Part shown: piece by piece, positions 1 to 64,000 of the stretch
How positions within the stretch are numbered: position 1 is the first letter of the stretch
Layout: every line of letters begins with the position of its first letter
DNA from: Candidatus Poribacteria bacterium
GTDB lineage: Bacteria; Poribacteria; WGA-4E; WGA-3G
Length of the DNA stretch: 64,000 nt
Direction of reading: 5' to 3'
Assembly (NCBI GenBank): GCA_026706025.1
Contig: JAPOZO010000011.1
Coordinates: 1-64,000, forward strand
Translations under genes and position numbers: made by a program
The notes under the pieces: generated by a model
Seen by the model: only the letters and a program-made list of their open reading frames with translations
What the model was told of the DNA's origin: nothing
Database searches by the model: none

Positions 1-1434
1 CAGCGACATTTGGGACAACAGACCGGACGACAAGATCCGGGGCGACCGTTTTTGGATGCCGTTAGGGATGAGGCAAACACGATGCGCGGCGGTCCGAGTT
101 CCACACAATCGCGTCCACCGCGGCACGCCGAACGCAAAGAGGTATTCCAGGTCTATGAATGTCACTATCAAGATGACGCTTTAGTGAAATCGACAGGTGT
201 CGATGAGACGCAACCGGCGATGTTGCGGTATCCGTCCGGACGCATCTTGATTGAGTGTAACGGACACCTCCTACACGACGGACCGAACCCGGCAGGCTTC
301 TGCATGTTCGTGCCGTTTACCGTCGATCCGTCCGTTGATTCTGTCTACGGTCCCTCGATTATTAACCAACTCGCGGGTATGCAGATGGCACTGAATAAAT
401 GTATCTCGCAGGCGATAGAACACACGGAACGTTGCTCGAACCCAGTCTTAAAAATCTCGTCGCTCTCAAAGAGTCTTAATCAGGATTCCGATATAGGCGC
501 GCCTGGAAGCCGTATCGTGACGATGGAGAACGAAGGTGGTGCGGGCTGGATGGAACCCCCGGCGTTAGGCATAGAAGTCAAAGAGATTATGATGCTGATG
601 ATCGAGTTAATGGAAAATGTTTCGGGTGTGCATGAAGTCTCGCAGGGTGAAACGACACCGGCGCGCTCCGGGATCGCGATTGAAAGACTACAGGCAGCGG
701 CGGCGACGCGTTCCAATCTGCGGTCAATCAACTTCGATCAGGGGCTGAAAACCTATGCGCGGAATGTCTGTTCGTTGTTCTTGGATTTCGTCAACGAGGA
801 TCGGCAGTACCGCTTCCTCGATGAAGATTCGATGATGGAACAGCACGGCACTTTCAATGCCAAAGCGTTAGTCAACCCGACGCGCCGCGGTAAGATCGAA
901 ATGCTCCAGCAGGAGATGATGCAGGTCAGAGAAGATTATAGGAACATCGCCTTGTATCGGTCGCCAGAAGAAGCCGAGATGCTACAGGAACACTATATCT
1001 ATCAGCTCGAAGAACTTCAACGTGAGATCCATATCACACGGGCGTTACCTGCCCATGACTTAGTGAGCTTCGATGTACGTATCCAGACTGGGACGCGATC
1101 TATGACGCAAGCGGCGCGTGAGTCGCGTGCATTCATGTTATTTGAACTCGATATTATCACCGAAGCCTCGTTATTGAAGATGTTGCGCGTGCCGAATGCA
1201 CATAAGATGCTACAGCTGAAGGCAGAAGAACGGAAAGCGATGGCACAGGCACAGCAGCAAGGGGCGCAACAACAACTCGCACTTGAAATCCAAAAGGATG
1301 AATCCGAACACGATAACGACCTTGAGCTCCAGGAGCTGAAGGGTCAATTCGAGATAATTGTCGCAAAAATCCAAGCAAAAGCTGCGGAAGTGCGTGCAAG
1401 CAAAAGTGATGCTAAGCGCAAGAAGGCGGCTTAA
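1..1434 (+). CDS. portal protein, C-terminal part (5' truncated)
   Basis: The reading frame is open from the first base, so the gene begins upstream of the window; 477 residues are visible. The portal is the dodecameric ring at the unique capsid vertex through which DNA is packaged and ejected. Portal-like features are the stretch around residues 215-260 (SGVHEVSQGETTPARSG, then a long helix), the helical stem and wing in the middle, and a Q/E/K-rich coiled C-terminus ending KSDAKRKKAA. It is followed within 20 nt by an acidic scaffold-like gene and then a coat-like gene, which is the podovirus/P22 head order. The large terminase expected before it is outside the window. Family assignment is from layout and general composition; no single diagnostic motif exists. 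Confidence 0.78.
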   Translation, partial: QRHLGQQTGRQDPGRPFLDAVRDEANTMRGGPSSTQSRPPRHAERKEVFQVYECHYQDDALVKSTGVDETQPAMLRYPSGRILIECNGHLLHDGPNPAGFCMFVPFTVDPSVDSVYGPSIINQLAGMQMALNKCISQAIEHTERCSNPVLKISSLSKSLNQDSDIGAPGSRIVTMENEGGAGWMEPPALGIEVKEIMMLMIELMENVSGVHEVSQGETTPARSGIAIERLQAAAATRSNLRSINFDQGLKTYARNVCSLFLDFVNEDRQYRFLDEDSMMEQHGTFNAKALVNPTRRGKIEMLQQEMMQVREDYRNIALYRSPEEAEMLQEHYIYQLEELQREIHITRALPAHDLVSFDVRIQTGTRSMTQAARESRAFMLFELDIITEASLLKMLRVPNAHKMLQLKAEERKAMAQAQQQGAQQQLALEIQKDESEHDNDLELQELKGQFEIIVAKIQAKAAEVRASKSDAKRKKAA

Positions 1435-1452
1435 CTTAAAGGAGATACTCTC

Positions 1453-2325
1453 ATGGCAGGACCCAATGGCGGTGTTTGGGGCAATGAAGTGACGGTCCCA
1501 GAAGGCCAAAAACTGACAGAAAATACAGCGTCTTACGTGAAACCGGCTGGCGAAGCTGAGAACGCTAAAGGTGCTGAGAACACCGGTGGCGATGACACGA
1601 AAGAAACACCGTCAACCGAACCGGTTGTCAAAATGCCCGACGGCACAGAAGTCCCTATTGCCGATTACGATCCGTACGTCCAGCAGCGTCAGGAACTTCA
1701 GCAGCGCGAATCGCGCGTCGATGGGATGATGTCGGTTATGAATGGTAACAACGGTGAAGGAACAGGTGAATCCACGAATACTGAACAACAGTCGGAGGAC
1801 GTACACCCGCTCCTTGCGGATAACCCGTTGCTTGAGAAGATTGAGATCAATGACGAATTCATGAGCGACGAAGATAAAGCGAACATTGAACGGCATAACA
1901 AGCTCGTCGATTACGCGAAAAGTCAGAACCAAACCATCGTCGATATGGAGAGCAACTTCAATAAACAGCTCGGGGTCTTACGCGACGAAGTGGGCGGTCG
2001 CTTTGTGCGTGAAGATATCGCGCAAGCGACGGCGTTGACAGGCGTAACAGAGCAAGAACTCGTCGCGGCGGGTCGCGCAACAGGTGTCACCGATATTAAA
2101 ACACTCGCGACAATCGTTGTTGGTGAAAAAGCGATACAGGCACAAAGCGAAGAAGCTGCCGCTGCTGCGGAAGCACAGCGTGAACAAGAGGCAGCGAATA
2201 TCACTTCCACCTCTCAAGGAAACGGTAGCGGGAATAATGGCACCCAACAAAAAGAAGGGCGCGGTGTAGAGAACTGGCGCGACAAGGAATCTGTAGGGGC
2301 TGCCTATAAATTTGGAGCTGTTTAA
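1453..2325 (+). CDS. capsid scaffolding-like protein
   Basis: This 290-residue protein is very acidic and low in complexity. It is Asn/Gly/Glu/Thr-rich at both ends, with a helical charged core (about residues 120-240, including AAAAAEAQREQEAAN). Its size, acidity, lack of a folded-domain signature and position between portal and coat genes match phage scaffolding proteins, which assemble inside the procapsid and leave before DNA packaging. The SD AAAGGAG lies 9 nt before ATG. The C-terminus (GVENWRDKESVGAAYKF) is less charged and may be the coat-binding end, which is inference. An alternative is an internal head protein. Confidence 0.7.
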   Translation: MAGPNGGVWGNEVTVPEGQKLTENTASYVKPAGEAENAKGAENTGGDDTKETPSTEPVVKMPDGTEVPIADYDPYVQQRQELQQRESRVDGMMSVMNGNNGEGTGESTNTEQQSEDVHPLLADNPLLEKIEINDEFMSDEDKANIERHNKLVDYAKSQNQTIVDMESNFNKQLGVLRDEVGGRFVREDIAQATALTGVTEQELVAAGRATGVTDIKTLATIVVGEKAIQAQSEEAAAAAEAQREQEAANITSTSQGNGSGNNGTQQKEGRGVENWRDKESVGAAYKFGAV

Positions 2326-2373
2326 ACAAAATAGAAAACAGGCGGAAAACAGGCGGAAAAGGTATGATAAAGA

Positions 2374-3345
2374 ATGTCTTTGAATCTTGGAGAACTGCGT
2401 GGGTTCACAAAGGACTGGGGCCCGAAAATGGTCTCGGATACCTTTTTCAACCAGCACGTTCTACTAAAATCGATGGAATCTGTCCGTCAGACGTATCCTG
2501 GCGGTGATTTTATACGCCTCCCCTTAAACGTCAGAGGCGATAGAAACGATCAGACCGGGCGCGCACTCGGCTATACAGAATCTTTTGACTTCCCGAAGCT
2601 CGAAGTCGGTGATGTTGCGAGATTTGAGCCGAAGATGGAGGTCCAAGTCGTCGTCATTTGGGACTACGAGGTTGCGAAGAACGGTGCCTCGGATGTCCAG
2701 TATGCAGATCTCGTGCAAAACCGTATCTCCTGGTACATGAAACTCATGGCGGATCGGAAAAGCCGGTATCTCTACGGTCGCGGTGGCAACACCACACGTC
2801 CTAACGGTTTGATTGATGTGTTCGATAACACAGCGAAATTCGGTCAGATTGACCGCACCAAAGCACCGACCTACCGTTCGTTCCATAAGACCGCATCTTC
2901 TCCGCGTGGCATAAGCCGTGCGTTGCTTACTGAGTCGCTGATCGATGTCTGGGATGGCGCGAAGAAACCGGACATCGGGATCACGACACCAGGCATCTGG
3001 GCGAAGATTCATTCGATCCTGATGCGCGATGAGCGGTATCCGAACACCGCGCTGGCGGCTGCCGGGTTCACGAACATCACATTCATGGGCGTACCCATTG
3101 TCTTTGATAAAGAGCGTCCTGTGAAATCCGCCACTCAGCATTCGTTGGATTGGTTGAACTTCGACCATCTCAGGGATTATGCGTGTGAAGGCTTCAATAT
3201 GCGTAGACACCCCTGGGCGCGGATGCCTCAAAACACTGGACAATATGAAGTGATTGTCAACTTCGGCAACTTCTGCAGCGATAACTTGCGCTACGAGTGC
3301 CGACTCGACGATCTCGATCCAAGTGTACTCACTGCGGCTGCGTAA
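2374..3345 (+). CDS. major capsid protein
   Basis: This is a 323-residue mixed alpha/beta protein with the composition of an HK97-fold coat. It has an N-terminal helical arm (MSLNLGELRGFTKDWGPKM), an E-loop-like region around residues 45-85 rich in charged and Gly residues, and a C-terminal block with FMGVPIVFDKE and YEVIVNFGNFCSDNLR, as in P-domain/A-domain segments. The start is the ATG after GGTATGATAAAGA; upstream spacing to the scaffold gene is 48 nt. It follows portal and scaffold genes and precedes a putative decoration gene. No protease gene is visible, so maturation may rely on scaffold exit alone, as in P22; that is inference. Confidence 0.8.
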   Translation: MSLNLGELRGFTKDWGPKMVSDTFFNQHVLLKSMESVRQTYPGGDFIRLPLNVRGDRNDQTGRALGYTESFDFPKLEVGDVARFEPKMEVQVVVIWDYEVAKNGASDVQYADLVQNRISWYMKLMADRKSRYLYGRGGNTTRPNGLIDVFDNTAKFGQIDRTKAPTYRSFHKTASSPRGISRALLTESLIDVWDGAKKPDIGITTPGIWAKIHSILMRDERYPNTALAAAGFTNITFMGVPIVFDKERPVKSATQHSLDWLNFDHLRDYACEGFNMRRHPWARMPQNTGQYEVIVNFGNFCSDNLRYECRLDDLDPSVLTAAA

Positions 3346-3377
3346 TAGTTTTCGGTTGTCAGTACGCTACGCTTTCG

Positions 3378-3414
3378 GTTGTCAGTTAAAGAGGTTCCTC
3401 TTTTAACTGACAAC
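3378..3414. repeat. 17-bp inverted repeat with adjoining CTGATAACTG repeats
   Basis: The left arm GTTGTCAGTTAAAGAGG pairs with a right arm that differs by one extra T, leaving almost no loop. Flanking sequence repeats the unit further: TTCGGTTGTCAG occurs upstream, and CAACTGATAA and CTGATAACTG follow, giving four to five tandem variants of AACTGAYAAC. It fills the 110-nt gap between coat and decoration-like genes, just before their SD, and could tune coat expression as an mRNA hairpin or partial terminator. There is no T-run, so a classic intrinsic terminator is not supported. Confidence 0.75.
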
Positions 3415-3455
3415 TGATAACTGATAACTGACAACTACTAAAAAAGGAGAAAGAA

Positions 3456-4322
3456 ATGCCAGTTTTTGGTGTACCAACGATATTTGAGGGTCCCTATAAG
3501 GACGTACACGATGATCCGATCGTCGCACTCGGCGGCTGTTTTATGAGCAACGTTGATGATGTTTTGATGACCTTCGTCCGGTTTTCAGAAGATGTTGAAG
3601 AAGGTGATGCGATTCGCACGAAATATGACCACCTTGCACCAGCGGATAATGCTGCCAATTCCTTTCGCGATGCCAACGACGAAATTGTGCCTGCGGGTTC
3701 AACGTACGTCGATGTAATGGACGCGAATTTTCTTACAGCACTTGCGGGTATCCCGGACGAACCGACGCTACGGGATTACGCAAAGATCGCTATCAGAAGT
3801 GGTGATGGTGCGGGTCAACGCGGTTATATTACACACTATACCAATACGCGTCTGAATGTTCGGTGGTATGATACCGATGATGGGACATTAAAAACGGCTA
3901 TTGGTAATGATGGCAACAGTGGTATCACTTCAACCAGTCTATTTTCGATCTATGCGCCCTGGTACGTTGAGCGCGCGTTCTCGGATGCTGCGAATGCTAC
4001 TGAAGGGACGGTCAACGGGATTGTGCTGGCACGCTCAGCGAAGGCAAATCAGTACGGTTTCGTGGGTGTTGAAGGCGATTTTCCTGTAAAGGTAAACGTT
4101 GCAGTAGATGCAGGTGACATCTTGATCCCTGCGTTGACAGCGAGCCAGGGCGAAGGTGAAACGCCAGCTGCTGCGGATGTGATAGACGCATATGCCACCG
4201 TGCAGCATGCAGGTGTCGCAAATACGCTTGTTGAGGCGACGGTTTACTGTCGGAAAATCTCGATTGTTCGGGAAATTGCGGAGAGTTTGGTCCGCGGCTT
4301 CGATCGGCCTGAGGCTGTCTAA
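3456..4322 (+). CDS. putative capsid decoration / head-associated protein
   Basis: The protein has 288 residues and is Gly/Ala/Asp-rich with many short beta segments (for example GFVGVEGDFPVKVNVAVDAG) and no membrane segment. A strong SD (AAAAAGGAGA) precedes ATG by 5 nt. The stop overlaps the next start as TAATG, indicating translational coupling with the adaptor gene. Genes in this position, directly after the coat, often encode decoration or head-fibre proteins. I do not recognise a family, so the call rests on context and the beta-rich composition. Confidence 0.5.
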   Translation: MPVFGVPTIFEGPYKDVHDDPIVALGGCFMSNVDDVLMTFVRFSEDVEEGDAIRTKYDHLAPADNAANSFRDANDEIVPAGSTYVDVMDANFLTALAGIPDEPTLRDYAKIAIRSGDGAGQRGYITHYTNTRLNVRWYDTDDGTLKTAIGNDGNSGITSTSLFSIYAPWYVERAFSDAANATEGTVNGIVLARSAKANQYGFVGVEGDFPVKVNVAVDAGDILIPALTASQGEGETPAAADVIDAYATVQHAGVANTLVEATVYCRKISIVREIAESLVRGFDRPEAV

Positions 4323-5530
4323 TGGCGACACGTGGTGAAATTCGGCAGGGTGTGCGTTATCACTTGGGCGAACGTACACCGGGCACTTGGCAAGATGATG
4401 AGATCAACTACTTCATCCAAGAGTCCGGCAACGAACACGCCAAACGCGCGTATTCTGTGAAAACGATTATCTATACATCGACTTTACAGAACGTGCGGGA
4501 TTACGCCTTCCCACCGAATTTCGGCGACCTGTTGTCTGTTCGGTATCGCGATGAGACTATCTCCGATGAATGGGGTCTCATCTATGTGGATAAAGATGTG
4601 CTTCGGGACTGGTCGTATACTGGCACCGAGAACGGTGATCCGTACTACTACTATCGCGAACAAGATTCTTTTGGGTTGTTCCCCGTCCCAAATAAGCTCT
4701 TGGTGGTTGAATATAAGTTTGAAAACGATTGCCCAGGGTTTACAGAGATTTTCGATCGTGAATCTATGACAGGTTTTTCTCAGGATTTAACGCTTGAAGT
4801 TGTCGCGGATACGACAGAACCGACAGAAATGGAAGTCCGGGACACAGACTTAGACCCACGCTGTGTCTGGGGTGGGGTCGTCTCTTTATACCTTCGGCGG
4901 AGCGGTACGTATTTTCCCGGTAAGCTGTGGCTCTCGTTTACGAATTTGACGGGTGAACATCAGTTTGTGCATACAAGTGGCGAGTTATCTGCAGATTCAA
5001 TCAACTCTCGACCGGAATGGGTGCATTTTGACTTCACACAGAACCCGATCGAAATCAACTCCACAGAGCAGACCTATCGGATGCGACTGCATGTCGATAA
5101 CGATTACCAAGCCGCCGAGCCGCGCAGTTATGGTGGGAGCGGTATCTTGGTCGGGACACAAGTCGTTGAAGGGACACCGCAAGCCTTTTTTCAGATCCAC
5201 CGACTCCGTCACGATCTCGAAGTCGAGTATTATCGCAACACCTGTGATGTTATGACGGATGATGAAGATGTCATAAACATCCCGGATCGCTACACAGAAA
5301 CGATTGTGCACATGACGCTCGAAAAGTGTTACCTCAAAGACGGCTATGACCCACGGCTTGCGGCGTATTGGCAAGCGAAAGCGGAGATGGAGATCAAAGA
5401 GGCGAAAGCACAAGCAGTGATTCCGACACTTGGCAAACGACGTGAGCTCCGACGGTCTGCACCGCGACTCACGAACCTGACATACAATAACAGAACGGGC
5501 TTGTTCAGACTCAGACTTGGAAGACCGTAA
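4322..5530 (+). CDS. head-tail adaptor-like protein with inserted beta domain
   Basis: The N-terminal about 70 residues (MATRGEIRQGVRYHLGERT then DDEINYFIQESGNEHAKRA) have the short-helix pattern of podovirus/siphovirus head-tail adaptors that dock under the portal. The middle, about residues 150-310, is an aromatic-rich beta region (SGTYFPGKLWLSF, PEWVHFDFTQNPIEI) resembling a jelly-roll or lectin-like insertion. The C-terminal helix ending in KRRELRRSAPR could enter the portal channel. The start overlaps the upstream stop (TAATG), and the following gene begins one base after its stop. Its place between coat and hub genes fits the gp4/adaptor role of P22-like phages. Confidence 0.58.
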   Translation: MATRGEIRQGVRYHLGERTPGTWQDDEINYFIQESGNEHAKRAYSVKTIIYTSTLQNVRDYAFPPNFGDLLSVRYRDETISDEWGLIYVDKDVLRDWSYTGTENGDPYYYYREQDSFGLFPVPNKLLVVEYKFENDCPGFTEIFDRESMTGFSQDLTLEVVADTTEPTEMEVRDTDLDPRCVWGGVVSLYLRRSGTYFPGKLWLSFTNLTGEHQFVHTSGELSADSINSRPEWVHFDFTQNPIEINSTEQTYRMRLHVDNDYQAAEPRSYGGSGILVGTQVVEGTPQAFFQIHRLRHDLEVEYYRNTCDVMTDDEDVINIPDRYTETIVHMTLEKCYLKDGYDPRLAAYWQAKAEMEIKEAKAQAVIPTLGKRRELRRSAPRLTNLTYNNRTGLFRLRLGRP

Positions 5531-5531
5531 G

Positions 5532-7538
5532 ATGAATATCAATTTTGCCGGTGGCTTAGTTACAAACGAAGTCTATAATCCTCGGAGCCGTGGCGTATCA
5601 GGTCAGTATGTCCGCAACTGTCGCGTCAACGGCAACGGCTGGCTCATCCCGCGTAAGGGACGCGTCCGCGCCGAGGCACCGGATGTTTTCTCTTATGAAA
5701 ACGAATACGGTGGCAGCCCACTCGCGAAGATAGCACCTGGGAGTGTTCGATATTCTGAATCGGGTGCTGCGGACGTGCCTGCTTTTTCGCCGGTCAATAT
5801 GGTCTTCCAGGCAGTGAAAGTAGACACCTCGCAAATAGAACAGGCGTTCCCGACACAACAGGGTGATACCGGTGAACCGCCACCGCAGTTATCGCCGAAA
5901 ACAGTCATTGGTGAGAAAAGCGATCCTATTACAGTTGAACCGATACGCGTCGTGCGTGCCGAAGACCAGTTTGGTGAGTATGAAGTCGATCCAGCGAATC
6001 GTGAAAACACCTATCGTGCGCGTGTTCATGACCTGAAAATTATCCATATCAATGACGAGCAGATAGCGATCCGATTTCGGATTATCGGTGATATTAACCT
6101 GAAGGTTGGGATCGTCGATTACGGTTCTAAACAGGTTGTCCGGCATGTCCGGGACACGACTTACCTCGACGGCGGTTCACAAGACGAGGAACCCGACCAG
6201 ACAGGGGATAATACGGGACCGCGGCGGAAACAGGTGATTTGGGACGGCAAAAACGATTTTGGTGAATTCGTCGCACCGGGTGCCTATTCTGTTGCGTTTG
6301 AGGAAGCCGTGCCGCAGAGACGACTTGATGCCGATGGCGACTATTTACCTGTAGAATCCTACGAGTATCGACGGAGTTTTCTGCCCTTCGATATTACGTG
6401 GGAAGTGCTTGAAATCGCAGTCGGGAATGTGCCGGACGCAACACATGTCGATATTTTTCTCACCGAGGATACGGTGTCGGAACGGTATTTCTGGGTTGCG
6501 CGGTTGCCTGTAGACAGCACGGTTCATTATCATTTCCCTGTCTTGGACGTGAACACGGAGGGACCGCTGACCTTTGAGACACCTGATTGGGAATATATCG
6601 CTGCGAACGAGTACCGGGCATACGTCGCTGAACTTGAATCGAATCGGGTCTATCTATCACATTTCAATCCTGGTACAGGGGAACGGCTCTATCAGAATTT
6701 CACAAATTTTATTGATCTTGATCTTCAGGACGGACACATCACGGGGCTTCATTTTCTCAGAGATACGCATCTGATTGTCTATGCGTCGAACCAGATACAG
6801 ATTTTGGCGACCGATCCGATCGCGGAACTGCATTCTGTCATTGATTTCATTACACCGCGGGACGATAAAGGACAGTATATCGGCTGTATTTCGCCTGAAT
6901 CTATTGTCGATATGGGCGGCGTGCATTACTTTCTGGCAACCGATAAGCGGATCTATCGCTATGATGGCTCGAATCTGCGGGAGATGTCGGATAAGGTTCA
7001 CGGGGTGCTCAGTAGACTTCTCCACCTCGAAAACGCTGTTGGGTTCTCACACGACCAACACTATTTGCTTTCGGTCCAATTGGATTCTGACAACGACCCG
7101 GACACGACGCTCGTCTATGATCTGATTCACGGTGTCTGGTGGCAAGACGATTTTGGGGTCTCTGACGCAATGAAAGACCGTCAGGGTAACGCCTATGGTG
7201 TTATCGACGGGCAGACGTTTCAACTGTATACCGGCGACACCGATGACGGTGAACCGATCCGTCGGGTGTGGCGCAGTCATCCGTATTATGGGCGCATCCA
7301 ACAGAAGTGGGAATCTGTACATGTTTCTCCGCAAGCACCGGCTGTAATTGACGTGGAAGTGTTTACAGAGTTCAATCGTGCCGAAGGGAGTCTTGATATT
7401 GAGAGTCTTGCGAACCCTTGGACGCATCGCATGGGCTGCAACCTTCGCGGACGGACCCTCACGATCGAAATTCAAACCGAATCGACCGCGGCGATTGATC
7501 GAATTGCCGTCAATGAACGGGTGAGGAACGCAAGATGA
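5532..7538 (+). CDS. tail hub / DNA-stabilisation (P22 gp10-like) protein
   Basis: This 668-residue protein is rich in blade-like beta repeats (SRVYLSHFNPGTGERLYQNF, HFLRDTHLIVYASNQIQIL, VHYFLATDKRIYRYDG, ALVYDLIHGVWWQDDF-like segments). This is the signature seen in P22 gp10-type hub proteins and their beta-propeller relatives, which plug the portal and carry the tail needle. The N-terminus MNINFAGGLVTNEVYNPRSR resembles those proteins, which start with a short strand and a conserved Asn/Arg segment. The ATG one base after the preceding stop is preferred over a TTG 15 nt upstream. The last codon overlaps the next start (ATGA). P22 gp10 is shorter, and about 200 extra residues near the N-terminus are not explained. 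Confidence 0.65.
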   Translation: MNINFAGGLVTNEVYNPRSRGVSGQYVRNCRVNGNGWLIPRKGRVRAEAPDVFSYENEYGGSPLAKIAPGSVRYSESGAADVPAFSPVNMVFQAVKVDTSQIEQAFPTQQGDTGEPPPQLSPKTVIGEKSDPITVEPIRVVRAEDQFGEYEVDPANRENTYRARVHDLKIIHINDEQIAIRFRIIGDINLKVGIVDYGSKQVVRHVRDTTYLDGGSQDEEPDQTGDNTGPRRKQVIWDGKNDFGEFVAPGAYSVAFEEAVPQRRLDADGDYLPVESYEYRRSFLPFDITWEVLEIAVGNVPDATHVDIFLTEDTVSERYFWVARLPVDSTVHYHFPVLDVNTEGPLTFETPDWEYIAANEYRAYVAELESNRVYLSHFNPGTGERLYQNFTNFIDLDLQDGHITGLHFLRDTHLIVYASNQIQILATDPIAELHSVIDFITPRDDKGQYIGCISPESIVDMGGVHYFLATDKRIYRYDGSNLREMSDKVHGVLSRLLHLENAVGFSHDQHYLLSVQLDSDNDPDTTLVYDLIHGVWWQDDFGVSDAMKDRQGNAYGVIDGQTFQLYTGDTDDGEPIRRVWRSHPYYGRIQQKWESVHVSPQAPAVIDVEVFTEFNRAEGSLDIESLANPWTHRMGCNLRGRTLTIEIQTESTAAIDRIAVNERVRNAR

Positions 7539-7798
7539 AACAGAGACGTGTTCAAGAGTTTGTTGTGCCGCGGGAACGCGTTACACCTGAAGTTGCCCGT
7601 GCTTTTCAGTCTATTTTGCTTTCGCTGCGGGGCTTGGATGCTGCTATTGATGATGCCAAGGATACTGACGAGGTGAGCGCAATTCAAAGGGATGTTCGGA
7701 ATTTAGAGCAAAAAATTCGACGTGTAGAATCGACTCCCGGTAGGCAGGAAGTGGTTGTGCGTAGATCGACGGAGATTACGTATTCCACGACGTATTGA
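7535..7798 (+). CDS. small coiled-coil virion-module protein
   Basis: This is an 87-residue helical protein with a coiled-coil-like centre (DEVSAIQRDVRNLEQKIRRVES) and a short Thr/Tyr-rich tail. It begins within the hub gene's stop codon (ATGA), so translation is probably coupled. No family is recognised. Position between hub and fibre genes would allow a needle or adaptor role, which is inference only. Confidence 0.65.
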   Translation: MKQRRVQEFVVPRERVTPEVARAFQSILLSLRGLDAAIDDAKDTDEVSAIQRDVRNLEQKIRRVESTPGRQEVVVRRSTEITYSTTY

Positions 7799-7815
7799 GA
7801 GAGAAGGAGTAGACG

Positions 7816-8442
7816 ATGACATTGGCAATTGATCAGAATTTCAATCAACTCATGACACGCGAGGGGTTGCCTGTTGGTGAGTTTCGGACATTGGCAAATG
7901 GTGCGACAGAAAAACCTGTCAGCGCGTGGCGACGGTTGATGCCGCATGGCAACGCGGGTGAAACGTACACGGATAGCAAATACCGTTTCAAGACGGGTGC
8001 CTTACGGAATACCATTATAGATGCAACAGGTTGGATACTGGAGATACTCAACCCTGGCTATCATCAGAAAGGTCGGATCGCAGAAGTCGGTACCGATAAT
8101 GTGACGTTAGAGGAAAAACTGCAATTTTATGAAGGGTTGAAGGGGGTGACGACCTCTCTGGAATGGGTAATTTATCCGGTATTGGATTTCCCGATCTCTA
8201 TTCATTACCAACGTGGTACCGGTGCTATCAACGTGGATATTGGTGTCGCTACTGAACGTCTATACACACCTTCGGACACTGTGAAAATCGCGTCAATTGA
8301 GGATGAAACATCTGTCATTATCCCGACGCAACAGGTGGGTCAGATTTTCTATAGAATCGGGGATGGTTCAACATCACGAACCAATGCGGATAACGCCGAT
8401 ATAGATCTAACGTGGGGTGAGCATTACGTCAGAAGGTCATAG
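7816..8442 (+). CDS. hypothetical structural protein
   Basis: The protein has 208 residues with beta-rich composition, no signal peptide and no TM. SD AGAAGGAG precedes ATG. Segments such as SLEWVIYPVLDFPISIHYQRG and ERLYTPSDTVKIASIEDET suggest a beta-sandwich. It lies among tail and fibre genes and ends in TAG, with the next ATG starting two bases later, so it is probably a fibre-associated or adaptor protein. No family recognised. Confidence 0.6.
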   Translation: MTLAIDQNFNQLMTREGLPVGEFRTLANGATEKPVSAWRRLMPHGNAGETYTDSKYRFKTGALRNTIIDATGWILEILNPGYHQKGRIAEVGTDNVTLEEKLQFYEGLKGVTTSLEWVIYPVLDFPISIHYQRGTGAINVDIGVATERLYTPSDTVKIASIEDETSVIIPTQQVGQIFYRIGDGSTSRTNADNADIDLTWGEHYVRRS

Positions 8443-8443
8443 C

Positions 8444-8749
8444 ATGCACAAACGGCTTATATCCCAACTTAAGGATACCCCAAACCGGCTGAAGATTACG
8501 CCGCCGAGCAAGCTTGCAATCATTTATCTCGATGCTGCGTTTGTTGAACAGGGTGCTTATTTTCAGTTGATCCCTATCGGTGAGTGGAACCAATGGCAAC
8601 ATTTTTGGGATATATGGGATCTACACAAGACAGATCTGACGGTTGAAGGCTTATATGTCAGGAAAAAGCAAGGGGTCTGGACGATCCGCTATAAACCGCT
8701 GAGAGGCATTGAGCTCGATGAATCGATTACACGTTTCCAAGGGATATAA
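8444..8749 (+). CDS. hypothetical protein in tail-fibre module
   Basis: The 101-residue protein has an aromatic patch (IGEWNQWQHFWDIWDLH) in the middle and no TM or signal peptide. The ATG is preferred over an in-frame GTG 27 nt upstream because AGAAGG lies at the correct distance before the ATG and the overlap with the previous gene is avoided. It abuts the next gene with no gap (stop then ATG). Function unknown; likely a small virion component given the context. Confidence 0.6.
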   Translation: MHKRLISQLKDTPNRLKITPPSKLAIIYLDAAFVEQGAYFQLIPIGEWNQWQHFWDIWDLHKTDLTVEGLYVRKKQGVWTIRYKPLRGIELDESITRFQGI

Positions 8750-9598
8750 ATGGCGACTTTTCGGTTGGTTGCTATAGGTGATTTGGACACCACACAGGCA
8801 CAATTCGCTTTTCAGGTCTCTGGTGAGAACACGTATCTCCAGTTCGGTCTGTTAGACGTGGATAACAGACGGCATTTTGAATCGGTTATTTCTGGGGGTC
8901 GTGTTGGATTCTTCGAGGCTGGTAGTGATCTGTCTGATAGCGAGGCTCCGAATGCTCGGATTGTTGCGGATTATGACGTCACCAATGGCGTGGAAATTGA
9001 CGAGATACCGCCTACGTTGTCAGTGGGTTCAGATTATCAGATTAAATGGTCACAGGCGCGACCGGGGGCACCGGCTGATGGTGACGGTGAAACGCTATTA
9101 GACGTGACACTGATCCGCAAGGTCGAGATACAAGGACTTGAGGAGCATACGCTCAGTTTTGAGTATAACATCGGACCCAACGGACGACCAGGTAGGTATT
9201 GGGGTGCGAAGTGGTTCGGTTCTATCGCCGACCTCGAATCCGGGACACCGGAGTTAGAAGAAGCACAGACCCCAGAGAACGTCTCTATCACGCCACCGGA
9301 GTTAGCGGAAACTGAAGGCTTACATTTTTTTCATTTGGCGTTTACACCGCAGTTTGAAGGCGATCATTATGTCGCATTTGTGTTAGACCCGCAGGACGAA
9401 ACGGAACCCGAGGCACCTGTTCGCCCGACGGACGGCTTAATTATTGAAGATGTTGATGGCTATGCGGTGAGAGACGTGGACGGATTTTATCTTGTCCAGG
9501 TGATAGAGGAATCGTGGGCATTTCTTCAAGACGTAGATGGTTACGAGTTGGTAGATGTAGATGGTAATAGACTTGTGGAAGTTACGGAATTGACATAA
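8750..9598 (+). CDS. tail-fibre-associated protein with DVDG repeats
   Basis: The protein has 282 residues. The N-terminal two thirds are beta-rich (FQVSGENTYLQFGLLDVDN), and the last 60 residues carry five Asp-Val-Asp-Gly type units (IIEDVDGYAV, VRDVDGFYLV, LQDVDGYELV, VDVDGNRLV). Such acidic DxDG units can bind calcium or form short beta-hairpin stacks; calcium binding is inference. It directly joins the next fibre gene, which also starts with its ATG immediately after this stop. Confidence 0.62.
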   Translation: MATFRLVAIGDLDTTQAQFAFQVSGENTYLQFGLLDVDNRRHFESVISGGRVGFFEAGSDLSDSEAPNARIVADYDVTNGVEIDEIPPTLSVGSDYQIKWSQARPGAPADGDGETLLDVTLIRKVEIQGLEEHTLSFEYNIGPNGRPGRYWGAKWFGSIADLESGTPELEEAQTPENVSITPPELAETEGLHFFHLAFTPQFEGDHYVAFVLDPQDETEPEAPVRPTDGLIIEDVDGYAVRDVDGFYLVQVIEESWAFLQDVDGYELVDVDGNRLVEVTELT

Positions 9599-11992
9599 AT
9601 GGCAGAACGTCAGTTGTCGAATGTTCCAGATATAACCGAAGATACGATCTTTGATGAAGACATTGCTGCGCTATTGAATGCCAATGGTCGTTTCCGTGAT
9701 ATTGCGACGATATTGCTCCGCAATGCGCTCTCGAAAGCGATGCTGCACGCCCAAGCGCGGGATCCGGCAGACAGTGAACTGGTTACGGGGCTGACGCAAT
9801 ATTGGGTCAATACCGAAAGCAAAGCCCGTTTTATCTCTGTAGCAGGTGCGGACTGGGTAGATGTCACACCGACAGCTACGAACACGCGACTCACAGACGA
9901 AGAGCTTCAAGACAAAATAGCAGCGTTTCTCGCCGAAGGTAGTAATGTCACGTTGACCTATGATGATGAAGCTGGCACATTGACGATCTCCGCGACAGGA
10001 ACAGACAGTGGCAGTGGCTTAACAGCAGAACAAGTGCGAGATATAGTTGCGGCATTTATCCAGGGTGGAACAAATGTAACAGTTAACCATGATGATGACA
10101 ACGATACCTTTACGATCGAGGCAACGGATACGAACACGCAACTCACGGACGAAGAATTTCAGGACAAGCTCAATTCGCTGATCACGGCTGGCAGCAATAT
10201 CACTATTGATTATGATGACGACGCGAATACCTTTACGATCTCTGCAACAGATGGTGGCTTAGCAGCGGTTGCGACCGATGAGACACTTCAAGGCGACGGG
10301 ACTGCGGAAAGTCCGCTCGGTGTTGTCTCAAGTTCAAGTGAAGCATCAGGCGAAGTGGGTCGAATCCTGTCAATCGGCAGCTACACACTCGGCATAAGCA
10401 CAACGCCTGCTGCAGAGCATGCGGGTTACACCGGTGGGAATCTCTATATCCATACGACGGCTTCTGACGGTGATAAGTCAACGATTCTTGCGAGTCTATC
10501 ACAAGGCGATTACATCCATATCGGCACGGAAGCGATAGTGGAGATTGTATCAGCACCGTCATCCGCATCGAGTATCTATACGCTCACTGTGGCGGTCTTA
10601 GACGGCGAAGTGCCAACGTCTGAGAGTCATACACTCTACTATATCAAAGAGAACCGGGCCTTAATCGCGGGTGCGGTACACGGCTTCAATATCGCCAATG
10701 GTGCGGTGTTGCTTGCGCACTTGGCATCAGAAGTGCTAACGAACTGGCTCTCGGCAGTCGCGACGGATAGCAGTCTTGACGGTGATGGCACATCCGGGAG
10801 TGCGTTAGGGATTGCCGATGGGGGTGTTCTTGCCGCACACCTCGATGCCCAAGCGATTAAAGCAAATGGTCCAACAGTGCTTGGCAGTTGGAGGCGTGAT
10901 GGATCAAACGGTGGCAATTCAGGCAGTTTTCAAGTGTTTAGGTCGTTGGGTGCAGCTCAGTTATACATCAACGCAACCGATGCTGACGGCACAAACAGAC
11001 AAACAGAATTACTGGCACTGCGAAGCGGTGATAAACTTTCAGTTGCCGGAACGCTTTTGACGCTCACAGCCACACCTACAGGCAGCAACGCAATAGCGAT
11101 TTTGGGTACATGGCCCGGTGATACGATTCCGCCTACGACGACGGGTGAAACCTACACGATCATCAACATCAGCCGTGACATCCTCGCAATAAACGAAAGA
11201 AGAACTGGGACATTCCTTGGGGTCGATGAAAACTTAAATCTGATATGGGGGACACCTCAGGCGGGGCAACAAGACGACTCGGGTGACGCAGCAGCAGACA
11301 TCAACAGTGGCACTTACACGGTTTTAGGGGATTGGGAACGCGGTTCTGCGAGCCTCCCCGATACGGGGAAGTATTACACGGAAGCATCGAGCGTGGTGTT
11401 GAATCCGACCGATGCCAATGGTATGGCGCGCGGAGATGTGATTCAGACCCTCGGCGTTGGCGATCGTATCCAGTTCGACAGAATAAACGCCTTTGTACTG
11501 AGTGCGGTGCCGACGAATGTCAATGGCTGGTCGATGTCGGGGTCATGGGTAAAGACGTGGAGTGCCGGAGACTTTGATGGCGAACATCCGCTGTATCTGA
11601 TCAAGAAGAACAACGTCGTGGTTCGCAATAATGTTGTGCCGGGTCGTTTTTTGAAGTTGAATGATGATTTGGAGATAGAGGCAAACGATCCTGCAGACAG
11701 TCTCGAAACGATTTGGGAAGGTGAGTTCACATCTGCCACAACTGGCAGGCAATCCTTGAACGCAGGCAAAAAGTTTTCCGGTTATACGCACGTTATCTTT
11801 AATTATTCGGGTATCAATCGCCGTAATCTCTGGACGGTTCCTGTTGCGTTATGGGATGCGCTCAACGCGACAGAGTTCGGTAATCGCGATGCGCGTCTCG
11901 CACTTACGCATCGAAGTGACACAGAATTTGAGTTGGCTGCAGGCGATAGTGGTATCACACTCTATAAAATTTACGGCTATAAAGGTGTATAG
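9599..11992 (+). CDS. tail fibre protein with tandem beta repeats
   Basis: This is a 797-residue fibre-like protein. From about residue 94 it has three tandem units of roughly 45 residues, each of the form LTDEELQDKI...GSNVTLTYDDEAGTLTISAT. This helix-plus-hairpin repeat is common in phage fibre shafts. Later parts are Gly/Ser/Thr-rich with repeated YYIKENRA/YLIKKNNVV-type modules (about residues 345 and 670), and the C-terminus is a compact beta domain likely to bind the receptor. It uses TAG, with the next ATG immediately after. Receptor specificity cannot be read from sequence. Confidence 0.75.
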   Translation: MAERQLSNVPDITEDTIFDEDIAALLNANGRFRDIATILLRNALSKAMLHAQARDPADSELVTGLTQYWVNTESKARFISVAGADWVDVTPTATNTRLTDEELQDKIAAFLAEGSNVTLTYDDEAGTLTISATGTDSGSGLTAEQVRDIVAAFIQGGTNVTVNHDDDNDTFTIEATDTNTQLTDEEFQDKLNSLITAGSNITIDYDDDANTFTISATDGGLAAVATDETLQGDGTAESPLGVVSSSSEASGEVGRILSIGSYTLGISTTPAAEHAGYTGGNLYIHTTASDGDKSTILASLSQGDYIHIGTEAIVEIVSAPSSASSIYTLTVAVLDGEVPTSESHTLYYIKENRALIAGAVHGFNIANGAVLLAHLASEVLTNWLSAVATDSSLDGDGTSGSALGIADGGVLAAHLDAQAIKANGPTVLGSWRRDGSNGGNSGSFQVFRSLGAAQLYINATDADGTNRQTELLALRSGDKLSVAGTLLTLTATPTGSNAIAILGTWPGDTIPPTTTGETYTIINISRDILAINERRTGTFLGVDENLNLIWGTPQAGQQDDSGDAAADINSGTYTVLGDWERGSASLPDTGKYYTEASSVVLNPTDANGMARGDVIQTLGVGDRIQFDRINAFVLSAVPTNVNGWSMSGSWVKTWSAGDFDGEHPLYLIKKNNVVVRNNVVPGRFLKLNDDLEIEANDPADSLETIWEGEFTSATTGRQSLNAGKKFSGYTHVIFNYSGINRRNLWTVPVALWDALNATEFGNRDARLALTHRSDTEFELAAGDSGITLYKIYGYKGV

Positions 11993-12940
11993 ATGGCAGC
12001 GAAAATCCATCTCAATTTTGTCAGGAAAGCGGATATTTCAGGTGAAATTGATGAAATCAGACGTATCCATTTAGATACAAACTGTAAGCGCGTACATATC
12101 CGCGAAGACGACTCATTTCACGATGAGGTCATCACGCGGCAGTATGATTTTCAGAATGCAGCACAGACAGAGGGCAGTGTTCAAGTGCCGCGTCCTGGTT
12201 ATTCTGACAATATCTATCGGTATATGATAGACGCGGATGACGTACTACATCTGTGGATATGTTGTGCGGTTCCGTTAAACACACCTTTGCCTGTTCCTGA
12301 CTATCAGATAAAAGAGTTTTCAGGCTCTGGAACAAAGACAGTCTGGCTTGCCAATGGTGAGCAAGATAGCATAGTTTTGGGTGGCTCTGCGCCCGGATGG
12401 GTACCCGGAGCATTGACAGAACAGGAAAAAAAGGATCGTACTATCACGGCGGTCAAGGCATGGCGTGCGAGAAAAAAAGCGTGGCTCTTAGAGTCGCCAG
12501 AATATGCGGATCTCATACCCGAAATTACGAAACACTTAGGCTACTGGTTGAGAGCGGCGGACTATGCAATCAAAGTAGAATTCACAAAAAAGGTCGATGG
12601 CGATAATGACGCTTATGATTGGCCAATCATTGAAGCGATAGCGAAAGAGATGACGAAAGGCCCGTTATCGTTAGATCCTGATGGTGATGGTGCTTACAAT
12701 GTGGAATTCTTCCAAGCGTTTCGCGGATTGATTTATGGGTCAACAGTAGTACCAATCGTACCCGCACACCCGAACGGTCCCTCACAAGGCGTTTTATGGC
12801 TCAACACAGGAACAACATGGGCATCAGCGGCTGATGTTGAACGTCAAACATTCACTTATAGTCTCATGGAAACGCAAAGCACTCGCTACGCGGGATTAAG
12901 TGCAACTTATATTTCGACACACGAATATTGGAGTTCATAA
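11993..12940 (+). CDS. hypothetical tail-associated protein
   Basis: The protein has 315 residues, with a mixed N-terminus and a Trp/Lys-rich middle (TAVKAWRARKKAWLLESPEY). Its C-terminus is Gly/Ser/Thr-rich. It starts directly after the fibre stop and ends in a TAATG overlap with the next gene, so it is part of one translationally coupled fibre operon. No family recognised; a fibre accessory or receptor-binding subunit is plausible. Confidence 0.6.
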   Translation: MAAKIHLNFVRKADISGEIDEIRRIHLDTNCKRVHIREDDSFHDEVITRQYDFQNAAQTEGSVQVPRPGYSDNIYRYMIDADDVLHLWICCAVPLNTPLPVPDYQIKEFSGSGTKTVWLANGEQDSIVLGGSAPGWVPGALTEQEKKDRTITAVKAWRARKKAWLLESPEYADLIPEITKHLGYWLRAADYAIKVEFTKKVDGDNDAYDWPIIEAIAKEMTKGPLSLDPDGDGAYNVEFFQAFRGLIYGSTVVPIVPAHPNGPSQGVLWLNTGTTWASAADVERQTFTYSLMETQSTRYAGLSATYISTHEYWSS

Positions 12941-13893
12941 TGGTAGAAATAGCAGGGTATCAAGTTATTAAAAAACCTGAATTTACAGGCAAGATATTGA
13001 AGGCGGTATTTGTTTCAGTCTCTGAGCTAAGAGTTAAGGCAGATTTCGGTGGAAACGTAGAAGTCTATGGATTTGACTTTTCCAAATATATAAAGCCTAT
13101 TGACTACAGAACAGATGCCGTCGATGCATTAATCAGTGCAATTCGTCCAGAAGGCACACATACGGTTTGCGAATTCGAGTGGGATGCGTGTGTTATAAGA
13201 TTAAAGGCACTCCCCGATATTCCAAACTACTTCTGTCTTGCTGATGGTGAAACCGAAACCTTGGATGACATGGGTGTAGATGTAGAATACTTCGCGCCCG
13301 GCGCGGAAACCGGTGTTCAGTTCTATGATCGACTGATGCCATCTCTGCATGAAGCCGCGAAGTCATATCTCGATCAGCATATTCCGACCGCGGAGATTGC
13401 TGGCAATTCGCGAGGTGTTCACGCAACGACTCGCAGCTCTGCAAGCAAGATCCATGCGGACACGACTGCCAACGCATTCCGTTTGCCGATCGGTTTCGCT
13501 GCGAGGCAACTCGACTGCCACCGTCAAGGTAAAGGGCACATCTTATCGCGAACAGACACAGAGAAACTTGTCAAGGACATCCACGAGGTCTTCACAAAAG
13601 ACGACGCATGGTGGGAGCATCACTACGGGCACGATGTTCGGTATTGGAACAAGTACCATAATGCCCGGCAGGTGCTTTTGACAACGCCTGATGGCACGGT
13701 AGAGTCGATCTATGACATCGATGCGAATATCCGTAAGAACCTACCGAAGACGGACCGCGACAATACCGAACTCATTACGCAGCAGGGTGAAGCCGAATTC
13801 CATAGTCTCGCAACCGACTATTTCACGAAAGCACTCTATGGACCGCGCGACCCTGTAACAAAACGCACACTGACCTTTAAGGAGAAGACGTAA
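12940..13893 (+). CDS. hypothetical tail-associated protein
   Basis: The protein has 317 residues. The start is the ATG within TAATG; a TTG 12 nt upstream is less likely. The N-terminal half has alternating beta segments (ELRVKADFGGNVEVYGFDFS). The C-terminal half is helical and His-rich (DAWWEHHYGHDVRYWNKYHN) and could hold metal or interact with a partner. It is coupled on both sides by stop/start overlaps. Unknown function. Confidence 0.6.
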   Translation: MVEIAGYQVIKKPEFTGKILKAVFVSVSELRVKADFGGNVEVYGFDFSKYIKPIDYRTDAVDALISAIRPEGTHTVCEFEWDACVIRLKALPDIPNYFCLADGETETLDDMGVDVEYFAPGAETGVQFYDRLMPSLHEAAKSYLDQHIPTAEIAGNSRGVHATTRSSASKIHADTTANAFRLPIGFAARQLDCHRQGKGHILSRTDTEKLVKDIHEVFTKDDAWWEHHYGHDVRYWNKYHNARQVLLTTPDGTVESIYDIDANIRKNLPKTDRDNTELITQQGEAEFHSLATDYFTKALYGPRDPVTKRTLTFKEKT

Positions 13894-14252
13894 TGCCAGA
13901 ACAACACACTATTGCTGTCCAATTCGATGTCGTGCAACCCGCTGCGCCAACGATAACGATAGATGGCGATAACATCATCGAAGCGGTGATCGGTCGGAGT
14001 CAAGAGTACGATATGACGTTTACACGGGGGCAACCGCCGATTACTGAGGCACAGTTACGGAACATAGAGCTACAGCTCTTTACGGATGCGGAACGTGCAG
14101 ATCGTCTCGGTGCGGAAGATGAGGATGCCTACACGTATGAGGTTCGCGACATAGATATGGATGCGGGGACGGCGAAACTCAATCTCACAGTCAATACGGG
14201 TGTAGCCGCGCGGACGTTATACGCCTCGATCCTCATTGAGCAGGGAACGTAA
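13893..14252 (+). CDS. small beta-sandwich tail protein
   Basis: This 119-residue protein has the strand pattern of an Ig-like or beta-sandwich domain (TIAVQFDVVQPAAPTITIDG, TAKLNLTVNTGVAARTLYAS). It is joined by TAATG overlaps to both neighbours. Such small beta-sandwich proteins in fibre operons often decorate or join fibres. No specific family recognised. Confidence 0.6.
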   Translation: MPEQHTIAVQFDVVQPAAPTITIDGDNIIEAVIGRSQEYDMTFTRGQPPITEAQLRNIELQLFTDAERADRLGAEDEDAYTYEVRDIDMDAGTAKLNLTVNTGVAARTLYASILIEQGT

Positions 14253-14542
14253 TGTCAAATGTCTATATTCCGCTTCTGCTTCATCTTCTATACCCCGTGC
14301 CGTCAGTGGTACTACGTCAAGCACAGAATCATGTCGTTATCGTAACGTTTTCCGAACGTGTGGTGAACTTCACGGAAGTCGGCATCACGACAGACGGAAC
14401 GATCGCAGACTTCACAGGTAACGGATTTGAGTTTTGCGTGATTTTTGAGAACGCCACTTACGCGCACGTGCGATCGGGCGTAGCTGTGAGCGAAAATAAC
14501 CAACCGAACACCGAAAGCAATAGGTTGACTTTAAATGCCTGA
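14252..14542 (+). CDS. small hypothetical fibre-module protein
   Basis: The protein has 96 residues, with a hydrophobic N-terminus (NVYIPLLLHLLYPVPSVVL) followed by short beta strands. It starts in a TAATG overlap and overlaps the next start by 8 nt. The hydrophobic stretch contains two prolines and is too irregular for a clear TM. Unknown function. Confidence 0.55.
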   Translation: MSNVYIPLLLHLLYPVPSVVLRQAQNHVVIVTFSERVVNFTEVGITTDGTIADFTGNGFEFCVIFENATYAHVRSGVAVSENNQPNTESNRLTLNA

Positions 14543-16013
14543 TTATGTAGATGTTGTCCGCTTGGATGTCAGAGCCAATAGAGTGCCGACAGTCAGTGTG
14601 CCGTCTCTGGTAACACTTCACGAAGGACAGAACACACTCTTTGATGTTTCTATAAACACAGGGTATCCACGAGCGACCTCGTTGACCTTCTCTCTGAGAA
14701 ATGCTAACAACAATCCTGTATCGCAGGGCGGAAGTAACCCGACGATTACGGCGATTGACACACTCAGCGAGGTTGATGGAGACAACGTTCAGGCGGGTCT
14801 GACGCATCGGGTCAATGCGCCGACACTGCCGGGTGATTCACCTGTCTATGTGGACTGGTTGGTAACTTTCACGATCACATCCTCGGAAGGTTCAGATACA
14901 GCGACGACCCGGATTCGGGTGTATCAGTCTGTGGCAGCGACGCTGAGTTTCCCGGAGAATGTCTCAGCGTATGAGCAGACAGATTTTTCGTCATCTGATC
15001 TGATGTATAACGCGGGTTCACCGGTCGCGACCGAGATTCGGCATTCGTTTCACAACTCATTGGCAGATGCGCGTTCAGGTGCCAACCCTCGGACAAGCGG
15101 CAGACCCTCGGTGAGTATTTCTCCGACCTCGCAAGCGTTAGCGAATTTGGCGGGTCAGAGTATCCGTGTCCGCAATGGGACCCTGAATTACGGGTCAGCG
15201 TTGCCTGCGGTTTCAGGAGATACACGGTGGTATGGAAGGCTGGAAATCGTTCAGAACGGTTCGGTTGTTGATTCTACAGCATATACACTCACAATCCTGA
15301 ATGCCGTTACGCCGTCTCTTGTGATTACCAGCGGTTTTGCTATCGAAGGCACACGTGCGATTACACCGATAACTTATACGGCAGGTGCGCCGTATGCGGA
15401 TCGGTTCAGTATTGTCGGTTTTTACAACTCTCAGTCTGACGCACAGAACAATCGTAACCGTTTGACGAGTGCGGATGGTATCCCTTCAGCGATCCAGTGG
15501 GCTCCGGCGACACCTTCAGAAGCGACAGGCACGCAGCACGGGTTTTTGTATTATACCTTACCGTATGTAAGTGCGGATAAACGTTTATGGGGCTTAGCAC
15601 GCATTGAGCGTGACAGGGAGGACGGTCAACAAGGCGTAGATTATTGGCAAACGACTTTTTATGTCGATGTCCTCAACCGCGTGCCTGCAGAAATCGACGT
15701 TCAGGAAATCATCACAATGGACGAAGAATCGACAATGATGGTGATGTTCACGTACACACGAGGTGTGCCAGCCGCAAGAGGTTTTGGTGTCAGTATCCAT
15801 GAAAGTCAGTCAGATGCCGATAACAACCGCAATGCTGTCATGGACACCGATGATCCGCGTATAACGCTTTCTGACTACGATAACACAGGTAGCCAAACAG
15901 CACAAAAAACAGGAACCGCAACGATTGTAACCCCGGATATAGGTAACAGGGATAGGAGCTGGTATCCTCGATTCTATATGGATGCGGATGTGATACCACC
16001 AGATCCAAGCTGA
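14535..16013 (+). CDS. modular fibre protein with three ~125-residue repeats
   Basis: The 492-residue protein has an N-terminal tag MPDYVDVVRLDVRANRVP, which the next gene echoes. Three domains then follow, each carrying a loop of the type HNSLADARSG (about residue 172), YNSQSDAQNNRNRL (about 296) and HESQSDADNNRNAV (about 420). The even spacing points to three related beta-sandwich modules, as in phage Ig-like fibre domains. It overlaps the next gene by one base (TGATG). The variation between modules suggests receptor-adhesion domains; binding partners are unknown. Confidence 0.68.
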   Translation: MPDYVDVVRLDVRANRVPTVSVPSLVTLHEGQNTLFDVSINTGYPRATSLTFSLRNANNNPVSQGGSNPTITAIDTLSEVDGDNVQAGLTHRVNAPTLPGDSPVYVDWLVTFTITSSEGSDTATTRIRVYQSVAATLSFPENVSAYEQTDFSSSDLMYNAGSPVATEIRHSFHNSLADARSGANPRTSGRPSVSISPTSQALANLAGQSIRVRNGTLNYGSALPAVSGDTRWYGRLEIVQNGSVVDSTAYTLTILNAVTPSLVITSGFAIEGTRAITPITYTAGAPYADRFSIVGFYNSQSDAQNNRNRLTSADGIPSAIQWAPATPSEATGTQHGFLYYTLPYVSADKRLWGLARIERDREDGQQGVDYWQTTFYVDVLNRVPAEIDVQEIITMDEESTMMVMFTYTRGVPAARGFGVSIHESQSDADNNRNAVMDTDDPRITLSDYDNTGSQTAQKTGTATIVTPDIGNRDRSWYPRFYMDADVIPPDPS

Positions 16014-17071
16014 TGCCAGATTATTATGATATTTGTGAGCTTCGCGTCCGAGCAACGGATCCCGCAGTGCCGATCGTCTGGTCTGAGCTGCCGGACATCG
16101 TTCGTGAGGACGGAAATGAGCGTCAGGTTCGGTCGCGGCAATATGTCAACGAGCCGCGATCGGAGACGCGGTTTCGACTCGCATCAGGGTACACACTGCC
16201 AGATGGCTGGTCTTATCGTGGCGGTGGCGTGTTACGCTACCGAGCGATCTTAGGGCAAACTGTCAGTTTACGGTTTACAGCAACACGCGATGACGTGCCG
16301 GATGTCGATTCTAACGAGTTCACGATCTCAAGAGAAGTCGCATTTGTGTCTCGGCTGGTGCCGAATCGAGTCAACTTCGCCCTCGCTTTCAACAATGCGA
16401 CGCAACGCGTGTATGTGTTCAATGCGACAGAACCCGCGATCAACCCTGTCAGGCACTTCATCGCAGTGTTCGACATCAACGGCACTGAACAGTTATCAGA
16501 GAGCCTTGAAATCTCGGACATCAATCCGGCTGCAATGAACGGTGGTGCCTGGGACGGCTCGTATTTCTGGGCAGTAGGGCATTTTACCTCTGACGGTGGC
16601 GAACTTCGCAAGATAACGACTGCGGGTGTCTTGGAGGCGACGTACACCTACTCAGGTGGGTTCATTGAGTCGATCGCTTATGACGGCTCGCATATCTGGG
16701 GACTCGATATTAGAACGCGCAAGTTGCGGAAATTCACAACTGCTGGTGTTGAGCAAACAGCCTCAGCGATCACGTTGCCAGCCGCAGCAACGACAAACGA
16801 TATGTCGGGCTATTACTTCGGTATAGGACAGTATGGACTGACGTATGCGGATGGACACTGGTGGATACCGCAGAACCATTTCACCGGTGGCAATGAACGG
16901 ATATTTTGTTGCACGCCTGCGGGTGTGCGAGTTCAGAGCCGGGATGTTGAAGTCGTCAATGGCGTTGCGGGTGTGACTTACAATCCGACGACAGACAATC
17001 TCTGGTGGATTTATGACAGAACGGATACAGACGGCAGCCGGTATGGGGTTCTCGAAGCACAGCAGATATAG
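16013..17071 (+). CDS. fibre-tip / beta-propeller-like protein
   Basis: The 352-residue protein starts MPDYYDICELRVRATDP, clearly related to the N-terminus of the preceding fibre gene. This suggests both dock to the same partner through a shared tag. The rest has propeller-like blades with recurring aromatic Asp-Gly-Ser units: WDGSYFWAVG, YDGSHIWGLD, YADGHWWIPQ, YNPTTDNLWWIYD. A beta-propeller at the end of a fibre operon would fit a receptor- or glycan-binding tip; binding is inference. Confidence 0.62.
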   Translation: MPDYYDICELRVRATDPAVPIVWSELPDIVREDGNERQVRSRQYVNEPRSETRFRLASGYTLPDGWSYRGGGVLRYRAILGQTVSLRFTATRDDVPDVDSNEFTISREVAFVSRLVPNRVNFALAFNNATQRVYVFNATEPAINPVRHFIAVFDINGTEQLSESLEISDINPAAMNGGAWDGSYFWAVGHFTSDGGELRKITTAGVLEATYTYSGGFIESIAYDGSHIWGLDIRTRKLRKFTTAGVEQTASAITLPAAATTNDMSGYYFGIGQYGLTYADGHWWIPQNHFTGGNERIFCCTPAGVRVQSRDVEVVNGVAGVTYNPTTDNLWWIYDRTDTDGSRYGVLEAQQI

Positions 17072-17079
17072 GAGGAGAG

Positions 17080-17181
17080 ATGTTACATTCTGCGACAGGT
17101 AAGTTTTTCGGATGTCTATTTTGGATATTAGTGGTTGGTTGTGTGGTAGTTGGTATCCTCATTGGGTATCTCGTTTTCTAA
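17080..17181 (+). CDS. 33-residue single-TM micro-protein
   Basis: This short ORF has a near-perfect SD (GGAGGAG) 2-3 nt before ATG. It encodes a soluble N-terminus of about nine residues and then one hydrophobic helix (FFGCLFWILVVGCVVVGIL) ending in LVF. It lies at the boundary between fibre and lysis genes, where phages often encode pinholin-like or antiholin-like membrane peptides. Only SD quality, the hydrophobic helix and context support it. Confidence 0.55.
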   Translation: MLHSATGKFFGCLFWILVVGCVVVGILIGYLVF

Positions 17182-17192
17182 AAGGAGGTGAA

Positions 17193-17212
17193 GGGTAGGT
17201 CGCCACCTACCC
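17193..17212 (+). promoter_or_regulatory. RNA hairpin between SD and start codon
   Basis: A perfect 8-bp stem (GGGTAGGT with ACCTACCC, loop CGCC) lies between the SD AAAGGAGG at 17181-17188 and the next ATG at 17217. Without folding the SD would be about 28 nt away; with the stem formed the effective distance becomes about 8 nt. It may therefore position the ribosome, or act as a translational switch. Confidence 0.5.
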
Positions 17213-17216
17213 AACG

Positions 17217-17324
17217 ATGAATAAAATGCTTCAATACATAAAACGAATGTTCCGCAAGGAAAGTAACGAAAAACGCTTGAAAAAAGCGATTCTCAATGAC
17301 AGAAAGGAGGTAAAACGCAAATGA
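17217..17324 (+). CDS. 35-residue basic micro-protein
   Basis: This is a small Lys/Arg-rich helical peptide (MNKMLQYIKRMFRKESNEKR at its start) whose stop overlaps the SNase start as ATGA. Its SD is separated from it by a stable hairpin. It could be a leader peptide coupling translation of the nuclease gene, because its last codons contain the nuclease SD (AAAGGAGG). Function unknown. Confidence 0.5.
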   Translation: MNKMLQYIKRMFRKESNEKRLKKAILNDRKEVKRK

Positions 17325-17917
17325 AGTTCAGAACCCTACTGCACGCGCTCTTATTCGGTGTACTTACTGCGATCGTAGGTATTGCGATTATCTATGGTGT
17401 TCAGTGTCTTTATGGAGACCCTGAACCGCTATTCATTGATACTTACACCTGCACACTCACCGATGCGAGCGAACAGGTCTACGATGGCGACACGATCAAG
17501 GACGTGCGGGTGCTGCTCTTGAAACACCCGTTTGGCAAATGGGAATATGGCGAATACTGGCCGGGTGTGCATATCACCGAGCGCGGTGTCGAGATACAAA
17601 CAGACATCCGCATCGCCGGGATCGACACGCCAGAGAAACGCGTTTCGACAAAGAATGCTGATGGAAGTAAGCGATCGGAAGCAAGTCGTGCGCGAGAGAA
17701 AGCCGCCGCCCTTGCGAGCCGTCAGGCATTGATAGATTTACTGAAAGCCAACGACAACAAGTTCTCTATCTCCGATCCGATGGACGGTAAGTATGCCGGT
17801 CGGACGGTGGTAGATGTCGCTGTCAATGAGATGGATGTTGCAACGCTTTTGATTCAGAAAGGGCATGCCAAACCTTATGACGGCGGGACGAAACCCGATT
17901 GGGGGTGGGGACAATGA
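17321..17917 (+). CDS. membrane-anchored SNase-like thermonuclease
   Basis: The 198-residue protein has an N-terminal TM/signal anchor (residues about 5-28) followed by a staphylococcal-nuclease-type OB-fold domain. Diagnostic motifs are YDGDT (54-58), RIAGIDTPE (97-105, giving the Arg, Asp and Glu of the calcium-dependent active site) and YAGR (159-162, the second catalytic Arg). It would cut DNA or RNA to 3'-phosphate products in the periplasm or at the membrane. It lies in the lysis module, coupled to a downstream TM protein by ATGA. It may degrade host or competitor DNA, or help lysis; that part is inference. Confidence 0.85.
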   Translation: MKFRTLLHALLFGVLTAIVGIAIIYGVQCLYGDPEPLFIDTYTCTLTDASEQVYDGDTIKDVRVLLLKHPFGKWEYGEYWPGVHITERGVEIQTDIRIAGIDTPEKRVSTKNADGSKRSEASRAREKAAALASRQALIDLLKANDNKFSISDPMDGKYAGRTVVDVAVNEMDVATLLIQKGHAKPYDGGTKPDWGWGQ

Positions 17918-18180
17918 GTGAAGTGATGTGGTTTGTCTTGGTACTCGAAATTTTAGTCGGTGGTGTGCTGATCCCGATCGGCTGGAAAATATCTTCTTCG
18001 CTGACAAAGATATTTTCAAATCTGAAAACGTTCACAGGCTCGCTTCAAGAACTCTGTGGGACCATGAAAGAAGTAACCAATGAGCTGACAGATGCTCGGA
18101 TGCGAGACAAAGATGTAGAAAATAGGCTTAAGAACATCGAGAAGGAACTCGGTAAACACGTAGATAAGGTGGACAAATGA
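17914..18180 (+). CDS. TM-anchored coiled-coil protein (i-spanin-like)
   Basis: The 88-residue protein has an N-terminal TM helix (VMWFVLVLEILVGGVLIPIG) and a long coiled coil to the C-terminus (TNELTDARMRDKDVENRLKN). This architecture matches inner-membrane spanins (Rz type) and some holin-associated proteins. It starts within the nuclease stop codon (ATGA) and ends overlapping the next start. No outer-membrane lipoprotein partner (Rz1) is evident, so the spanin call is tentative. Confidence 0.55.
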   Translation: MSEVMWFVLVLEILVGGVLIPIGWKISSSLTKIFSNLKTFTGSLQELCGTMKEVTNELTDARMRDKDVENRLKNIEKELGKHVDKVDK

Positions 18181-19328
18181 AAAATGTACCCTCACCCCCA
18201 ACACAATTGTCCTTATACGTCTATGATGCCAAAGTGCATCCGATCGACAAAGAACAGTGGCCCGTCTTGGTTCTTGCGCGTAGTAATGCCTTAGACGATC
18301 TTCCGCGTGATGCTAAGCATTGGCCGGCACAATTTGAGTTTAAGTATGAGACCGAGGACGAGATTTATTTCCTCTTGCCGACACGATGGGGATCAGGCAC
18401 TTGGCAAGGTGCAGACCACAACTTATACAACATTCCGCCGAAAAAAGGCACGTTGTATTGGCGTTACTACGAATTCTGTGTGAATCACGAGACCGATGAG
18501 AAACAAGACGGTGAGTGGGTTGGCGGTGTCTATTTCGACAAGGTTTATTCCGCATCTGATGGGCATATACCGAGATTAGTACTTCGGGGCAATGATGCGC
18601 CAACACCGTATATCCCTATAGAACAGGCAGGCAACCCTGACTGGCGACCGGCTACGATGTCTGAACGCGCTGCGGCATGGAAAAAAGAGAAAGCGCGCTT
18701 TGATAGACTCGGTTCGGAGATTCACCCGCTCCAAGATCGTATCGCGCGCGAAGGCTATGTTGAGGACTTCGGCGACGACTTGTGGGTCGGAGGTGGAGAA
18801 CCTCACGCGTCCGCACCGCAATGGTTGCATGATGCTTGGAAGACGATCAAGGAATTTCATACCGAACAGGATTTTCTCGTCATCGCCCAGAACATCAGAG
18901 ACCGATTGGATGGTGTCGCGAATAAGATGGTTGCTTTCAAAGATGTTCCCTACGGCACACAACGTCGTATCTCGCGTGCGCAGGGCGGATATACGCCTAT
19001 AGGTTCATCGGAAACAATCTACTCTGGAGAGGTGATTGCTGATGAAGATGAAGCGCGGTGGGTAATCGCGTGGCGACGCGCTCAGATACGGGCATTTCGT
19101 GCTGGCGAGATTACCGAGATCAACTGGCGTGCGCCGGATCGCAACTCGGTAGAAACACCTGTCGCTGAATCTGATCCTGTTATAGAAGCCGTCAAGCAGA
19201 TTCAGTCTCAGAACAACCCTGCCGATTTCACAAAGTCCGGGAAACCGAAAGTCCGACCGACGAGTCAAATCGCTGGGCAAAAAGTCTCTGCTAAACAGAG
19301 AGACGCAGCATGGAAGCAAGTCAAATGA
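18177..19328 (+). CDS. hypothetical protein with phage C-terminal HeH-like motif
   Basis: The 383-residue soluble protein has an aromatic N-terminal half (GSGTWQGADHNLYNIPPKKG, YWRYYEFCVNHETDEK) and a helical middle. Its C-terminus (NPADFTKSGKPKVRPTSQ, then VSAKQRDAAWKQV) matches a short motif I have seen at the ends of phage virion proteins, where it resembles a HeH/LEM-type DNA-interaction segment. It is coupled to both neighbours by ATGA overlaps. Function unknown; a minor virion protein is the best guess. Confidence 0.55.
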   Translation: MKNVPSPPTQLSLYVYDAKVHPIDKEQWPVLVLARSNALDDLPRDAKHWPAQFEFKYETEDEIYFLLPTRWGSGTWQGADHNLYNIPPKKGTLYWRYYEFCVNHETDEKQDGEWVGGVYFDKVYSASDGHIPRLVLRGNDAPTPYIPIEQAGNPDWRPATMSERAAAWKKEKARFDRLGSEIHPLQDRIAREGYVEDFGDDLWVGGGEPHASAPQWLHDAWKTIKEFHTEQDFLVIAQNIRDRLDGVANKMVAFKDVPYGTQRRISRAQGGYTPIGSSETIYSGEVIADEDEARWVIAWRRAQIRAFRAGEITEINWRAPDRNSVETPVAESDPVIEAVKQIQSQNNPADFTKSGKPKVRPTSQIAGQKVSAKQRDAAWKQVK

Positions 19329-19546
19329 AGAAAGAAACTTGGGACGAACTCCAGCAGACAATTTTGATGGGGGGGACATTACTCCTCGCGCTCATCTATG
19401 TTTTTGCTGTCATCTATATCAAACCTTTTGCAGATTCACAGGTGTCGGGTCAAATTTGGGAGTTTCTCAAATATATTCTGTTGATGGTGTTCACGCACTG
19501 CTTCACGAAAAGTGGAATCGGAGGTGGAAAGTCTAATGGACAATAG
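19325..19546 (+). CDS. two-TM holin candidate
   Basis: The 73-residue protein has two hydrophobic helices (TILMGGTLLLALIYVFAVIY, and FLKYILLMVFTHCFTKS), a short turn and a Gly/Lys-rich tail. It starts in the previous stop (ATGA) and overlaps the endolysin start by 11 nt. Small size, two TMs and direct pairing with an endolysin fit a class II holin. The ATG at the overlap is chosen over one 15 nt upstream. Confidence 0.68.
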   Translation: MKKETWDELQQTILMGGTLLLALIYVFAVIYIKPFADSQVSGQIWEFLKYILLMVFTHCFTKSGIGGGKSNGQ

Positions 19547-20243
19547 GAAGGAAGTCCTCTCACTTATCCTCAAATCTGAGGGTGGATTGAACGAAGATGA
19601 ACCGGCACATGTGGGTGGCATATCCTACGCGGGTATCACACAGACGACATGGGATGCGTATCGTGTTCGGAATTCAGGTTTACCGAAGTCTGTTCGTGAT
19701 CTCGCAGGTCAACACGATTTGGTAGAAGCGTTTTACGTGGACTATTTTGGGAAATATCACGTATGGGAATTGCCTGAATTCCTACAATACATTTTTGCGG
19801 ACTTCGTGGTGAACGCCGGTAGTGCAGCCGTGAAAATTATCCAAAACATGGCGGGTGCAGATGTAGACGGTCTCTGGGGTTCTGGCACTTCACGGGCAGT
19901 TAAGGCATGGAAGCTGCATGTTGAAACTTCGTTAGCATCTGACCCAAATATCGACAACGAATTAATCACTGAGTTTCACAACTATAAGATCGCACATTAT
20001 GAGCGATTGGCGCAATTGAACCCTGAGAAATATGCAAGATACCTGCCGGGTTGGAAACGGCGCGCGAACAAAGTGCTTGCGGACTTAGGGAAATACTTTG
20101 AAACTGAAGAACCCACGACAAAAGCGATTGATGAGGATGATGTCGTCCTGACAGACACAGGGAATGAACTCGACCTCTCAGCCGCGGCGACAGAGGAACT
20201 GTTGGCGGAGTTGCTGCGTCGTGAAGATACTAAAAAAAGTTGA
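19536..20243 (+). CDS. endolysin, GH108-type muramidase with peptidoglycan-binding domain
   Basis: The 235-residue enzyme begins MDNRKEVLSLILKSEGG. The Glu of the ExGG-like motif (SEGG, Glu15) is the catalytic acid of GH108 lysozymes, which cleave the NAM-NAG bond of peptidoglycan. Downstream, GISYAGITQTTWDAYR and FADFVVNAGSAAVKIIQ match the family core, and ADVDGLWGSGTSRAVKAW is the peptidoglycan-binding helical domain seen in this family. An extra C-terminal tail of about 55 acidic residues follows. SD GGAGGTGG precedes ATG. It forms the lysis cassette with the upstream holin candidate. Confidence 0.85.
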   Translation: MDNRKEVLSLILKSEGGLNEDEPAHVGGISYAGITQTTWDAYRVRNSGLPKSVRDLAGQHDLVEAFYVDYFGKYHVWELPEFLQYIFADFVVNAGSAAVKIIQNMAGADVDGLWGSGTSRAVKAWKLHVETSLASDPNIDNELITEFHNYKIAHYERLAQLNPEKYARYLPGWKRRANKVLADLGKYFETEEPTTKAIDEDDVVLTDTGNELDLSAAATEELLAELLRREDTKKS

Positions 20244-20294
20244 ATTATCACCCTACACCTGACAAGGGGTAGGATTACATGGAGGCATTAACAA

Positions 20295-21059
20295 ATGCTT
20301 TTTGAAATGTTTAGAGAAGGCGCGTTTAGGAAACACGCATGGTTATGGATGATTGTTTTTGTCGTGATTGCACTGCTTTTCGCGCATAACACCTTCGCAC
20401 AGTGGGAGGAACTCCCCTCACGAGGAACGACTGTCGATTTCGCGCTCACGGCAAATGAAAAGGCACAGTCGATCTACGGCACAGCCATCCACGCTGGCAT
20501 AAACTACTGGTTCGGGCTAAACGGCACACAAATCTCGCACGACGGCGAAGTGCTATCACAAGACCTTAACGCACGTCTACAAGGCGGATTTGGTTTCGCT
20601 GGTGCCTCGTTACAGGGCTTTGTAGAAGCCAACCGAGATATGGACTCCAAAATCGCCACATCGACGGGTGCCTATCTGCGGAGAGTCATTGAGATGAAGA
20701 AACTCGCGATCGTCTTCGGTGGCGGAAGTTTCATTGAACGTGACCAGTTCGCTGAGTTGGATACCTTCGACAAAGAAGGCACAGAAACAGACGCAGGCGG
20801 TTCTGAAATACTTCCCTACTATCTGCTCATTCTTGGTGGTGAATACGATTACTCTGAAACGATCGGACTTCACGGTAAAGTGATCGGTAAACCGCAGGCA
20901 AATTTTGCGTCCTTCGGGGGTGTCTTTGACATCGGCACGGATATTGTCCTCAATGACCAATGGACTTTGAAGATTCAATCGACAACCGAGTTTGAGGTAA
21001 CCGACGGTGAAACCGAAACTTCGACTGAGAATTCTGTGATCCTGAGCCTGAACTTCTAA
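20295..21059 (+). CDS. phage-encoded outer-membrane beta-barrel-like protein
   Basis: The 254-residue protein has an N-terminal hydrophobic signal (WLWMIVFVVIALLFAHNTFA, possible cleavage after AHNTFA). Alternating amphipathic strands follow (ARLQGGFGFAGASLQGFVEA, AIVFGGGSFIE, YYLLILGGEYDYSET, DIVLNDQWTLKIQSTTEF), and it ends in ILSLNF. A terminal Phe after alternating hydrophobics is the usual beta-signal for BAM-dependent insertion, so an outer-membrane porin-like product in a Gram-negative-type envelope is likely. It follows the lysis cassette. Roles could be superinfection exclusion or receptor change (inference). Confidence 0.62.
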   Translation: MLFEMFREGAFRKHAWLWMIVFVVIALLFAHNTFAQWEELPSRGTTVDFALTANEKAQSIYGTAIHAGINYWFGLNGTQISHDGEVLSQDLNARLQGGFGFAGASLQGFVEANRDMDSKIATSTGAYLRRVIEMKKLAIVFGGGSFIERDQFAELDTFDKEGTETDAGGSEILPYYLLILGGEYDYSETIGLHGKVIGKPQANFASFGGVFDIGTDIVLNDQWTLKIQSTTEFEVTDGETETSTENSVILSLNF

Positions 21060-21061
21060 CA

Positions 21062-21090
21062 TTGACAAAATCCGTCGATTGTGTTAGTAT
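21062..21090 (+). promoter_or_regulatory. strong sigma70-like promoter upstream of the non-coding region
   Basis: TTGACA is followed after exactly 17 nt by TAGTAT, with a second -10-like TATATT slightly downstream. Transcription should begin near 21097, at the start of the structured non-coding region, with no coding start for about 750 nt. Confidence 0.7.
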
Positions 21091-21570
21091 ATTTTCAATC
21101 AGATATATATCTAATTGGATATAAATTTAGATTAAGCCCCAACATGTGCAGGTGGGTAGGATGAGGAATTCCGTCGCTACGGAAGTTGCCCGACTAATGG
21201 AGTAGGGCTGCCGGGGACGAAAACAGCACTGACTAATTTTGGATATATGATTAATTTTCTTTGTGAGTGCGACCTTTACAATGAATGGTTTGGGGTCGCA
21301 CTCCCTCCTAACGCAGCAGGGTGCAGTAGTAGTTGCTGGCATGACTCATGATCATGTATACGTGGGTGCAAATCCTACCCCTGCTATCGAGGCTCATTGA
21401 CTGCTCATTTTCAAAGGCGCAAGGAGTCTCGGCTTGATTTTCAGCAGGTTTATACCAAGTCGTGAGGTATAGTAAATCGCACGTACGAATTCCTGCACCG
21501 TTTGCGAGTGTACCGGAAGGCACTCATAAAGTTTCAATAGAGTCAAAGCGCACCTTGAAAACTCGCAACT

Positions 21571-21594
21571 ACCCTTCGCCATTTGGCGAAGCCT
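21571..21594 (+). repeat. dispersed palindromic repeat, copy 1
   Basis: A 24-nt element with core hairpin CTTCGCC-ATTT-GGCGAAG. It differs by one base from copies at 52353-52376 and 42744-42767 (opposite strand, inside a coding gene). It lies in the non-coding region just before the tRNA-like gene. Confidence 0.7.
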
Positions 21595-21609
21595 ATTTGA
21601 CATCTGATG

Positions 21610-21682
21610 ATCGCTATAGCTCAATGGTAGAGCACGCGGCAGTTATCAGCCGCGGGGTATAGGTTCGATTCCTGTTAGCGAT
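21610..21682 (+). tRNA. tRNA-Asn-like gene with abnormal anticodon loop
   Basis: The acceptor stem is perfect (ATCGCTA/TAGCGAT, 7 bp). The D-arm is GCTC-AATGGTA-GAGC, the T-arm ATAGG-TTCGATT-CCTGT, and the variable loop 4 nt. The anticodon arm is 20 nt instead of 17: CGCGG and CCGCG pair across CAGTTATCAG, equivalent to a 6-bp stem with loop AGTTATCA. The body resembles bacterial tRNA-Asn (whose loop is CTGTTAA, anticodon GTT) with T33 changed and three bases gained. CCA is not encoded. It may be inactive, an unusual decoding tRNA, or a decoy. Confidence 0.6.
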
Positions 21683-21851
21683 TTCGGTCAAGACAAGAAC
21701 AATTTCTGAAACACCTGGCTGCTCTATCTTGACCGACCACAGAGATGCGACAAAGTCGCATGGCCGCTTGCGACTATGAGTAAAACCTAAAAGGCGGTTA
21801 GAGGTTGGCGGCTCCTCGAACATAAAAAGTCGCACTTACAAAACTATCATT

Positions 21852-22040
21852 ATGGAAACCAAGCGTAGGAAACCCTTCATATTGCTCGATGAAACAGGCA
21901 AGCAGATCGGACGCGGTGTCTGTTATGATGAGGGCAATGTCCAGGTCTATATGGAAGTCGCGAAAGGTGCTGCGTGGCAGATGCAACTCGCGGACGTTCT
22001 TCAACTGAAAGCGGTTGCGACTTTTAGATGGGCACACTAA
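21852..22040 (+). CDS. small hypothetical protein
   Basis: The 62-residue, mostly beta protein (KPFILLDETGKQIGRGVCYD) has no TM. It is the first ORF after the non-coding RNA region, and its SD is weak. It lies directly before the Acb2/Tad1-like gene and may form an operon with it. No family recognised. Confidence 0.55.
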   Translation: METKRRKPFILLDETGKQIGRGVCYDEGNVQVYMEVAKGAAWQMQLADVLQLKAVATFRWAH

Positions 22041-22056
22041 AACCAAAGGAGAAAAT

Positions 22057-22422
22057 ATGTCAGAAATTATCTATGAAGACGATTATATTCAAGTGATTGT
22101 GCTTGACGATAAAGGTGCCGGGGGTGCGCATCACAAATACTCTATTACTTGCAAAGATGTGGACCCTGAAAAAGGCGGATACCTGGAGTTGGGGCATGTC
22201 CAATTTCAGAACGGTGCCATCCTTGAGAACGGTGTCAACGGACTCACCAACGAAGTACTGCTTGCCATTGTCGGGCATCGGCTGGAATGTTTCCAAGACG
22301 GTCCCTTCCCTTCTGATTTTAACGCAGCAGCCCTACATGGTGTTGACCTTGCGAAGCTTGTCTTGGAGATGCGGACGCAAGACCGGAAAGACCGAGGCGT
22401 AGAGGGACAAACGAAAGCATAA
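22057..22422 (+). CDS. Acb2/Tad1-family cyclic-nucleotide sponge candidate (anti-CBASS/anti-Thoeris)
   Basis: The 121-residue protein has the pattern I know from Acb2/Tad1-domain phage proteins: FQNG (50-53), GVNGLTNEVLLAIVGHRL (59-76), FQDGPF (79-84), then an amphipathic helix and RTQDRKDRGVEG (106-117). Family members sequester cyclic oligonucleotide or cADPR-like signals and so block CBASS or Thoeris defence. The helical hairpin residues 62-105 would carry the binding site. The start is the ATG with SD AAAGGAG; an upstream in-frame start is less likely. Activity and ligand are not readable from sequence, and the family call is from memory of the motif. Confidence 0.65.
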   Translation: MSEIIYEDDYIQVIVLDDKGAGGAHHKYSITCKDVDPEKGGYLELGHVQFQNGAILENGVNGLTNEVLLAIVGHRLECFQDGPFPSDFNAAALHGVDLAKLVLEMRTQDRKDRGVEGQTKA

Positions 22423-22464
22423 AGGTTCTGTGTGCCTTTAAACACAGTGGTTGCAGGGAAAAAT

Positions 22465-23259
22465 ATGCGCGTATTGCTGACAGGAAACAAAGGCTTTATC
22501 GGTCGGGAGATTAAGGAAGTCCTTACCAAAGAGAACGCACTTGCGGTGCATGGCGAAGATTCTGATAACTATAGAGCGTTTCTGCATTGGTTTGAAGATA
22601 CAGATTTCAGTTATTATGATCTTGTCATCCATTGTGGTGCGATTTCTGATAGCCGTCAATGCGATAACGAACTCTGGCAGATGAACTACCAAGCGAGTTG
22701 CCAAATAGCAAGAGCTTGCGAACAGAGCAACACCAAACTTTTGTTCATCTCCTCTGCGGCTGCGATTGAACCCGATACACCTTACGGCTGGAGTAAGCAC
22801 TGTGCTGAGTTTTACATGCAGCAGAAAGTTGCTGGTATGAATCTGTGTATCCTTCGACCGTTCAATGTCTGGTCGTTTGACGAGTCAGAGAAAGCGAATC
22901 CGTCGATTGTCTATAAGATTATCACTGGGCGATTGCAACAGGTCTACTGGCGATGTCAGCGTGACTTCATTCATATTACAGATGTTGTCTCTGCTGTCCA
23001 ACAGGTGATTCATAACTGGACACCCGGCACTTTTGAACTCGGCACGGCTCAGCCTACGGATATAGTGACACTTGTAAATCACCTCTATGACGGTGTTGAC
23101 TGTCTAAAGGCAGGCGTTGGTCCAAAGCCACCCGTTGTTTCTGAATGTCCGATTTCCGAACACCTTGTCGCCAGACATGAACATCTGCTTCCGAATTGGC
23201 AAGCAACTCCGATCTCTGAACATCTTGAATACCTCAAAGAACAGATGCGAAAGGAATAA
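22465..23259 (+). CDS. NAD-dependent epimerase/dehydratase (extended SDR)
   Basis: The 264-residue protein has the Rossmann motif TGNKGFIG (6-13). The catalytic pair YGWSK (Tyr107, Lys111) comes with a preceding SSAA, and RDFIHITDV, a typical extended-SDR substrate-side motif, lies near residue 170. These enzymes epimerise or dehydrate nucleotide sugars. Start is the ATG before RVLLTG; a GTG 33 nt upstream would add a poorly matching N-terminus. It opens a cargo block of glycan-related genes, so it probably supplies a modified sugar nucleotide. At 264 residues it is a bit short for the family. Confidence 0.85.
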   Translation: MRVLLTGNKGFIGREIKEVLTKENALAVHGEDSDNYRAFLHWFEDTDFSYYDLVIHCGAISDSRQCDNELWQMNYQASCQIARACEQSNTKLLFISSAAAIEPDTPYGWSKHCAEFYMQQKVAGMNLCILRPFNVWSFDESEKANPSIVYKIITGRLQQVYWRCQRDFIHITDVVSAVQQVIHNWTPGTFELGTAQPTDIVTLVNHLYDGVDCLKAGVGPKPPVVSECPISEHLVARHEHLLPNWQATPISEHLEYLKEQMRKE

Positions 23260-23260
23260 T

Positions 23261-25072
23261 ATGAGACGTTTTTTTCTAATTTTGACTTTACAGTTTATTT
23301 TACTCGCCGCTGTCGATGCAAATACGTTGCTGGTGAACGAACAAGGTGATGTTTTCGCTGAGAGCGATCGCTACCGGGTTCAATTTGAAAACGGTGTGTT
23401 GACGTACTTCCACAACAAACTGACGCAGGAAACTTATACGCAAGGTGAGTTTATTGCGCATACGGGGATAAAAGTCCGAGATGGTGGCTTAGGAACGCAC
23501 GTACGTCAGAGGGATATAAAAATCCTTTCACCACTATCATGCGAGCTGATCTATCTCGAAAACGATATGGGACTCCACCTGTTTATCAGTATAGATGCAG
23601 AAACTGGCGATTTGCTTATACAACAGAAAGCACTCTCGCAAACAGGGGGCATTGAACGTATCGCATGGGGAATTTCACACCTCTCACACACATCCGTAGA
23701 ATTAATCGCTCCTGTTTGGGGTGGACAAGTTATTACCCAATCTGATAGGTATAACTATCCGGGCAGATGGGAAGCACAACTCGCTATCCTTCAAAGTCAA
23801 GACGGTGGTTTTTTCGTCCGCAGCGACGATGCAACATACCGGTTCAAAGTCATGGAATATCGCCCAAAAGGGGATAGTTTTAAGCTTACTTTTTGGGAAA
23901 CACCACACGCCCCTTTTCAAGAGAAAGAAATCACGACCGCCATTTGGCGATTGAACGCCTATCGAGGCGACTGGCAAGTGCCAGCTCTTGCATATAGACA
24001 GTGGATGCATGAGGCACTTGAGCCTGCCGATCGCACCGAGATGCCTGCGTGGGTCAACGATATTCAACTCGTGGTTATCCATGCCGACCCTCTCGAAAAA
24101 GTAGGAAACAGCGTTATTGATATTCTCGCTAAACACACAGACCCGAAAAAAACACTCTTATACGTGACGGGCTGGCGAAAAGCAGGATGGCGTTGGAATT
24201 ATCCTGATTATACACCGACAGATAATTTTGGCGAATTCATGACAGTTGCACACGGCTACGGCTTCAAGGTGATGCCACATGTGAATATGGTAGCAGTCTC
24301 ACCAGCGCATCCACTTTACACTGAATTTGCGCAATACCAAATGACGGATCCATACAATGGTGAAAAGTTTATAGCACCAGCTAATTCTACAGAACCCCTG
24401 TTGCGCCAATATGCTTTGATAAACCCGGCTTCGAGTGCTTTTAGAAAAATGTTGGTTGATCGATTAAAAAATGTATGGGAAACTTACCGTGTTGATGCTT
24501 TTCATATTGACGTTAACATGACTGCCGTCAACGATGGCAATGGACTTATAGAAGGTTTGACGGTGGCAGAAGGCAATATTTTGCTACATCAAGAATTCAG
24601 AGACGCTATGCCGGGCATTGTTCTTAGTGGGGAAGGTCTTAATGAGGTTAATTTTCTACACACAAGTTTTACACAATACCATTTGATACGTCCAACAGAG
24701 CAGCCACATCTTATCAATGCTTTTTTATTTTCGCCGTATGTACGGTTCTACGGACATCTTGGATTCCCGAACCCAGATAGGTATCCAGACCAATACCAAA
24801 ACTTTTATCCCGCTTATGCGTTTTGGGGCGTACTCCCCACAGTTCGCCTTGATGGTGTCGCGGATTTAGATCCCAACTTCACCGAGACATATAACATATT
24901 ATCACGCTCAGGAAGAAAACCCGCAGACGTTAACAGCGATGGTATTGTCAACATCCTTGACCTTACACTCGTCGCACAACATCTTGGGACACGCAACCCG
25001 GAAGCAGACGTTAACAGCGATGGTATTGTCAACATCCTTGACCTTACACTCGTCGCAGCAGAAATAGGTTAA
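23261..25072 (+). CDS. secreted glycosidase-like TIM-barrel protein with two C-terminal dockerin-like repeats
   Basis: The 603-residue protein has a signal peptide (residues 1-20, ending LLAAVDA). A beta-sandwich N-terminal half follows, then a TIM-barrel-like region with TLLYVTGWRKAGWRWNYPDY, VDAFHIDVNMTAV and GIVLSGEGLNE; these supply candidate acidic residues (Asp, Glu) of a retaining glycosidase resembling DUF6259/alpha-galactosidase-like families. The tail holds two copies of DVNSDGIVNILDLTLVA, which is the dockerin calcium-loop pattern DxNxDGxVNxxD. The copies are encoded by identical 54-bp DNA repeats. The substrate is unknown; dockerin partners would be host or other cohesin proteins. 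The gene looks host-derived. Confidence 0.68.
   Translation: MRRFFLILTLQFILLAAVDANTLLVNEQGDVFAESDRYRVQFENGVLTYFHNKLTQETYTQGEFIAHTGIKVRDGGLGTHVRQRDIKILSPLSCELIYLENDMGLHLFISIDAETGDLLIQQKALSQTGGIERIAWGISHLSHTSVELIAPVWGGQVITQSDRYNYPGRWEAQLAILQSQDGGFFVRSDDATYRFKVMEYRPKGDSFKLTFWETPHAPFQEKEITTAIWRLNAYRGDWQVPALAYRQWMHEALEPADRTEMPAWVNDIQLVVIHADPLEKVGNSVIDILAKHTDPKKTLLYVTGWRKAGWRWNYPDYTPTDNFGEFMTVAHGYGFKVMPHVNMVAVSPAHPLYTEFAQYQMTDPYNGEKFIAPANSTEPLLRQYALINPASSAFRKMLVDRLKNVWETYRVDAFHIDVNMTAVNDGNGLIEGLTVAEGNILLHQEFRDAMPGIVLSGEGLNEVNFLHTSFTQYHLIRPTEQPHLINAFLFSPYVRFYGHLGFPNPDRYPDQYQNFYPAYAFWGVLPTVRLDGVADLDPNFTETYNILSRSGRKPADVNSDGIVNILDLTLVAQHLGTRNPEADVNSDGIVNILDLTLVAAEIG
24923..24976 (+). repeat. 54-bp exact direct repeat encoding dockerin unit, copy 1
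   Basis: Identical base for base to 25004-25057, 81 bp downstream. It encodes ADVNSDGIVNILDLTLVA. The perfect DNA identity points to recent duplication or conversion. Confidence 0.9.
25004..25057 (+). repeat. 54-bp exact direct repeat encoding dockerin unit, copy 2
   Basis: Second copy of the dockerin-unit repeat, in the same frame; the gene ends 15 nt later. Confidence 0.9.
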
Positions 25073-25076
25073 TTGA

Positions 25077-25775
25077 ATGGATCATAGATACAAAATTCAG
25101 ATACCGAAACTATTGATACTCGCACAGAAGCGATCGGGTTCACACTTTCTCCAGGACAGCATCAAATGTGCGGCACTGACAGGCACGACGTTTCTACATC
25201 ATCTTCGGGATGGCGGTAAACTCAGGGACGTTTCAAGTCTCTACAGACTGAAAAATACGAAGCGTATGTCTGTTCAAGTCTTACGCTATCATAATTTCAG
25301 CACAAGAGAATCAGACCTTATTCAATGGCTAACTTTTTCAGATTATCTTATCTCTCAAACACCAAAGATTGTCATCCTCGGGCGCAAAGACCTTTTCATG
25401 CAAGCACTCACAGACTGGTTCAACGACACTGTTTTTGATCGGGAAGTCAAACGGAAAAATCCGCATGAGGAATGGACGGACTACAGAGAAAATCTGATCC
25501 GTTTGAACTCGGTAGATGCAAAGACGTATGCTTACTACTACATGAAAATGAGTGTGTTCCGCAGATTGTTCAGATCGCTTTACGTTGGCTATGAAGAAAA
25601 GTGTCATCATATTGACTTTGAAGATTTCTCGGATGTTGTATCTGTTGTTAGGGGCATCTCTGATTTTGCGGGGTTCGACGTTGGTATTAACAGCGACTGT
25701 CCGGTATGGCAGCCTGCCGACTATAGCCAGATGCCCGGATTCAAAGAACTAAAGGATCAATATGCGAATAGATAA
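25077..25775 (+). CDS. sulfotransferase-like protein
   Basis: The 232-residue protein has a P-loop-like 5'-phosphosulfate motif AQKRSGSHFLQD (16-27), as in PAPS-dependent sulfotransferases. The later strand-loop PKIVILGRKDLFMQALTDWF resembles the 3'-phosphate binding motif. It would transfer sulfate to a carbohydrate or peptide acceptor. It sits within the glycan cargo block, overlaps the next kinase gene by 14 nt and follows the glycosidase by 4 nt. The substrate is unknown. The Stf0-like fold is inferred from these two motifs only. Confidence 0.65.
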   Translation: MDHRYKIQIPKLLILAQKRSGSHFLQDSIKCAALTGTTFLHHLRDGGKLRDVSSLYRLKNTKRMSVQVLRYHNFSTRESDLIQWLTFSDYLISQTPKIVILGRKDLFMQALTDWFNDTVFDREVKRKNPHEEWTDYRENLIRLNSVDAKTYAYYYMKMSVFRRLFRSLYVGYEEKCHHIDFEDFSDVVSVVRGISDFAGFDVGINSDCPVWQPADYSQMPGFKELKDQYANR

Positions 25776-26355
25776 ATTCATATCGCTCAACGGCTCAAAA
25801 GCCGTTGGTAAATCGACGCTGGCTGCTTCACTATCAGAAGCAGGCTACGGCACTGTAGTGGAATTCTATCGCGAACGCTACAATTTTCAAAAACGCTTTC
25901 TCAATGTGTTTGATCCTGATATTGATGTCCAGGCATGGAAACGGCATACGGCATTGTTGTTTTTCGGACTCGCTTGGCATGGGCATGAGAAACATACACA
26001 CGGCGGTGTGATTTTTGATCACTATTACCCCGACTACCTTGTGCAGCAGTTAGGTTCTGTGAAAGAAATAGGCGCGCTTAACGAATTGATTGCGTGTTAT
26101 GAACTCCCGCCGCTTAAAGAGGGTTTTCATTTCTTTATAGATGCGGATTACGAAACCTATCTCGCTCGCAGGGAGCAACGGATTGAATCCAACCCACACT
26201 ACCGACGAGACAAAAGTCGGGTCAAAAAGGAGAGTTTTCAGAAGCGTCAGAGACGCTACATGGAACTCGTTGATATGGGGTATCTCATCCGTATTGATGC
26301 TAACGCCGATAAACAAACAGTGTTCAACGCAGTGAGGAAACATATAGATGGATAA
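25762..26355 (+). CDS. P-loop NTP kinase (thymidylate-kinase-like), paralogue A
   Basis: The 197-residue protein has Walker A GSKAVGKST (11-19) near the N-terminus. GVIFDHYYPDYLVQQ fits a Walker B/DR-like motif, and HFFIDADYETYLARREQR is lid-like, as in deoxynucleoside and thymidylate kinases. It is paralogous to the kinase at 29453-30112: both share FDHY-DYLV, HFF-D-DY and an Arg-rich C-terminal helix. In a glycan-modification block it may phosphorylate a sugar or activate an unusual donor (inference); nucleotide salvage is the alternative. Confidence 0.72.
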   Translation: MRIDKFISLNGSKAVGKSTLAASLSEAGYGTVVEFYRERYNFQKRFLNVFDPDIDVQAWKRHTALLFFGLAWHGHEKHTHGGVIFDHYYPDYLVQQLGSVKEIGALNELIACYELPPLKEGFHFFIDADYETYLARREQRIESNPHYRRDKSRVKKESFQKRQRRYMELVDMGYLIRIDANADKQTVFNAVRKHIDG

Positions 26356-27394
26356 AGCGCAGATGATAAAAAAATACAGCAGGCGGATCAAACGACCGTT
26401 GCCCGAATACGATCTACCGAAACCGCCGGGACCTTTCAAGCAAAACGGAGCTTGCGTTATTTTCGCATTGTTTGAGGCTTATGAAGGTGTGATCCCGCAC
26501 TATGTCATAAACTCAGCTTTCTGGGCGGCACATTCATGGCGCGTCAATACCGATCTGATCGCAAAAGAATGGGACATCTATTTTCTTGTTGATAGCAAGT
26601 TATGGGCAAAAAAAATCGTCAGAGATCAGTTTGAAAAAGCGAATCTCAGAAATTCCGTGTTGCTGTTCGAGGTGCCAAGGGGATGCGCAATTCGGCATAA
26701 GTTAGGTGCGAAACTTTACGCTGCGACAGTGCCCTATTTTCAGGATTATCACCGCTGTTATTTGGTAGACACGGATATGTTTGTCTCTATCCGCGATCAG
26801 AACAATATTTTGCCGACGGATCGACTCTTAGACATTGGCAAAGATGAAAGCCTGTTCATGACCTACAGTTATGGCAATCGGCTGACGCGTCGCCGCATCG
26901 CACCGCAAAAGTACGAGTTTGAGACAGAGGCAGAAGCACGTCCGATCTATGACAGTTATGTTGAAAAATACTTAGGGCATCCACAAACTGTCTATTGGCA
27001 GGTTTCGGGTCAACTCTTTGCTTGGAATCCGCAACAGCTTCGCGAAGACTTTAAAGCGATGATTATGGAACTCACGCCTAACATTTCCGATGACGAAGAA
27101 CAGTACGGGCTTTATCTTGAAAAAACAGGGGAGCGTCCCGAACAACTCCGAAAGATTTGGCGTATTCCGATCCACTTTGCACGCGAAGACTATTTTTCAG
27201 ATGAACCTTACTACTTCGATCATATCTGGCTTGACAGTAATGCTGAAGACAGCAAAAACTGGGCGGCCCTAAAAAAAGAGGGTGTACAGACACGCGAAAA
27301 AGACCCACTCTTGAGCTACAATGAAACTGACATCAAAGACATTTGGCGAGAAAACATCGGCATCCATAGACGCATCAATGGACAATCAACCTAA
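26348..27394 (+). CDS. putative glycosyltransferase (GT-A type)
   Basis: The 348-residue protein has CYLVDTDMF near residues 138-145; DTD is a plausible DxD metal/nucleotide-sugar motif. The N-terminal half carries the alternating beta-alpha pattern of a GT-A fold (WDIYFLVDSKLWAKKIV). The C-terminal half is helical, with SDDEEQYGLYLE and YYFDHIWLDSN. It overlaps both neighbours in the cargo operon. Donor and acceptor are unknown; related hypothetical proteins occur in viral glycan clusters. Confidence 0.6.
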   Translation: MDKAQMIKKYSRRIKRPLPEYDLPKPPGPFKQNGACVIFALFEAYEGVIPHYVINSAFWAAHSWRVNTDLIAKEWDIYFLVDSKLWAKKIVRDQFEKANLRNSVLLFEVPRGCAIRHKLGAKLYAATVPYFQDYHRCYLVDTDMFVSIRDQNNILPTDRLLDIGKDESLFMTYSYGNRLTRRRIAPQKYEFETEAEARPIYDSYVEKYLGHPQTVYWQVSGQLFAWNPQQLREDFKAMIMELTPNISDDEEQYGLYLEKTGERPEQLRKIWRIPIHFAREDYFSDEPYYFDHIWLDSNAEDSKNWAALKKEGVQTREKDPLLSYNETDIKDIWRENIGIHRRINGQST

Positions 27395-27983
27395 AGCAGC
27401 ACTACAGATTGGACTATATAGGTCTTGCGAGTATATCTATCTGTTGGGCGAAAAATACTGGCACAATTGGCGTATTCCAGTCCGACTTGATGAGTTTGAA
27501 TCCGAAACAGGTTGGCATTATTATGGGGTGGATATGAATAAGGAGAGCATAGCGCATTGCCAGAAGATGTTTCCTGAATCCGAAGATGATCGCATCCATT
27601 TCATTGAGGCATTGATATATAAAACTAAAAACGAGCAACTTCGTCATGACGGTTTTGTTGTACGACCGAGTGGCGAAATAATACAAACGGCTATCACGCT
27701 GGATAATTTGTTCGCTAAAATACCAATACCGGTTCGGTTGCTCTGCCTTGATGTTGAGCGTAATGAACTGCCTATCCTTCAAGGATTTCAGTGGACACAA
27801 CATCCCGCTTACATTATTATCGAAGTCCATCTGATAAACGATCTGTATCCGATTGCGAAGTTATTAAAAGCAGAAAACTATCGGTTTGCGGTTATCAACC
27901 AACATCATTTGCACGGTCAAATTCAGTGTGCGTTTATCCATAAAACTGTCCGTACACATCGAAACTACTTAAAAGTAAAATGA
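27378..27983 (+). CDS. FkbM-like SAM-dependent methyltransferase
   Basis: The 201-residue protein has the post-I strand YGVDMN (49-54) and, later, LLCLDVERNELPILQGF (121-137). The latter matches FkbM methyltransferases, where LDVEGxE positions the metal or acceptor. AITLDNLF supplies the preceding conserved element. The usual glycine-rich motif I reads LQIGLYRS, so it is atypical. It would O-methylate a sugar, possibly capping the glycan made by the flanking transferases (inference). The ATG inside the preceding gene is the best start; an upstream ATG would lengthen the overlap by 57 nt. Confidence 0.66.
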   Translation: MDNQPKAALQIGLYRSCEYIYLLGEKYWHNWRIPVRLDEFESETGWHYYGVDMNKESIAHCQKMFPESEDDRIHFIEALIYKTKNEQLRHDGFVVRPSGEIIQTAITLDNLFAKIPIPVRLLCLDVERNELPILQGFQWTQHPAYIIIEVHLINDLYPIAKLLKAENYRFAVINQHHLHGQIQCAFIHKTVRTHRNYLKVK

Positions 27984-28702
27984 TTTTCAACGTAGCGATT
28001 CTTTCAATAGATAAACACATGCCGAGAGCACATTCAACAGTTGGGCATCTTGAAAGTGTTGGGTTCAAAGTCTGTCGTCTCATCAGAGAAGACAGAATAC
28101 GCATTTATAAAGGGGCAGATTATCGCGACGACCTACACGCCTATTTCAAAGAAATGAGAAATGAGGGTTTCGGTGATCACTATGAAAACTTTTTGCGTAA
28201 TGAAAACTTGCTGATAAAGCATATAGCAGCCTTTAATTTCGGGTATGCGAAAATACTCAAGCATGTCTCGGAATCCGAGCATCCAACATTAGTCATCTCC
28301 AGTGATGTCTATATCGGTAGAAGTTATCGAACTTTAGCAAAAAGATGGAATATGCTCGTGGATGCTGTGGGGTTGGAAAATATAAATGTAGCCATGCTTT
28401 ATCATAAAAACAATGGCAATCAGCCCACAGAAGATATAAATGATATATGGGTGCGTGGTTCGTTAGGCAACGGAGATACCGCTAATATATGGACACCGCA
28501 TGGCGCGAAACATTATCTGAATCTAAAATCCGATAGGCATATAGAAACCTTTTTAGGTAATAACCAGATGGCGGGTATCTACACGCACCGTAAACAGTGT
28601 ATCTGGTTTTCGTGGGCACGTTGGATAGATAACGGCGATATAAATCATCAAAAAGTAGAATATCAACAAGCAAAAGACTTTGCAGACGGATATAAACTTT
28701 AA
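27980..28702 (+). CDS. GT25-like glycosyltransferase, divergent
   Basis: The 240-residue protein starts MIFNVAILSIDKHMPRAHST. VISSDVYIGRSY stands where GT25 enzymes have the acidic EDD motif. The tail includes NIWTPHGAKHYLN, close to the GCNILRPDGARWYLS segment of the downstream GT25 protein. It is thus a probable divergent paralogue of that enzyme. ATG overlaps the preceding stop (ATGA). The weak acidic motif leaves catalysis uncertain. Confidence 0.5.
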   Translation: MIFNVAILSIDKHMPRAHSTVGHLESVGFKVCRLIREDRIRIYKGADYRDDLHAYFKEMRNEGFGDHYENFLRNENLLIKHIAAFNFGYAKILKHVSESEHPTLVISSDVYIGRSYRTLAKRWNMLVDAVGLENINVAMLYHKNNGNQPTEDINDIWVRGSLGNGDTANIWTPHGAKHYLNLKSDRHIETFLGNNQMAGIYTHRKQCIWFSWARWIDNGDINHQKVEYQQAKDFADGYKL

Positions 28703-28712
28703 GGGGGCTTGC

Positions 28713-29444
28713 ATGAAAGTTTGGTATATCAATCTTGATAGACGACCTGATCGAAACGAAGCGATGCTGAAAAACCTTGAGGCATCTGAAGTGCCAGAGG
28801 AAAAAGTCAGACGGCTTGAAGCGAAAGACCGAGAGGCGTACAGTTCTTATCGCGCGCTTGCAGATGACGCTGTTCGAGATGGGTTTGAATGTTTTAATTC
28901 CGAGAAAGAAAGACATGTTCAAGTGCAAGCACACACATGGTCTTATCTGCGTGCCCTCAAAAAAGTCGCGGCTCAGCAGGAGACAGTCCTTTTGATGGAA
29001 GATGACTATTTCCTAAAAATCACGTATTCGCGTCTTGAAGAATTGTTAGCCGAGATTCCTGATTTCAATATAGCGATGCTGTTCAACACGCGCATCAGAA
29101 GGGAATGCTCTGATTATTCGCCGAATTGGGTCACAGGGATTCCTGGTAGTGGATCGGGCTGTAATATATTACGCCCTGATGGGGCGAGATGGTATCTTAG
29201 TCAGTGTATGCAAGCTTTCCCGAAAACACCAGAAACCGTCCTCCGTGATTTTTACCCGGACTGTCCCGGTGGCGTATATGCACTCAACGAAGTATCGAGA
29301 AAAGCATTTATCAAAGATGGGGGTTGGGATTCGGATTTAGACACGCCGACAATGTTCAACGGACTCCCTAATCCGATGCATAATCAGGGTGGATCCGGTT
29401 CAAATGAGATGCTTACGGATTTCGGGCGACAAGATAAAGTATAA
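28713..29444 (+). CDS. glycosyltransferase family 25 protein
   Basis: The 243-residue protein has the classic GT25 N-terminus VWYINLDRRPDR (3-14) and the acidic LLMEDDYF motif (Glu96-Asp98). GCNILRPDGARWYL follows, the expected substrate-side loop. GT25 enzymes add hexoses in LPS or other surface glycans. SD AAGGGGGC precedes ATG; an in-frame start 33 nt upstream would overlap the previous gene. This is the most confidently named transferase of the cargo block. Confidence 0.78.
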   Translation: MKVWYINLDRRPDRNEAMLKNLEASEVPEEKVRRLEAKDREAYSSYRALADDAVRDGFECFNSEKERHVQVQAHTWSYLRALKKVAAQQETVLLMEDDYFLKITYSRLEELLAEIPDFNIAMLFNTRIRRECSDYSPNWVTGIPGSGSGCNILRPDGARWYLSQCMQAFPKTPETVLRDFYPDCPGGVYALNEVSRKAFIKDGGWDSDLDTPTMFNGLPNPMHNQGGSGSNEMLTDFGRQDKV

Positions 29445-29452
29445 GGAGTTTT

Positions 29453-30112
29453 ATGAATTATCACAAAGACCGTGATCACTGGAAACGCAACTACTCGCAT
29501 GGTAACCAGATATTTTCGCTCAACGGCACGGGACGTTCTGGGAAAACAACAATCGCTGAAAAGCTTGAAGCCGACGGTAAAGGTATTCGGGTGCTGCCGT
29601 ATCTGCTCCGGGATCGGTTTGAGAAAATCGTTTACAGGACATTGGATCGGAAGGATGAAGAACGCAACATAGATGTCTTTGGGGTCGGCGGTCTCGGCTG
29701 GATGGTTGCAGAATACCATTGGCGCATCAAACCCTTTTTGAACAAGGGTGAAATCATTATTTTTGATCACTATCTGTTTGACTATCTTGTTGACAATCTG
29801 CCCGATTTTGAGGATATGGACATCTTTGCGGAGTTTGTTCAAGAATCTGCGTTGCCGCAGATCAATCGTGGGAATCACTTCTTTCTTGATATAGTGGATT
29901 ATGCGGTTTATGAGGAACGCGCGAACCGGTTTGAAGATCCAAGTAAAGAGTTGAATGTCACACCGGAGTCAATTTTCTATGAACGCCGAGAACGCTATTT
30001 GAAACTTTGTGAACAAAAGTGGCTGATCCGTGTCGATGCGACAACTTCGATTGAAGAAACCTATCAGGAAATTCTTGGCTATTTTCCAAGAGCGAAAAAG
30101 GATATAGATTGA
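29453..30112 (+). CDS. P-loop NTP kinase, paralogue B
   Basis: The 219-residue protein has Walker A GTGRSGKTT (25-33). It shares IIFDHYLFDYLVDN, HFFLDIVDYAVYEERANR and an Arg-rich C-terminal helix with the kinase at 25762-26355. Two related small kinases in one glycan block suggest successive or alternative phosphorylation steps (inference). SD AAGGAG precedes ATG by 6 nt, and the stop overlaps the next start (TGATG). Confidence 0.72.
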   Translation: MNYHKDRDHWKRNYSHGNQIFSLNGTGRSGKTTIAEKLEADGKGIRVLPYLLRDRFEKIVYRTLDRKDEERNIDVFGVGGLGWMVAEYHWRIKPFLNKGEIIIFDHYLFDYLVDNLPDFEDMDIFAEFVQESALPQINRGNHFFLDIVDYAVYEERANRFEDPSKELNVTPESIFYERRERYLKLCEQKWLIRVDATTSIEETYQEILGYFPRAKKDID

Positions 30113-31113
30113 TGTTAGTGAGTTGTATTACCCGCAAAGCATGGTCAGATTTAAAAACTTTGGAGATCAAGCCAACTGTTAAGCAAGGCGGTGGCGGGGT
30201 TGTTACGAAATACTTGAACCTCCGTAAATGCTGTCCGGACATGCATTTTACAAACGACTTCGCGGACCCGGATATGCGGCATGTAATTATCGTTGAGCCG
30301 CTCTGTTTTTTCAAAAACGATTTGGAAGTCAAAGAAGATGTGCATTCCAAGATTCAGAAACTCCGTCGTCACGATAAATCTGTAAAACTGCTTTGGTGTG
30401 AGGAGCAGGCTGTTTTTCGCTGGAAAGAGAAATATCGTAAAGAAATCTTTTCAGTCTTCGATGGACTCCTTGCTTGCAACGCGTATCAGCATCGACTCCT
30501 AAAGGTTATCGCGCCGACGCAGCCGATCTACACACTTTATACACCGATCGACAACGTGCTGTATCAACCCGGAGAGAAGCGGAAGCAGGTTCTCGTCGCT
30601 GGCAAGGTCGGACTTCAGAAGAACATTGATGCGATTCTACAACTGTTTACGCAACTTCCCGCAGACGTGCACAAACTTTACATGGGCAACGCTGGCATGT
30701 GGGGTCAGTATACTTATGACTATGACAAAACACTCGAAACCGAACTTGAACAGGTCGCTGATGAATACGTACATTCAGCGTCGCCAATAGAGACGGCACG
30801 GCGGATCAGGGAATCGCTTGTCGGGATCAATATGTCGATTTATGATGTCGGCTGTCTGTTTTTTTTGGAATGTGGTATGTCTGGGGTTAATTTCTTTGCG
30901 TGGCGATACCACCCGCAATTCGATGAGTATCAAAATTTGACAAGATTTGACACAGTAGAGGACGGCGCACTTGAAATCATGGAATGCCTTGAAAATGGTT
31001 TGCAACCGAATACCGCGCTCATCAAAGAAATCAATGAAAAGCACTGTTTTGAAGCATTTAGGGAACAACTCGGTCACGTTTTAAAGGAAGTATTGATGAA
31101 TGACAGAAAATAA
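30112..31113 (+). CDS. GT-B glycosyltransferase-like protein
   Basis: The 333-residue protein has an N-terminal Gly-rich loop (KQGGGGVVTKYLNLRK), and mid-protein KRKQVLVAGKVGLQKNIDAI matches the second Rossmann domain entry of GT4-type enzymes. The C-terminal half has CLFFLECGMSGVNFFAWRY in place of the usual E-x7-E donor motif. Family-4-like glycosyl transfer is likely, donor unknown. The ATG overlapping the preceding stop is chosen over a TTG 3 nt upstream. Confidence 0.6.
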   Translation: MLVSCITRKAWSDLKTLEIKPTVKQGGGGVVTKYLNLRKCCPDMHFTNDFADPDMRHVIIVEPLCFFKNDLEVKEDVHSKIQKLRRHDKSVKLLWCEEQAVFRWKEKYRKEIFSVFDGLLACNAYQHRLLKVIAPTQPIYTLYTPIDNVLYQPGEKRKQVLVAGKVGLQKNIDAILQLFTQLPADVHKLYMGNAGMWGQYTYDYDKTLETELEQVADEYVHSASPIETARRIRESLVGINMSIYDVGCLFFLECGMSGVNFFAWRYHPQFDEYQNLTRFDTVEDGALEIMECLENGLQPNTALIKEINEKHCFEAFREQLGHVLKEVLMNDRK

Positions 31114-31600
31114 AGCATTTTATACGACTGATAGCACACTCATGGTGCTTACGCGCTTCATTGTTGACGACCGCAGAAACACAGATATTTGTGTCATCTC
31201 AGAGGGTGAAATGCCTATAGAGCAAGCCAATCCCCTCATAGGCGCGTATATCAATGCTTACGATTATTACGGCAAACGTCCGTTTGTGGTCTTTAGTATC
31301 AATAAACCAATGAAAATCGGTAAGGTTTTTCAGGATGTATATCTTTTGAATACCAACCAGATACCCGAACACAATACCTGTTTTCTGGCAAACGGTGAGT
31401 TTCTACGAAACTGTTTACCCAAAGAGATCAAAAATCCCGAAACTGGAGAGGCATACCCTATCCATTTACTCGATGGCATCAAGTTGATTTTTGACAGTCC
31501 GGACGGACGCGAACGATTGGCGGACATCCAGAAGGATCAGAACTGTTTTTTTATCGGTGTTTATGGGAAAGATCCTATTCACCTGTCACGAGGCATCTAA
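31100..31600 (+). CDS. hypothetical protein at end of cargo block
   Basis: The 166-residue mixed alpha/beta protein (RFIVDDRRNTDICVISEGEM, LDGIKLIFDSPDGRERLADI) has no TM. It overlaps the preceding transferase by 14 nt. It has no recognised motif; it may be a lid or accessory factor of the glycan operon. Confidence 0.55.
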   Translation: MTENKAFYTTDSTLMVLTRFIVDDRRNTDICVISEGEMPIEQANPLIGAYINAYDYYGKRPFVVFSINKPMKIGKVFQDVYLLNTNQIPEHNTCFLANGEFLRNCLPKEIKNPETGEAYPIHLLDGIKLIFDSPDGRERLADIQKDQNCFFIGVYGKDPIHLSRGI

Positions 31601-31601
31601 A

Positions 31602-31835
31602 ATGGTTTTCGGAGACCACCACAGTAGTAAAAAACAACAAATCTCGAAAAAAATCGCACTACTTTATGCTTTGGTGGGCATACAGTTGCAAGATTCTGCG
31701 GTTGAGTGGAAGTTCGTTAATCCTTCATCGGATGAGGATGAAGACGATTATATCTATTCTGACCCTAAACAGCAATCTGTTGAACCAACAGAGGTACCGC
31801 GCCGTCGGCATAACCCCACATGGGAGACACGATAA
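31602..31835 (+). CDS. small hypothetical protein
   Basis: The 77-residue protein has a basic helical N-terminus (HHSSKKQQISKKIALLYALV) and an acidic then basic tail. The ATG right after the preceding stop is chosen over an upstream in-frame start, which would overlap heavily. It immediately precedes the ejection-protein gene. No family. Confidence 0.5.
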   Translation: MVFGDHHSSKKQQISKKIALLYALVGIQLQDSAVEWKFVNPSSDEDEDDYIYSDPKQQSVEPTEVPRRRHNPTWETR

Positions 31836-31837
31836 TC

Positions 31838-32977
31838 ATGGCAGATATAGCAACAATCGCACAGGCAGCCCCCGCAATTTGGGAAATCGGTCAGAACATG
31901 GCTGGCAACATAGGAATGAGTGCCTATAATGCGCTCCCCGAGTCGTGGGGAAGATGGCGAGAGTTACCTGGTAGAGCCTTGCAAGGTATTGCCGGTAGCG
32001 GTTTTTCAGACGCGCTCAAGACGCAACAGCAGCAGCAAGCCGCCGATCAACTCATCGACAACTTCATGAAGAACCCGGGCGCACAGTTTGTCAACCCCCA
32101 ACTGCTGGCGCGTGCACAACAGGCAGCGGGTGGCGGACTCGGTCGCGATCAAGTCATAACGCGTGTCGCACGGGATTGGGTCGCCGGTGAAGGCGGACTC
32201 CCGTATGACACGAACCTTGCGAACCAACTCTTAAGAGGAGATATTCCGCCGTCGGTTGCTGCGACGATGGATCGGCAGCTCGGGACGCGTTTTGATCGCC
32301 TGCGCCGGAATCAGGGCGGTCAACTGGCGCGTTCAGGGGTGCTGAATTCGTCGATCGGCGGACGGCTGATGGCGGATACCTATGACTCCCAACGCAATGC
32401 CCTATCGGATGCCTATATGAACACCTTACTTCAGCGTCAGCATCTCGGACTGGGGCTACTGAATTCTGCCGATGCCAGCAGAAGGGCGTATCAGGGAATG
32501 GGTGCGAATCAGTTGAACCGGCAAGCAGATAGAGACCTCGCGTACCAACAGATGGGCTTCAATGTGCTATCAGATGCCGATCGTAGAAAGTATGCCAGAG
32601 AGACCTTTGGGTTGAACGCACGGCTCGGTCAGCTCGGTCAGCAACAGGCGCGTCGCGACGCAACATTGGAATCTTCCGGGAATATCCTCTCGAACCTTTA
32701 TACCAACTACAGAGATGAGCAAAGATTTGACAAAAGCCTCGCACAACAGCAGACCCAGTTTGATACATTGATGCAGCTTGCAAACCCGAACTACGGCGGT
32801 GGTGGCGGTGGCGGAAACAAAATCTCACCGATCCAAGCGAAAGCAGACTTATCCGCGGTACAACTTGGCGGTGGCAACATCCTGGGGAGTCGTGATCCTT
32901 TCAAACTGTTAAGTCAGCAACGCACAGGGGCGGGTGGCTATGGCAGCAGGAACACGCCCTTGACCAGTAGGTATTAG
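31838..32977 (+). CDS. internal virion / DNA-ejection protein
   Basis: The 379-residue protein is Gln/Arg/Leu-rich and largely helical, with runs such as KTQQQQQAADQLIDNFMK and Gly-rich ANPNYGGGGGGGNK. This composition, plus position before another Gln-rich protein and the giant polyvalent gene, matches podovirus internal proteins (P22 gp7/gp20, T7 gp14 class). These are ejected into the host and help DNA cross the envelope. The preferred start MADIATIAQAAPAI gives an amphipathic N-terminal helix. Confidence 0.6.
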   Translation: MADIATIAQAAPAIWEIGQNMAGNIGMSAYNALPESWGRWRELPGRALQGIAGSGFSDALKTQQQQQAADQLIDNFMKNPGAQFVNPQLLARAQQAAGGGLGRDQVITRVARDWVAGEGGLPYDTNLANQLLRGDIPPSVAATMDRQLGTRFDRLRRNQGGQLARSGVLNSSIGGRLMADTYDSQRNALSDAYMNTLLQRQHLGLGLLNSADASRRAYQGMGANQLNRQADRDLAYQQMGFNVLSDADRRKYARETFGLNARLGQLGQQQARRDATLESSGNILSNLYTNYRDEQRFDKSLAQQQTQFDTLMQLANPNYGGGGGGGNKISPIQAKADLSAVQLGGGNILGSRDPFKLLSQQRTGAGGYGSRNTPLTSRY

Positions 32978-32978
32978 T

Positions 32979-33323
32979 ATGCTGCAAGTAGACAGCAAAC
33001 CCTTAACGTTATCACGTGTACTGATAGAACTGCCTACATTTCTGTGGCGGTGGCATTCTCTGACGAACTATGATAGACGCAATGACGAAATCCAAACGAT
33101 GCGTGGCGATAAAAACTTCCGGTATCTCGATGATAATCTACAGGACTGGCGTTTTCGTGTGAAGCCTGTAATGCTGAAAGACCTCAAAATCCTTGAAGCC
33201 GTCTTCTATAACCGTGCGGTTGAATATAGCGGGTGGTATTGGATGCCATCATCGAAGATAGGGCTTCCGTTTACAGGGTTTGATGACGAGGATAAGACGA
33301 TTTTCAATCTGAAAAAAAAATGA
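32979..33323 (+). CDS. hypothetical protein
   Basis: The 114-residue protein is basic with aromatic clusters (FLWRWHSLTNYDRR, YSGWYWMPSS). It starts one base after the ejection gene stop and ends in an ATGA overlap. No recognised family; possibly an injected or morphogenesis factor by context. Confidence 0.5.
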   Translation: MLQVDSKPLTLSRVLIELPTFLWRWHSLTNYDRRNDEIQTMRGDKNFRYLDDNLQDWRFRVKPVMLKDLKILEAVFYNRAVEYSGWYWMPSSKIGLPFTGFDDEDKTIFNLKKK

Positions 33324-33847
33324 AACAAAAAGTGTTTGAGGCTAAAGTCAAGGTCATCTTTCTCTGTATCCGAAATTCCAGATCTCGGACACCGCTCGCT
33401 GTCGTACAAGATTATCTCGGCAGCGCAAAAAGGTCCTTGAAACTCGCGAAACGGCTGAAAACCAATAAACGTGCTGTCAAAGATGTCAAAAGGGACATCC
33501 AAGTCGCAAAGTTGATTATATCGGAATTAAAGAAATCGGATGATCTTCAGGAGATCGAAAAACGGTTGATACAGCAGAGATTCGAGTGCCATGTCTGCGA
33601 AAAGACCTTTACAGAGACAGGCATGAAAGTCAACATTATGCATGTAGGCAAAGCCGATACGGAAAGCCGGTACAATCTCTGTAACGCATGCTATGAGAAG
33701 CGTCATGATATAAGTGAGTTAGATACCGTCTATTTTTCGTGTGTGAATTGCGGGAATATACTCCCTCACAATGTTTTGGAAAAAACAGATAACGGATGGC
33801 AGTGTCAGGAACCTTATGGCCCCTGCTGGGAAGACTTAAGGAGGTGA
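33320..33847 (+). CDS. zinc-ribbon protein
   Basis: The 175-residue protein has a helical Lys-rich N-terminus and a cysteine-rich C-terminal half: CHVC, CNAC and CVNC pairs, plus two further Cys. This suggests two zinc ribbons like those in nucleic-acid-binding or HNH-adjacent phage proteins. No catalytic HNH is visible. Starts in ATGA overlap. Confidence 0.55.
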   Translation: MKQKVFEAKVKVIFLCIRNSRSRTPLAVVQDYLGSAKRSLKLAKRLKTNKRAVKDVKRDIQVAKLIISELKKSDDLQEIEKRLIQQRFECHVCEKTFTETGMKVNIMHVGKADTESRYNLCNACYEKRHDISELDTVYFSCVNCGNILPHNVLEKTDNGWQCQEPYGPCWEDLRR

Positions 33848-33850
33848 ACG

Positions 33851-34864
33851 ATGTTAGGATTTCTACGTGGTATCGAACAAGGCGTTGCCCGTGAAGGTGC
33901 AGCCCAACGCGACTTTTATGGACAGACACTCCAGAGCAAAGAAAATCATCTCGACCGGCTCTTGCAGCAGATCAAGTATAACCAACAGATGAAATATCGT
34001 CAGGACCGTGATGCGCGCCAAGACTTTGTGACCGATCGGGCGTATGACAGAGGCGTGCTGGAATCTGATAGAAGCCATCAGCTCCGCGAACGTGCTGATA
34101 CGCGTGCCGGTGAGGCACATGAGTTTCTGTATGATCCGAAAACCGGGTTGATGCCGATGCGTCGTCAGGCGTTTCAGAACGAGTTAGACGAGTATGCAGC
34201 CAACGAAGATGTGCGAGATTTGGAGCGTCGCTTAAGGGTAAAGCAGGGCGAATACAATCTCGGTCAGGGCTGGCAAGAGTATCTCGAAGATAAAAGTCTA
34301 TCGCAAGACCTCATCCGCGCACAGATCGGTGCCTATAACCGTCCGCGGTCAACAAGTCGCAGTGGCGGACCGACATGGACACAGACACGCGATATTACCG
34401 TTGAAGGACTCGCACCGATGGTCCTAAAACACTTACGCAGTGAGGGTGAATCGGCAGTATGGCCCTGGGATAAACGGGCGCAATTCTGGCCCTTCGGTTT
34501 CCAATCAGATCACCCGTTTGTCTCTGAAGACCCGAACGCGGTGAGCCAAACCCAACTACTCCGACAAGCCGGTGGGCATCTCGTTGAGGAGCTCATCAAT
34601 CGTGGCGTGGATCCGCAAATGGCGTTAACAATGATCCCGGATTACTGGGATCAGATTCTTGATGGCAAAGGCTCGGATGTGCTGAAACGGCTAAAGCGCA
34701 CATCCAAAGCTGCAGGCTATGACGATCTCGAATTACGAAAAATCCTAAGAGACGAGGTTTATAGCGGCGCGACGAACTTCTTGAGATTTGGGCACTACAA
34801 TCGCCCTCAAAACGCTGACACATCCGCGGGCGCGGATAAGCTCCTCGATACGCCGATAAGGTAG
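33851..34864 (+). CDS. internal virion / ejection-type protein
   Basis: The 337-residue protein is rich in Arg, Gln, Asp and Glu, mostly helical (QSKENHLDRLLQQIKYNQQM, ERADTRAGEAHEFLYD), with a hydrophobic N-terminal MLGFLRGIEQGVAREG. SD AAGGAGG precedes ATG by 5 nt. It lies between the first ejection protein and the giant polyvalent protein, so co-packaging and ejection with them is likely. No enzymatic motif seen. Confidence 0.58.
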   Translation: MLGFLRGIEQGVAREGAAQRDFYGQTLQSKENHLDRLLQQIKYNQQMKYRQDRDARQDFVTDRAYDRGVLESDRSHQLRERADTRAGEAHEFLYDPKTGLMPMRRQAFQNELDEYAANEDVRDLERRLRVKQGEYNLGQGWQEYLEDKSLSQDLIRAQIGAYNRPRSTSRSGGPTWTQTRDITVEGLAPMVLKHLRSEGESAVWPWDKRAQFWPFGFQSDHPFVSEDPNAVSQTQLLRQAGGHLVEELINRGVDPQMALTMIPDYWDQILDGKGSDVLKRLKRTSKAAGYDDLELRKILRDEVYSGATNFLRFGHYNRPQNADTSAGADKLLDTPIR

Positions 34865-34869
34865 CCATC

Positions 34870-35061
34870 ATGTCTTGGATCTATTGGCAATGCTTTAAAT
34901 GTAAACGTGATTATGAAGTTTCAGAGGCACTCGATGCCAAACTTATTCGCAACTACATCCTATACCCGGTGTGCAGGCGATGTCAGGGGAAAAAATACCC
35001 GAAACTCACTGAAAACCTGCGGACAGTACTCACCCGAAACCTACGGAGACTCAAGTCATGA
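34870..35061 (+). CDS. small zinc-ribbon protein
   Basis: The 63-residue protein has CFKC and CRRC pairs spaced by about 25 residues, a zinc ribbon. The C-terminus is basic (RTVLTRNLRRLKS). It is coupled by ATGA to the next micro-gene. A nucleic-acid-binding role is likely but unproven. Confidence 0.6.
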   Translation: MSWIYWQCFKCKRDYEVSEALDAKLIRNYILYPVCRRCQGKKYPKLTENLRTVLTRNLRRLKS

Positions 35062-35228
35062 CTCAGCCACAAATGGGAAAAAACATGAAAAAACTCACGG
35101 ATATTTACTTTGGTTTTGAAGATATGCTGATAGGATTAGGGTATAGCGGTTCCGAAATCGGATACCTGTGGGCAGAATATGCAGAGAAGTATTTACCAAA
35201 ATTACTCCAAAAGGCGGGCAATGAATAA
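35058..35228 (+). CDS. 56-residue helical micro-protein
   Basis: MTQPQMGKNMKKLTDIYFGF begins a small helical protein with GYSGSEIGYLWAEYAEKY. It starts in an ATGA overlap and ends in TAATG with the giant gene, so it may act as a coupling ORF for that gene's translation. No family. Confidence 0.6.
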   Translation: MTQPQMGKNMKKLTDIYFGFEDMLIGLGYSGSEIGYLWAEYAEKYLPKLLQKAGNE

Positions 35229-38200
35229 TGGCAACCCTACGCGAATATCTCACCCCAGCAGAACAGGAACGGTTTAAGAAGCTCTACAACCAGGGCTACT
35301 TTAACCAGATCACGTTCAACCAGTTCACACAACGGTTGGGTCAAGAGTTTCAGTATATCGACATGCTCCAAAAGCAGTTAGACCGCACTGTTGGCGAGGT
35401 GAAACGGTTTAGCCCGGAGGATGTCAAGCGATGGAACTACGATCAGGTGATTGCGCAGAACAGAGACAGGATCGCCAAGTTACGGGCGGGTGCGTTTGAT
35501 TCGGCACTCTCTGGCAACCTCGGCGGTCGCACGCGCCGCGCACTGCAAGACCTCGATCGCGCCATGCAGGTCGATGCGGATGGCAACCTCACCGTGCCGA
35601 GCATTCCCGGTATCCCGCCGATCTTTAAGCCGGAATCCGAGAAGACGGTCATGGATGTTGCGTGGGACAAGTACTGGGAAGATCAAGGGGTTGTCAGAGG
35701 CGCGTTGAATGTCGGTGCAAGCAGTCTAACAGGCCCGATTCGTGGCGGACAACAGCTACTCTCCGGTGAAGGACTCGGCGAGAACCCGCTCGAAGCTGTG
35801 GCAGAGATCGGTTCGATTCTCCCGGTCGCACGCGCATTCGGACGCTGGGCACCGCCGGGCAGTCTTGTCTCAAAAGCCGTACGGAGTCCGTTATGGAAAG
35901 CACCCTCCTACACGACACAGGCTGCTGATATTCTTGGTGCCGGTGAAGAAGCACACCTTGAAGTCTTGGCGGAGGGCGGCCTGGAAGCGATCGGTGCTGG
36001 CGGCGATTTGGTGAGACATTTAAGAAGCCGTAAACTCTTCCAAGGGTTAGATCCGCAAGCTGCTGAAGACGCACAGACGACTGAATCCACCACTGAACAC
36101 GACGATCTTACCGGCTCACGCACTGCGCCGGGAACACCGGGGCTTTCGCCAGAAGCGGCGCGTGCTGCAGATCGTGCCGCGGCAGACTCCGCGGTGGAAT
36201 CTGCAGACGCACAGGTGGCGTTAGATACCGCCACACAACAGCGACAGGAATCGTTAGATCAGCAATTACGGCGTGAGGCCTGGGAACGGATGCTCATCGA
36301 GGCAGAGGCACGCGAAGCCGCGGAAGCAGAACAGGCTGCGATTGAACAATCCTTTATCGACCAAGACGACGCATACACACAGCAACAAGCCGACGCGGAA
36401 CAGGCTGCCGCAGAACAACAGGTATCTGAAGCCGAGAAAATCGAATTCACCAAGGCATGGCTCCCGTTCTATGCGGATCTCGCAGGCGGTTCGCAATCTG
36501 AAGGGATCCGGTTGCTGAATGCGGAATACGATGCCGGGGTCCGAAACCCTATATCTCACCGCTATGACCAGATCGCCGCCGGGCTACAGGAACAGATGGG
36601 GGTTGTGCCGTCCCAACTGCATCAGGAGGCAGATAGACGCTTACGGCAACAGATCGGCGAGAAATGGTATAATATCTATCGTGGGATAGACCAGCGACCG
36701 ACACCCCAACAACGCGCCCAACGCGCAAATGAAGCTGCAGATAAAATTGTGGAGGGAACAGATGGACAACCGACAGTGGACGGACAAGGAGATACAGACG
36801 TTTCTAAAGGAACGGACACAGCAGTTGATGGAGATGTCAATGGAACGGCAGCTACAGCACCTGACACACCAGGAACTACAGAAACGATCCCAGAAGCCCG
36901 CATCGGAACAGAGAACACAGGCTACGAATCCGACGGCGTAACCGCACATAATGTGCGTCCTGTGCTGCGTGAGTTAGATGATCTTGTGCCGTCCCACCAG
37001 TTGGATGGCGAGAAACGCGAGGATTACCCCGAAGACCTTCAGCCCCGTGAAGGGCGTGGCGGCGCGATCTCGATGTCGCAGGTCCGCAAAACCGCACAGC
37101 AGCCGAACTTCGCATTCTTACTGGAGTTTTTCAAACAGTTTCGTGATGGCGCGCCCGTCACCAGTAAGAAACACCCGCGGCGGATACTTTCTGGGAACGG
37201 TCGCACCCTCGCTTTACAGCTGATGCGCAATGAATACCCGGAAAACTGGCAAGGTTACCAGGACGCGCTTCGGGCGGAACTCGAAAAGGTCGGGATCGAC
37301 CCTGCTGAGGCAGACGCGATGGAAGCCCCTGTGTTGACCTATGAAATCCTGGACGACATCGATGAAGTGGCACTCGCCAAAGATGCGAATGTGCAAGCCA
37401 CGCTGGATCACACCGCTGCGGAGCAAGCCTCGCAAGACACGGAATACTTTGATGACGACTTGATGGCACTCTGGCAACCCGGTGAAGGCAGTTTTGAAGA
37501 GGTGTTGACGAGCGAGGAAAACCAGCAGTTTCGGTCTACACTTTTTAGCCGTATCCCAACACACCTCGTTTCAGCGTTTATGACCGCGGATAACAAAAGT
37601 TTCTCGAATGACGGGATTCAACGTATCCAGAACGCCATGATCCGGTATGTGTTCGGTGAAAGCATTGGTGACCAGCTCGCAAAGGTTTTGATTGAACAGG
37701 GGCTTGAGGATGTCAAAAACATTGAAGCGATGCTCCGCAATGCCATCGCCTCGCTCGCCTATGCGAAAGCAAACGGGCAGGATATTTCCACCCAACTCGC
37801 GTCTGCGATCTTTCGGTTCATTGAAATCAATAAAAACGCTGAACGCGACGCACAGCAACGCAAACAGCCCAAAGATGTGATGCTCTATGCCGGTATCGAG
37901 GCAGTCTATCAGTCTGGCGCGCTCATCGAGGCACCCACACTCCTTGAAAAACAGCTGCTCTATCTGATATACGCCAAACGCAACGCACCCCGCCAACTCG
38001 CAGATGATTTCCAAGCGTGGGCACAAACAGCCGTATCGAGAGGACGGGAAACCGATCAAGGCGGACTGTTCAACGATGCAGCGATTTCAGAAGCCATTTT
38101 CGCAGGGATCATACGCGAATACATCCGCGAGACGATCTTTGCGACCCGCACCACACAAGACGGGCAGACGGTGTTAGTGCCACCCGATAGCCTGCCACCG

Positions 38201-41200
38201 GAGTTAGTGCGTTTGCGCGAAAATATGGACGCAATGTCGGATGCCGCAGATAAAGAACGTCTCGCAAACGACTGGATAGACGCTTTCCTACGCGCCATGA
38301 ACGAAGGGGAAACACAAAATGAAACAGCCACAGAAGACGCAACAACCGACACAGCAGTGGCACGATCAGGTTCGGGAACACCAGGAAGCACAGAGCCAGA
38401 TCCATCTCAAGGAACAGCTGATCGAGACGCTACCGGCACTCCAGCAACACCCGAAAGTGGTGGCGGCGGAGTGGCCCCAACACAGCCACAAGGAACTGAT
38501 AGCGATGAGTCTGGAAGAGCTGATGGAGCTGCGGATGATATACAACCAGACGATCGAGGCTCAGATTTAGGTGTTGAAAACGCACTCGGCATCGTTTTCC
38601 CCGGTGAAAACATCACGGCTTCGAGTTGGAACAAAGCCTCAAGAACATCGAAGCGACGGTCGTTGGCGCGCGCGGAACGGGCAGGCAACGACGCTGTCAC
38701 CGAGGCGATATTCAATGCCGCGGTCCGATACCTGGAGCGAAATATCGACGGAATCACACAGGAGACACCCGATGGATCTACAGAAACGGACACAGCAGAT
38801 GCTACAGCGTCACGTGATGCACTGGATAGAAACGATGAACCAGAAACGCCGATCGACACCAACCAAGTCGTCGGTGTCAGCCGTCGCACCGAAACCCCCA
38901 CAGAATCCAGCGTCTCGCCCATCGTGCAGCGCGACTTGGACGCGCTCGGCATCAGCGTCGCGGAATGGGAACGGATGAAAGCCGACGGTGAAGCGATAGA
39001 CTTCATCAACAATCTCACCCCGGAACAACAGGAACAGGTCGAGTGGGCTGTGAATTTGACAGCAGATGTTGCTGGCGAGATGCCGGACGCTGAGATGGTC
39101 GATGAAGACCTCGATATTGACGAAGACGAAGACTTCTTCAACGATGCCGGTATTCTGCGCGATATTACCGATCAGCAACGTTCCGATTTCGATACCGTCC
39201 GTCGGAAGCTCTTTTTGGCGAGAACCATCGAACGCCTCGAAGCGAAACAGGATCGGACCCCGATCGAAACGGCACAGTTACGGGCACTCCAGGCACCGCA
39301 ACGCACCGACGCGCAGCAAGAGATTTATGAACGGCTGCTCAATGCCTTCGTGGATCAGCAGGTAGCACGGCTTCAAGCGAAACAGCAACGCTCGGTAACC
39401 GAAAACCGTATCCTCGACGCGTTGACCGCGGTACAGGCGGAAGGACTCCCCGAAGAAGCCTCAGAGTTATCGCTCTACGCTGATCTGGAGACACCCGACC
39501 AGGAACACAGCCGTCCGCTCGCCGAGACGCGTACGCTCGCAGGCGTGCAAGCACCTGCGACTGCCGACACAGACCTCGACCTCCCGGAGACTGTCAAGAC
39601 AGACACAACAAAACTCTCACCGGCACAGCAGTCGAGTGTCAAAGCGATTATCGCAGCGTTTTTGCGTAAAATCCATACGGGCACCGATACGACCGTGCAA
39701 GGCGGTTTCCTGCTTGGGGATAAACCCGGTGTCGGTAAAACGCGCCAAGCGTTGGCAACGCTCTGGCACTATATGCGTCAAGGCATCAACAGACACTTTG
39801 TCCTCGCCCCGAATGAACAGCTACTCAACAACTACAGCACCGACATGCAGGCAATGGGCGGTCGGGTTGACGACATCTCACGCTACTCTTCCAGCAACCA
39901 GCAGTTCGACACACCCATCGGCACGGCGACCTATTCGATGCTTACCCGGAAACCGGACTTGAAAAACTTCACAACGACAGCGGGCAACCAGAACGCCATC
40001 GCCGACATCGTTGCGCATCTCACCGGTGCGCGTCCGACACTCCAACAGACGCATCCAGAGACGTATCAGGCATCGCTTGAAGCGTTCTCGCGGCTTGGTA
40101 TCTCTGACGTGGCAGGCGCAAACGCTGTTGAGGTGTTCAATAACATCGTAGCAGAACTCCGCAGGCAAGCCGGACGTGTTGTTCTCGATAACCCCGCGAA
40201 CGTCGAACAGTTCCGCCAACGCGTGACACCGCGCCTCGCCGATCTCTTGCTTGCGGAACGCACACAACAGGAAGGGCAACAGGAACTCCTGCCGGGCACA
40301 GAACTCCAGGAACGCGTAAAACAGTTGCTAAGGTTTGCACAGACACACATCAACGCAGACCCCGACCCCGACTTCGATGCGAAAGCGGCAGCGTTTCAAG
40401 GCGTGATTGTCCTCGATGAGATGCATAAAACGGCAGGCACGAGCTCACAGATCGGGCAGATGATCGCCACACTCCACCAGTTGCTCCCGAACGCGAAATT
40501 CTTGTATATGTCCGCAACACCGTTTAAAGAGATCGACAATTTCTGGGTCGCGGAACGGTTGGGCTTGTGGGGTGCGAACCAGCCGTTCTCAAATTTCCGG
40601 CAGTTTCGATCCGCTTTCAGACGCGCCGCACGTGCCGTAAAAGAGGTGATCCCGCTCCACCTGAAACAGATCGGACGGTATGTCTCGCGGGCGTTATCGT
40701 CGAAAGAGACACGGTATACGCCGGTCGAAATCCCGCTCACCGACACCGAGAAAGCGCAATACGATGCCGCCGTGGCGTTTGTGCAGGGCATCCGTCAGGA
40801 GTTTGAAAGCGCGCTCGACGCAGGGCTGCGCACGACGTGGGGCAGCCTATTGGAAGCGGACGGTGAACACGGGAAGTACCGCGGCAAGTATATGCGGATG
40901 TTCTACGGCGAGATCCAGAAAGTGTTTCTCGCGGTCCTCGATGCGATGAAAGCACAGGGGCTGGAGACGGATCTCCGGGAAAAACTCCAAAACGGCGATA
41001 AGGTGATCGTGCAACTCGAAAACACCTGGGAAGCGACCACCGAACGCGCAGAAGCCCGCGGACAAGACACTGCCGGCCCCTTCGATCTGCTCATCGATTT
41101 CGTTGCCAACGAGAACACGTTCCCCGTACATGAACACATCACAGAAGTGCGCACGCGTCGCGACGGCTCCGAATATACGGTTGTTGTGCCACGGATGGAA

Positions 41201-44200
41201 TACGACGCAGACGGGAACACCGTTCGCGTTATCGACCCGACCCTGAAACGTCTCCAGACAGAACTCTTGAGTTTGATTCAAGGTCAGATACAGCAGATAG
41301 AGAGCCTCCCTTTCGCCGCAGACATTATCCACCAGATCGCCGCCGATGCCGGTATGGCTTCCGGCGAGATTTCGGGACGCGCCAACACTGACCGCGAGGC
41401 ACTCGCAACGGCGTTCTCGGAAACCACGGATTTGAACCTCATCGTGCTGGGACCCGCAGGACTCACCGGTATTAATCTCCCCGTGAAGGATGTCATCAAA
41501 GATAAAGTCAATAACCTTTTTCATTACCTGGTGCAGTCGTCATGGAATGTGAACACCTTTGAACAGGGTTTGGGCAGAGGCAAACGGTCGAACTCAGCGA
41601 TCGATCCGCAATACCAGGTCGTCTATCAGGATCTACCCGGTGGGGATCGTGTGTTAGGCGCGACACTCGCGAAATTCGCAGAGATGGGCGCGCTCGCAGG
41701 ACAGGCAGATAACGCCTTGATGCAGAACATCGACAAAGTGGAGGGACAAACAAGCCTCGACGATGACCCGGAAGCCGATGTGTTTGAGGAGACGCAGGCA
41801 GGTGAACGCGGGCATGTCTTCGGCGTACACGGACAAGAGGCACTCGCGCAGCTCTGGAAGGATATGTATGATACGGGTGAATTTGAAATCGCCGATACGC
41901 TTGGACTCGACCGCCCCGAAATCGCAGGAGATACAGGGTTTATTGACACGGACACAATTCCGACGGTGCAACAGTTTTTCCAGCGGTTATTGCATCAATC
42001 GACGACAGAGCAGCCCCGTCTCTATGAACAGTTTGAATCGCGCCTGAAACGGATTGTCGCCTACAGGCGCGAGTTGGGTGAGTTAGATGTCGGCGCGAAT
42101 GATCTGAATTCTAAAGATGGGCAGGTAACCGATAGGCTCACGATCTACACCGATCCCGATACCGGTCAAACCGCAGAAGTCGTGCGGTTGGCGGTGAAAC
42201 GGAAACTCCCGCGCCGGAGTTGGGACTTCGTACAGAAAGTCATCAACGGCGAACAGGGCTACGAACACTACGGTCGCACCTTCGCAGGGATTTATACCGA
42301 TGCCGATGGTCACGTCTGGGCGGTCTTTGAAGCACCGCTCCGCAAAGGCGCATCGGAAACGGAATATGTCCGTTGGGGCCCCCGCGGTACACCCGTTCAG
42401 GGGATCCATACAGGTGAACACCGGTTGACCGAGGGAGAACTTGCATACGACTTTAAGCATATCGCTGATATGCGAGAAGGGCAACAACTCTGGGAAGCAG
42501 AAGACACAACGGCGGATGCGTATGTCGATTCTGAGATGTTCATGGCAACCGGGTTGATCCTCCCGAAATGGCAAGACCTTTCGACACAGAACACACGACA
42601 CGCCGTGATGGGTGTGATCCCGATGCTCGATGGCAGTCAGTTGCACGGTCGGGTGATCCCGTCTGGCGTGTTGCCTGAAGTGCTTGAACAGATCGGCGGT
42701 GTCGATCCGAATCATTTTGACGCGACACAAACACCTGATGCAGAGGCTCCGCCAAATGGCGAAGGGTCAGATATAGATATTCCGGCAATCGTTCGCGATA
42801 TTATCGGACAGCAGACGGACACCAAAATCGCGGCACGGCTGGAACGAATCGCCGAGCACATCCACAAGAAACTACCGCTCCGGTTGCGTGGGCATCTCGT
42901 GAAAAGTGCTGCCGAAGCTGCATTGCTTGGGCAACTCATTCGGGATCCACAGGTCGAACATACCTGGATTGTTTACAGGAAAAACGACAGGATTGTGAAG
43001 ATCGAGCCGATGAGCCTCAACCGCAAAGGTGAGACGAAAGCCGGTGACTTTGCGCATATCAAAAGAATGGCTGCCAAGGAAAAAGCCGATAGCATTCTGC
43101 GTATCCATAACCATCCGTCGGGCGTTGCGAAGTGGTCCGACCCAGATAAACGCGCCGCTATGCAATGGCATAAAGAACTCGGCACGCTCATGGCAGAAGA
43201 TATTATCGTCGATTCCGGCACTTACGCCTACAGAACCTTTGAAAACGGTGAGTATACGTGGCATGAAGATACCGTGTTAGATCCGGGTGCTGTAGAATTT
43301 GATACCAGCGCAGCGGCGGTCTCGGACCCTTCGGGTGAAGTCAAGCCGACCGATCCGCTTTACCAGAACCCGCTCATCCGCGGGGCGCGCGAAGCAGCGA
43401 CCTATATGATGGGCATCAAACGGCGCACATCGGATGTGGCGGAACTGATTTTTGTGGATAAAAAGACCGGGAAAATCGTGGATGCGTGGACAGATACCAC
43501 ACTGCGCGGTGGCGGGACAGACCCCGTACAGTATATCAAAGATGCTTTCGCGGTGCGTCAAGGACAGCAGGTGCATATCGCGATGTGGGGCGATGACGCA
43601 GCAGTTTCCCTTGCACGCTCACTACAAGCGATTGATGGCGTGGATTCGGTGTGGGTAAATTCACAGCGTGTGACAGGGATTGACCATATCGGTCAGCAAG
43701 GAGACCCAGATACCCGCACACAAGAACAAAAAGAAACGGATGCAATCCTCAACCGCACGCTTGAAAGGCTTTCCGGTAAAGAGCAGCCCGGCACAAAACG
43801 CAAAGGTCAAGACACACTCGAATCACCGAGACCCTATAAGACGATCCCGAAAAAAACAGTTGTTGAAGCAAATAAACTCAGTGCTTCACAAGAGAAACAA
43901 CTACAAGGTGAATTGAAGACTTTTGTAAAACACAGGGTTGCCGAAGTATCAGAGGGATGGGACAACAAACGACTCAGACAGAAAATTCAGAAAATCATAG
44001 ACAAAATCCATCCATATCGCCTCTACCAAGCGTACACCATATATAGTAACATAAAAGCAATAGAAGAGGTTTATTACGCAGACAGATCCCGCGAGTGGAG
44101 AGAAATTCTCCAAAACGCAGTCGAACGCACGAAAATCAAAGACAGGTTCTTTGAGGTAGAAGATATTGCAGTTCGGGAAATAGCAAGTGCGTTTGTTCAC

Positions 44201-47200
44201 GCATCTAATCCGCTTTCAGGTTTCCAAGAAGAAGCTCGGGCAATGAATCGAAATGTTGCAGAAATGTTTGGAGATTTGGAACTGCTCCGAACACCTGAAG
44301 GACTACTTGTGACGCGCGTGATTGACGGTCAAAAGTTTTATCTCACGCCCTTAAGCGAAAATGAACTCACAGGGGTCGTCGAGTTTGATGAGATGACACC
44401 CGACGAACAAACGGCTGTCAAAGCATGGCTGGATAAGATTAAAAGCGATCCGCGCTCCACCAACGATCAAATGGGGGGCGCAGGCACGCTCAACCCGATT
44501 ACAGACACGATCTCCGCACGACTGATGCATGTCCCTGGCACCATGAAGATAGAGTATGTCCAATCACCGACATATCCTGCCGAACACAACATAAGACACC
44601 GTCGTTCTATGGCAGGGGATGTGAGTGCTGCGATTTACAATTCCAATAAGTTGCTTGCTTCTCGACATGTCGCGACAACCACAAAATCAAACTGGGATGC
44701 AGTCACAGACAACGCCGACTTTGTGTTCCTCGCACCTGTAGATCGCCGGTATAGCGGTGATGAAGGGTATGCGTTTGATGCAGAGCACCTTATCCGAAAG
44801 AAAGGCGCAGTTGTCGGGACAACAGATTCGATTATGTTCTACGATGCACTCGTTGAAAGGATTGTCTATGAAGAACTCGGACGCAGTAAAACATCTGGCG
44901 ACATTGACAAACTTGCGGAAGCCGCGAATACCGGTGCAGAGACCTTTGAAGGCGCACAACGCATCCTGCAGCGCATCAAAAACGAAATCGGTGATGTCGC
45001 GGAAGGCTACCGTGTCGCTGGTGAAGACGCTATTAAACTGCTCCATGAAGGCAAAGCTGCTGAAATCCTTGTGCCGGGCGAAGTGTCGCTCGACGATCTG
45101 CTGTATATCAGAATTAATAACAAACCTTACGGACTCGTCCAAGCGACAGATGCGGAATCGACTGTCGATGAAAGCAATGAACAGCAGCTGCTCTCTGACT
45201 ACACCGCAGAAGTCCAACGCACCAACCCCGACTCGGTGGTATATCGTGTGCATGCACCCGAAGACCTCGCCATGGAAGGTCGCGGTCGCGCCAAGACCGC
45301 AGAGATCGGTGAAAAAGCACTCAACACGTTTGTCGATTCTAACGCCGGTATCATGAAAATCTTGAGAGCCTGGTCCCCAACGGCGCGTCGCTGGGCACGG
45401 ATGACGAAAAACGAATTCGTCTCCGGGTTCGGAAAACTCACAGAACTCGAAGCCCCCGAAGGTTCGGATACCCCCTCACCCGCCGATGTGCTCAAAGAGA
45501 TTTTGCGTGAACGGCAGCACATCTCGAAACTCAATGCCGGGCGTGCGTTATCGACACTTGAACCGCATCTGCTCGCGTTCAATAAACTCGCCCGCAAACG
45601 TACAAGCCTCCGCACCGAAGTCGTCGCACCGAAAACCCGGACATCGACACGCAAGAAACTCTCAGAAAAGGTCTGGAACTTCATCGAGTATAACACCCCG
45701 ATCGAGAACGATAAGGAACTGCTTGATCTCGCAGAAGGGTTAAAGGAAGCCTGGCGTGAGATGTTGATCCACGACACGCAGAAGATCGTTGAACTCATGG
45801 GCGAACTGGAGAATATTAACGAGAAGCTCTATGTAACCGATGCTGCAGGGAAACAGGTAGAATGGTACGGTGAGTCCTTTGACGGCTTCCAATGGGATGC
45901 AGAACGCAGAGGTTACGTCAAAGACGGAAAATTCTACACCATCGAGGAAGCGCACAGGGCAGCGAACAAACTCTATATGCCCCACTATTTTAGAGGCAAA
46001 TCGCCTTTACAGGAATACTCGGCACTCCAGAAAATGCAGGACGACCTGAATAAACTGCTCGCCTCTGATGACCCCGCTGCAGAAAAAGAGCTCCTGCAAC
46101 GTTTTGAGATCGAAATCGATCCCGGTGGGTTCTTGTATACACACCTCCCGACGGGCAAAACCGCCACGACCGCTTACGAGATGGTTCGCATCGTCGCAGA
46201 CCACGTCGCGAACGAGGACGCAGCCTTACAGGGTATTCTGAACTATTATGAGGGCGAAGGGCGCGTCGGCTACTACGGACACCTGGAACGCACCCGTGAG
46301 ACGGACGATCGGTTCTATGCGCGCGATATTTCACTGATGGCAGAAAACCGGATGCGGTTATGGGATCGTTTGGCGGAAGTCGCAACGATCGGACAGCAGC
46401 ACCCGCTCATCGGGGACTCGCCGCGGATGAAAACGCTCATCGAACAGGTGATGAACTTCGATAAAACACCCCGTGAAGCCGCGCTTCGGAAAGTCATCGA
46501 GGCTCTGAATTCCGGGCAAGAAGGTATGTTTGAACGGATGCCACAGTTTGCCTCCGGTGTCGAGACAGCTTTGGATATTATGCTACACTGGCTCGAACGC
46601 GATGCCGACGGCAAGAAAACGGGGCGTTACCAGGAGATAGATATTGCGCGGATGAACCTCGATGATGCAACTTTATCAGAATTGGAACGCATCGGGCTGA
46701 TTGAACAATCTAACGGGAATTGGAAGGTTGTCGGTGAAAACATCGACCAACGTCACGCAACGATGGCACGGCATATCCATGAGTTTTACAATACGCTCGC
46801 ACAACGGAAAAACGCGGTGCATTCGGTCGTCTTGGGGCTTGGGAATTGGCATACCCGGGATCCGCTGGAAATGGAATCGTCAGAGTTTTGGAAGAAGATC
46901 AACGATACAATCACAGTGCTAACGCTGAACCACGGTGTTGCGATCCAGAACCTTTTAGAGATACCACTGATCTCGATGCTCACCGGTGCCAACCCGCTTT
47001 TCAAAGGACTGCGGAACATGTCGAACAAAGAGTATCGAGGACAGATGCAACAGCTCGCACGCGGGTTGAGCCATGCCCGGAAATTTATGGCGGACACAAC
47101 GCTCGCGGACAAATACCTCGGCTCCCGGTGGACATTTTTCTCGAAATCCGATGAGTTTAGCAGAGCTTCTGGCTTAGGCATCGGCTTAGAGAACGCCAAA

Positions 47201-48028
47201 GCGAAAATCCAGCGATACGCCGAAGCGGAAGGCAAAAAGCGAGATGCGATCGGCCGCGAGATGGACACAGTGCGGTTAAATCAGGAGGTGATCGCAAATA
47301 TACCGGCGGGACAGCTCACACAAACGCTCGCAGCCGCAGAGGAGCTGATCTTGAATAACGAGGTGGACACAGTGTTTTCGTCCGAACAGGGCGGTGAACT
47401 GACACATGCGGAACGGCTCGCGGGCACGATGCTCCGCTCGATGTTCTATATTTCTGACGAAGCCTTCAAGCAGTATGATGCCACCAGCCTACCGCAGTTT
47501 ATGTTGTCGAAAAACCCGCTTATCCGGGTGTTCATGAAATATAAGTCTTGGATGCTCCAGCAGAACAGGTTGGTCTACAACCAACTCCGCCGCGCCTATC
47601 GGGAAGCGAAGCAAGGCAATCTCGAACCGCTTGGCAACTTCGTTGCCGCGACAGGCATGATGGGACTCGGTACCGGGGGGCTGCTCTGGCTCTATTCTGC
47701 CTTACAGGGCGATGACGACGATAAGACGATGCTGGATCGGATGTTCAAAGGGCTTGCCGCGGCACAAAGTCTTGGGATCGCCTCGGTGATGTTCGAGTTG
47801 GCGATGTATGCTGAAGGGAACTGGTATCAGATGTCGAACCTCTTGGCGAAACAAGCCGCGGGCCCAACGTTCTCGGTCGCTGCACAGATGATCGGACCGG
47901 TGTTGACTGGCGACTTCGAGCGTGCTGGCACGGAAGCACTCCGCAGGCTGCCGATCGTGAGTTTCTCACGGCGTGTTGGGGGCTGGCGATTGCTTGAGGA
48001 AGCGACGGGCACCGGAGAGAAGGAATAA
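35228..48028 (+). CDS. giant polyvalent virion protein (ParB-like, Strawberry-notch-type helicase, JAB/MPN domains)
   Basis: This 4266-residue single frame has the architecture of phage polyvalent proteins (Iyer and colleagues), which are ejected with the DNA. Visible parts: helical N-terminus; a ParB/DdrB-like domain at about 560-950 with SMSQVRKTAQQPNFAFLLEF and ILSGNGRTLALQLM; an SF2 helicase at about 1460-2160 with Walker A GDKPGVGKT (1497-1505), DEMH (1730-1733), SATP (1762-1765) and EQGLGRGKR (2112-2120), close to Strawberry-notch helicases; a RadC/JAB-like domain with HNHPSG (2627-2632); uncharacterised middle; and a hydrophobic C-terminal segment. Acidic Thr/Gly-rich linkers separate domains, and three host +1-frame ORFs. 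It probably clears or protects incoming DNA and counters host defences (inference). Confidence 0.82.
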   Translation: MATLREYLTPAEQERFKKLYNQGYFNQITFNQFTQRLGQEFQYIDMLQKQLDRTVGEVKRFSPEDVKRWNYDQVIAQNRDRIAKLRAGAFDSALSGNLGGRTRRALQDLDRAMQVDADGNLTVPSIPGIPPIFKPESEKTVMDVAWDKYWEDQGVVRGALNVGASSLTGPIRGGQQLLSGEGLGENPLEAVAEIGSILPVARAFGRWAPPGSLVSKAVRSPLWKAPSYTTQAADILGAGEEAHLEVLAEGGLEAIGAGGDLVRHLRSRKLFQGLDPQAAEDAQTTESTTEHDDLTGSRTAPGTPGLSPEAARAADRAAADSAVESADAQVALDTATQQRQESLDQQLRREAWERMLIEAEAREAAEAEQAAIEQSFIDQDDAYTQQQADAEQAAAEQQVSEAEKIEFTKAWLPFYADLAGGSQSEGIRLLNAEYDAGVRNPISHRYDQIAAGLQEQMGVVPSQLHQEADRRLRQQIGEKWYNIYRGIDQRPTPQQRAQRANEAADKIVEGTDGQPTVDGQGDTDVSKGTDTAVDGDVNGTAATAPDTPGTTETIPEARIGTENTGYESDGVTAHNVRPVLRELDDLVPSHQLDGEKREDYPEDLQPREGRGGAISMSQVRKTAQQPNFAFLLEFFKQFRDGAPVTSKKHPRRILSGNGRTLALQLMRNEYPENWQGYQDALRAELEKVGIDPAEADAMEAPVLTYEILDDIDEVALAKDANVQATLDHTAAEQASQDTEYFDDDLMALWQPGEGSFEEVLTSEENQQFRSTLFSRIPTHLVSAFMTADNKSFSNDGIQRIQNAMIRYVFGESIGDQLAKVLIEQGLEDVKNIEAMLRNAIASLAYAKANGQDISTQLASAIFRFIEINKNAERDAQQRKQPKDVMLYAGIEAVYQSGALIEAPTLLEKQLLYLIYAKRNAPRQLADDFQAWAQTAVSRGRETDQGGLFNDAAISEAIFAGIIREYIRETIFATRTTQDGQTVLVPPDSLPPELVRLRENMDAMSDAADKERLANDWIDAFLRAMNEGETQNETATEDATTDTAVARSGSGTPGSTEPDPSQGTADRDATGTPATPESGGGGVAPTQPQGTDSDESGRADGAADDIQPDDRGSDLGVENALGIVFPGENITASSWNKASRTSKRRSLARAERAGNDAVTEAIFNAAVRYLERNIDGITQETPDGSTETDTADATASRDALDRNDEPETPIDTNQVVGVSRRTETPTESSVSPIVQRDLDALGISVAEWERMKADGEAIDFINNLTPEQQEQVEWAVNLTADVAGEMPDAEMVDEDLDIDEDEDFFNDAGILRDITDQQRSDFDTVRRKLFLARTIERLEAKQDRTPIETAQLRALQAPQRTDAQQEIYERLLNAFVDQQVARLQAKQQRSVTENRILDALTAVQAEGLPEEASELSLYADLETPDQEHSRPLAETRTLAGVQAPATADTDLDLPETVKTDTTKLSPAQQSSVKAIIAAFLRKIHTGTDTTVQGGFLLGDKPGVGKTRQALATLWHYMRQGINRHFVLAPNEQLLNNYSTDMQAMGGRVDDISRYSSSNQQFDTPIGTATYSMLTRKPDLKNFTTTAGNQNAIADIVAHLTGARPTLQQTHPETYQASLEAFSRLGISDVAGANAVEVFNNIVAELRRQAGRVVLDNPANVEQFRQRVTPRLADLLLAERTQQEGQQELLPGTELQERVKQLLRFAQTHINADPDPDFDAKAAAFQGVIVLDEMHKTAGTSSQIGQMIATLHQLLPNAKFLYMSATPFKEIDNFWVAERLGLWGANQPFSNFRQFRSAFRRAARAVKEVIPLHLKQIGRYVSRALSSKETRYTPVEIPLTDTEKAQYDAAVAFVQGIRQEFESALDAGLRTTWGSLLEADGEHGKYRGKYMRMFYGEIQKVFLAVLDAMKAQGLETDLREKLQNGDKVIVQLENTWEATTERAEARGQDTAGPFDLLIDFVANENTFPVHEHITEVRTRRDGSEYTVVVPRMEYDADGNTVRVIDPTLKRLQTELLSLIQGQIQQIESLPFAADIIHQIAADAGMASGEISGRANTDREALATAFSETTDLNLIVLGPAGLTGINLPVKDVIKDKVNNLFHYLVQSSWNVNTFEQGLGRGKRSNSAIDPQYQVVYQDLPGGDRVLGATLAKFAEMGALAGQADNALMQNIDKVEGQTSLDDDPEADVFEETQAGERGHVFGVHGQEALAQLWKDMYDTGEFEIADTLGLDRPEIAGDTGFIDTDTIPTVQQFFQRLLHQSTTEQPRLYEQFESRLKRIVAYRRELGELDVGANDLNSKDGQVTDRLTIYTDPDTGQTAEVVRLAVKRKLPRRSWDFVQKVINGEQGYEHYGRTFAGIYTDADGHVWAVFEAPLRKGASETEYVRWGPRGTPVQGIHTGEHRLTEGELAYDFKHIADMREGQQLWEAEDTTADAYVDSEMFMATGLILPKWQDLSTQNTRHAVMGVIPMLDGSQLHGRVIPSGVLPEVLEQIGGVDPNHFDATQTPDAEAPPNGEGSDIDIPAIVRDIIGQQTDTKIAARLERIAEHIHKKLPLRLRGHLVKSAAEAALLGQLIRDPQVEHTWIVYRKNDRIVKIEPMSLNRKGETKAGDFAHIKRMAAKEKADSILRIHNHPSGVAKWSDPDKRAAMQWHKELGTLMAEDIIVDSGTYAYRTFENGEYTWHEDTVLDPGAVEFDTSAAAVSDPSGEVKPTDPLYQNPLIRGAREAATYMMGIKRRTSDVAELIFVDKKTGKIVDAWTDTTLRGGGTDPVQYIKDAFAVRQGQQVHIAMWGDDAAVSLARSLQAIDGVDSVWVNSQRVTGIDHIGQQGDPDTRTQEQKETDAILNRTLERLSGKEQPGTKRKGQDTLESPRPYKTIPKKTVVEANKLSASQEKQLQGELKTFVKHRVAEVSEGWDNKRLRQKIQKIIDKIHPYRLYQAYTIYSNIKAIEEVYYADRSREWREILQNAVERTKIKDRFFEVEDIAVREIASAFVHASNPLSGFQEEARAMNRNVAEMFGDLELLRTPEGLLVTRVIDGQKFYLTPLSENELTGVVEFDEMTPDEQTAVKAWLDKIKSDPRSTNDQMGGAGTLNPITDTISARLMHVPGTMKIEYVQSPTYPAEHNIRHRRSMAGDVSAAIYNSNKLLASRHVATTTKSNWDAVTDNADFVFLAPVDRRYSGDEGYAFDAEHLIRKKGAVVGTTDSIMFYDALVERIVYEELGRSKTSGDIDKLAEAANTGAETFEGAQRILQRIKNEIGDVAEGYRVAGEDAIKLLHEGKAAEILVPGEVSLDDLLYIRINNKPYGLVQATDAESTVDESNEQQLLSDYTAEVQRTNPDSVVYRVHAPEDLAMEGRGRAKTAEIGEKALNTFVDSNAGIMKILRAWSPTARRWARMTKNEFVSGFGKLTELEAPEGSDTPSPADVLKEILRERQHISKLNAGRALSTLEPHLLAFNKLARKRTSLRTEVVAPKTRTSTRKKLSEKVWNFIEYNTPIENDKELLDLAEGLKEAWREMLIHDTQKIVELMGELENINEKLYVTDAAGKQVEWYGESFDGFQWDAERRGYVKDGKFYTIEEAHRAANKLYMPHYFRGKSPLQEYSALQKMQDDLNKLLASDDPAAEKELLQRFEIEIDPGGFLYTHLPTGKTATTAYEMVRIVADHVANEDAALQGILNYYEGEGRVGYYGHLERTRETDDRFYARDISLMAENRMRLWDRLAEVATIGQQHPLIGDSPRMKTLIEQVMNFDKTPREAALRKVIEALNSGQEGMFERMPQFASGVETALDIMLHWLERDADGKKTGRYQEIDIARMNLDDATLSELERIGLIEQSNGNWKVVGENIDQRHATMARHIHEFYNTLAQRKNAVHSVVLGLGNWHTRDPLEMESSEFWKKINDTITVLTLNHGVAIQNLLEIPLISMLTGANPLFKGLRNMSNKEYRGQMQQLARGLSHARKFMADTTLADKYLGSRWTFFSKSDEFSRASGLGIGLENAKAKIQRYAEAEGKKRDAIGREMDTVRLNQEVIANIPAGQLTQTLAAAEELILNNEVDTVFSSEQGGELTHAERLAGTMLRSMFYISDEAFKQYDATSLPQFMLSKNPLIRVFMKYKSWMLQQNRLVYNQLRRAYREAKQGNLEPLGNFVAATGMMGLGTGGLLWLYSALQGDDDDKTMLDRMFKGLAAAQSLGIASVMFELAMYAEGNWYQMSNLLAKQAAGPTFSVAAQMIGPVLTGDFERAGTEALRRLPIVSFSRRVGGWRLLEEATGTGEKE
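36762..36941 (+). CDS. nested +1-frame ORF 1 inside giant gene linker
   Basis: The 59-residue ORF is in the +1 frame of the giant gene. ATG is preceded by GGAGGG at good spacing. The product begins MDNRQWTDKEIQTFLKERTQ and continues as a Gln/Glu/Leu helix (MEMSMERQLQHLTHQELQKR). The main frame here is a Thr/Gly/Asp linker using almost only GGA for Gly, unlike the rest of the gene, as expected if the +1 frame is constrained. Not proven to be translated. Confidence 0.4.
   Translation: MDNRQWTDKEIQTFLKERTQQLMEMSMERQLQHLTHQELQKRSQKPASEQRTQATNPTA
38319..38570 (+). CDS. nested +1-frame ORF 2 inside giant gene linker
   Basis: The 83-residue ORF is again +1 to the main frame, with AAGGGG about 9 nt before ATG. 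Its product is Gln-rich (MKQPQKTQQPTQQWHDQVRE) and then strongly helical (HKELIAMSLEELMELRMIYN). The main frame is a Ser/Gly/Thr/Asp linker. Like ORF 1 it carries a QW and a Gln/Glu/Leu helix, suggesting a related product. Confidence 0.42.
   Translation: MKQPQKTQQPTQQWHDQVREHQEAQSQIHLKEQLIETLPALQQHPKVVAAEWPQHSHKELIAMSLEELMELRMIYNQTIEAQI
38772..38978 (+). CDS. nested +1-frame ORF 3 inside giant gene linker
   Basis: The 68-residue ORF is in the same +1 frame as ORFs 1 and 2. AGGAG lies 8 nt before ATG. The first half, MDLQKRTQQMLQRHVMHWIE, is helical and resembles the LKERTQQLMEM part of ORF 1. The second half is Pro/Ser-rich and may be a fortuitous extension. Confidence 0.35.
   Translation: MDLQKRTQQMLQRHVMHWIETMNQKRRSTPTKSSVSAVAPKPPQNPASRPSCSATWTRSASASRNGNG
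42744..42767 (-). repeat. dispersed palindromic repeat, copy 2 (inside coding sequence)
   Basis: Reverse complement of the 24-nt element at 52353-52376 (24 of 24 identical) and one mismatch from 21571-21594. In the giant gene it is read in frame, encoding APPNGEG within a linker, so the element inserted or arose without breaking the frame. Confidence 0.75.
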
Positions 48029-48032
48029 CCCT

Positions 48033-48221
48033 ATGAATTGGAACAGGTTTTTTCTTAGGTTGACAACCGCAGCTTCAATCATTCTATCTGTTGTTGTTGG
48101 TGTGATTAAGTATAGTAATAGTTATAATGGTGCGTCCGCTTGGTCGCTTGGCGTAGTTACATTCATCTGTGTGTGGATACTCTATTTCGTCATCAAATGG
48201 GTGATAAAAGGGTTGAAATGA
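48033..48221 (+). CDS. small two-TM membrane protein
   Basis: The 62-residue protein has two hydrophobic helices (TTAASIILSVVVGVIKYS; WSLGVVTFICVWILYFVIKW). It starts 4 nt after the giant gene. It could be an extra holin, antiholin or superinfection-exclusion protein; the sequence does not decide. Confidence 0.58.
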   Translation: MNWNRFFLRLTTAASIILSVVVGVIKYSNSYNGASAWSLGVVTFICVWILYFVIKWVIKGLK

Positions 48222-48237
48222 AGAGGAATAACGATTG

Positions 48238-48411
48238 ATGAAGTTAGACAAACTCAAAGCATTTTCACACGGCTTTCAGTCTAAAATGATCGCTGGTTTC
48301 CCACAACTGACATGCCCGACCTGTACAGCCAGGATACACAAGATATTTAAAGTTAACGGCAAAAATGTGTATAAATGCGAGGCTTGCGAAAAGATATGGA
48401 CAGAGAAATAG
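48238..48411 (+). CDS. 57-residue zinc-ribbon micro-protein
   Basis: The protein contains CPTC and CEAC pairs 21 residues apart and ends KIWTEK, a simple zinc ribbon. SD GAGGA lies 11 nt before ATG. One of several zinc-ribbon micro-proteins in this genome; likely binds nucleic acid or a polymerase subunit, function unknown. Confidence 0.6.
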   Translation: MKLDKLKAFSHGFQSKMIAGFPQLTCPTCTARIHKIFKVNGKNVYKCEACEKIWTEK

Positions 48412-48423
48412 AGGAAATAACAC

Positions 48424-48627
48424 GTGACTGTCAAGGAATTGAAGGAAATGTTGGAACAATATGATGACGATATGCCGGTTGTTGTCGATCGCGAAGAATA
48501 CGGCTACCTTGAGGTAGAGAGGGTGGAGCGCGTGACGCAAATAGGGGCATATAAAGGGTTTCTTCAAGGGTTTCTTCAAGGAAACGACAAGGTCCCGGCA
48601 CTGCGTATCGTCGGAAAACCTTTTTAG
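48424..48627 (+). CDS. small phage protein (MTVKELKEML family)
   Basis: The 67-residue protein starts at GTG with AGGA upstream. MTVKELKEMLEQYDDDMPVV is a recurring opening in small phage and bacterial proteins of unknown function, followed by acidic and beta segments. An exact tandem GFLQGFLQG is present. No known activity. Confidence 0.58.
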   Translation: MTVKELKEMLEQYDDDMPVVVDREEYGYLEVERVERVTQIGAYKGFLQGFLQGNDKVPALRIVGKPF

Positions 48628-48637
48628 GAGGAAAATA

Positions 48638-48853
48638 TTGAAGATCACGATTGAAGTTGAGGACGCGCATATCAAAGACTATTTCAGGAAAGATGGTGCG
48701 CTCCGAAAGAAAGCCATAATGCCGATCATAAACGGTATCAATCACTGCACAACAGACCTCATATCCCGTGAGAGCCTGATAGAAGTCGGTGTGAATCACA
48801 AAGGGCTTTTAATCTCGGTACGCAGAGAGGATGAAGAAGAAAATGTTTCGTAA
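48638..48853 (+). CDS. small hypothetical protein
   Basis: The 71-residue beta-rich protein starts at TTG with a strong SD (AGGAGGAAAATA). The sequence KITIEVEDAHIKDYFRKDG suggests a small beta-sheet fold. It overlaps the next ORF. Confidence 0.52.
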   Translation: MKITIEVEDAHIKDYFRKDGALRKKAIMPIINGINHCTTDLISRESLIEVGVNHKGLLISVRREDEEENVS

Positions 48854-49103
48854 AAGGAATTATAGCTTCTATAGATGCTTAGAATTTGTGTTGCATGAGT
48901 ATTTGGGATATTTATCACTGAATTATCCGAGATTCAAATTCTATGGCGGTCGATGGTTTACCAAACTACAATGGAAGGCAGTGGAAAGACAAATGTTGCG
49001 GGGTCAAAAGATTCTGGAAAAACATTTTCCTGAAAGACACCAACAGCAAATAGAAGCAGCGAAGTATCTTATAGAAAACCCACTCCCGATGCCGACAGGG
49101 TAA
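48843..49103 (+). CDS. small basic hypothetical protein
   Basis: The 86-residue basic protein is rich in Tyr/Phe/Arg (NYSFYRCLEFVLHEYLGYLS) with a Pro-rich end. The second ATG is chosen because SD spacing is better and overlap shorter; an ATG 12 nt upstream is possible. No family. Confidence 0.5.
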   Translation: MFRKRNYSFYRCLEFVLHEYLGYLSLNYPRFKFYGGRWFTKLQWKAVERQMLRGQKILEKHFPERHQQQIEAAKYLIENPLPMPTG

Positions 49104-49112
49104 GGAATAACG

Positions 49113-49406
49113 ATGCCACCCAAGAAACGGAAAATCAACAAGAAATCGATCGGCTATAACGTCTATAAGGCACGCAAAGCCGCTAAAATGACTGCCAAAG
49201 AATTGGCAGATGAAGCGGGGCTGAAGGTCACGTATATCGTGGATCTCGAACGCGATGTACTCACGGACGTGCCTGCGGATGTGCTCGCTACGATCGCCAG
49301 AGCGTTAGACAAAACGATTGCAGATTTGCGGGGCTTACCGAAACGCACCGCGCCACCGGGTACGAAACCCGGCGAAGTGCTGCATTACAGGAGAAGTAAG
49401 ACATGA
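49113..49406 (+). CDS. XRE-family helix-turn-helix regulator
   Basis: The 97-residue protein has a Lys-rich N-arm and an HTH_3 domain at about residues 17-72: NVYKARKAAKMTAKELADEA, then GLKVTYIVDLERDV and VLATIARALDKTIADLR. The pattern KMTxKELAxxAGLxxxYI is diagnostic. It lies in the late plus-strand block, so it may control the late-to-early switch or a defence gene rather than lysogeny. Confidence 0.78.
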   Translation: MPPKKRKINKKSIGYNVYKARKAAKMTAKELADEAGLKVTYIVDLERDVLTDVPADVLATIARALDKTIADLRGLPKRTAPPGTKPGEVLHYRRSKT

Positions 49407-49591
49407 AAAAAGGCGATAAGGTCCGGTTCAAAGTTGTTCATTACACACAGAACCGCGCGGCTGGTGTGGAAACAGACGTAGTGAAGGAAGGCAAGTGCAT
49501 TGGGCATGATGGGGAATACCTTGTCGTGCGCGTTGGCAGTATGAAGTTACCGTATATTGTCCACCCGGATAGCGTTATTTGTGAGGTGTAG
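49403..49591 (+). CDS. small hypothetical beta protein
   Basis: The 62-residue SH3-like beta protein (MKKGDKVRFKVVHYTQNRAA) is coupled to the XRE gene by ATGA. KOW/SH3-like small phage proteins have this look. No specific function. Confidence 0.55.
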   Translation: MKKGDKVRFKVVHYTQNRAAGVETDVVKEGKCIGHDGEYLVVRVGSMKLPYIVHPDSVICEV

Positions 49592-49592
49592 T

Positions 49593-49802
49593 ATGTCAGC
49601 ACCGATCGCACCGGAGTACCAGCAGTTTATAGACGAACGCGCTGCATCCTACAGGCAGATTATGGTTCTGCGCAAACTCAAGGAGGCACCCGCTCTCGAA
49701 GCTTTCATCGCAGCAATGAATGAACTCAATGAACAACTCGCATCAGCACTGGTCCTAAGCGTACCTCAGAGCAAGCGAGGGCTACATATAATCAGCCGTT
49801 AA
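49593..49802 (+). CDS. small helical hypothetical protein
   Basis: The 69-residue helical protein (YRQIMVLRKLKEAPALEAFI) has the ATG one base after the preceding stop; GTGAGG supplies an SD. Unknown function. Confidence 0.5.
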   Translation: MSAPIAPEYQQFIDERAASYRQIMVLRKLKEAPALEAFIAAMNELNEQLASALVLSVPQSKRGLHIISR

Positions 49803-49813
49803 GGGAGCACATC

Positions 49814-50065
49814 ATGGAACACACGGGAAATTGGTTTGAATACAAAGACAATATCCTCAACCTCGACAATATAGAGGGGTTTCGGGTGCATAAAGCCCGG
49901 AAAGAGGACATCGCCTACTCGGATATATCCACGGCAAAAGGCAAAAAACTGTGGATACTCCATGCAGGGTATACCGCGCTCGACAGTTTCAAGTCCAAAG
50001 ACGAGGCACTCCAGGTCGCACGCGATATTATTGCCGGGAAACATAAGGTGAAACTCCCGAAGTGA
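49814..50065 (+). CDS. small hypothetical protein
   Basis: The 83-residue protein reads NWFEYKDNILNLDNIEGFRV and then a Lys-rich helix. The SD AAGGGAG precedes ATG by about 9 nt. PH-like or two-layer small domain possible. Unknown. Confidence 0.52.
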   Translation: MEHTGNWFEYKDNILNLDNIEGFRVHKARKEDIAYSDISTAKGKKLWILHAGYTALDSFKSKDEALQVARDIIAGKHKVKLPK

Positions 50066-50070
50066 GGAAC

Positions 50071-50637
50071 ATGGCGAAGAAACACAGGGCACATCTCGTT
50101 TTTCCGATCCTACCGTCGGAACTGCAAACCTTACAGCTCGGGAAACTTCCTGAACATATCGAGGTCGGCGGTCTGATCTTCACACGCTACGAGGTCGAGA
50201 AAGCGTTACGCCGGTGGCAGCAGACGAAGATGCCGTCGCCGTTGAAACATCCGTCCCGGTCGGCGTATCTAAAAAAGTGTCAGGACGCGCAGAAAAGCGC
50301 GGATATCGCGGTTCGACGGATACGGACGGCTTACGCGAAAGTCCAAGAAGATATTGAGGTCGCGAAAACCGATATTCTCGTCAAGATCACAGACAAACAA
50401 GAGCTTGAACGCGAGTTACAACACGAGATCGCACTCCGGCACGCGGCGGATAAAGAAAAGAAATACGCCGAAGACCTTGTTGACGCACAGCAAAACAAAC
50501 TTACGTCTTCAGAACACCAGAACGTGATTTTACAGAAAACCCTGGAACGTTATGAGATCCGATACCAGACACTCCGCGCCGAATACCCCTTAAACTGGCT
50601 CCAACGGTTTATCGGCTGGGTGTTCAGGATATGCTAA
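50071..50637 (+). CDS. coiled-coil protein with C-terminal hydrophobic tail
   Basis: The 188-residue protein has a long coiled coil from about residue 65 to 170 and ends LNWLQRFIGWVFRIC, an amphipathic or membrane-touching tail. The ATG after GAGG is chosen over a GTG 9 nt upstream. It could be a spanin-like or membrane-tethered assembly factor (inference). Confidence 0.55.
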   Translation: MAKKHRAHLVFPILPSELQTLQLGKLPEHIEVGGLIFTRYEVEKALRRWQQTKMPSPLKHPSRSAYLKKCQDAQKSADIAVRRIRTAYAKVQEDIEVAKTDILVKITDKQELERELQHEIALRHAADKEKKYAEDLVDAQQNKLTSSEHQNVILQKTLERYEIRYQTLRAEYPLNWLQRFIGWVFRIC

Positions 50638-50653
50638 TGATAGGAGAAAAACC

Positions 50654-50845
50654 ATGTACCTTGTCCTACTCACTGATAACAATACGCATGAACGTGCCTA
50701 CGCTGTAATTGAGGATTCACACCCACTTCTGCGATCGACGCTGCAGGCACTCGCAAACACACACAGATGTCAAGTCATTGCCCGGCGGCTGCTCGGACCG
50801 AAATCGGAGGAGGAATTGCGATTTGAGCCTAACATTCCCGTATAG
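50654..50845 (+). CDS. small hypothetical protein
   Basis: The 63-residue alpha/beta protein (MYLVLLTDNNTHERAYAVIE) has SD AGGAG before ATG. Overlaps the next zinc-protein start by 23 nt. No family. Confidence 0.5.
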   Translation: MYLVLLTDNNTHERAYAVIEDSHPLLRSTLQALANTHRCQVIARRLLGPKSEEELRFEPNIPV

Positions 50846-51122
50846 ACCCTATCGGAAACGTATACCGCATCCACCGTTATCTACGACGTGTTTCCCATGC
50901 CCGTCTTGTGGTGCTGAGACGAACCTCTGGTGTCGCGACACACACGGACGGGAGGCTGAAGGCATCTGTGAGGCACGCAAAGCGATATACACAACGGTAC
51001 ACAACCAGTATGTGCAAAAAGTTAAGAACGGCAGATTACAACTCCATGTCATGACAAACCCTGAAATCAAACAGGAAATACAAACCCTTATACAGGAGGC
51101 AATCACTGATTATGCAAAATGA
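50823..51122 (+). CDS. zinc-binding protein, TTG start
   Basis: The 99-residue protein contains CPSCGAETNLWC and a later Cys (GICEAR), a zinc-finger-like motif, and a helical C-terminus. The start is TTG, chosen because GGAGGA lies 6-8 nt upstream; longer in-frame starts lie fully within the previous gene. Related CPxCGA proteins occur among phage DNA-binding factors. Confidence 0.5.
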   Translation: MSLTFPYRPYRKRIPHPPLSTTCFPCPSCGAETNLWCRDTHGREAEGICEARKAIYTTVHNQYVQKVKNGRLQLHVMTNPEIKQEIQTLIQEAITDYAK

Positions 51123-51405
51123 AAGTTTAACACCTGAAACTGAGGAACTCACAAAGCAGATGCCTTATGAAGATTTGAAGTATCCGCTGCTGCAGCGCGG
51201 GATCATTATCCCCCTGGCAATGACGGATTATATTGAGGGCTTGATCGCTCGCGATACACTCAGCGACGCGGAAGTGAATGCGATCCGTCAAGAGATGCTG
51301 CAGATTTTTCAAGACAACGGAACGGAAGTACCATCTGATTTTCATGCGAACTTTGATACATGGTTTCCGCGGAATAAACCTAACAATACAATCGTGGAAC
51401 AATAA
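51112..51405 (+). CDS. small hypothetical protein, last gene of the plus-strand block
   Basis: The 97-residue helical protein (TEELTKQMPYEDLKYPLLQR; LSDAEVNAIRQEMLQIFQDN) overlaps the preceding gene by 11 nt. It ends the rightward operon just before the convergent terminator. Confidence 0.55.
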   Translation: MQNESLTPETEELTKQMPYEDLKYPLLQRGIIIPLAMTDYIEGLIARDTLSDAEVNAIRQEMLQIFQDNGTEVPSDFHANFDTWFPRNKPNNTIVEQ

Positions 51406-51492
51406 AATCGTGGAGAGCGGGGTGGACGCAGTACACTCGCCTGGCTGCTGATACCTTTGCTGCTTGCGCTACTGGAACCGGCTCTCCGGTAG

Positions 51493-51510
51493 GCGTGGTG
51501 CGCACCACGC
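51493..51510. repeat. 18-bp perfect palindrome
   Basis: GCGTGGTGC joined to its exact reverse complement. It sits between the convergent operons, near the terminator; a dimeric protein site or cruciform is possible. No other copy was found by eye. Confidence 0.55.
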
Positions 51511-51520
51511 ACCTTTTAAA

Positions 51521-51563
51521 CACAGAAAACCCTCTACCTGTAATGGGATAGAGGGTTCTGTGT
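51521..51563. terminator. bidirectional convergent terminator hairpin
   Basis: CACAGAA and ACCCTCTA pair with TAGAGGGT and TTCTGTG (two-base bulge, 12-nt loop). It lies between the ends of the plus- and minus-strand operons. On the minus side TTTAAAA follows; on the plus side GTTTG, so both U-tracts are weak. Confidence 0.65.
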
Positions 51564-51581
51564 TTGTAGATCAGACTTATA

Positions 51582-51758
51582 TCATTCCTCCGTAAAGGGA
51601 AAGTAGAAGTCTGGCAAATCTTGCCAAGCATTCTCAAGTATTTCCGTTTGGCAGGAACGGCATACATCTGAAACCCAGCCGTCATCGGTTTCTATTGCCA
51701 TTTCATCGTCATCGATGCGGTAGAAGTCGCCGCAGTATCGACAGTGTTGTACATCCAT
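51582..51758 (-). CDS. 58-residue zinc-ribbon micro-protein
   Basis: MDVQHCRYCGDFYRIDDDEM begins a protein with CRYC and CRSC pairs about 27 residues apart and an acidic aromatic tail. It is the last gene of the leftward operon and lies 8 nt from the next gene. Zinc ribbon is clear; function unknown. Confidence 0.6.
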   Translation of the reverse strand: MDVQHCRYCGDFYRIDDDEMAIETDDGWVSDVCRSCQTEILENAWQDLPDFYFPFTEE

Positions 51759-51766
51759 GCGTCAGT

Positions 51767-52090
51767 TTAGTCCTCCACTTCAGCGTCGGGGTTGATCGGT
51801 TCAGCATCCGCCCAGACGCGTTTCCTGTAAGCGATGAGTTCTTCAATCACGAAGCCTAACGCCTCTGGCGACTGGAAGCGTAAGAGCAAATCTAACTTAT
51901 CGGCTTCCGATTCACCGCCTAACTTAATCACCAAATGCACCTGTTCGGGCGGTAATTCCGCGTTCAGATCGGGATGCCATTCCACGATAGAGAGCATCTC
52001 CAGCGGAAGATCATAAGCATTCGGGCGTTCAACCGACTTTCGCCGTGTGACTTCAAAACTCTGGGGTGGTTTAATTCTTTTCTTTCTCAT
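51767..52090 (-). CDS. hypothetical early protein
   Basis: The 107-residue protein has a basic N-terminus (RKKRIKPPQSFEVTRRK), a Leu/Glu core and an acidic tail. SD AAGGAGAT precedes this ATG; an upstream in-frame ATG would consume the SD. Unknown function. Confidence 0.58.
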   Translation of the reverse strand: MRKKRIKPPQSFEVTRRKSVERPNAYDLPLEMLSIVEWHPDLNAELPPEQVHLVIKLGGESEADKLDLLLRFQSPEALGFVIEELIAYRKRVWADAEPINPDAEVED

Positions 52091-52130
52091 CGAGATCTCC
52101 TTTATCACGGTTTTTCTCTATCTAATACTT

Positions 52131-52310
52131 TTACACACCACTATCCTTTACATAACCGCAAAGTTTACACTTATATTGCGCGCCATAAGACGGATACGGT
52201 TCATAATCGTGTCCGCATTTGAAGAAGCATCGCCATTGGCGACAGAACGTCTGCCACCACTTTCTTCGCTGTTGACGTTTTCGCTGTCGGACTCCCTCAT
52301 ATTTATCCAT
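52131..52310 (-). CDS. 59-residue Cys-rich basic micro-protein
   Basis: MDKYEGVRQRKRQQRRKWWQ is a highly basic N-terminus; C-x4-C-x3-C and then CKLC suggest a zinc-binding fold. SD is poor. Short, but Cys spacing and basic patch are protein-like. A DNA/RNA binder by composition. Confidence 0.5.
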   Translation of the reverse strand: MDKYEGVRQRKRQQRRKWWQTFCRQWRCFFKCGHDYEPYPSYGAQYKCKLCGYVKDSGV

Positions 52311-52317
52311 TGAATAT

Positions 52318-52341
52318 CAGGGACGCGTCGCCGCGCCCCTG
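52318..52341 (-). repeat. GNRA-capped GC hairpin
   Basis: On the minus strand a 10-bp stem (CAGGGGCGCG/CGCGTCCCTG, one G-U) is closed by GCGA. One of a series between leftward genes. Confidence 0.6.
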
Positions 52342-52352
52342 CCTCTTTAAAG

Positions 52353-52376
52353 ACCCTTCGCCATTTGGCGGAGCCT
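52353..52376 (+). repeat. dispersed palindromic repeat, copy 3
   Basis: Core CTTCGCC-ATTT-GGCGGAG; identical over 24 nt to the complement of 42744-42767. It touches the stop codon of the small leftward gene beginning at 52548. Confidence 0.75.
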
Positions 52377-52548
52377 ACTTATTTTTATAACACCACATAA
52401 AGCAGATAGCCCCTGCCTCGTCTTTCTCATAGCCAACTGCTACCAGCATGGCAACGAAGGCACTACGGAAGCCACGCGTATCTTTCCATTTTTCCCATGT
52501 ATCATAGCTTGGCCATTCCGCAGTATCCGTTTCCACGTCCGGAGACAC
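52375..52548 (-). CDS. 57-residue early micro-protein, GTG start
   Basis: This begins one base past the stop of the ParB-like gene (TGAGTG). VSPDVETDTAEWPSYDTWEK is acidic and aromatic, with a helical hydrophobic centre (AFVAMLVAVGY) and two late Cys. Translation is likely coupled. No family. Confidence 0.5.
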   Translation of the reverse strand: MSPDVETDTAEWPSYDTWEKWKDTRGFRSAFVAMLVAVGYEKDEAGAICFMWCYKNK

Positions 52549-54552
52549 TCAGGTTATCTCAGTCACCCAGTTCTCGCGCGTTTCAACATCGCGCTTCATA
52601 GATTCCAAAATATTGATCCACGCATTGAGCTGTGGCACAGGCATACTCTTACGGAAGGCTTCTGCTTCCGCTTCATCAAACTGATCCGGGAAAAGTCCTG
52701 TAATCTGACATAGATTTTCCACAGAGCAATCATAATGTATACATGCTCTTTCCAGACCGTACTTCATCCGAAAATCGTTGAGATTTAATTTCAAAAGTGC
52801 ACACACAAGCTCGCCAGCAACAGTATTCAAGCGGTTCGTATCACGGATAAGCATAACGAGGTTTGCGAGGATCTCCTCGGGGACAACCGAAAGCGGAACC
52901 GCACCCGGAGACCGGCTGTTATCTTCAAACCAGACACTATCACGATTCCCTGAGAAACACACTTTTATACTGATAACCTCGGCATCCGGCAGAATATCAG
53001 AAACGCGAAGCTCTTTTTGTATAGCGGTCTCCGTTGTTTCCTCCGGGACAGGTGCCTCAATCAACGGCTTCGGTACCGGGATTTTCTGAACCCAAGATGC
53101 GTCCGTTTTTATCGCGGTTGCGACCTCCCGCATCTGATACGCCTCACTCTCGATTGTCGCTGTGAACTTCCTTGCGGACGGCTCCTCGCTGTCGATAAGC
53201 TTCTGAAAGGTGCCAGCATCTTGTCGGCGGAACGCATCCGCATTGAATAGGAGTGTCGTTTCACCGACGGGACGCGGGTATGCCTGTACGGCTTCAATGA
53301 GCGATTTGCGGTGCTTACGCCAATCTGCCTCTGCCTTCTTTCGCTCTTTTTTCAGCGACTGTTCCTCGGCATCCATGAAGCCGGTAAGCCAATCTGCTTC
53401 GTCCTCTATTGCTGCGGTGACAGCATTGTGCGAATTGATAATCGCTTGAATCTGCTCCGCATCGCCAGACTTCCGCAGATCGGTATCGTAGTCGTACATC
53501 TCCATTTGGAAGTCCGTATACGGCTCACCTTGCGATCGGACGAACTCAGCGAACCTTTTGCGCATCGCTCTGAAAGGGGACGACCACTTATCTTCTTGCG
53601 GCGCATACGCCTTTTTGAAAACCTTGTTAGTGGTTTCAACGGCTTTCTCAAAATTCTCGCTAAGCGACTTGGCTACCCGATCCGCCTGCGTGGCATCCAG
53701 ACACGCCTGAAGGAACGCGGCATCTTTGGAAAGGACAAGGTTGTGGAGTTCTCGGAGCTGATTCATGGTGACATCTTCGTACGGATGCCAATAAGAATCT
53801 ACTTTCCATTCCTGCTTCATCCATGCCCGAACCTCATCCATACCGACATCGTGCGTCTCGCCTAACTCGGCGATGTCTATCTCTATGTCATCCCAAAAAT
53901 CGGATTTCTCGTCATCCGAGGCATCAACGAAAGGCTTACGGATTTTGACGATCTTGCCTGCTGCGTCCTTACGCTCCGGCGAGGCAGCCAATTCCCGAAG
54001 CCGTGCGAGCCGACCGTCGGACACCGCCCAGATCCTTAACTTCGGGGAATTGGTCTCCAGGAGTTCGACGACTTCAGCCCGCCACCGCCGGATGTTGGTA
54101 TCCGGGATATTCCAGAGTTCATGTAAGGCAGAATTCGTCTGCTCAAAGAATTTCGGGAGCAGTAAGAGCTGCGTAACAGCGGCGCGCTTCTCTTTGTTCG
54201 TGAAGGGTTGACCGATACCCGTATTCAGCGCAGGATCGAATTTGAAGTTATCGAGGTGCATCATCTCGATAAACGCTTCTTCCTTGCCGTCGTGAATGTG
54301 TGCCAACACCTTTTCGAGTTTCGCATTCGTGGCGGCGAGGGTGCGGTGCGCGCCACACGCACACACGTACGGTAACTCGGTTTCAATGTTGGCAAGGTTT
54401 TCAGATCGAAAAACATCTATCGGGAATTCAGGCAGGAACCCCTTATTCGTCATGGATTCCGTTATATCCAAGATGTAGTTCTGGTTGAGATCACGGTTAT
54501 TCAAAACTTCATAGACGTAAATCTCAGTAGGATCTATCCATTTCTTTTCCAC
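52549..54552 (-). CDS. large ParB-nuclease-like protein
   Basis: The 667-residue protein has an N-terminal ParB/Srx-type domain with CGAHRTLAATNAKLEKV (66-82); the GxHR motif binds or hydrolyses NTP in this fold. The remainder is long and helical (many Glu/Lys, for example EEQSLKKERKKAEADWRKHR). GTG start with AAGGAGAT upstream. It is far longer than partition ParB proteins, so it is more likely an early regulatory or DNA-processing protein than a segregation factor. No ParA neighbour is seen. Confidence 0.65.
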   Translation of the reverse strand: MEKKWIDPTEIYVYEVLNNRDLNQNYILDITESMTNKGFLPEFPIDVFRSENLANIETELPYVCACGAHRTLAATNAKLEKVLAHIHDGKEEAFIEMMHLDNFKFDPALNTGIGQPFTNKEKRAAVTQLLLLPKFFEQTNSALHELWNIPDTNIRRWRAEVVELLETNSPKLRIWAVSDGRLARLRELAASPERKDAAGKIVKIRKPFVDASDDEKSDFWDDIEIDIAELGETHDVGMDEVRAWMKQEWKVDSYWHPYEDVTMNQLRELHNLVLSKDAAFLQACLDATQADRVAKSLSENFEKAVETTNKVFKKAYAPQEDKWSSPFRAMRKRFAEFVRSQGEPYTDFQMEMYDYDTDLRKSGDAEQIQAIINSHNAVTAAIEDEADWLTGFMDAEEQSLKKERKKAEADWRKHRKSLIEAVQAYPRPVGETTLLFNADAFRRQDAGTFQKLIDSEEPSARKFTATIESEAYQMREVATAIKTDASWVQKIPVPKPLIEAPVPEETTETAIQKELRVSDILPDAEVISIKVCFSGNRDSVWFEDNSRSPGAVPLSVVPEEILANLVMLIRDTNRLNTVAGELVCALLKLNLNDFRMKYGLERACIHYDCSVENLCQITGLFPDQFDEAEAEAFRKSMPVPQLNAWINILESMKRDVETRENWVTEIT

Positions 54553-54618
54553 GTGTAAATCTCCTTGACTTCGGTTTCACGGCGTGATAGAATACACACC
54601 GCAAAACCGTTATAGGAA

Positions 54619-54635
54619 CTACGCTTTTTGCGTAG
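54619..54635. promoter_or_regulatory. small hairpin upstream of ParB-like gene
   Basis: CTACGC and GCGTAG pair around TTTTT, in the 110-nt leader of the ParB-like gene. May be a weak regulatory stem. Confidence 0.4.
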
Positions 54636-54663
54636 GGGTTTTGTAGGGGTGCTTATGCGCCCC

Positions 54664-54900
54664 TTATACTTTATCTGAACACGAAAACAAATTGAGTTGC
54701 CGCGGACGGGCGGGTGAGTCAAACAGCGCGGGCTGGATACCCGTACCGCCAGACGCAGCAAGCATCGTTTCGAGACTCTCAAATTCTTTGTATGCGTTAG
54801 GAACAGCGTCTTGGGAAAACAGGCGATACACATCGCCGTCAATCTCACCGTGTCCGATGACCTTCCCAACGCTGTCCATGAGTTGAAATTCTTTGACCAT
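54664..54900 (-). CDS. small early protein with beta-clamp-binding motif
   Basis: The 78-residue protein has a mixed N-terminus (MVKEFQLMDSVGKVIGHGEI) and a helical middle. Near the end PRQLNLFSC contains QLNLF, a match to the QLxLF sliding-clamp motif. The start is the ATG with GAAGG upstream. It may recruit or block the host clamp (inference). Upstream neighbour is a small HTH protein. Confidence 0.55.
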   Translation of the reverse strand: MVKEFQLMDSVGKVIGHGEIDGDVYRLFSQDAVPNAYKEFESLETMLAASGGTGIQPALFDSPARPRQLNLFSCSDKV

Positions 54901-54902
54901 CG

Positions 54903-55265
54903 TTATAGCCCTTCCTTCTCGCAGTGGTATTTCACTGACCACAGCGATTGATCTAACCGCACAGCGCATTCCTCGTAACTCAGCGGCGGATCCTGCGCGC
55001 GGTATGCCTTCAACCGATCTAACTTGTCGGGTGTCATCCGATTGACGCGTTCGGTCCAGGCGGTTTGTCTGCGGCGTTTGACTTCCGCAACCTCGTAGCC
55101 CCGTGTGCGTGCCACAAGGATAACAAGGTGTCGATCGACACTTGATCGCCCGACACCCGTTTTTTCGGCGATCTCGTCATACGTCAGCCGCTCCCAAGCA
55201 TCGTAAGGCGTGGTTGGATCCTCAAGCCACGCTTGGATCTTTTCTTTCGCGCTAACTTTCGCCAC
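54903..55265 (-). CDS. HTH DNA-binding protein
   Basis: The 120-residue protein contains two HTH-like segments: LTYDEIAEKTGVGRSSVDRH (about residues 27-46) and YEECAVRLDQSLWSVKYHC near the end, with a basic middle (RTRGYEVAEVKRRRQTAW). GTG start with AAGGAGG 9 nt upstream is preferred over an ATG that overlaps that SD. Likely an early regulator. Confidence 0.6.
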   Translation of the reverse strand: MAKVSAKEKIQAWLEDPTTPYDAWERLTYDEIAEKTGVGRSSVDRHLVILVARTRGYEVAEVKRRRQTAWTERVNRMTPDKLDRLKAYRAQDPPLSYEECAVRLDQSLWSVKYHCEKEGL

Positions 55266-55758
55266 CGTTCTGACCTCCTTCATCCGTATTCTCTTTCACG
55301 AAATCAGCAACGACATCCCCAACAGCGTGCCACATCTCCTGTATAGTCGTTTCCTGCATCGCGACTTCGTGGATGAAATGTAACGCAACAGCTTCTTTGC
55401 CACCACCATAGAGAAAAAACTCCAAGCAGATGACTTTATCAATATGGGTGCTGCTATTGCCGTTTGTGTTTTCTGTCTCCGAAACACGAGCAACATGGAT
55501 CAAGATCACCGAGTCGCCCGGATGCATCGCAATCTTGAACTCGCCCAACCGCTCCTGCGCAAAACGCGGCGTGTCGGGCATCTCGAATCCAAGTTGTTCA
55601 GAGAGCAGCGCAGCGATCTCCGCGCTGCGCAGATACGCTTTGAGGTTGCCATTGGCATGTGCATGGCTGACTTTGCCTTGAAACCTTTCAAAGGTCAGTA
55701 CCTGTATCTGGTAGCAACCTTCGGTAGGGTGAATATACTCGTCTGTAATGTGAATCAT
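55252..55758 (-). CDS. hypothetical early protein
   Basis: The 168-residue beta-rich N-terminal half (YQIQVLTFERFQGKVSHAHA; GDSVILIHVARVSETE) is followed by helical Glu-rich C-terminal residues. SD AAAGGAG precedes ATG. No family recognised; placed between HTH-type genes. Confidence 0.58.
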   Translation of the reverse strand: MIHITDEYIHPTEGCYQIQVLTFERFQGKVSHAHANGNLKAYLRSAEIAALLSEQLGFEMPDTPRFAQERLGEFKIAMHPGDSVILIHVARVSETENTNGNSSTHIDKVICLEFFLYGGGKEAVALHFIHEVAMQETTIQEMWHAVGDVVADFVKENTDEGGQNGGES

Positions 55759-56159
55759 GAAACTCCTTTCTTTGTGACATACACAATCCCATCCTCTTCC
55801 CGCTGGTGGATCTCCCCTTGTTTCTCAAGGGCAGCCAGCGCGGAGACGAAGTTGTAGGGCGATATATCGGTATCCATGTGAAACTGAATCTGGTTCAACA
55901 GTTGCGTTTTGGTGCATTCTCCGCCCCTATCCGTAAGGGCTTTCAGGATACACTTTTGATCCGCTTGATCGGTCGCATCCGCAAAGCCTTCAAAGTATAA
56001 ATGGATATTCTGATTTATAAGCAGTATTTTAACTTCTTCTTTGGGTTGTCCTGAAATAATAACCTTGCTGATGAGGTTACAATATTCATCAAACGATAAT
56101 CCGTTTTGACAGGCTTGTTTCGCGCCATCAATCAACCCTTCTTTATTCAAACTTGCCAT
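55755..56159 (-). CDS. winged-helix-like early protein
   Basis: The 134-residue C-terminal half reads LNQIQFHMDTDISPYNFVSA then LAALEKQGEIHQREEDGIVY, matching a winged-helix recognition helix plus wing. The N-terminal half is helical with a short hydrophobic patch. A DNA-binding regulator is likely. The start is the ATG right after the tetraloop hairpin; longer frames lack an SD. Confidence 0.55.
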   Translation of the reverse strand: MASLNKEGLIDGAKQACQNGLSFDEYCNLISKVIISGQPKEEVKILLINQNIHLYFEGFADATDQADQKCILKALTDRGGECTKTQLLNQIQFHMDTDISPYNFVSALAALEKQGEIHQREEDGIVYVTKKGVS

Positions 56160-56168
56160 TTCGTATGA

Positions 56169-56186
56169 GGGACGGTTGCCCGCCCC
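56169..56186 (-). repeat. GNRA-capped GC hairpin
   Basis: On the minus strand GGGGCGG/CCGTCCC (one G-U) is closed by GCAA, 7 nt after the integrase gene end and just before the next start. Confidence 0.6.
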
Positions 56187-56193
56187 TATCTCC

Positions 56194-56916
56194 TTACTTC
56201 GCCACACCCGTGACGTTATACCCGCGCTTGGCGAGTTCCGCAATCAGCGAATCATCGCTGGCACGGTGTACCGGTGTGGCTTGTTTCTTCTCTGTGCCTG
56301 CGACAAGCACAGACATCAGTTCGAGAGCTTCGCGTACTTCGGCATAATTGACACCGAGATACTTCTGTGTTGTGGCAACATTCTTGTGTCCGAGCATCTC
56401 TTGGACAACAAAAATATCGTTGGTTTGTGAATACAAGCGTTGCGCGAACGATTTACGCATCGAGTGCGTGCCGAGCTTACCGTTGAGTCCTGCCTTGTCA
56501 AACGCTGCCATGAGCGCGTCGCTGCCTGCCTGCGTGGTCATCCGCTTGGGTGTCCCATTTTTGTTCTTGACGCGTGAGACGAACAGCGGTGTGTCCTTAT
56601 CGACTGCGCCGAACAGCCCTGCCCTTTCCGTGTGCCATGCCATGATGTCTAACACCGCAGCCCGACCGTCCGCATTTAGCGGTACCGCGCGAGCCACCTC
56701 GCCACCTTTGACGATCTCCTTGTTGTAAAGCACATCTTTAACAGGCTTGTCGTTCTGCCACACATCGCCGATGGTGAGCGATAAGAGCTCATCAATGCGT
56801 CCACCGATGGAAACACCTAACAGAAACAGCGATCGGTTACGGATAGCGAACTGTCCCTCAAAAGATTCTGAAACCGCTTTGATTTCTGCGTTGTCAAGGG
56901 GTCGTGTGCCTTTCAT
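56194..56916 (-). CDS. tyrosine recombinase, catalytic domain only
   Basis: The 240-residue protein has all six catalytic residues: Arg40 (GGRIDEL), Lys70, His151 and Arg154 (HSMRKS), His177 (GHKN) and Tyr186 (KYLG). There is almost no N-terminal core-binding (SAM-like) or arm-binding domain, unlike full phage integrases (usually 300-400 residues). It may work with an accessory DNA-binding protein, act as a resolvase, or be a truncated integrase. C-terminal HRASDDSLIAELAKRGYNVT looks like an added dimer or regulatory tail. Coupled to a gene downstream of the P_L1 promoter. Confidence 0.8.
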   Translation of the reverse strand: MKGTRPLDNAEIKAVSESFEGQFAIRNRSLFLLGVSIGGRIDELLSLTIGDVWQNDKPVKDVLYNKEIVKGGEVARAVPLNADGRAAVLDIMAWHTERAGLFGAVDKDTPLFVSRVKNKNGTPKRMTTQAGSDALMAAFDKAGLNGKLGTHSMRKSFAQRLYSQTNDIFVVQEMLGHKNVATTQKYLGVNYAEVREALELMSVLVAGTEKKQATPVHRASDDSLIAELAKRGYNVTGVAK

Positions 56917-57275
56917 GGTGTGTCCTCCAGTTGTTTATCAATGCGTCCTAACAACAGGGTTCGGATCGCTTCTTGTCGTTCCGTATCCGCGATCCCTTGC
57001 TTTAGGGCAGCATCAATGTCATCAGCGGTGACCAAATCCCAGTGTCCTTTCTCGTCGAGTAAGTGTTTCACTACGTCTGCGCCTTGAAATGCAAGTTCGC
57101 AGAGCCATGACTCGTCAGAGTGAGGCAGTTCCCAACCCTGTGCCAGCAAATGATCCAACAACGAGGCGGGGCCCGACGTAGCGTGCCGATGCGCACCGCG
57201 CGAGAATATCAACAGACCGCTTTCAATGATAATCGTGTAAGGCGTACCGTCCAGCACACCCTCTAAAAGTTTCAA
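56913..57275 (-). CDS. first gene after early promoter P_L1, hypothetical
   Basis: The 120-residue protein has a beta-rich start (MKLLEGVLDGTPYTIIIESG) and a helical end with ADDIDAALKQGIADTERQEA. It is separated from the recombinase by an ATGA overlap. The short leader after P_L1 suggests strong early expression. Function unknown. Confidence 0.6.
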   Translation of the reverse strand: MKLLEGVLDGTPYTIIIESGLLIFSRGAHRHATSGPASLLDHLLAQGWELPHSDESWLCELAFQGADVVKHLLDEKGHWDLVTADDIDAALKQGIADTERQEAIRTLLLGRIDKQLEDTP

Positions 57276-57298
57276 TGTGTGTGTCCTCCTGTGTCCTT

Positions 57299-57327
57299 AT
57301 TATAGCATATCCCAATAGCAGTGTCAA
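57299..57327 (-). promoter_or_regulatory. P_L1, leftward consensus sigma70 promoter
   Basis: Read leftward: TTGACA, 17 nt, TATAAT, all matching consensus, with TGC in front of -10 (extended -10). A second TTGACA lies just upstream. The last 17 nt, TTGGGATATGCTATAAT, are identical in P_L2 at 61011-61039. Transcription starts near 57292, 17 nt before the first gene. Confidence 0.85.
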
Positions 57328-57347
57328 TAATAATGTCAATTATTTTT

Positions 57348-57371
57348 ACAGGGGCAGTCACCTGCCCCTGT
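57348..57371. repeat. 10-bp hairpin upstream of P_L1
   Basis: ACAGGGGCAG and CTGCCCCTGT with loop TCAC, between the upstream gene's stop and P_L1. It could end transcripts arriving from the right; no U-run follows on the minus strand. Confidence 0.55.
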
Positions 57372-57386
57372 TTCCGTTTATCGGTG

Positions 57387-57611
57387 TTAGAGTTTTGCTA
57401 ACTCGGCTTTGGCGAATTCCACGTCCATCTTGTCGATTTGCGATAACATGTCCTCGATCTCAGCGACTGGCATTTCCACTTCGTCAGCGTTCAGCGCAGC
57501 AGACAGCACAGTGGAAAGCGCGCGCAGCGATTCCCGGTCAAGATAGACCAGTTCGTCACCGCGGCTCCAGCAGATATGGAATTTGTCTCTCTGAAAATCA
57601 TAATTTGGCAT
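57387..57611 (-). CDS. small early protein
   Basis: The 74-residue protein has a beta segment (DKFHICWSRGDELVYLDRES) and a helical acidic C-terminus (AEIEDMLSQIDKMDVEFAKA). Preceded by one copy of the exact 30-nt repeat hairpin. No family. Confidence 0.58.
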   Translation of the reverse strand: MPNYDFQRDKFHICWSRGDELVYLDRESLRALSTVLSAALNADEVEMPVAEIEDMLSQIDKMDVEFAKAELAKL

Positions 57612-57629
57612 CGTTTGCCCCTTCTGTTA

Positions 57630-57659
57630 GTTGTGGACGCGACCGAAGCCGCGCCCTGT
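57630..57659 (-). repeat. exact 30-nt intergenic repeat with UUCG hairpin, copy 1
   Basis: Identical to 57984-58013. On the minus strand GGGCGCGGC pairs with GTCGCGTCC (two G-U) around TTCG. The closing C-G gives the very stable C(UUCG)G loop. Lies just upstream of the gene starting at 57611. Confidence 0.8.
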
Positions 57660-57662
57660 TTG

Positions 57663-57968
57663 TTATTCTTTGGTCAGGCTGTCCCCTATATTCTCAATCG
57701 TGCCATCAACAACATCAGCAATAAAAGACGCTAAAATGTCTTTATCTATGTCAACGCGTAGGCAATCCCTCAAAGCAGCACCTAACGTCACCAATAGCGT
57801 TGCGTCCTGCTTGAACTTTGCCTCTTTATGCTGTTTGGCTGCCTCTGGCGTGTGTCCGAGTTTTTGATAGTCCTGTAGAGACGGCAAATAAGCCCTTACA
57901 ATTTCCCCTACTTTTTCGCGCGTCTCATAGGTATATCGCAATTCTTTGTTTTCGTAAAAATAACCCAT
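57663..57968 (-). CDS. small helical early protein
   Basis: The 101-residue protein has MGYFYENKELRYTYETREKV then long helices with Gln/Lys-rich AAKQHKEAKFKQ and LVTLGAALRDCLRVDIDKDI. The second exact 30-nt repeat precedes it. No known domain. Confidence 0.58.
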   Translation of the reverse strand: MGYFYENKELRYTYETREKVGEIVRAYLPSLQDYQKLGHTPEAAKQHKEAKFKQDATLLVTLGAALRDCLRVDIDKDILASFIADVVDGTIENIGDSLTKE

Positions 57969-57983
57969 TTTTTTATCCTTCTG

Positions 57984-58013
57984 GTTGTGGACGCGACCGA
58001 AGCCGCGCCCTGT
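57984..58013 (-). repeat. exact 30-nt intergenic repeat with UUCG hairpin, copy 2
   Basis: Second identical copy, immediately upstream of the gene starting at 57968, in the same relation to its start as copy 1 to its gene. Confidence 0.8.
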
Positions 58014-58025
58014 GTTCTTTGTTAG

Positions 58026-58349
58026 TTAAAAGAGTGTGGTTTGTTCTGCCTCTGTATCCCCGAAAAGCGTGAGTTGCTTCGTGAGTTGCTTCGGTGTGTG
58101 TGTCTCCACTGCTGGCAATTCGGGTGCTTCCGAGGGGAGATCGCAATCTGTCAAGATCGCTGTCTCTGCAACCGTGATAGTCTCCTGTCCGATGCGTCCC
58201 GCGTCGCGCTGGCACAAGCGGAACGTTACGGCGTGTCCAAACGGATAGAAATTAGGGTCTGCCTGTGTCTCGATACGCTCACCAGAGACAACCATAAATT
58301 CATCTCTGCCGTTGCGTCCGATGCCTTCAAGGATAATCAGTTCGTCCAT
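58026..58349 (-). CDS. early protein with double C-terminal clamp-binding-like motif
   Basis: The 107-residue beta-rich N-terminal domain (GRDEFMVVSGERIETQ) precedes a tail KQLTKQLTLFGDTEAEQTTL ending in Phe. QLTLF matches the QLxLF beta-clamp motif and QTTLF is a near match. Phages encode clamp binders that hijack or stop host replication; function here is inference. A stable hairpin (58358-58379) lies right upstream. Confidence 0.55.
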   Translation of the reverse strand: MDELIILEGIGRNGRDEFMVVSGERIETQADPNFYPFGHAVTFRLCQRDAGRIGQETITVAETAILTDCDLPSEAPELPAVETHTPKQLTKQLTLFGDTEAEQTTLF

Positions 58350-58357
58350 TGTGAAAT

Positions 58358-58379
58358 CGGGGAGACTCGCGCCTCCCCG
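58358..58379. repeat. 7-bp GC hairpin before gene start
   Basis: CGGGGAG/CTCCCCG with an 8-nt loop, in the leader of the clamp-motif protein gene. Confidence 0.55.
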
Positions 58380-58392
58380 TCCTCATGCTTTG

Positions 58393-58473
58393 CTAAATAA
58401 AACCTTCTTCCTTGAGTGAAACGAAAATCCCATCTCCGATCACGATGTGATCTAATACCTTGATGCCGATCTA
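58393..58473 (-). other. in-frame RadC C-terminal continuation beyond an amber codon
   Basis: After the stop (TAG, complement of 58471-58473) the frame continues IGIKVLDHIVIGDGIFVSLK and ends EEGFI, then TAG. This matches the RadC C-terminus (family LDHIIIGDG-type ending). A single base change (from TTG or CAG) would restore a full-length protein. Confidence 0.75.
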
Positions 58474-59448
58474 GTTGCCTGCTTCTATCAACTGCTTTGT
58501 CGCCCTGATGTCCTCCTGTGATGGCTGCGGATCGCCTGATGGGTGGTTATGTGCCAACACGATAGAATTCGCGCTTTCCTCTATGGCAAATCTGAAAATC
58601 TCGCGCGGGTGGAACACTGAAGCGTTTAGCGTGCCTTCAAATACGGTTGTTTCGTTTAGCACCTTGCCCCACTTCAAGTCACTGGCAATCTCGCCCGCTT
58701 TGCCTGTGCTGGTAACACCGCCCTTTGTATCAAGTGCCAACACGACAACGATTTCTTTCTGAAGATACCGCAATTTAGACATAAGCAGTTCGGCGACATC
58801 GCTCGGCGCGGTGATCTTCGGTTTCTCGGCATGGAACCGCGCAAGTCGCTTGCCTAACTCAAACGCTGCCGCTATCTTCTCGGATCGCGCTTCGGTCAAG
58901 TTCGCGATCTGCTGCAGCTGCTTCGGTGTGCTGTTCGCCATGCGCGCAAGGTTGTTTTCATAAGAGACAAGCATTTCCTCAGCAACGACCAACGGCGCGC
59001 CGCTCACTTTCGCGAATAACTCTGTATCGCTCCAGTGTTCAATATCGCGCTGTTTCGCCTTGCCCCTGATCTCTGAGAGTATCCGCTTTTCGGCGGCTGC
59101 TTCTTCCTTTAGCGTTCTCGCTTCCGCTTCGGCTTCGGTCTTCGCGTCAACCTCGCCCTTGACTTCCTCCACAAACCAATCTGGCGCGATCGGCTCAAAA
59201 GTCCGCTCTCGGTAGATCGCACGCTGTAAGTCCTCAAGGTCGATCAGTCCGTTCAAGTCATCAGCAACACCGCCGAAATGCACGCTGATCTGCTCGTGTT
59301 CCGCGCCTGTTTCCTCGTCAATCTCCGAGTAGCCCGAAAACTTGACAATCTCCACTTGTCGCTGTGCCTGTGTATCAAACAGAATATGCCCAATATCCAA
59401 GTCATCAACGCCTTCGTCAAAGCGCGCTTGCGATAATTCTATACGCAT
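58471..59448 (-). CDS. radC: RadC-like JAB/MPN protein, ended early by TAG
   Basis: The 325-residue protein has an acidic N-terminal extension (about 120 residues), a HhH-like region (SDTELFAKVSGAPLVVAEEM and EARSEKIAAAFELGKRLA) and the JAB+ motif AHNHPSGDPQPSQEDIRATK. Its missing C-terminal 25 residues are present after an in-frame TAG (58393-58473). SD AAAGGAT precedes ATG. RadC proteins are JAB-fold, and their exact role in phages is uncertain. The metal motif is intact, so it may still function, or translation may read through the stop. Confidence 0.75.
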   Translation of the reverse strand: MRIELSQARFDEGVDDLDIGHILFDTQAQRQVEIVKFSGYSEIDEETGAEHEQISVHFGGVADDLNGLIDLEDLQRAIYRERTFEPIAPDWFVEEVKGEVDAKTEAEAEARTLKEEAAAEKRILSEIRGKAKQRDIEHWSDTELFAKVSGAPLVVAEEMLVSYENNLARMANSTPKQLQQIANLTEARSEKIAAAFELGKRLARFHAEKPKITAPSDVAELLMSKLRYLQKEIVVVLALDTKGGVTSTGKAGEIASDLKWGKVLNETTVFEGTLNASVFHPREIFRFAIEESANSIVLAHNHPSGDPQPSQEDIRATKQLIEAGN

Positions 59449-59475
59449 GATAAAATATCCTTTGAGTAAGAGAAT

Positions 59476-59510
59476 GGACGGCGCGGGTTGTAGTAATCCC
59501 GCGCCTGTCC
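59476..59510. repeat. 12-bp GC hairpin before radC
   Basis: GGACGGCGCGGG and CCCGCGCC-T-GTCC with a 10-nt loop. On the plus strand TTTTT follows; genes here run leftward, so this may also stop transcription coming from the left. Confidence 0.6.
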
Positions 59511-59514
59511 GTTT

Positions 59515-59688
59515 TTAGATAACATGTTCGACAAAATTTTCGTGGAACTCCATCAAGTCCATCATGCCGAATTCATCTAAATATTCGACCTCTACCACAT
59601 CATCATAAACCTCTAAGACAACGCCCGTGACTTCAAAGCCGTTTTCATTGACCGCCACCGCGTCACCGCTCGCGAAATTCTTTTCCAC
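59515..59688 (-). CDS. 57-residue acidic micro-protein, GTG start
   Basis: MEKNFASGDAVAVNENGFEV leads to an acidic tail (DDVVEVEYLDEFGMMDLMEF). GGAG precedes GTG by 9 nt. SH3-like acidic mini-protein; could mimic DNA, inference. Confidence 0.55.
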   Translation of the reverse strand: MEKNFASGDAVAVNENGFEVTGVVLEVYDDVVEVEYLDEFGMMDLMEFHENFVEHVI

Positions 59689-59787
59689 TGGTTAATCTCC
59701 ATGTGTAAGATCGCGCTTGATACCTGCACCAGAACCGCTGGCACTTAACCCACGCCTCGAGTATCAACCGCTTATTCTGTGGGATTT

Positions 59788-59810
59788 GGCGCGCCCCGAA
59801 GGACGCACCC
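59788..59810 (-). repeat. UUCG-capped GC hairpin
   Basis: On the minus strand GGGTGCGTCC pairs with GGGCGCGCC around TTCG (wobbles included). Between the small acidic gene and the interrupted gene at 59815-60174. Confidence 0.6.
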
Positions 59811-59814
59811 GTTT

Positions 59815-59937
59815 TTATGGTAGAGCCTTAACAGCATCGTGAAAATTAGCGTCTGTCAATTCCGCTTTGACTTCTTCAAGCGATTTGCACGCCTTGATGG
59901 CTTCCACGCCGCTCTCGACGCGCCCGATCTGGTTTTA
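59815..59937 (-). other. in-frame coding-like continuation beyond an ochre codon
   Basis: After TAA (complement of 59935-59937) the frame runs NQIGRVESGVEAIKACKSLE, then EVKAELTDANFHDAVKALP and TAA. CAA to TAA would explain the break. A GTG in NQIGRVESG could alternatively start a separate 30-residue ORF (SD GAGAG). Confidence 0.55.
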
Positions 59938-60174
59938 TGCGATATACCCCGCTTGTTGCTCATCTGGCAGCCCACCGAGTGGGTTACTGCTCCCTGTGCT
60001 TGCCAAGCCCCTTGCTTGGTATTCTGCGATCGCTACCGCTTCAATTTCTGCCATCAAGTTAAACGCTTCGGCTTCTCCGATCGTAGAACCTGATAACATG
60101 AAATCTAACGCGTCCACGAGTCGCTTTAATTCCTCATCGTGCATCGCTCTGATCCGTTCTTTGATATTGTCCAT
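59935..60174 (-). CDS. small helical early protein, followed in frame by more coding-like sequence
   Basis: The 79-residue protein MDNIKERIRAMHDEELKRLV is helical to about residue 55, then Gly/Ser-rich (GLASTGSSNPLGGLPDEQQA). SD GGAGG precedes ATG. Ends at TAA, after which the same frame remains open and protein-like for 39 codons, so this may be a truncated version of a 119-residue protein. Confidence 0.58.
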   Translation of the reverse strand: MDNIKERIRAMHDEELKRLVDALDFMLSGSTIGEAEAFNLMAEIEAVAIAEYQARGLASTGSSNPLGGLPDEQQAGYIA

Positions 60175-60194
60175 GTGATACCTCCATGAGTGGG

Positions 60195-60521
60195 TTATAG
60201 GCGTTTTACAATGATTAAATCACGATGCCCTGCATCCGATTTGACATTATCAGATTCCCGTATAAACTCGCCATCATCGCCTGCTTTCCACGCACGATTA
60301 AAAGTCGTTGCTGGTAGCATACGATTTGCCAAGCGCGTTGCTAACGCCTTCGCGCCACGCAACGATTTGCTGGATACTATCTTCTCGATATTGCTATATC
60401 CATGTTGGAAAGTGTAATGCCTAACGATCACCTTAAAATCCTTGCTCAGACATTTACGACATACGCCGTTGGTTAGAAGGAAAAAAGTATACTCACCGCA
60501 CTTTGCGCAATGTTCTGACAT
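60195..60521 (-). CDS. zinc-ribbon early protein
   Basis: The 108-residue protein begins MSEHCAKCGEYTFFLLTNGV with CAKC and CRKC pairs. A basic helical region (LATRLANRMLPATTFNRAWK) and acidic end follow. ATG with SD GGAGG 10 nt upstream is preferred over one 9 nt earlier. Zinc ribbon is clear; role unknown. Confidence 0.6.
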   Translation of the reverse strand: MSEHCAKCGEYTFFLLTNGVCRKCLSKDFKVIVRHYTFQHGYSNIEKIVSSKSLRGAKALATRLANRMLPATTFNRAWKAGDDGEFIRESDNVKSDAGHRDLIIVKRL

Positions 60522-60546
60522 TCTGTGCATGCCTCCGTAAAGTGAA

Positions 60547-60570
60547 GGACGCGCCCCGAAGGACGCGCCC
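60547..60570 (-). repeat. UUCG-capped 10-bp hairpin from a direct repeat
   Basis: GGACGCGCCC occurs on both sides of CGAA on the plus strand; on the minus strand this makes a 10-bp stem (two G-U) closed by C(UUCG)G. Confidence 0.65.
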
Positions 60571-60581
60571 GATCTGGTTGA

Positions 60582-60785
60582 TTATCTCCGCTTGTCTGTC
60601 TTGTCTACATGGTAGGCAACGATAAACAGCACGATGCAACCGAGTGAAGAACCACCGAGTAATAAGGCAGTCCCACCACTGAGAAATCGCACATTTGGCA
60701 GAACCTCATACCCGTAGCCCGTCATTGCCGTAGCAACACAGCAACAGGCAAGGATTACACCGAATAACATACGCTTATAGGTCAT
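60582..60785 (-). CDS. small two-TM protein, first gene of outer early operon
   Basis: The 67-residue protein starts MTYKRMLFGVILACCCVATA with two TM helices (the second near LGGSSLGCIVLFIVAY) and a basic tail (DKTDKRR). SD AAGGAGCG precedes ATG. It lies right after the attenuator-like terminator; could be a membrane exclusion or holin-type protein. Confidence 0.58.
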   Translation of the reverse strand: MTYKRMLFGVILACCCVATAMTGYGYEVLPNVRFLSGGTALLLGGSSLGCIVLFIVAYHVDKTDKRR

Positions 60786-60812
60786 TTTGTTCGCTCCTTG
60801 TGTAGTTGGCAT

Positions 60813-60840
60813 AAAAAAACACGCACCGCGCGGGTGCGTG
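60813..60840 (-). terminator. intrinsic terminator downstream of P_L2
   Basis: On the minus strand CACGCACC pairs with GGTGCGTG (loop CGCGC), followed by TTTTTTT. It lies between P_L2 and the first early gene, so leftward transcription must pass it or stop after about 190 nt. Confidence 0.85.
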
Positions 60841-60848
60841 ATAGACTA

Positions 60849-60944
60849 ATGAACCCACGTCACGTGCATGAAAAAAGCATAAAAAAGCGCGATCCTTGAG
60901 TGTGTCAAGCCGCGTCCTGCTTTTTATGCGCGCGTGGGGTTCAT
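60849..60944 (-). ncRNA. rod-shaped RNA between P_L2 and its terminator
   Basis: On the minus strand ATGAACCC(C)ACG pairs with CGTGGGTTCAT (bulged C), GCATAAAAAGC with GCTTTTTTATGC, and the tip is CTTGA-CACAC-TCAAG. With P_L2 and the terminator this forms a discrete transcript of about 190 nt. It may be a cis antitermination leader like the put RNAs of phage HK022, or a free small RNA. Confidence 0.55.
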
Positions 60945-61010
60945 ATCTTTAATTTTGGGTAATTCTGTATATTTTGAGCGATCTGGGGATCAGTCCGCTC
61001 CGTTGGGGGT

Positions 61011-61039
61011 ATTATAGCATATCCCAAGCGAAATGTCAA
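61011..61039 (-). promoter_or_regulatory. P_L2, leftward consensus sigma70 promoter
   Basis: Leftward TTGACA, 17 nt, TATAAT. The 17 nt TTGGGATATGCTATAAT match P_L1 exactly. Start near 61004. It drives the structured leader, the terminator and then the 60785-57387 genes. Confidence 0.85.
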
Positions 61040-61340
61040 GTGAATTGTGGGGTTTTGGGTGTTAACTTGGCAAAATCTACCTTTTAAGTAGTTCAAAATC
61101 ACGATTTGCGCGGGGTTCGGTGGCAATTTCAGGCATGTCCCAACGCACACGCCAGCACGCCAACGCGCACGCATGGGGGATTTTTCGGCTCAGAGAAAGG
61201 GGTATGGGGCAGCATCGCACCGCCACCACTACACCCCCCGCATCGGCGGGACTAATGATTCTTGTATCCAATTTTCAAAAAAAAAAATTAGAAAAAAGAG
61301 AAATGAAATTGTCCTTGAGGGGTGCTATTAGAATTGAAAT
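61040..61340. other. divergent control region without genes
   Basis: Between P_L2 and the rightward promoter; no ORF with an SD seen. It contains a GC-rich patch with repeated CAACGC/GCACGC words, CCCGC-ATCG-GCGGG (near 61240), then an A-rich tract. Such layout could hold operators or an origin; neither is proven. Confidence 0.4.
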
Positions 61341-61369
61341 TTGACTTTGTTGAAAAAAAATTGTAGAAT
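61341..61369 (+). promoter_or_regulatory. rightward sigma70-like promoter
   Basis: TTGACT, 17 nt, TAGAAT. Start predicted near 61376, two bases before the first arm of the pseudoknotted RNA. Confidence 0.75.
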
Positions 61370-61375
61370 TATATT

Positions 61376-61452
61376 ACCTTGGCGGATAGGGTTGTCAGCC
61401 GGCACGTCTATGTGTCGGTCCTATCCACTCCTCTGACAAGGATTATGCCAAG
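61376..61452 (+). ncRNA. pseudoknotted RNA element at transcript start
   Basis: Outer stem CTTGGC/GCCAAG (61378-61383 with 61447-61452). GGATAGG pairs with CCTATCC (61384-61390 with 61420-61426), and TTGTCAG pairs with CTGACAA (61392-61398 with 61433-61439), crossing the previous stem to make a pseudoknot. An inner hairpin CCGGCAC/GTGTCGG (one G-U) fills the loop. It may be a riboswitch-like leader of the downstream genes or a small RNA. Confidence 0.6.
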
Positions 61453-61482
61453 TGTCAAGGGAAAGCCCTTTTCATATCATCA

Positions 61483-61719
61483 ATGATATACACTGCGATA
61501 AGGAGTTGTATAAGATCTAAGTCTAACAGTTTTCTTACAGGTGTTTTACTGGGTGCTTTACTCATAATCCTGATATATTTCGCAGATGATATACTCAACT
61601 TTATCGGTAATAGTGGAGACAGTTGGATTAAGTGGATACTGCTGATCACAACTGCTATAAACACTTCCCTTATTGTCTATATTCTCAGATTAACTAAGAA
61701 TAATAACGACAGGAGTTAA
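61483..61719 (+). CDS. small two-TM membrane protein
   Basis: The 78-residue protein has two TM helices (FLTGVLLGALLIILIYFA; IKWILLITTAINTSLIVYIL) and a polar tail. SD is not obvious; it lies about 30 nt after the pseudoknot element. First gene of the rightward control operon. Unknown function. Confidence 0.55.
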   Translation: MIYTAIRSCIRSKSNSFLTGVLLGALLIILIYFADDILNFIGNSGDSWIKWILLITTAINTSLIVYILRLTKNNNDRS

Positions 61720-61722
61720 ATT

Positions 61723-62082
61723 ATGTCAGAAACGCCAGGAACATATCAGGTAAAGAACAAAAACCCTACAACAAACAACAACATGCGCAACAGATTTTCG
61801 GCTTGCGGTTTAGAGATACTTAAGCAGGTTGTGCTGGATGTGTTATACCATGCGGAAGAAGTCACGTATAGAGGGGACCAAAAGACGCATAGAAAACCGC
61901 TTCTCCAACCGGAGGAAATTCGGAAACGACTCGGTTTAAAACATTCCACATATACTGCTGGTACCACCAATGCTTTGATTCTTGGTGTTTTGGCACATCT
62001 ACATGATGACGGGCATGTTTATCATGAAGTGAGTTACGGATGGATAATCACAGATAACGGAATAGCATTCGTTGAAAAATAA
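61723..62082 (+). CDS. winged-helix-like protein
   Basis: The 119-residue protein has a polar N-terminus and a C-terminal winged-helix-like segment (LLQPEEIRKRLGLKHSTYTA; AHLHDDGHVYHEVSYGWIIT). SD ACAGGAG precedes ATG. It could be a transcription switch acting on the divergent promoters. Confidence 0.58.
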   Translation: MSETPGTYQVKNKNPTTNNNMRNRFSACGLEILKQVVLDVLYHAEEVTYRGDQKTHRKPLLQPEEIRKRLGLKHSTYTAGTTNALILGVLAHLHDDGHVYHEVSYGWIITDNGIAFVEK

Positions 62083-62130
62083 AAAAGGGTAGTGTAGGTA
62101 TGAAACCCACCAACCCTAATATGGTGATAT

Positions 62131-62598
62131 ATGCGTTCAATTGAATTCGGTATAGGCTTTGAACTCTCACCGCATGGCGGTTTTATCCTGGATGTTCGTG
62201 AAGAGCGTCATAAACTTATTGGATTGATTATGATGGCCTCACACGGTCAAGGATATACCGTTTGCCCAATGGTGAAAAAAACTTTAGAGTTCTCTAAAGA
62301 TATACCCAACAATATGCGATCCCCGAAAAAAGTACAAGAATGGGTCATTGAACACGTCATTGCTTGGAAAGAGCGGAAGTATACGATACTGAACCCATTA
62401 ATACGGGCACTCGACGCGATTCCAAGATTTATATGCACGTTTCAAAACATCCGATTCCAAATGATTTTACTGCAATTCCTAATTGCGTTACCGCTGATTG
62501 TTTTTGCCTCCAGACTTCCGATGAAGCTCACTGGTGGCATCATAGCGATATTGGCAATTCTGAATACAGTGATTTATTCCAAAGACTTTTTTCGGTAG
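62131..62598 (+). CDS. membrane protein with C-terminal TM pair
   Basis: The 155-residue protein has a soluble N-terminal half (FGIGFELSPHGGFILDVREE) and two hydrophobic helices at the end (FQMILLQFLIALPLIVFA; KLTGGIIAILAILNTVIYS). No family. A possible immunity or exclusion factor by context. Confidence 0.55.
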   Translation: MRSIEFGIGFELSPHGGFILDVREERHKLIGLIMMASHGQGYTVCPMVKKTLEFSKDIPNNMRSPKKVQEWVIEHVIAWKERKYTILNPLIRALDAIPRFICTFQNIRFQMILLQFLIALPLIVFASRLPMKLTGGIIAILAILNTVIYSKDFFR

Positions 62599-62619
62599 TT
62601 ATCGCTTATGTCAATGTAT

Positions 62620-62651
62620 GTGAAAATATAGCTTCGCTGGTATATTTTCAC
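62620..62651. terminator. perfect 11-bp hairpin after the membrane-protein gene
   Basis: GTGAAAATATA and TATATTTTCAC around a 10-nt loop, 21 nt past the stop. No T-run follows, so it may be a stem-only terminator or processing site. Confidence 0.5.
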
Positions 62652-62667
62652 TGAACTTCAATATAAT

Positions 62668-62696
62668 TTGAATTTTTTGCTTAAATACTCTATAAT
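62668..62696 (+). promoter_or_regulatory. rightward sigma70-like promoter
   Basis: TTGAAT, 17 nt, TATAAT (perfect -10). It partly overlaps a 9-bp inverted repeat (TTGCTTAAA/TTTAAGCAA, 62677-62706), which could be an operator. Start near 62703. Confidence 0.75.
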
Positions 62697-62702
62697 TTTT
62701 AA

Positions 62703-62995
62703 GCAACCTGTCCACTATTCATGCTGTTCATTAAGAGTTCACCACAACTCTTAATCGTACACATAAATAGCGGTATCGATCCAAATAAGATGGATATTTG
62801 GGGATACGACTTTATTAAACACTAAAAGTCGTCTGGTTGTCAAATCAATTTACCGATTGTCGGCATCAGGGGCGAGGAGTAGCTACCTCACTGGTGGGTT
62901 CTCAACCTACCTTCCCTGCTCTGCCAAAACATCATGACAACGGTAATTGACGATCGGTCTCCCTATATCTTTTTTCAGCGAGTGGTCTCGCTGTT
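62703..62995 (+). ncRNA. second structured non-coding region
   Basis: Stems in order: ATTAAGAGTT/AACTCTTAAT (62730-62755); GTATC and CCAAATA with TATTTGG and GATAC (62773-62807); ACGACTTT/AAAGTCGT (62806-62832); then GGCA/TGCC and CAGGG/CCCTG enclosing GAGG/CCTC and GGTGGGTT/AACCTACC, a three-way junction (62862-62925); last CAGCGAG/CTCGCTG (62976-62993). No CDS with an SD lies within. From 62996 to the next gene I see only a further small hairpin (CGAGCG/CGCTCG, 63105-63122). Confidence 0.5.
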
Positions 62996-63181
62996 GTGTA
63001 TAACATTGAACTATTTTATTGACGAATTGTGTGTAGAACGCCGGTACGCTTTGTTTGTGTTGGAGCGGCATATTCTACATTTAACCTTTTTGATTTCACA
63101 GGTCCGAGCGTTCCCGCGCTCGCCATACCTTCAGTAACGTTGTGCGCCGAATTGGGTTGCATAACGTGATAGGAGATTCTT

Positions 63182-64000
63182 ATGCTCAGAGATTACAATA
63201 AACTCTCAGAGATCAACTTTTCCCTTCCCGCAGTCGAATACACAGATCAACACGTGCAGGGCATCATTAAACACGATCTAACCTACCTCGCAACCTCTTT
63301 TTTCCTGAGTCTGCTTGGCAACATGATCGCCGAGACAGGTATCCTACATGGGGCGCGTATCTCGAAACTCGCAAAACGCATCGGTTGTACGCCGTCATGC
63401 TTCTACGGCAAGGACAACCTTATTGATGTGATCAACGCAACCGGAATGGCAACGCTTTACATCAAAAACAAGAAGGTTTACGGGCGTATCCATCACCCGC
63501 CAAAGAAACGCGGCAGCAAGAACCCGCTCTACAATCTGAGTATCTCGATGACACACCGGATATGTTTACAAGGCTTGCTCGCGAACACGGAAGCGAAAGC
63601 CGTCATCAGAATGTTGTTGATACTCTCAATGCATTGCGATTTGGATAGCGGTGAAATCAACGTTGAGAAACGGGCATGTGAGTGGGCTGAGATGATTAGA
63701 CTCTCGCGAACATCTGTAGAACGTGCTATTGATTGGATCAACGAAAAAGGCTTTGCACAGCTGGACCGGGATTACATCGTTACGGGGCATCTGAACTACA
63801 CAGCGATGGCGCGTGGCTTCCTTCGCGTGTATGCCGAACAACAAAAAGAGCTGAACGCGCAAGCGAAAGCCGAGAGAGAAGAAGGCGTTGTTAAGCCAGA
63901 TTATTTAGACATCGAACTGAAGCTCTACAAGTATTTTGGGATCAATGCCAAAGGATGGTCAAGATACTTACTCCGGGAAGCGACAAACTATCTGCTCAAA
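63182..64000 (+). CDS. replication / HTH-like protein, 3' truncated by window end
   Basis: 273 codons are open to the last base. Starts ATG after GGAGA. The N-terminal part MLRDYNKLSEINFSLPAVEY is followed by a helical domain (IAETGILHGARISKLAKRIG) and a winged-helix-like region (ACEWAEMIRLSRTSVERAID then WINEKGFAQLDRDYIVTG) as in phage replication initiator or RepA-like N-termini. A coiled, charged segment then leads to the cut end. Strong coding signal throughout. Role is inference; a replication initiator or transcription regulator is most likely. Confidence 0.65.
   Translation, partial: MLRDYNKLSEINFSLPAVEYTDQHVQGIIKHDLTYLATSFFLSLLGNMIAETGILHGARISKLAKRIGCTPSCFYGKDNLIDVINATGMATLYIKNKKVYGRIHHPPKKRGSKNPLYNLSISMTHRICLQGLLANTEAKAVIRMLLILSMHCDLDSGEINVEKRACEWAEMIRLSRTSVERAIDWINEKGFAQLDRDYIVTGHLNYTAMARGFLRVYAEQQKELNAQAKAEREEGVVKPDYLDIELKLYKYFGINAKGWSRYLLREATNYLLK

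Follow-up and report, generated by a model that had tools for sequence, protein, structure and literature searches.

A probable overprinted gene nested in the giant DdrB-like polyvalent gene of a temperate phage

Within the gene for a 4266-residue polyvalent protein of a temperate phage, we identified a wholly nested reading frame of 83 codons, here termed ORF2 (38319-38570, plus strand), which on comparative sequence evidence is probably a real overprinted protein-coding gene. ORF2 lies in the +1 frame relative to the giant gene, runs from ATG to TAG (38568-38570), and is preceded, 9 nt before its start, by the Shine-Dalgarno (SD)-like sequence AAGGGG (38304-38309, plus strand). It is one of three +1 frames on the plus strand for which an overprinted origin had been proposed, the others being ORF1 (36762-36941; 59 codons from ATG, with the SD GGAGGG at 36751-36756) and ORF3 (38772-38978; ATG, with the SD AGGAG at 38760-38764). 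For all three, the stated positions, the relative frame, the ATG codons and the SD-like sequences before them were confirmed. Only ORF2 has the look of a second gene: its start, stop and protein sequence are all retained in a related phage.

The giant gene, its phage and its relative

The window, that is, the whole stretch of 64,000 nucleotides analysed here, derives from contig C11 of a 6.27-Mb bacterial assembly with a temperate phage on board, and includes phage genes for a P22-like portal (1-1434), a major head protein (2374-3345) and an integrase (56194-56916). The giant gene occupies 12.8 kb (35228-48028, plus strand). Its protein possesses a ddrB-ParB domain located between the ORF1 and ORF2 linkers (PF18763; 36947-37336, plus strand; Pfam E=2.9e-14, above the curated cut-off), together with AAA_34 and Helicase_C_4 domains of the Strawberry-notch type (PF13872 and PF13871) and a Pfam RadC match just below cut-off, and its ParB region matches P1 DdrB at 26%. 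Given the ddrB-ParB domain, the AAA_34/Helicase_C_4 pair and the near-cut-off RadC match, the protein qualifies as polyvalent as PMC5512222 uses the term, of the DdrB-like type, and its phage is a temperate one with a P22-like portal. By the precedent of P1 DdrB, as described in the same source, the giant protein would be packaged and injected together with the DNA.

Two further features of this region were observed. A separate minus-strand gene (58471-59448) ends in a RadC/JAB domain, in addition to the RadC-like stretch of the giant gene. Also, positions 43838-44700 of the giant gene display a foreign-looking codon choice, and their counterpart in the relative aligns poorly; the segment resembles a swapped domain, and the atypical codon window at 43868 was rejected as a candidate overlap on that ground.

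Only one close relative was found in the collections searched, IMGVR_UViG_3300033058_000221, which is the same contig as WTGF01000045.1 (L001/L006) and encodes a giant protein of 4275 aa with 71% identity over aligned positions. Additional near relatives were sought with the ParB region, the helicase, the head protein and a motif from the main frame, as well as among genome contigs; only this same 70-kb contig came back, along with distant giants at 32-38% that lack ORF2 and a 17.5-kb fragment. With one close relative in these collections, all conservation tests depend on a single pair of phages.

Open +1 frames and linker composition

The original prediction had taken the three frames to reflect overprinting rather than chance, a view that their openness does not bear out. 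When synonymous codons were permuted, the stretch remained open in 23% of trials for ORF1, 80% for ORF2 and 6% for ORF3, and the number of +1 ORFs of at least 59 codons with SD and ATG in 36700-39000 (three, versus 1.39 expected) corresponded to P=0.10. Stops in +1 are rare here because they need T at main-frame codon position 2, which is scarce in a hydrophilic linker. Openness was therefore rejected as evidence for overprinting; since composition explains the open frames, the window sequence alone cannot decide. Although ORF2 is no longer than such shuffles give, excess length is not a strict requirement for a nested gene. Composition bias, which had been named as the main alternative, thus accounts for why the three frames are open, yet leaves the conservation of ORF2 described below unexplained. 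The words shared among the predicted products (KERTQQ and KRTQQ) are present, but derive, as read from the sequence, from a repeated main-frame word, TDTA. The reported preference for GGA over ORF1 was borne out, with this codon used for 8 of 10 Gly residues versus 18% across the gene.

Conservation and codon choice of ORF2

At the position of ORF2, the relative L001 possesses a +1 ORF of 81 codons whose product shares 56% identity with that of ORF2, LQQHPKV and WPQHSHKEL being among the identical runs; the product predicted from the window includes the peptide VVAAEWPQHSHK. The ATG start becomes GTG in L001, which can still serve as a start and alters Asn to Ser in the main frame, and the TAG stop becomes TAA at the same site, while the upstream AAGGGG region is preserved (AAGGGGAGG in the relative). 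Of the features expected of a nested gene, ORF2 therefore shows a complete ORF with a start and ribosome-binding site, and a start and stop kept in one relative. Similarity of the linker falls off right after the ORF2 stop, with 24% amino acid identity from 38588.

Main-frame synonymous change is reduced over the same segment. Among main-frame codons with an unchanged amino acid, 39 of 47 are identical, where the remainder of the gene predicts 25.1+-3.2 (z 4.4), and main-synonymous change per site is 0.193 compared with 0.547 gene-wide, a 2.8-fold reduction. Frame-specific conservation was examined by permutation over six frames, re-dealing the observed substitutions randomly over same-base sites in the well-aligned part (38370-38570); +1 was the best conserved, with z=3.12 (P=0.0004), compared with 1.82 for the main frame and 0.17 for +2. 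The +1 frame was also best conserved with BLOSUM45, with PAM250 and in both directions (z 2.1-3.2, P up to 0.015). In a scan of 326 windows along the giant gene, those over ORF2 took the top rank in +1, and the lowest main-frame z of the scan also fell in one of them. The antisense frame a0, which has the same wobble position as +1, scores 3.69, nearly as high as +1, and its ORF ends are not kept. By a plain count of substitutions, NN/NS over ORF2 is 1.10 (95% 0.55-2.4), not below 1, so that purifying selection in +1 is visible only through conservative replacements; because this count shows no +1 selection, the step to +1 constraint is moderate, not strong. In the relative, the combination that had been proposed as a check, reduced synonymous change with selection in +1, applies to ORF2, for the +1 part by permutation and not by the plain count, but not to ORF1 or ORF3.

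Codon choice provides a further line of evidence. The main frame over ORF2 has the most atypical codon choice of the giant gene in both phages (z -5.9 and -4.5). The +1 codon usage of ORF2 is genome-like in the window phage (z -0.34), reaching only -2.03 in L001, and a window overlapping ORF2 has the highest value of all +1 windows (z 0.29; mean -2.43, sd 0.99). By the codon criterion of PMC8227390, this suggests that in the window phage ORF2 is older or better adapted as a frame and the linker is the more recent reading, as though two domains had been fused over a small gene that survived in the other frame. We regard codon choice as support rather than proof, because the putative swapped domain at 43868 is also atypical and because the two phages share ancestry, for which reason their odd codon choices are not independent.

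The alternative that survives best, although we consider it improbable, is that there is no overlapping gene, and that the ORF2 linker was exchanged by recombination later than the rest of the gene and is neutral in every frame, giving low and flat divergence, with +1 open by composition. Flat substitution rates over SN, NS and NN sites (about 0.2 each) are consistent with such an exchange, as are the high proportion of shuffles in which composition keeps ORF2 open (80%) and an analogous near-identical patch in a distant pair of giants (G018/L012). Neutral drift, however, would neither raise +1 similarity (P 0.0004, and up to 0.015 over matrices and directions) nor account for a main-frame codon choice more atypical than anywhere else in the gene, and third-position divergence just upstream is near normal. 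Synonymous suppression by itself names no frame, and could reflect constraint on DNA or RNA, such as a structured RNA or a binding or packaging site, rather than on protein. We judge this a good deal less probable, given that RNA folding of the segment does not surpass that of shuffled sequences in the two phages (z 0.55 and -0.53), that conservation tracks +1 amino acid similarity, and that insertions and deletions come in multiples of three where the alignment is good. Ribosomal frameshifting into +1, yielding an alternative C-terminus for the N-terminal part of the giant protein in place of internal initiation, appears least probable of all: +1 is already open shortly before the ATG, from 38301, but this upstream overlap is six codons only, ORF2 has an SD and a start codon (kept as ATG/GTG), and inspection by eye revealed no slippery site.

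The reading we favour is of an overprinted gene: ORF2 would be translated in +1 from a ribosome-binding site internal to the giant gene, at a place downstream of the DdrB-ParB region whose main-frame product is a disordered linker. Ribosomes may start at AAGGGG-N9-ATG on the giant mRNA, and a small helical protein would then be made alongside the giant protein, late in infection. Judging from position only, this product, encoded on the giant gene's own message, may act on the giant protein as its partner or regulator; a partner of the injected polyvalent protein is its likeliest, albeit conjectural, role. An AlphaFold2 model built from the two sequences predicted helices at residues 12-42, 45-49, 57-62 and 65-80 (pLDDT 88, pTM 0.70), and a Foldseek search with this model returned nothing at E<=0.001. 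Since ORF1 alone also gave a confident single predicted helix (pLDDT 84), the model lends weak support, and helical potential was rejected as evidence given this high pLDDT for ORF1 and a weak helix-propensity signal (z about -2). Searches of PHROGs, Pfam and PDB sequences, and tblastn searches of phages, viral contigs and 85 genomes of the phylum, found no ORF2 homologue beyond the one relative.

The two other frames fared differently. ORF1 has the same SD and ATG in both phages (36762; 3771 in L001), and together with ORF2 constitutes the only two SD+ATG +1 ORFs of at least 59 codons in the L001 giant gene. Main-frame codon choice over ORF1 is also atypical in both phages (-2.5 and about -4.9). 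Its SD and ATG, however, sit within a conserved main-frame word, EGTD; the ORF1 proteins of the two phages are unlike each other, conservation tests are flat, and the number of identical main-frame codons (16 of 23, versus 13.6 expected; z about 1) is not unusual. ORF1 is a possible nested gene, though less likely one than not, and would at most represent a fast-evolving second case. The frame of ORF3 is open from 38571, with 135 codons available from a GTG directly after the ORF2 stop, so that 38772 is one possible start only. Similarity of ORF3 to the relative in +1 is borderline (P=0.02), and 25 of 37 main-frame codons are identical, versus 22.1 expected, which is not significant. With normal main-frame codon choice, a synonymous z of about 1 and a different end in the relative, ORF3 was rejected as a nested gene; it is probably a chance open frame arising from composition, and very unlikely to be a real gene. 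Within the ORF3 linker we also noted a short segment around NQVVGVSRR (38828-38888) whose DNA hardly differs between the two phages, with 13 of 14 shared codons identical, although its flanks have diverged; it is a possible motif or processing site.

Distant giants, polyvalent proteins and known overlapping genes

A long +1 frame was also observed in distant giants (G018/L012; 32-38% in the ParB region), where a 191-codon ORF with SD and ATG lies in a Gly/Ser/Pro linker (L008, G018:C3:53912-54484, minus strand, within the locus G018:C3:47000-63500; also in L012/L019). Among synonymous shuffles, 0 and 0.2% leave this frame open (P 0.006 and 0.022 for the longest run), values that apply to an ORF picked post hoc. 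Homologues of it were sought and none were found, and conservation between G018 and L012 is uninformative because the region is near-identical (10 differences in 585 nt).

As a speculative extension, which we hold only tentatively, linkers of giant polyvalent proteins might be former small genes, their flanking domains having been fused by read-through in a new frame, with some of these genes still alive in +1. ORF2 would then be one such survivor, and perhaps ORF1 and perhaps the 191-codon ORF of the G018/L012 giants would be further candidates. If the overprinting is real, annotation of giant phage polyvalent proteins overlooks small proteins that share a message with them, the "disordered" linkers of these giants may be a by-product of the second frame, and a checkable route to the assembly of multidomain phage proteins is provided.

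With regard to known systems, the giant gene resembles those of polyvalent proteins and P1 DdrB as treated in PMC5512222, possessing a DdrB-like ParB domain, a Strawberry-notch helicase and phage virion genes nearby. This likeness concerns the host gene, and the consulted part of that source makes no mention of nested sense-strand genes. P1 iddB is, like ORF2, annotated within a ddrB gene; it lies antisense in the ParB-homologous part (L003 6402-6800), whereas ORF2 is sense, and iddB was rejected as a counterpart given its opposite strand and lack of relation.

Overlapping genes are already well known in phages, including E within D of phiX174 and Rz1 within Rz of lambda, and ORF2 would add a nested case. 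It resembles known overprinted genes in being small, wholly nested in a shifted frame, equipped with its own start and ribosome-binding site, and predicted to encode a product without homologues. It differs in that its host is a 4266-aa polyvalent protein, in that the overlap falls in a disordered interdomain linker, and in being known from sequence alone. Overprinted viral genes have been reviewed (PMC8227390), and one case described there, polymerase/S of hepatitis B virus, offers a model for the evolutionary route only, the virus and its proteins being unrelated to those considered here. As with ORF2, the overlap there falls between the domains of a protein that has several, and codon usage was argued to indicate a short gene that formerly lay between two genes (PMC8227390).
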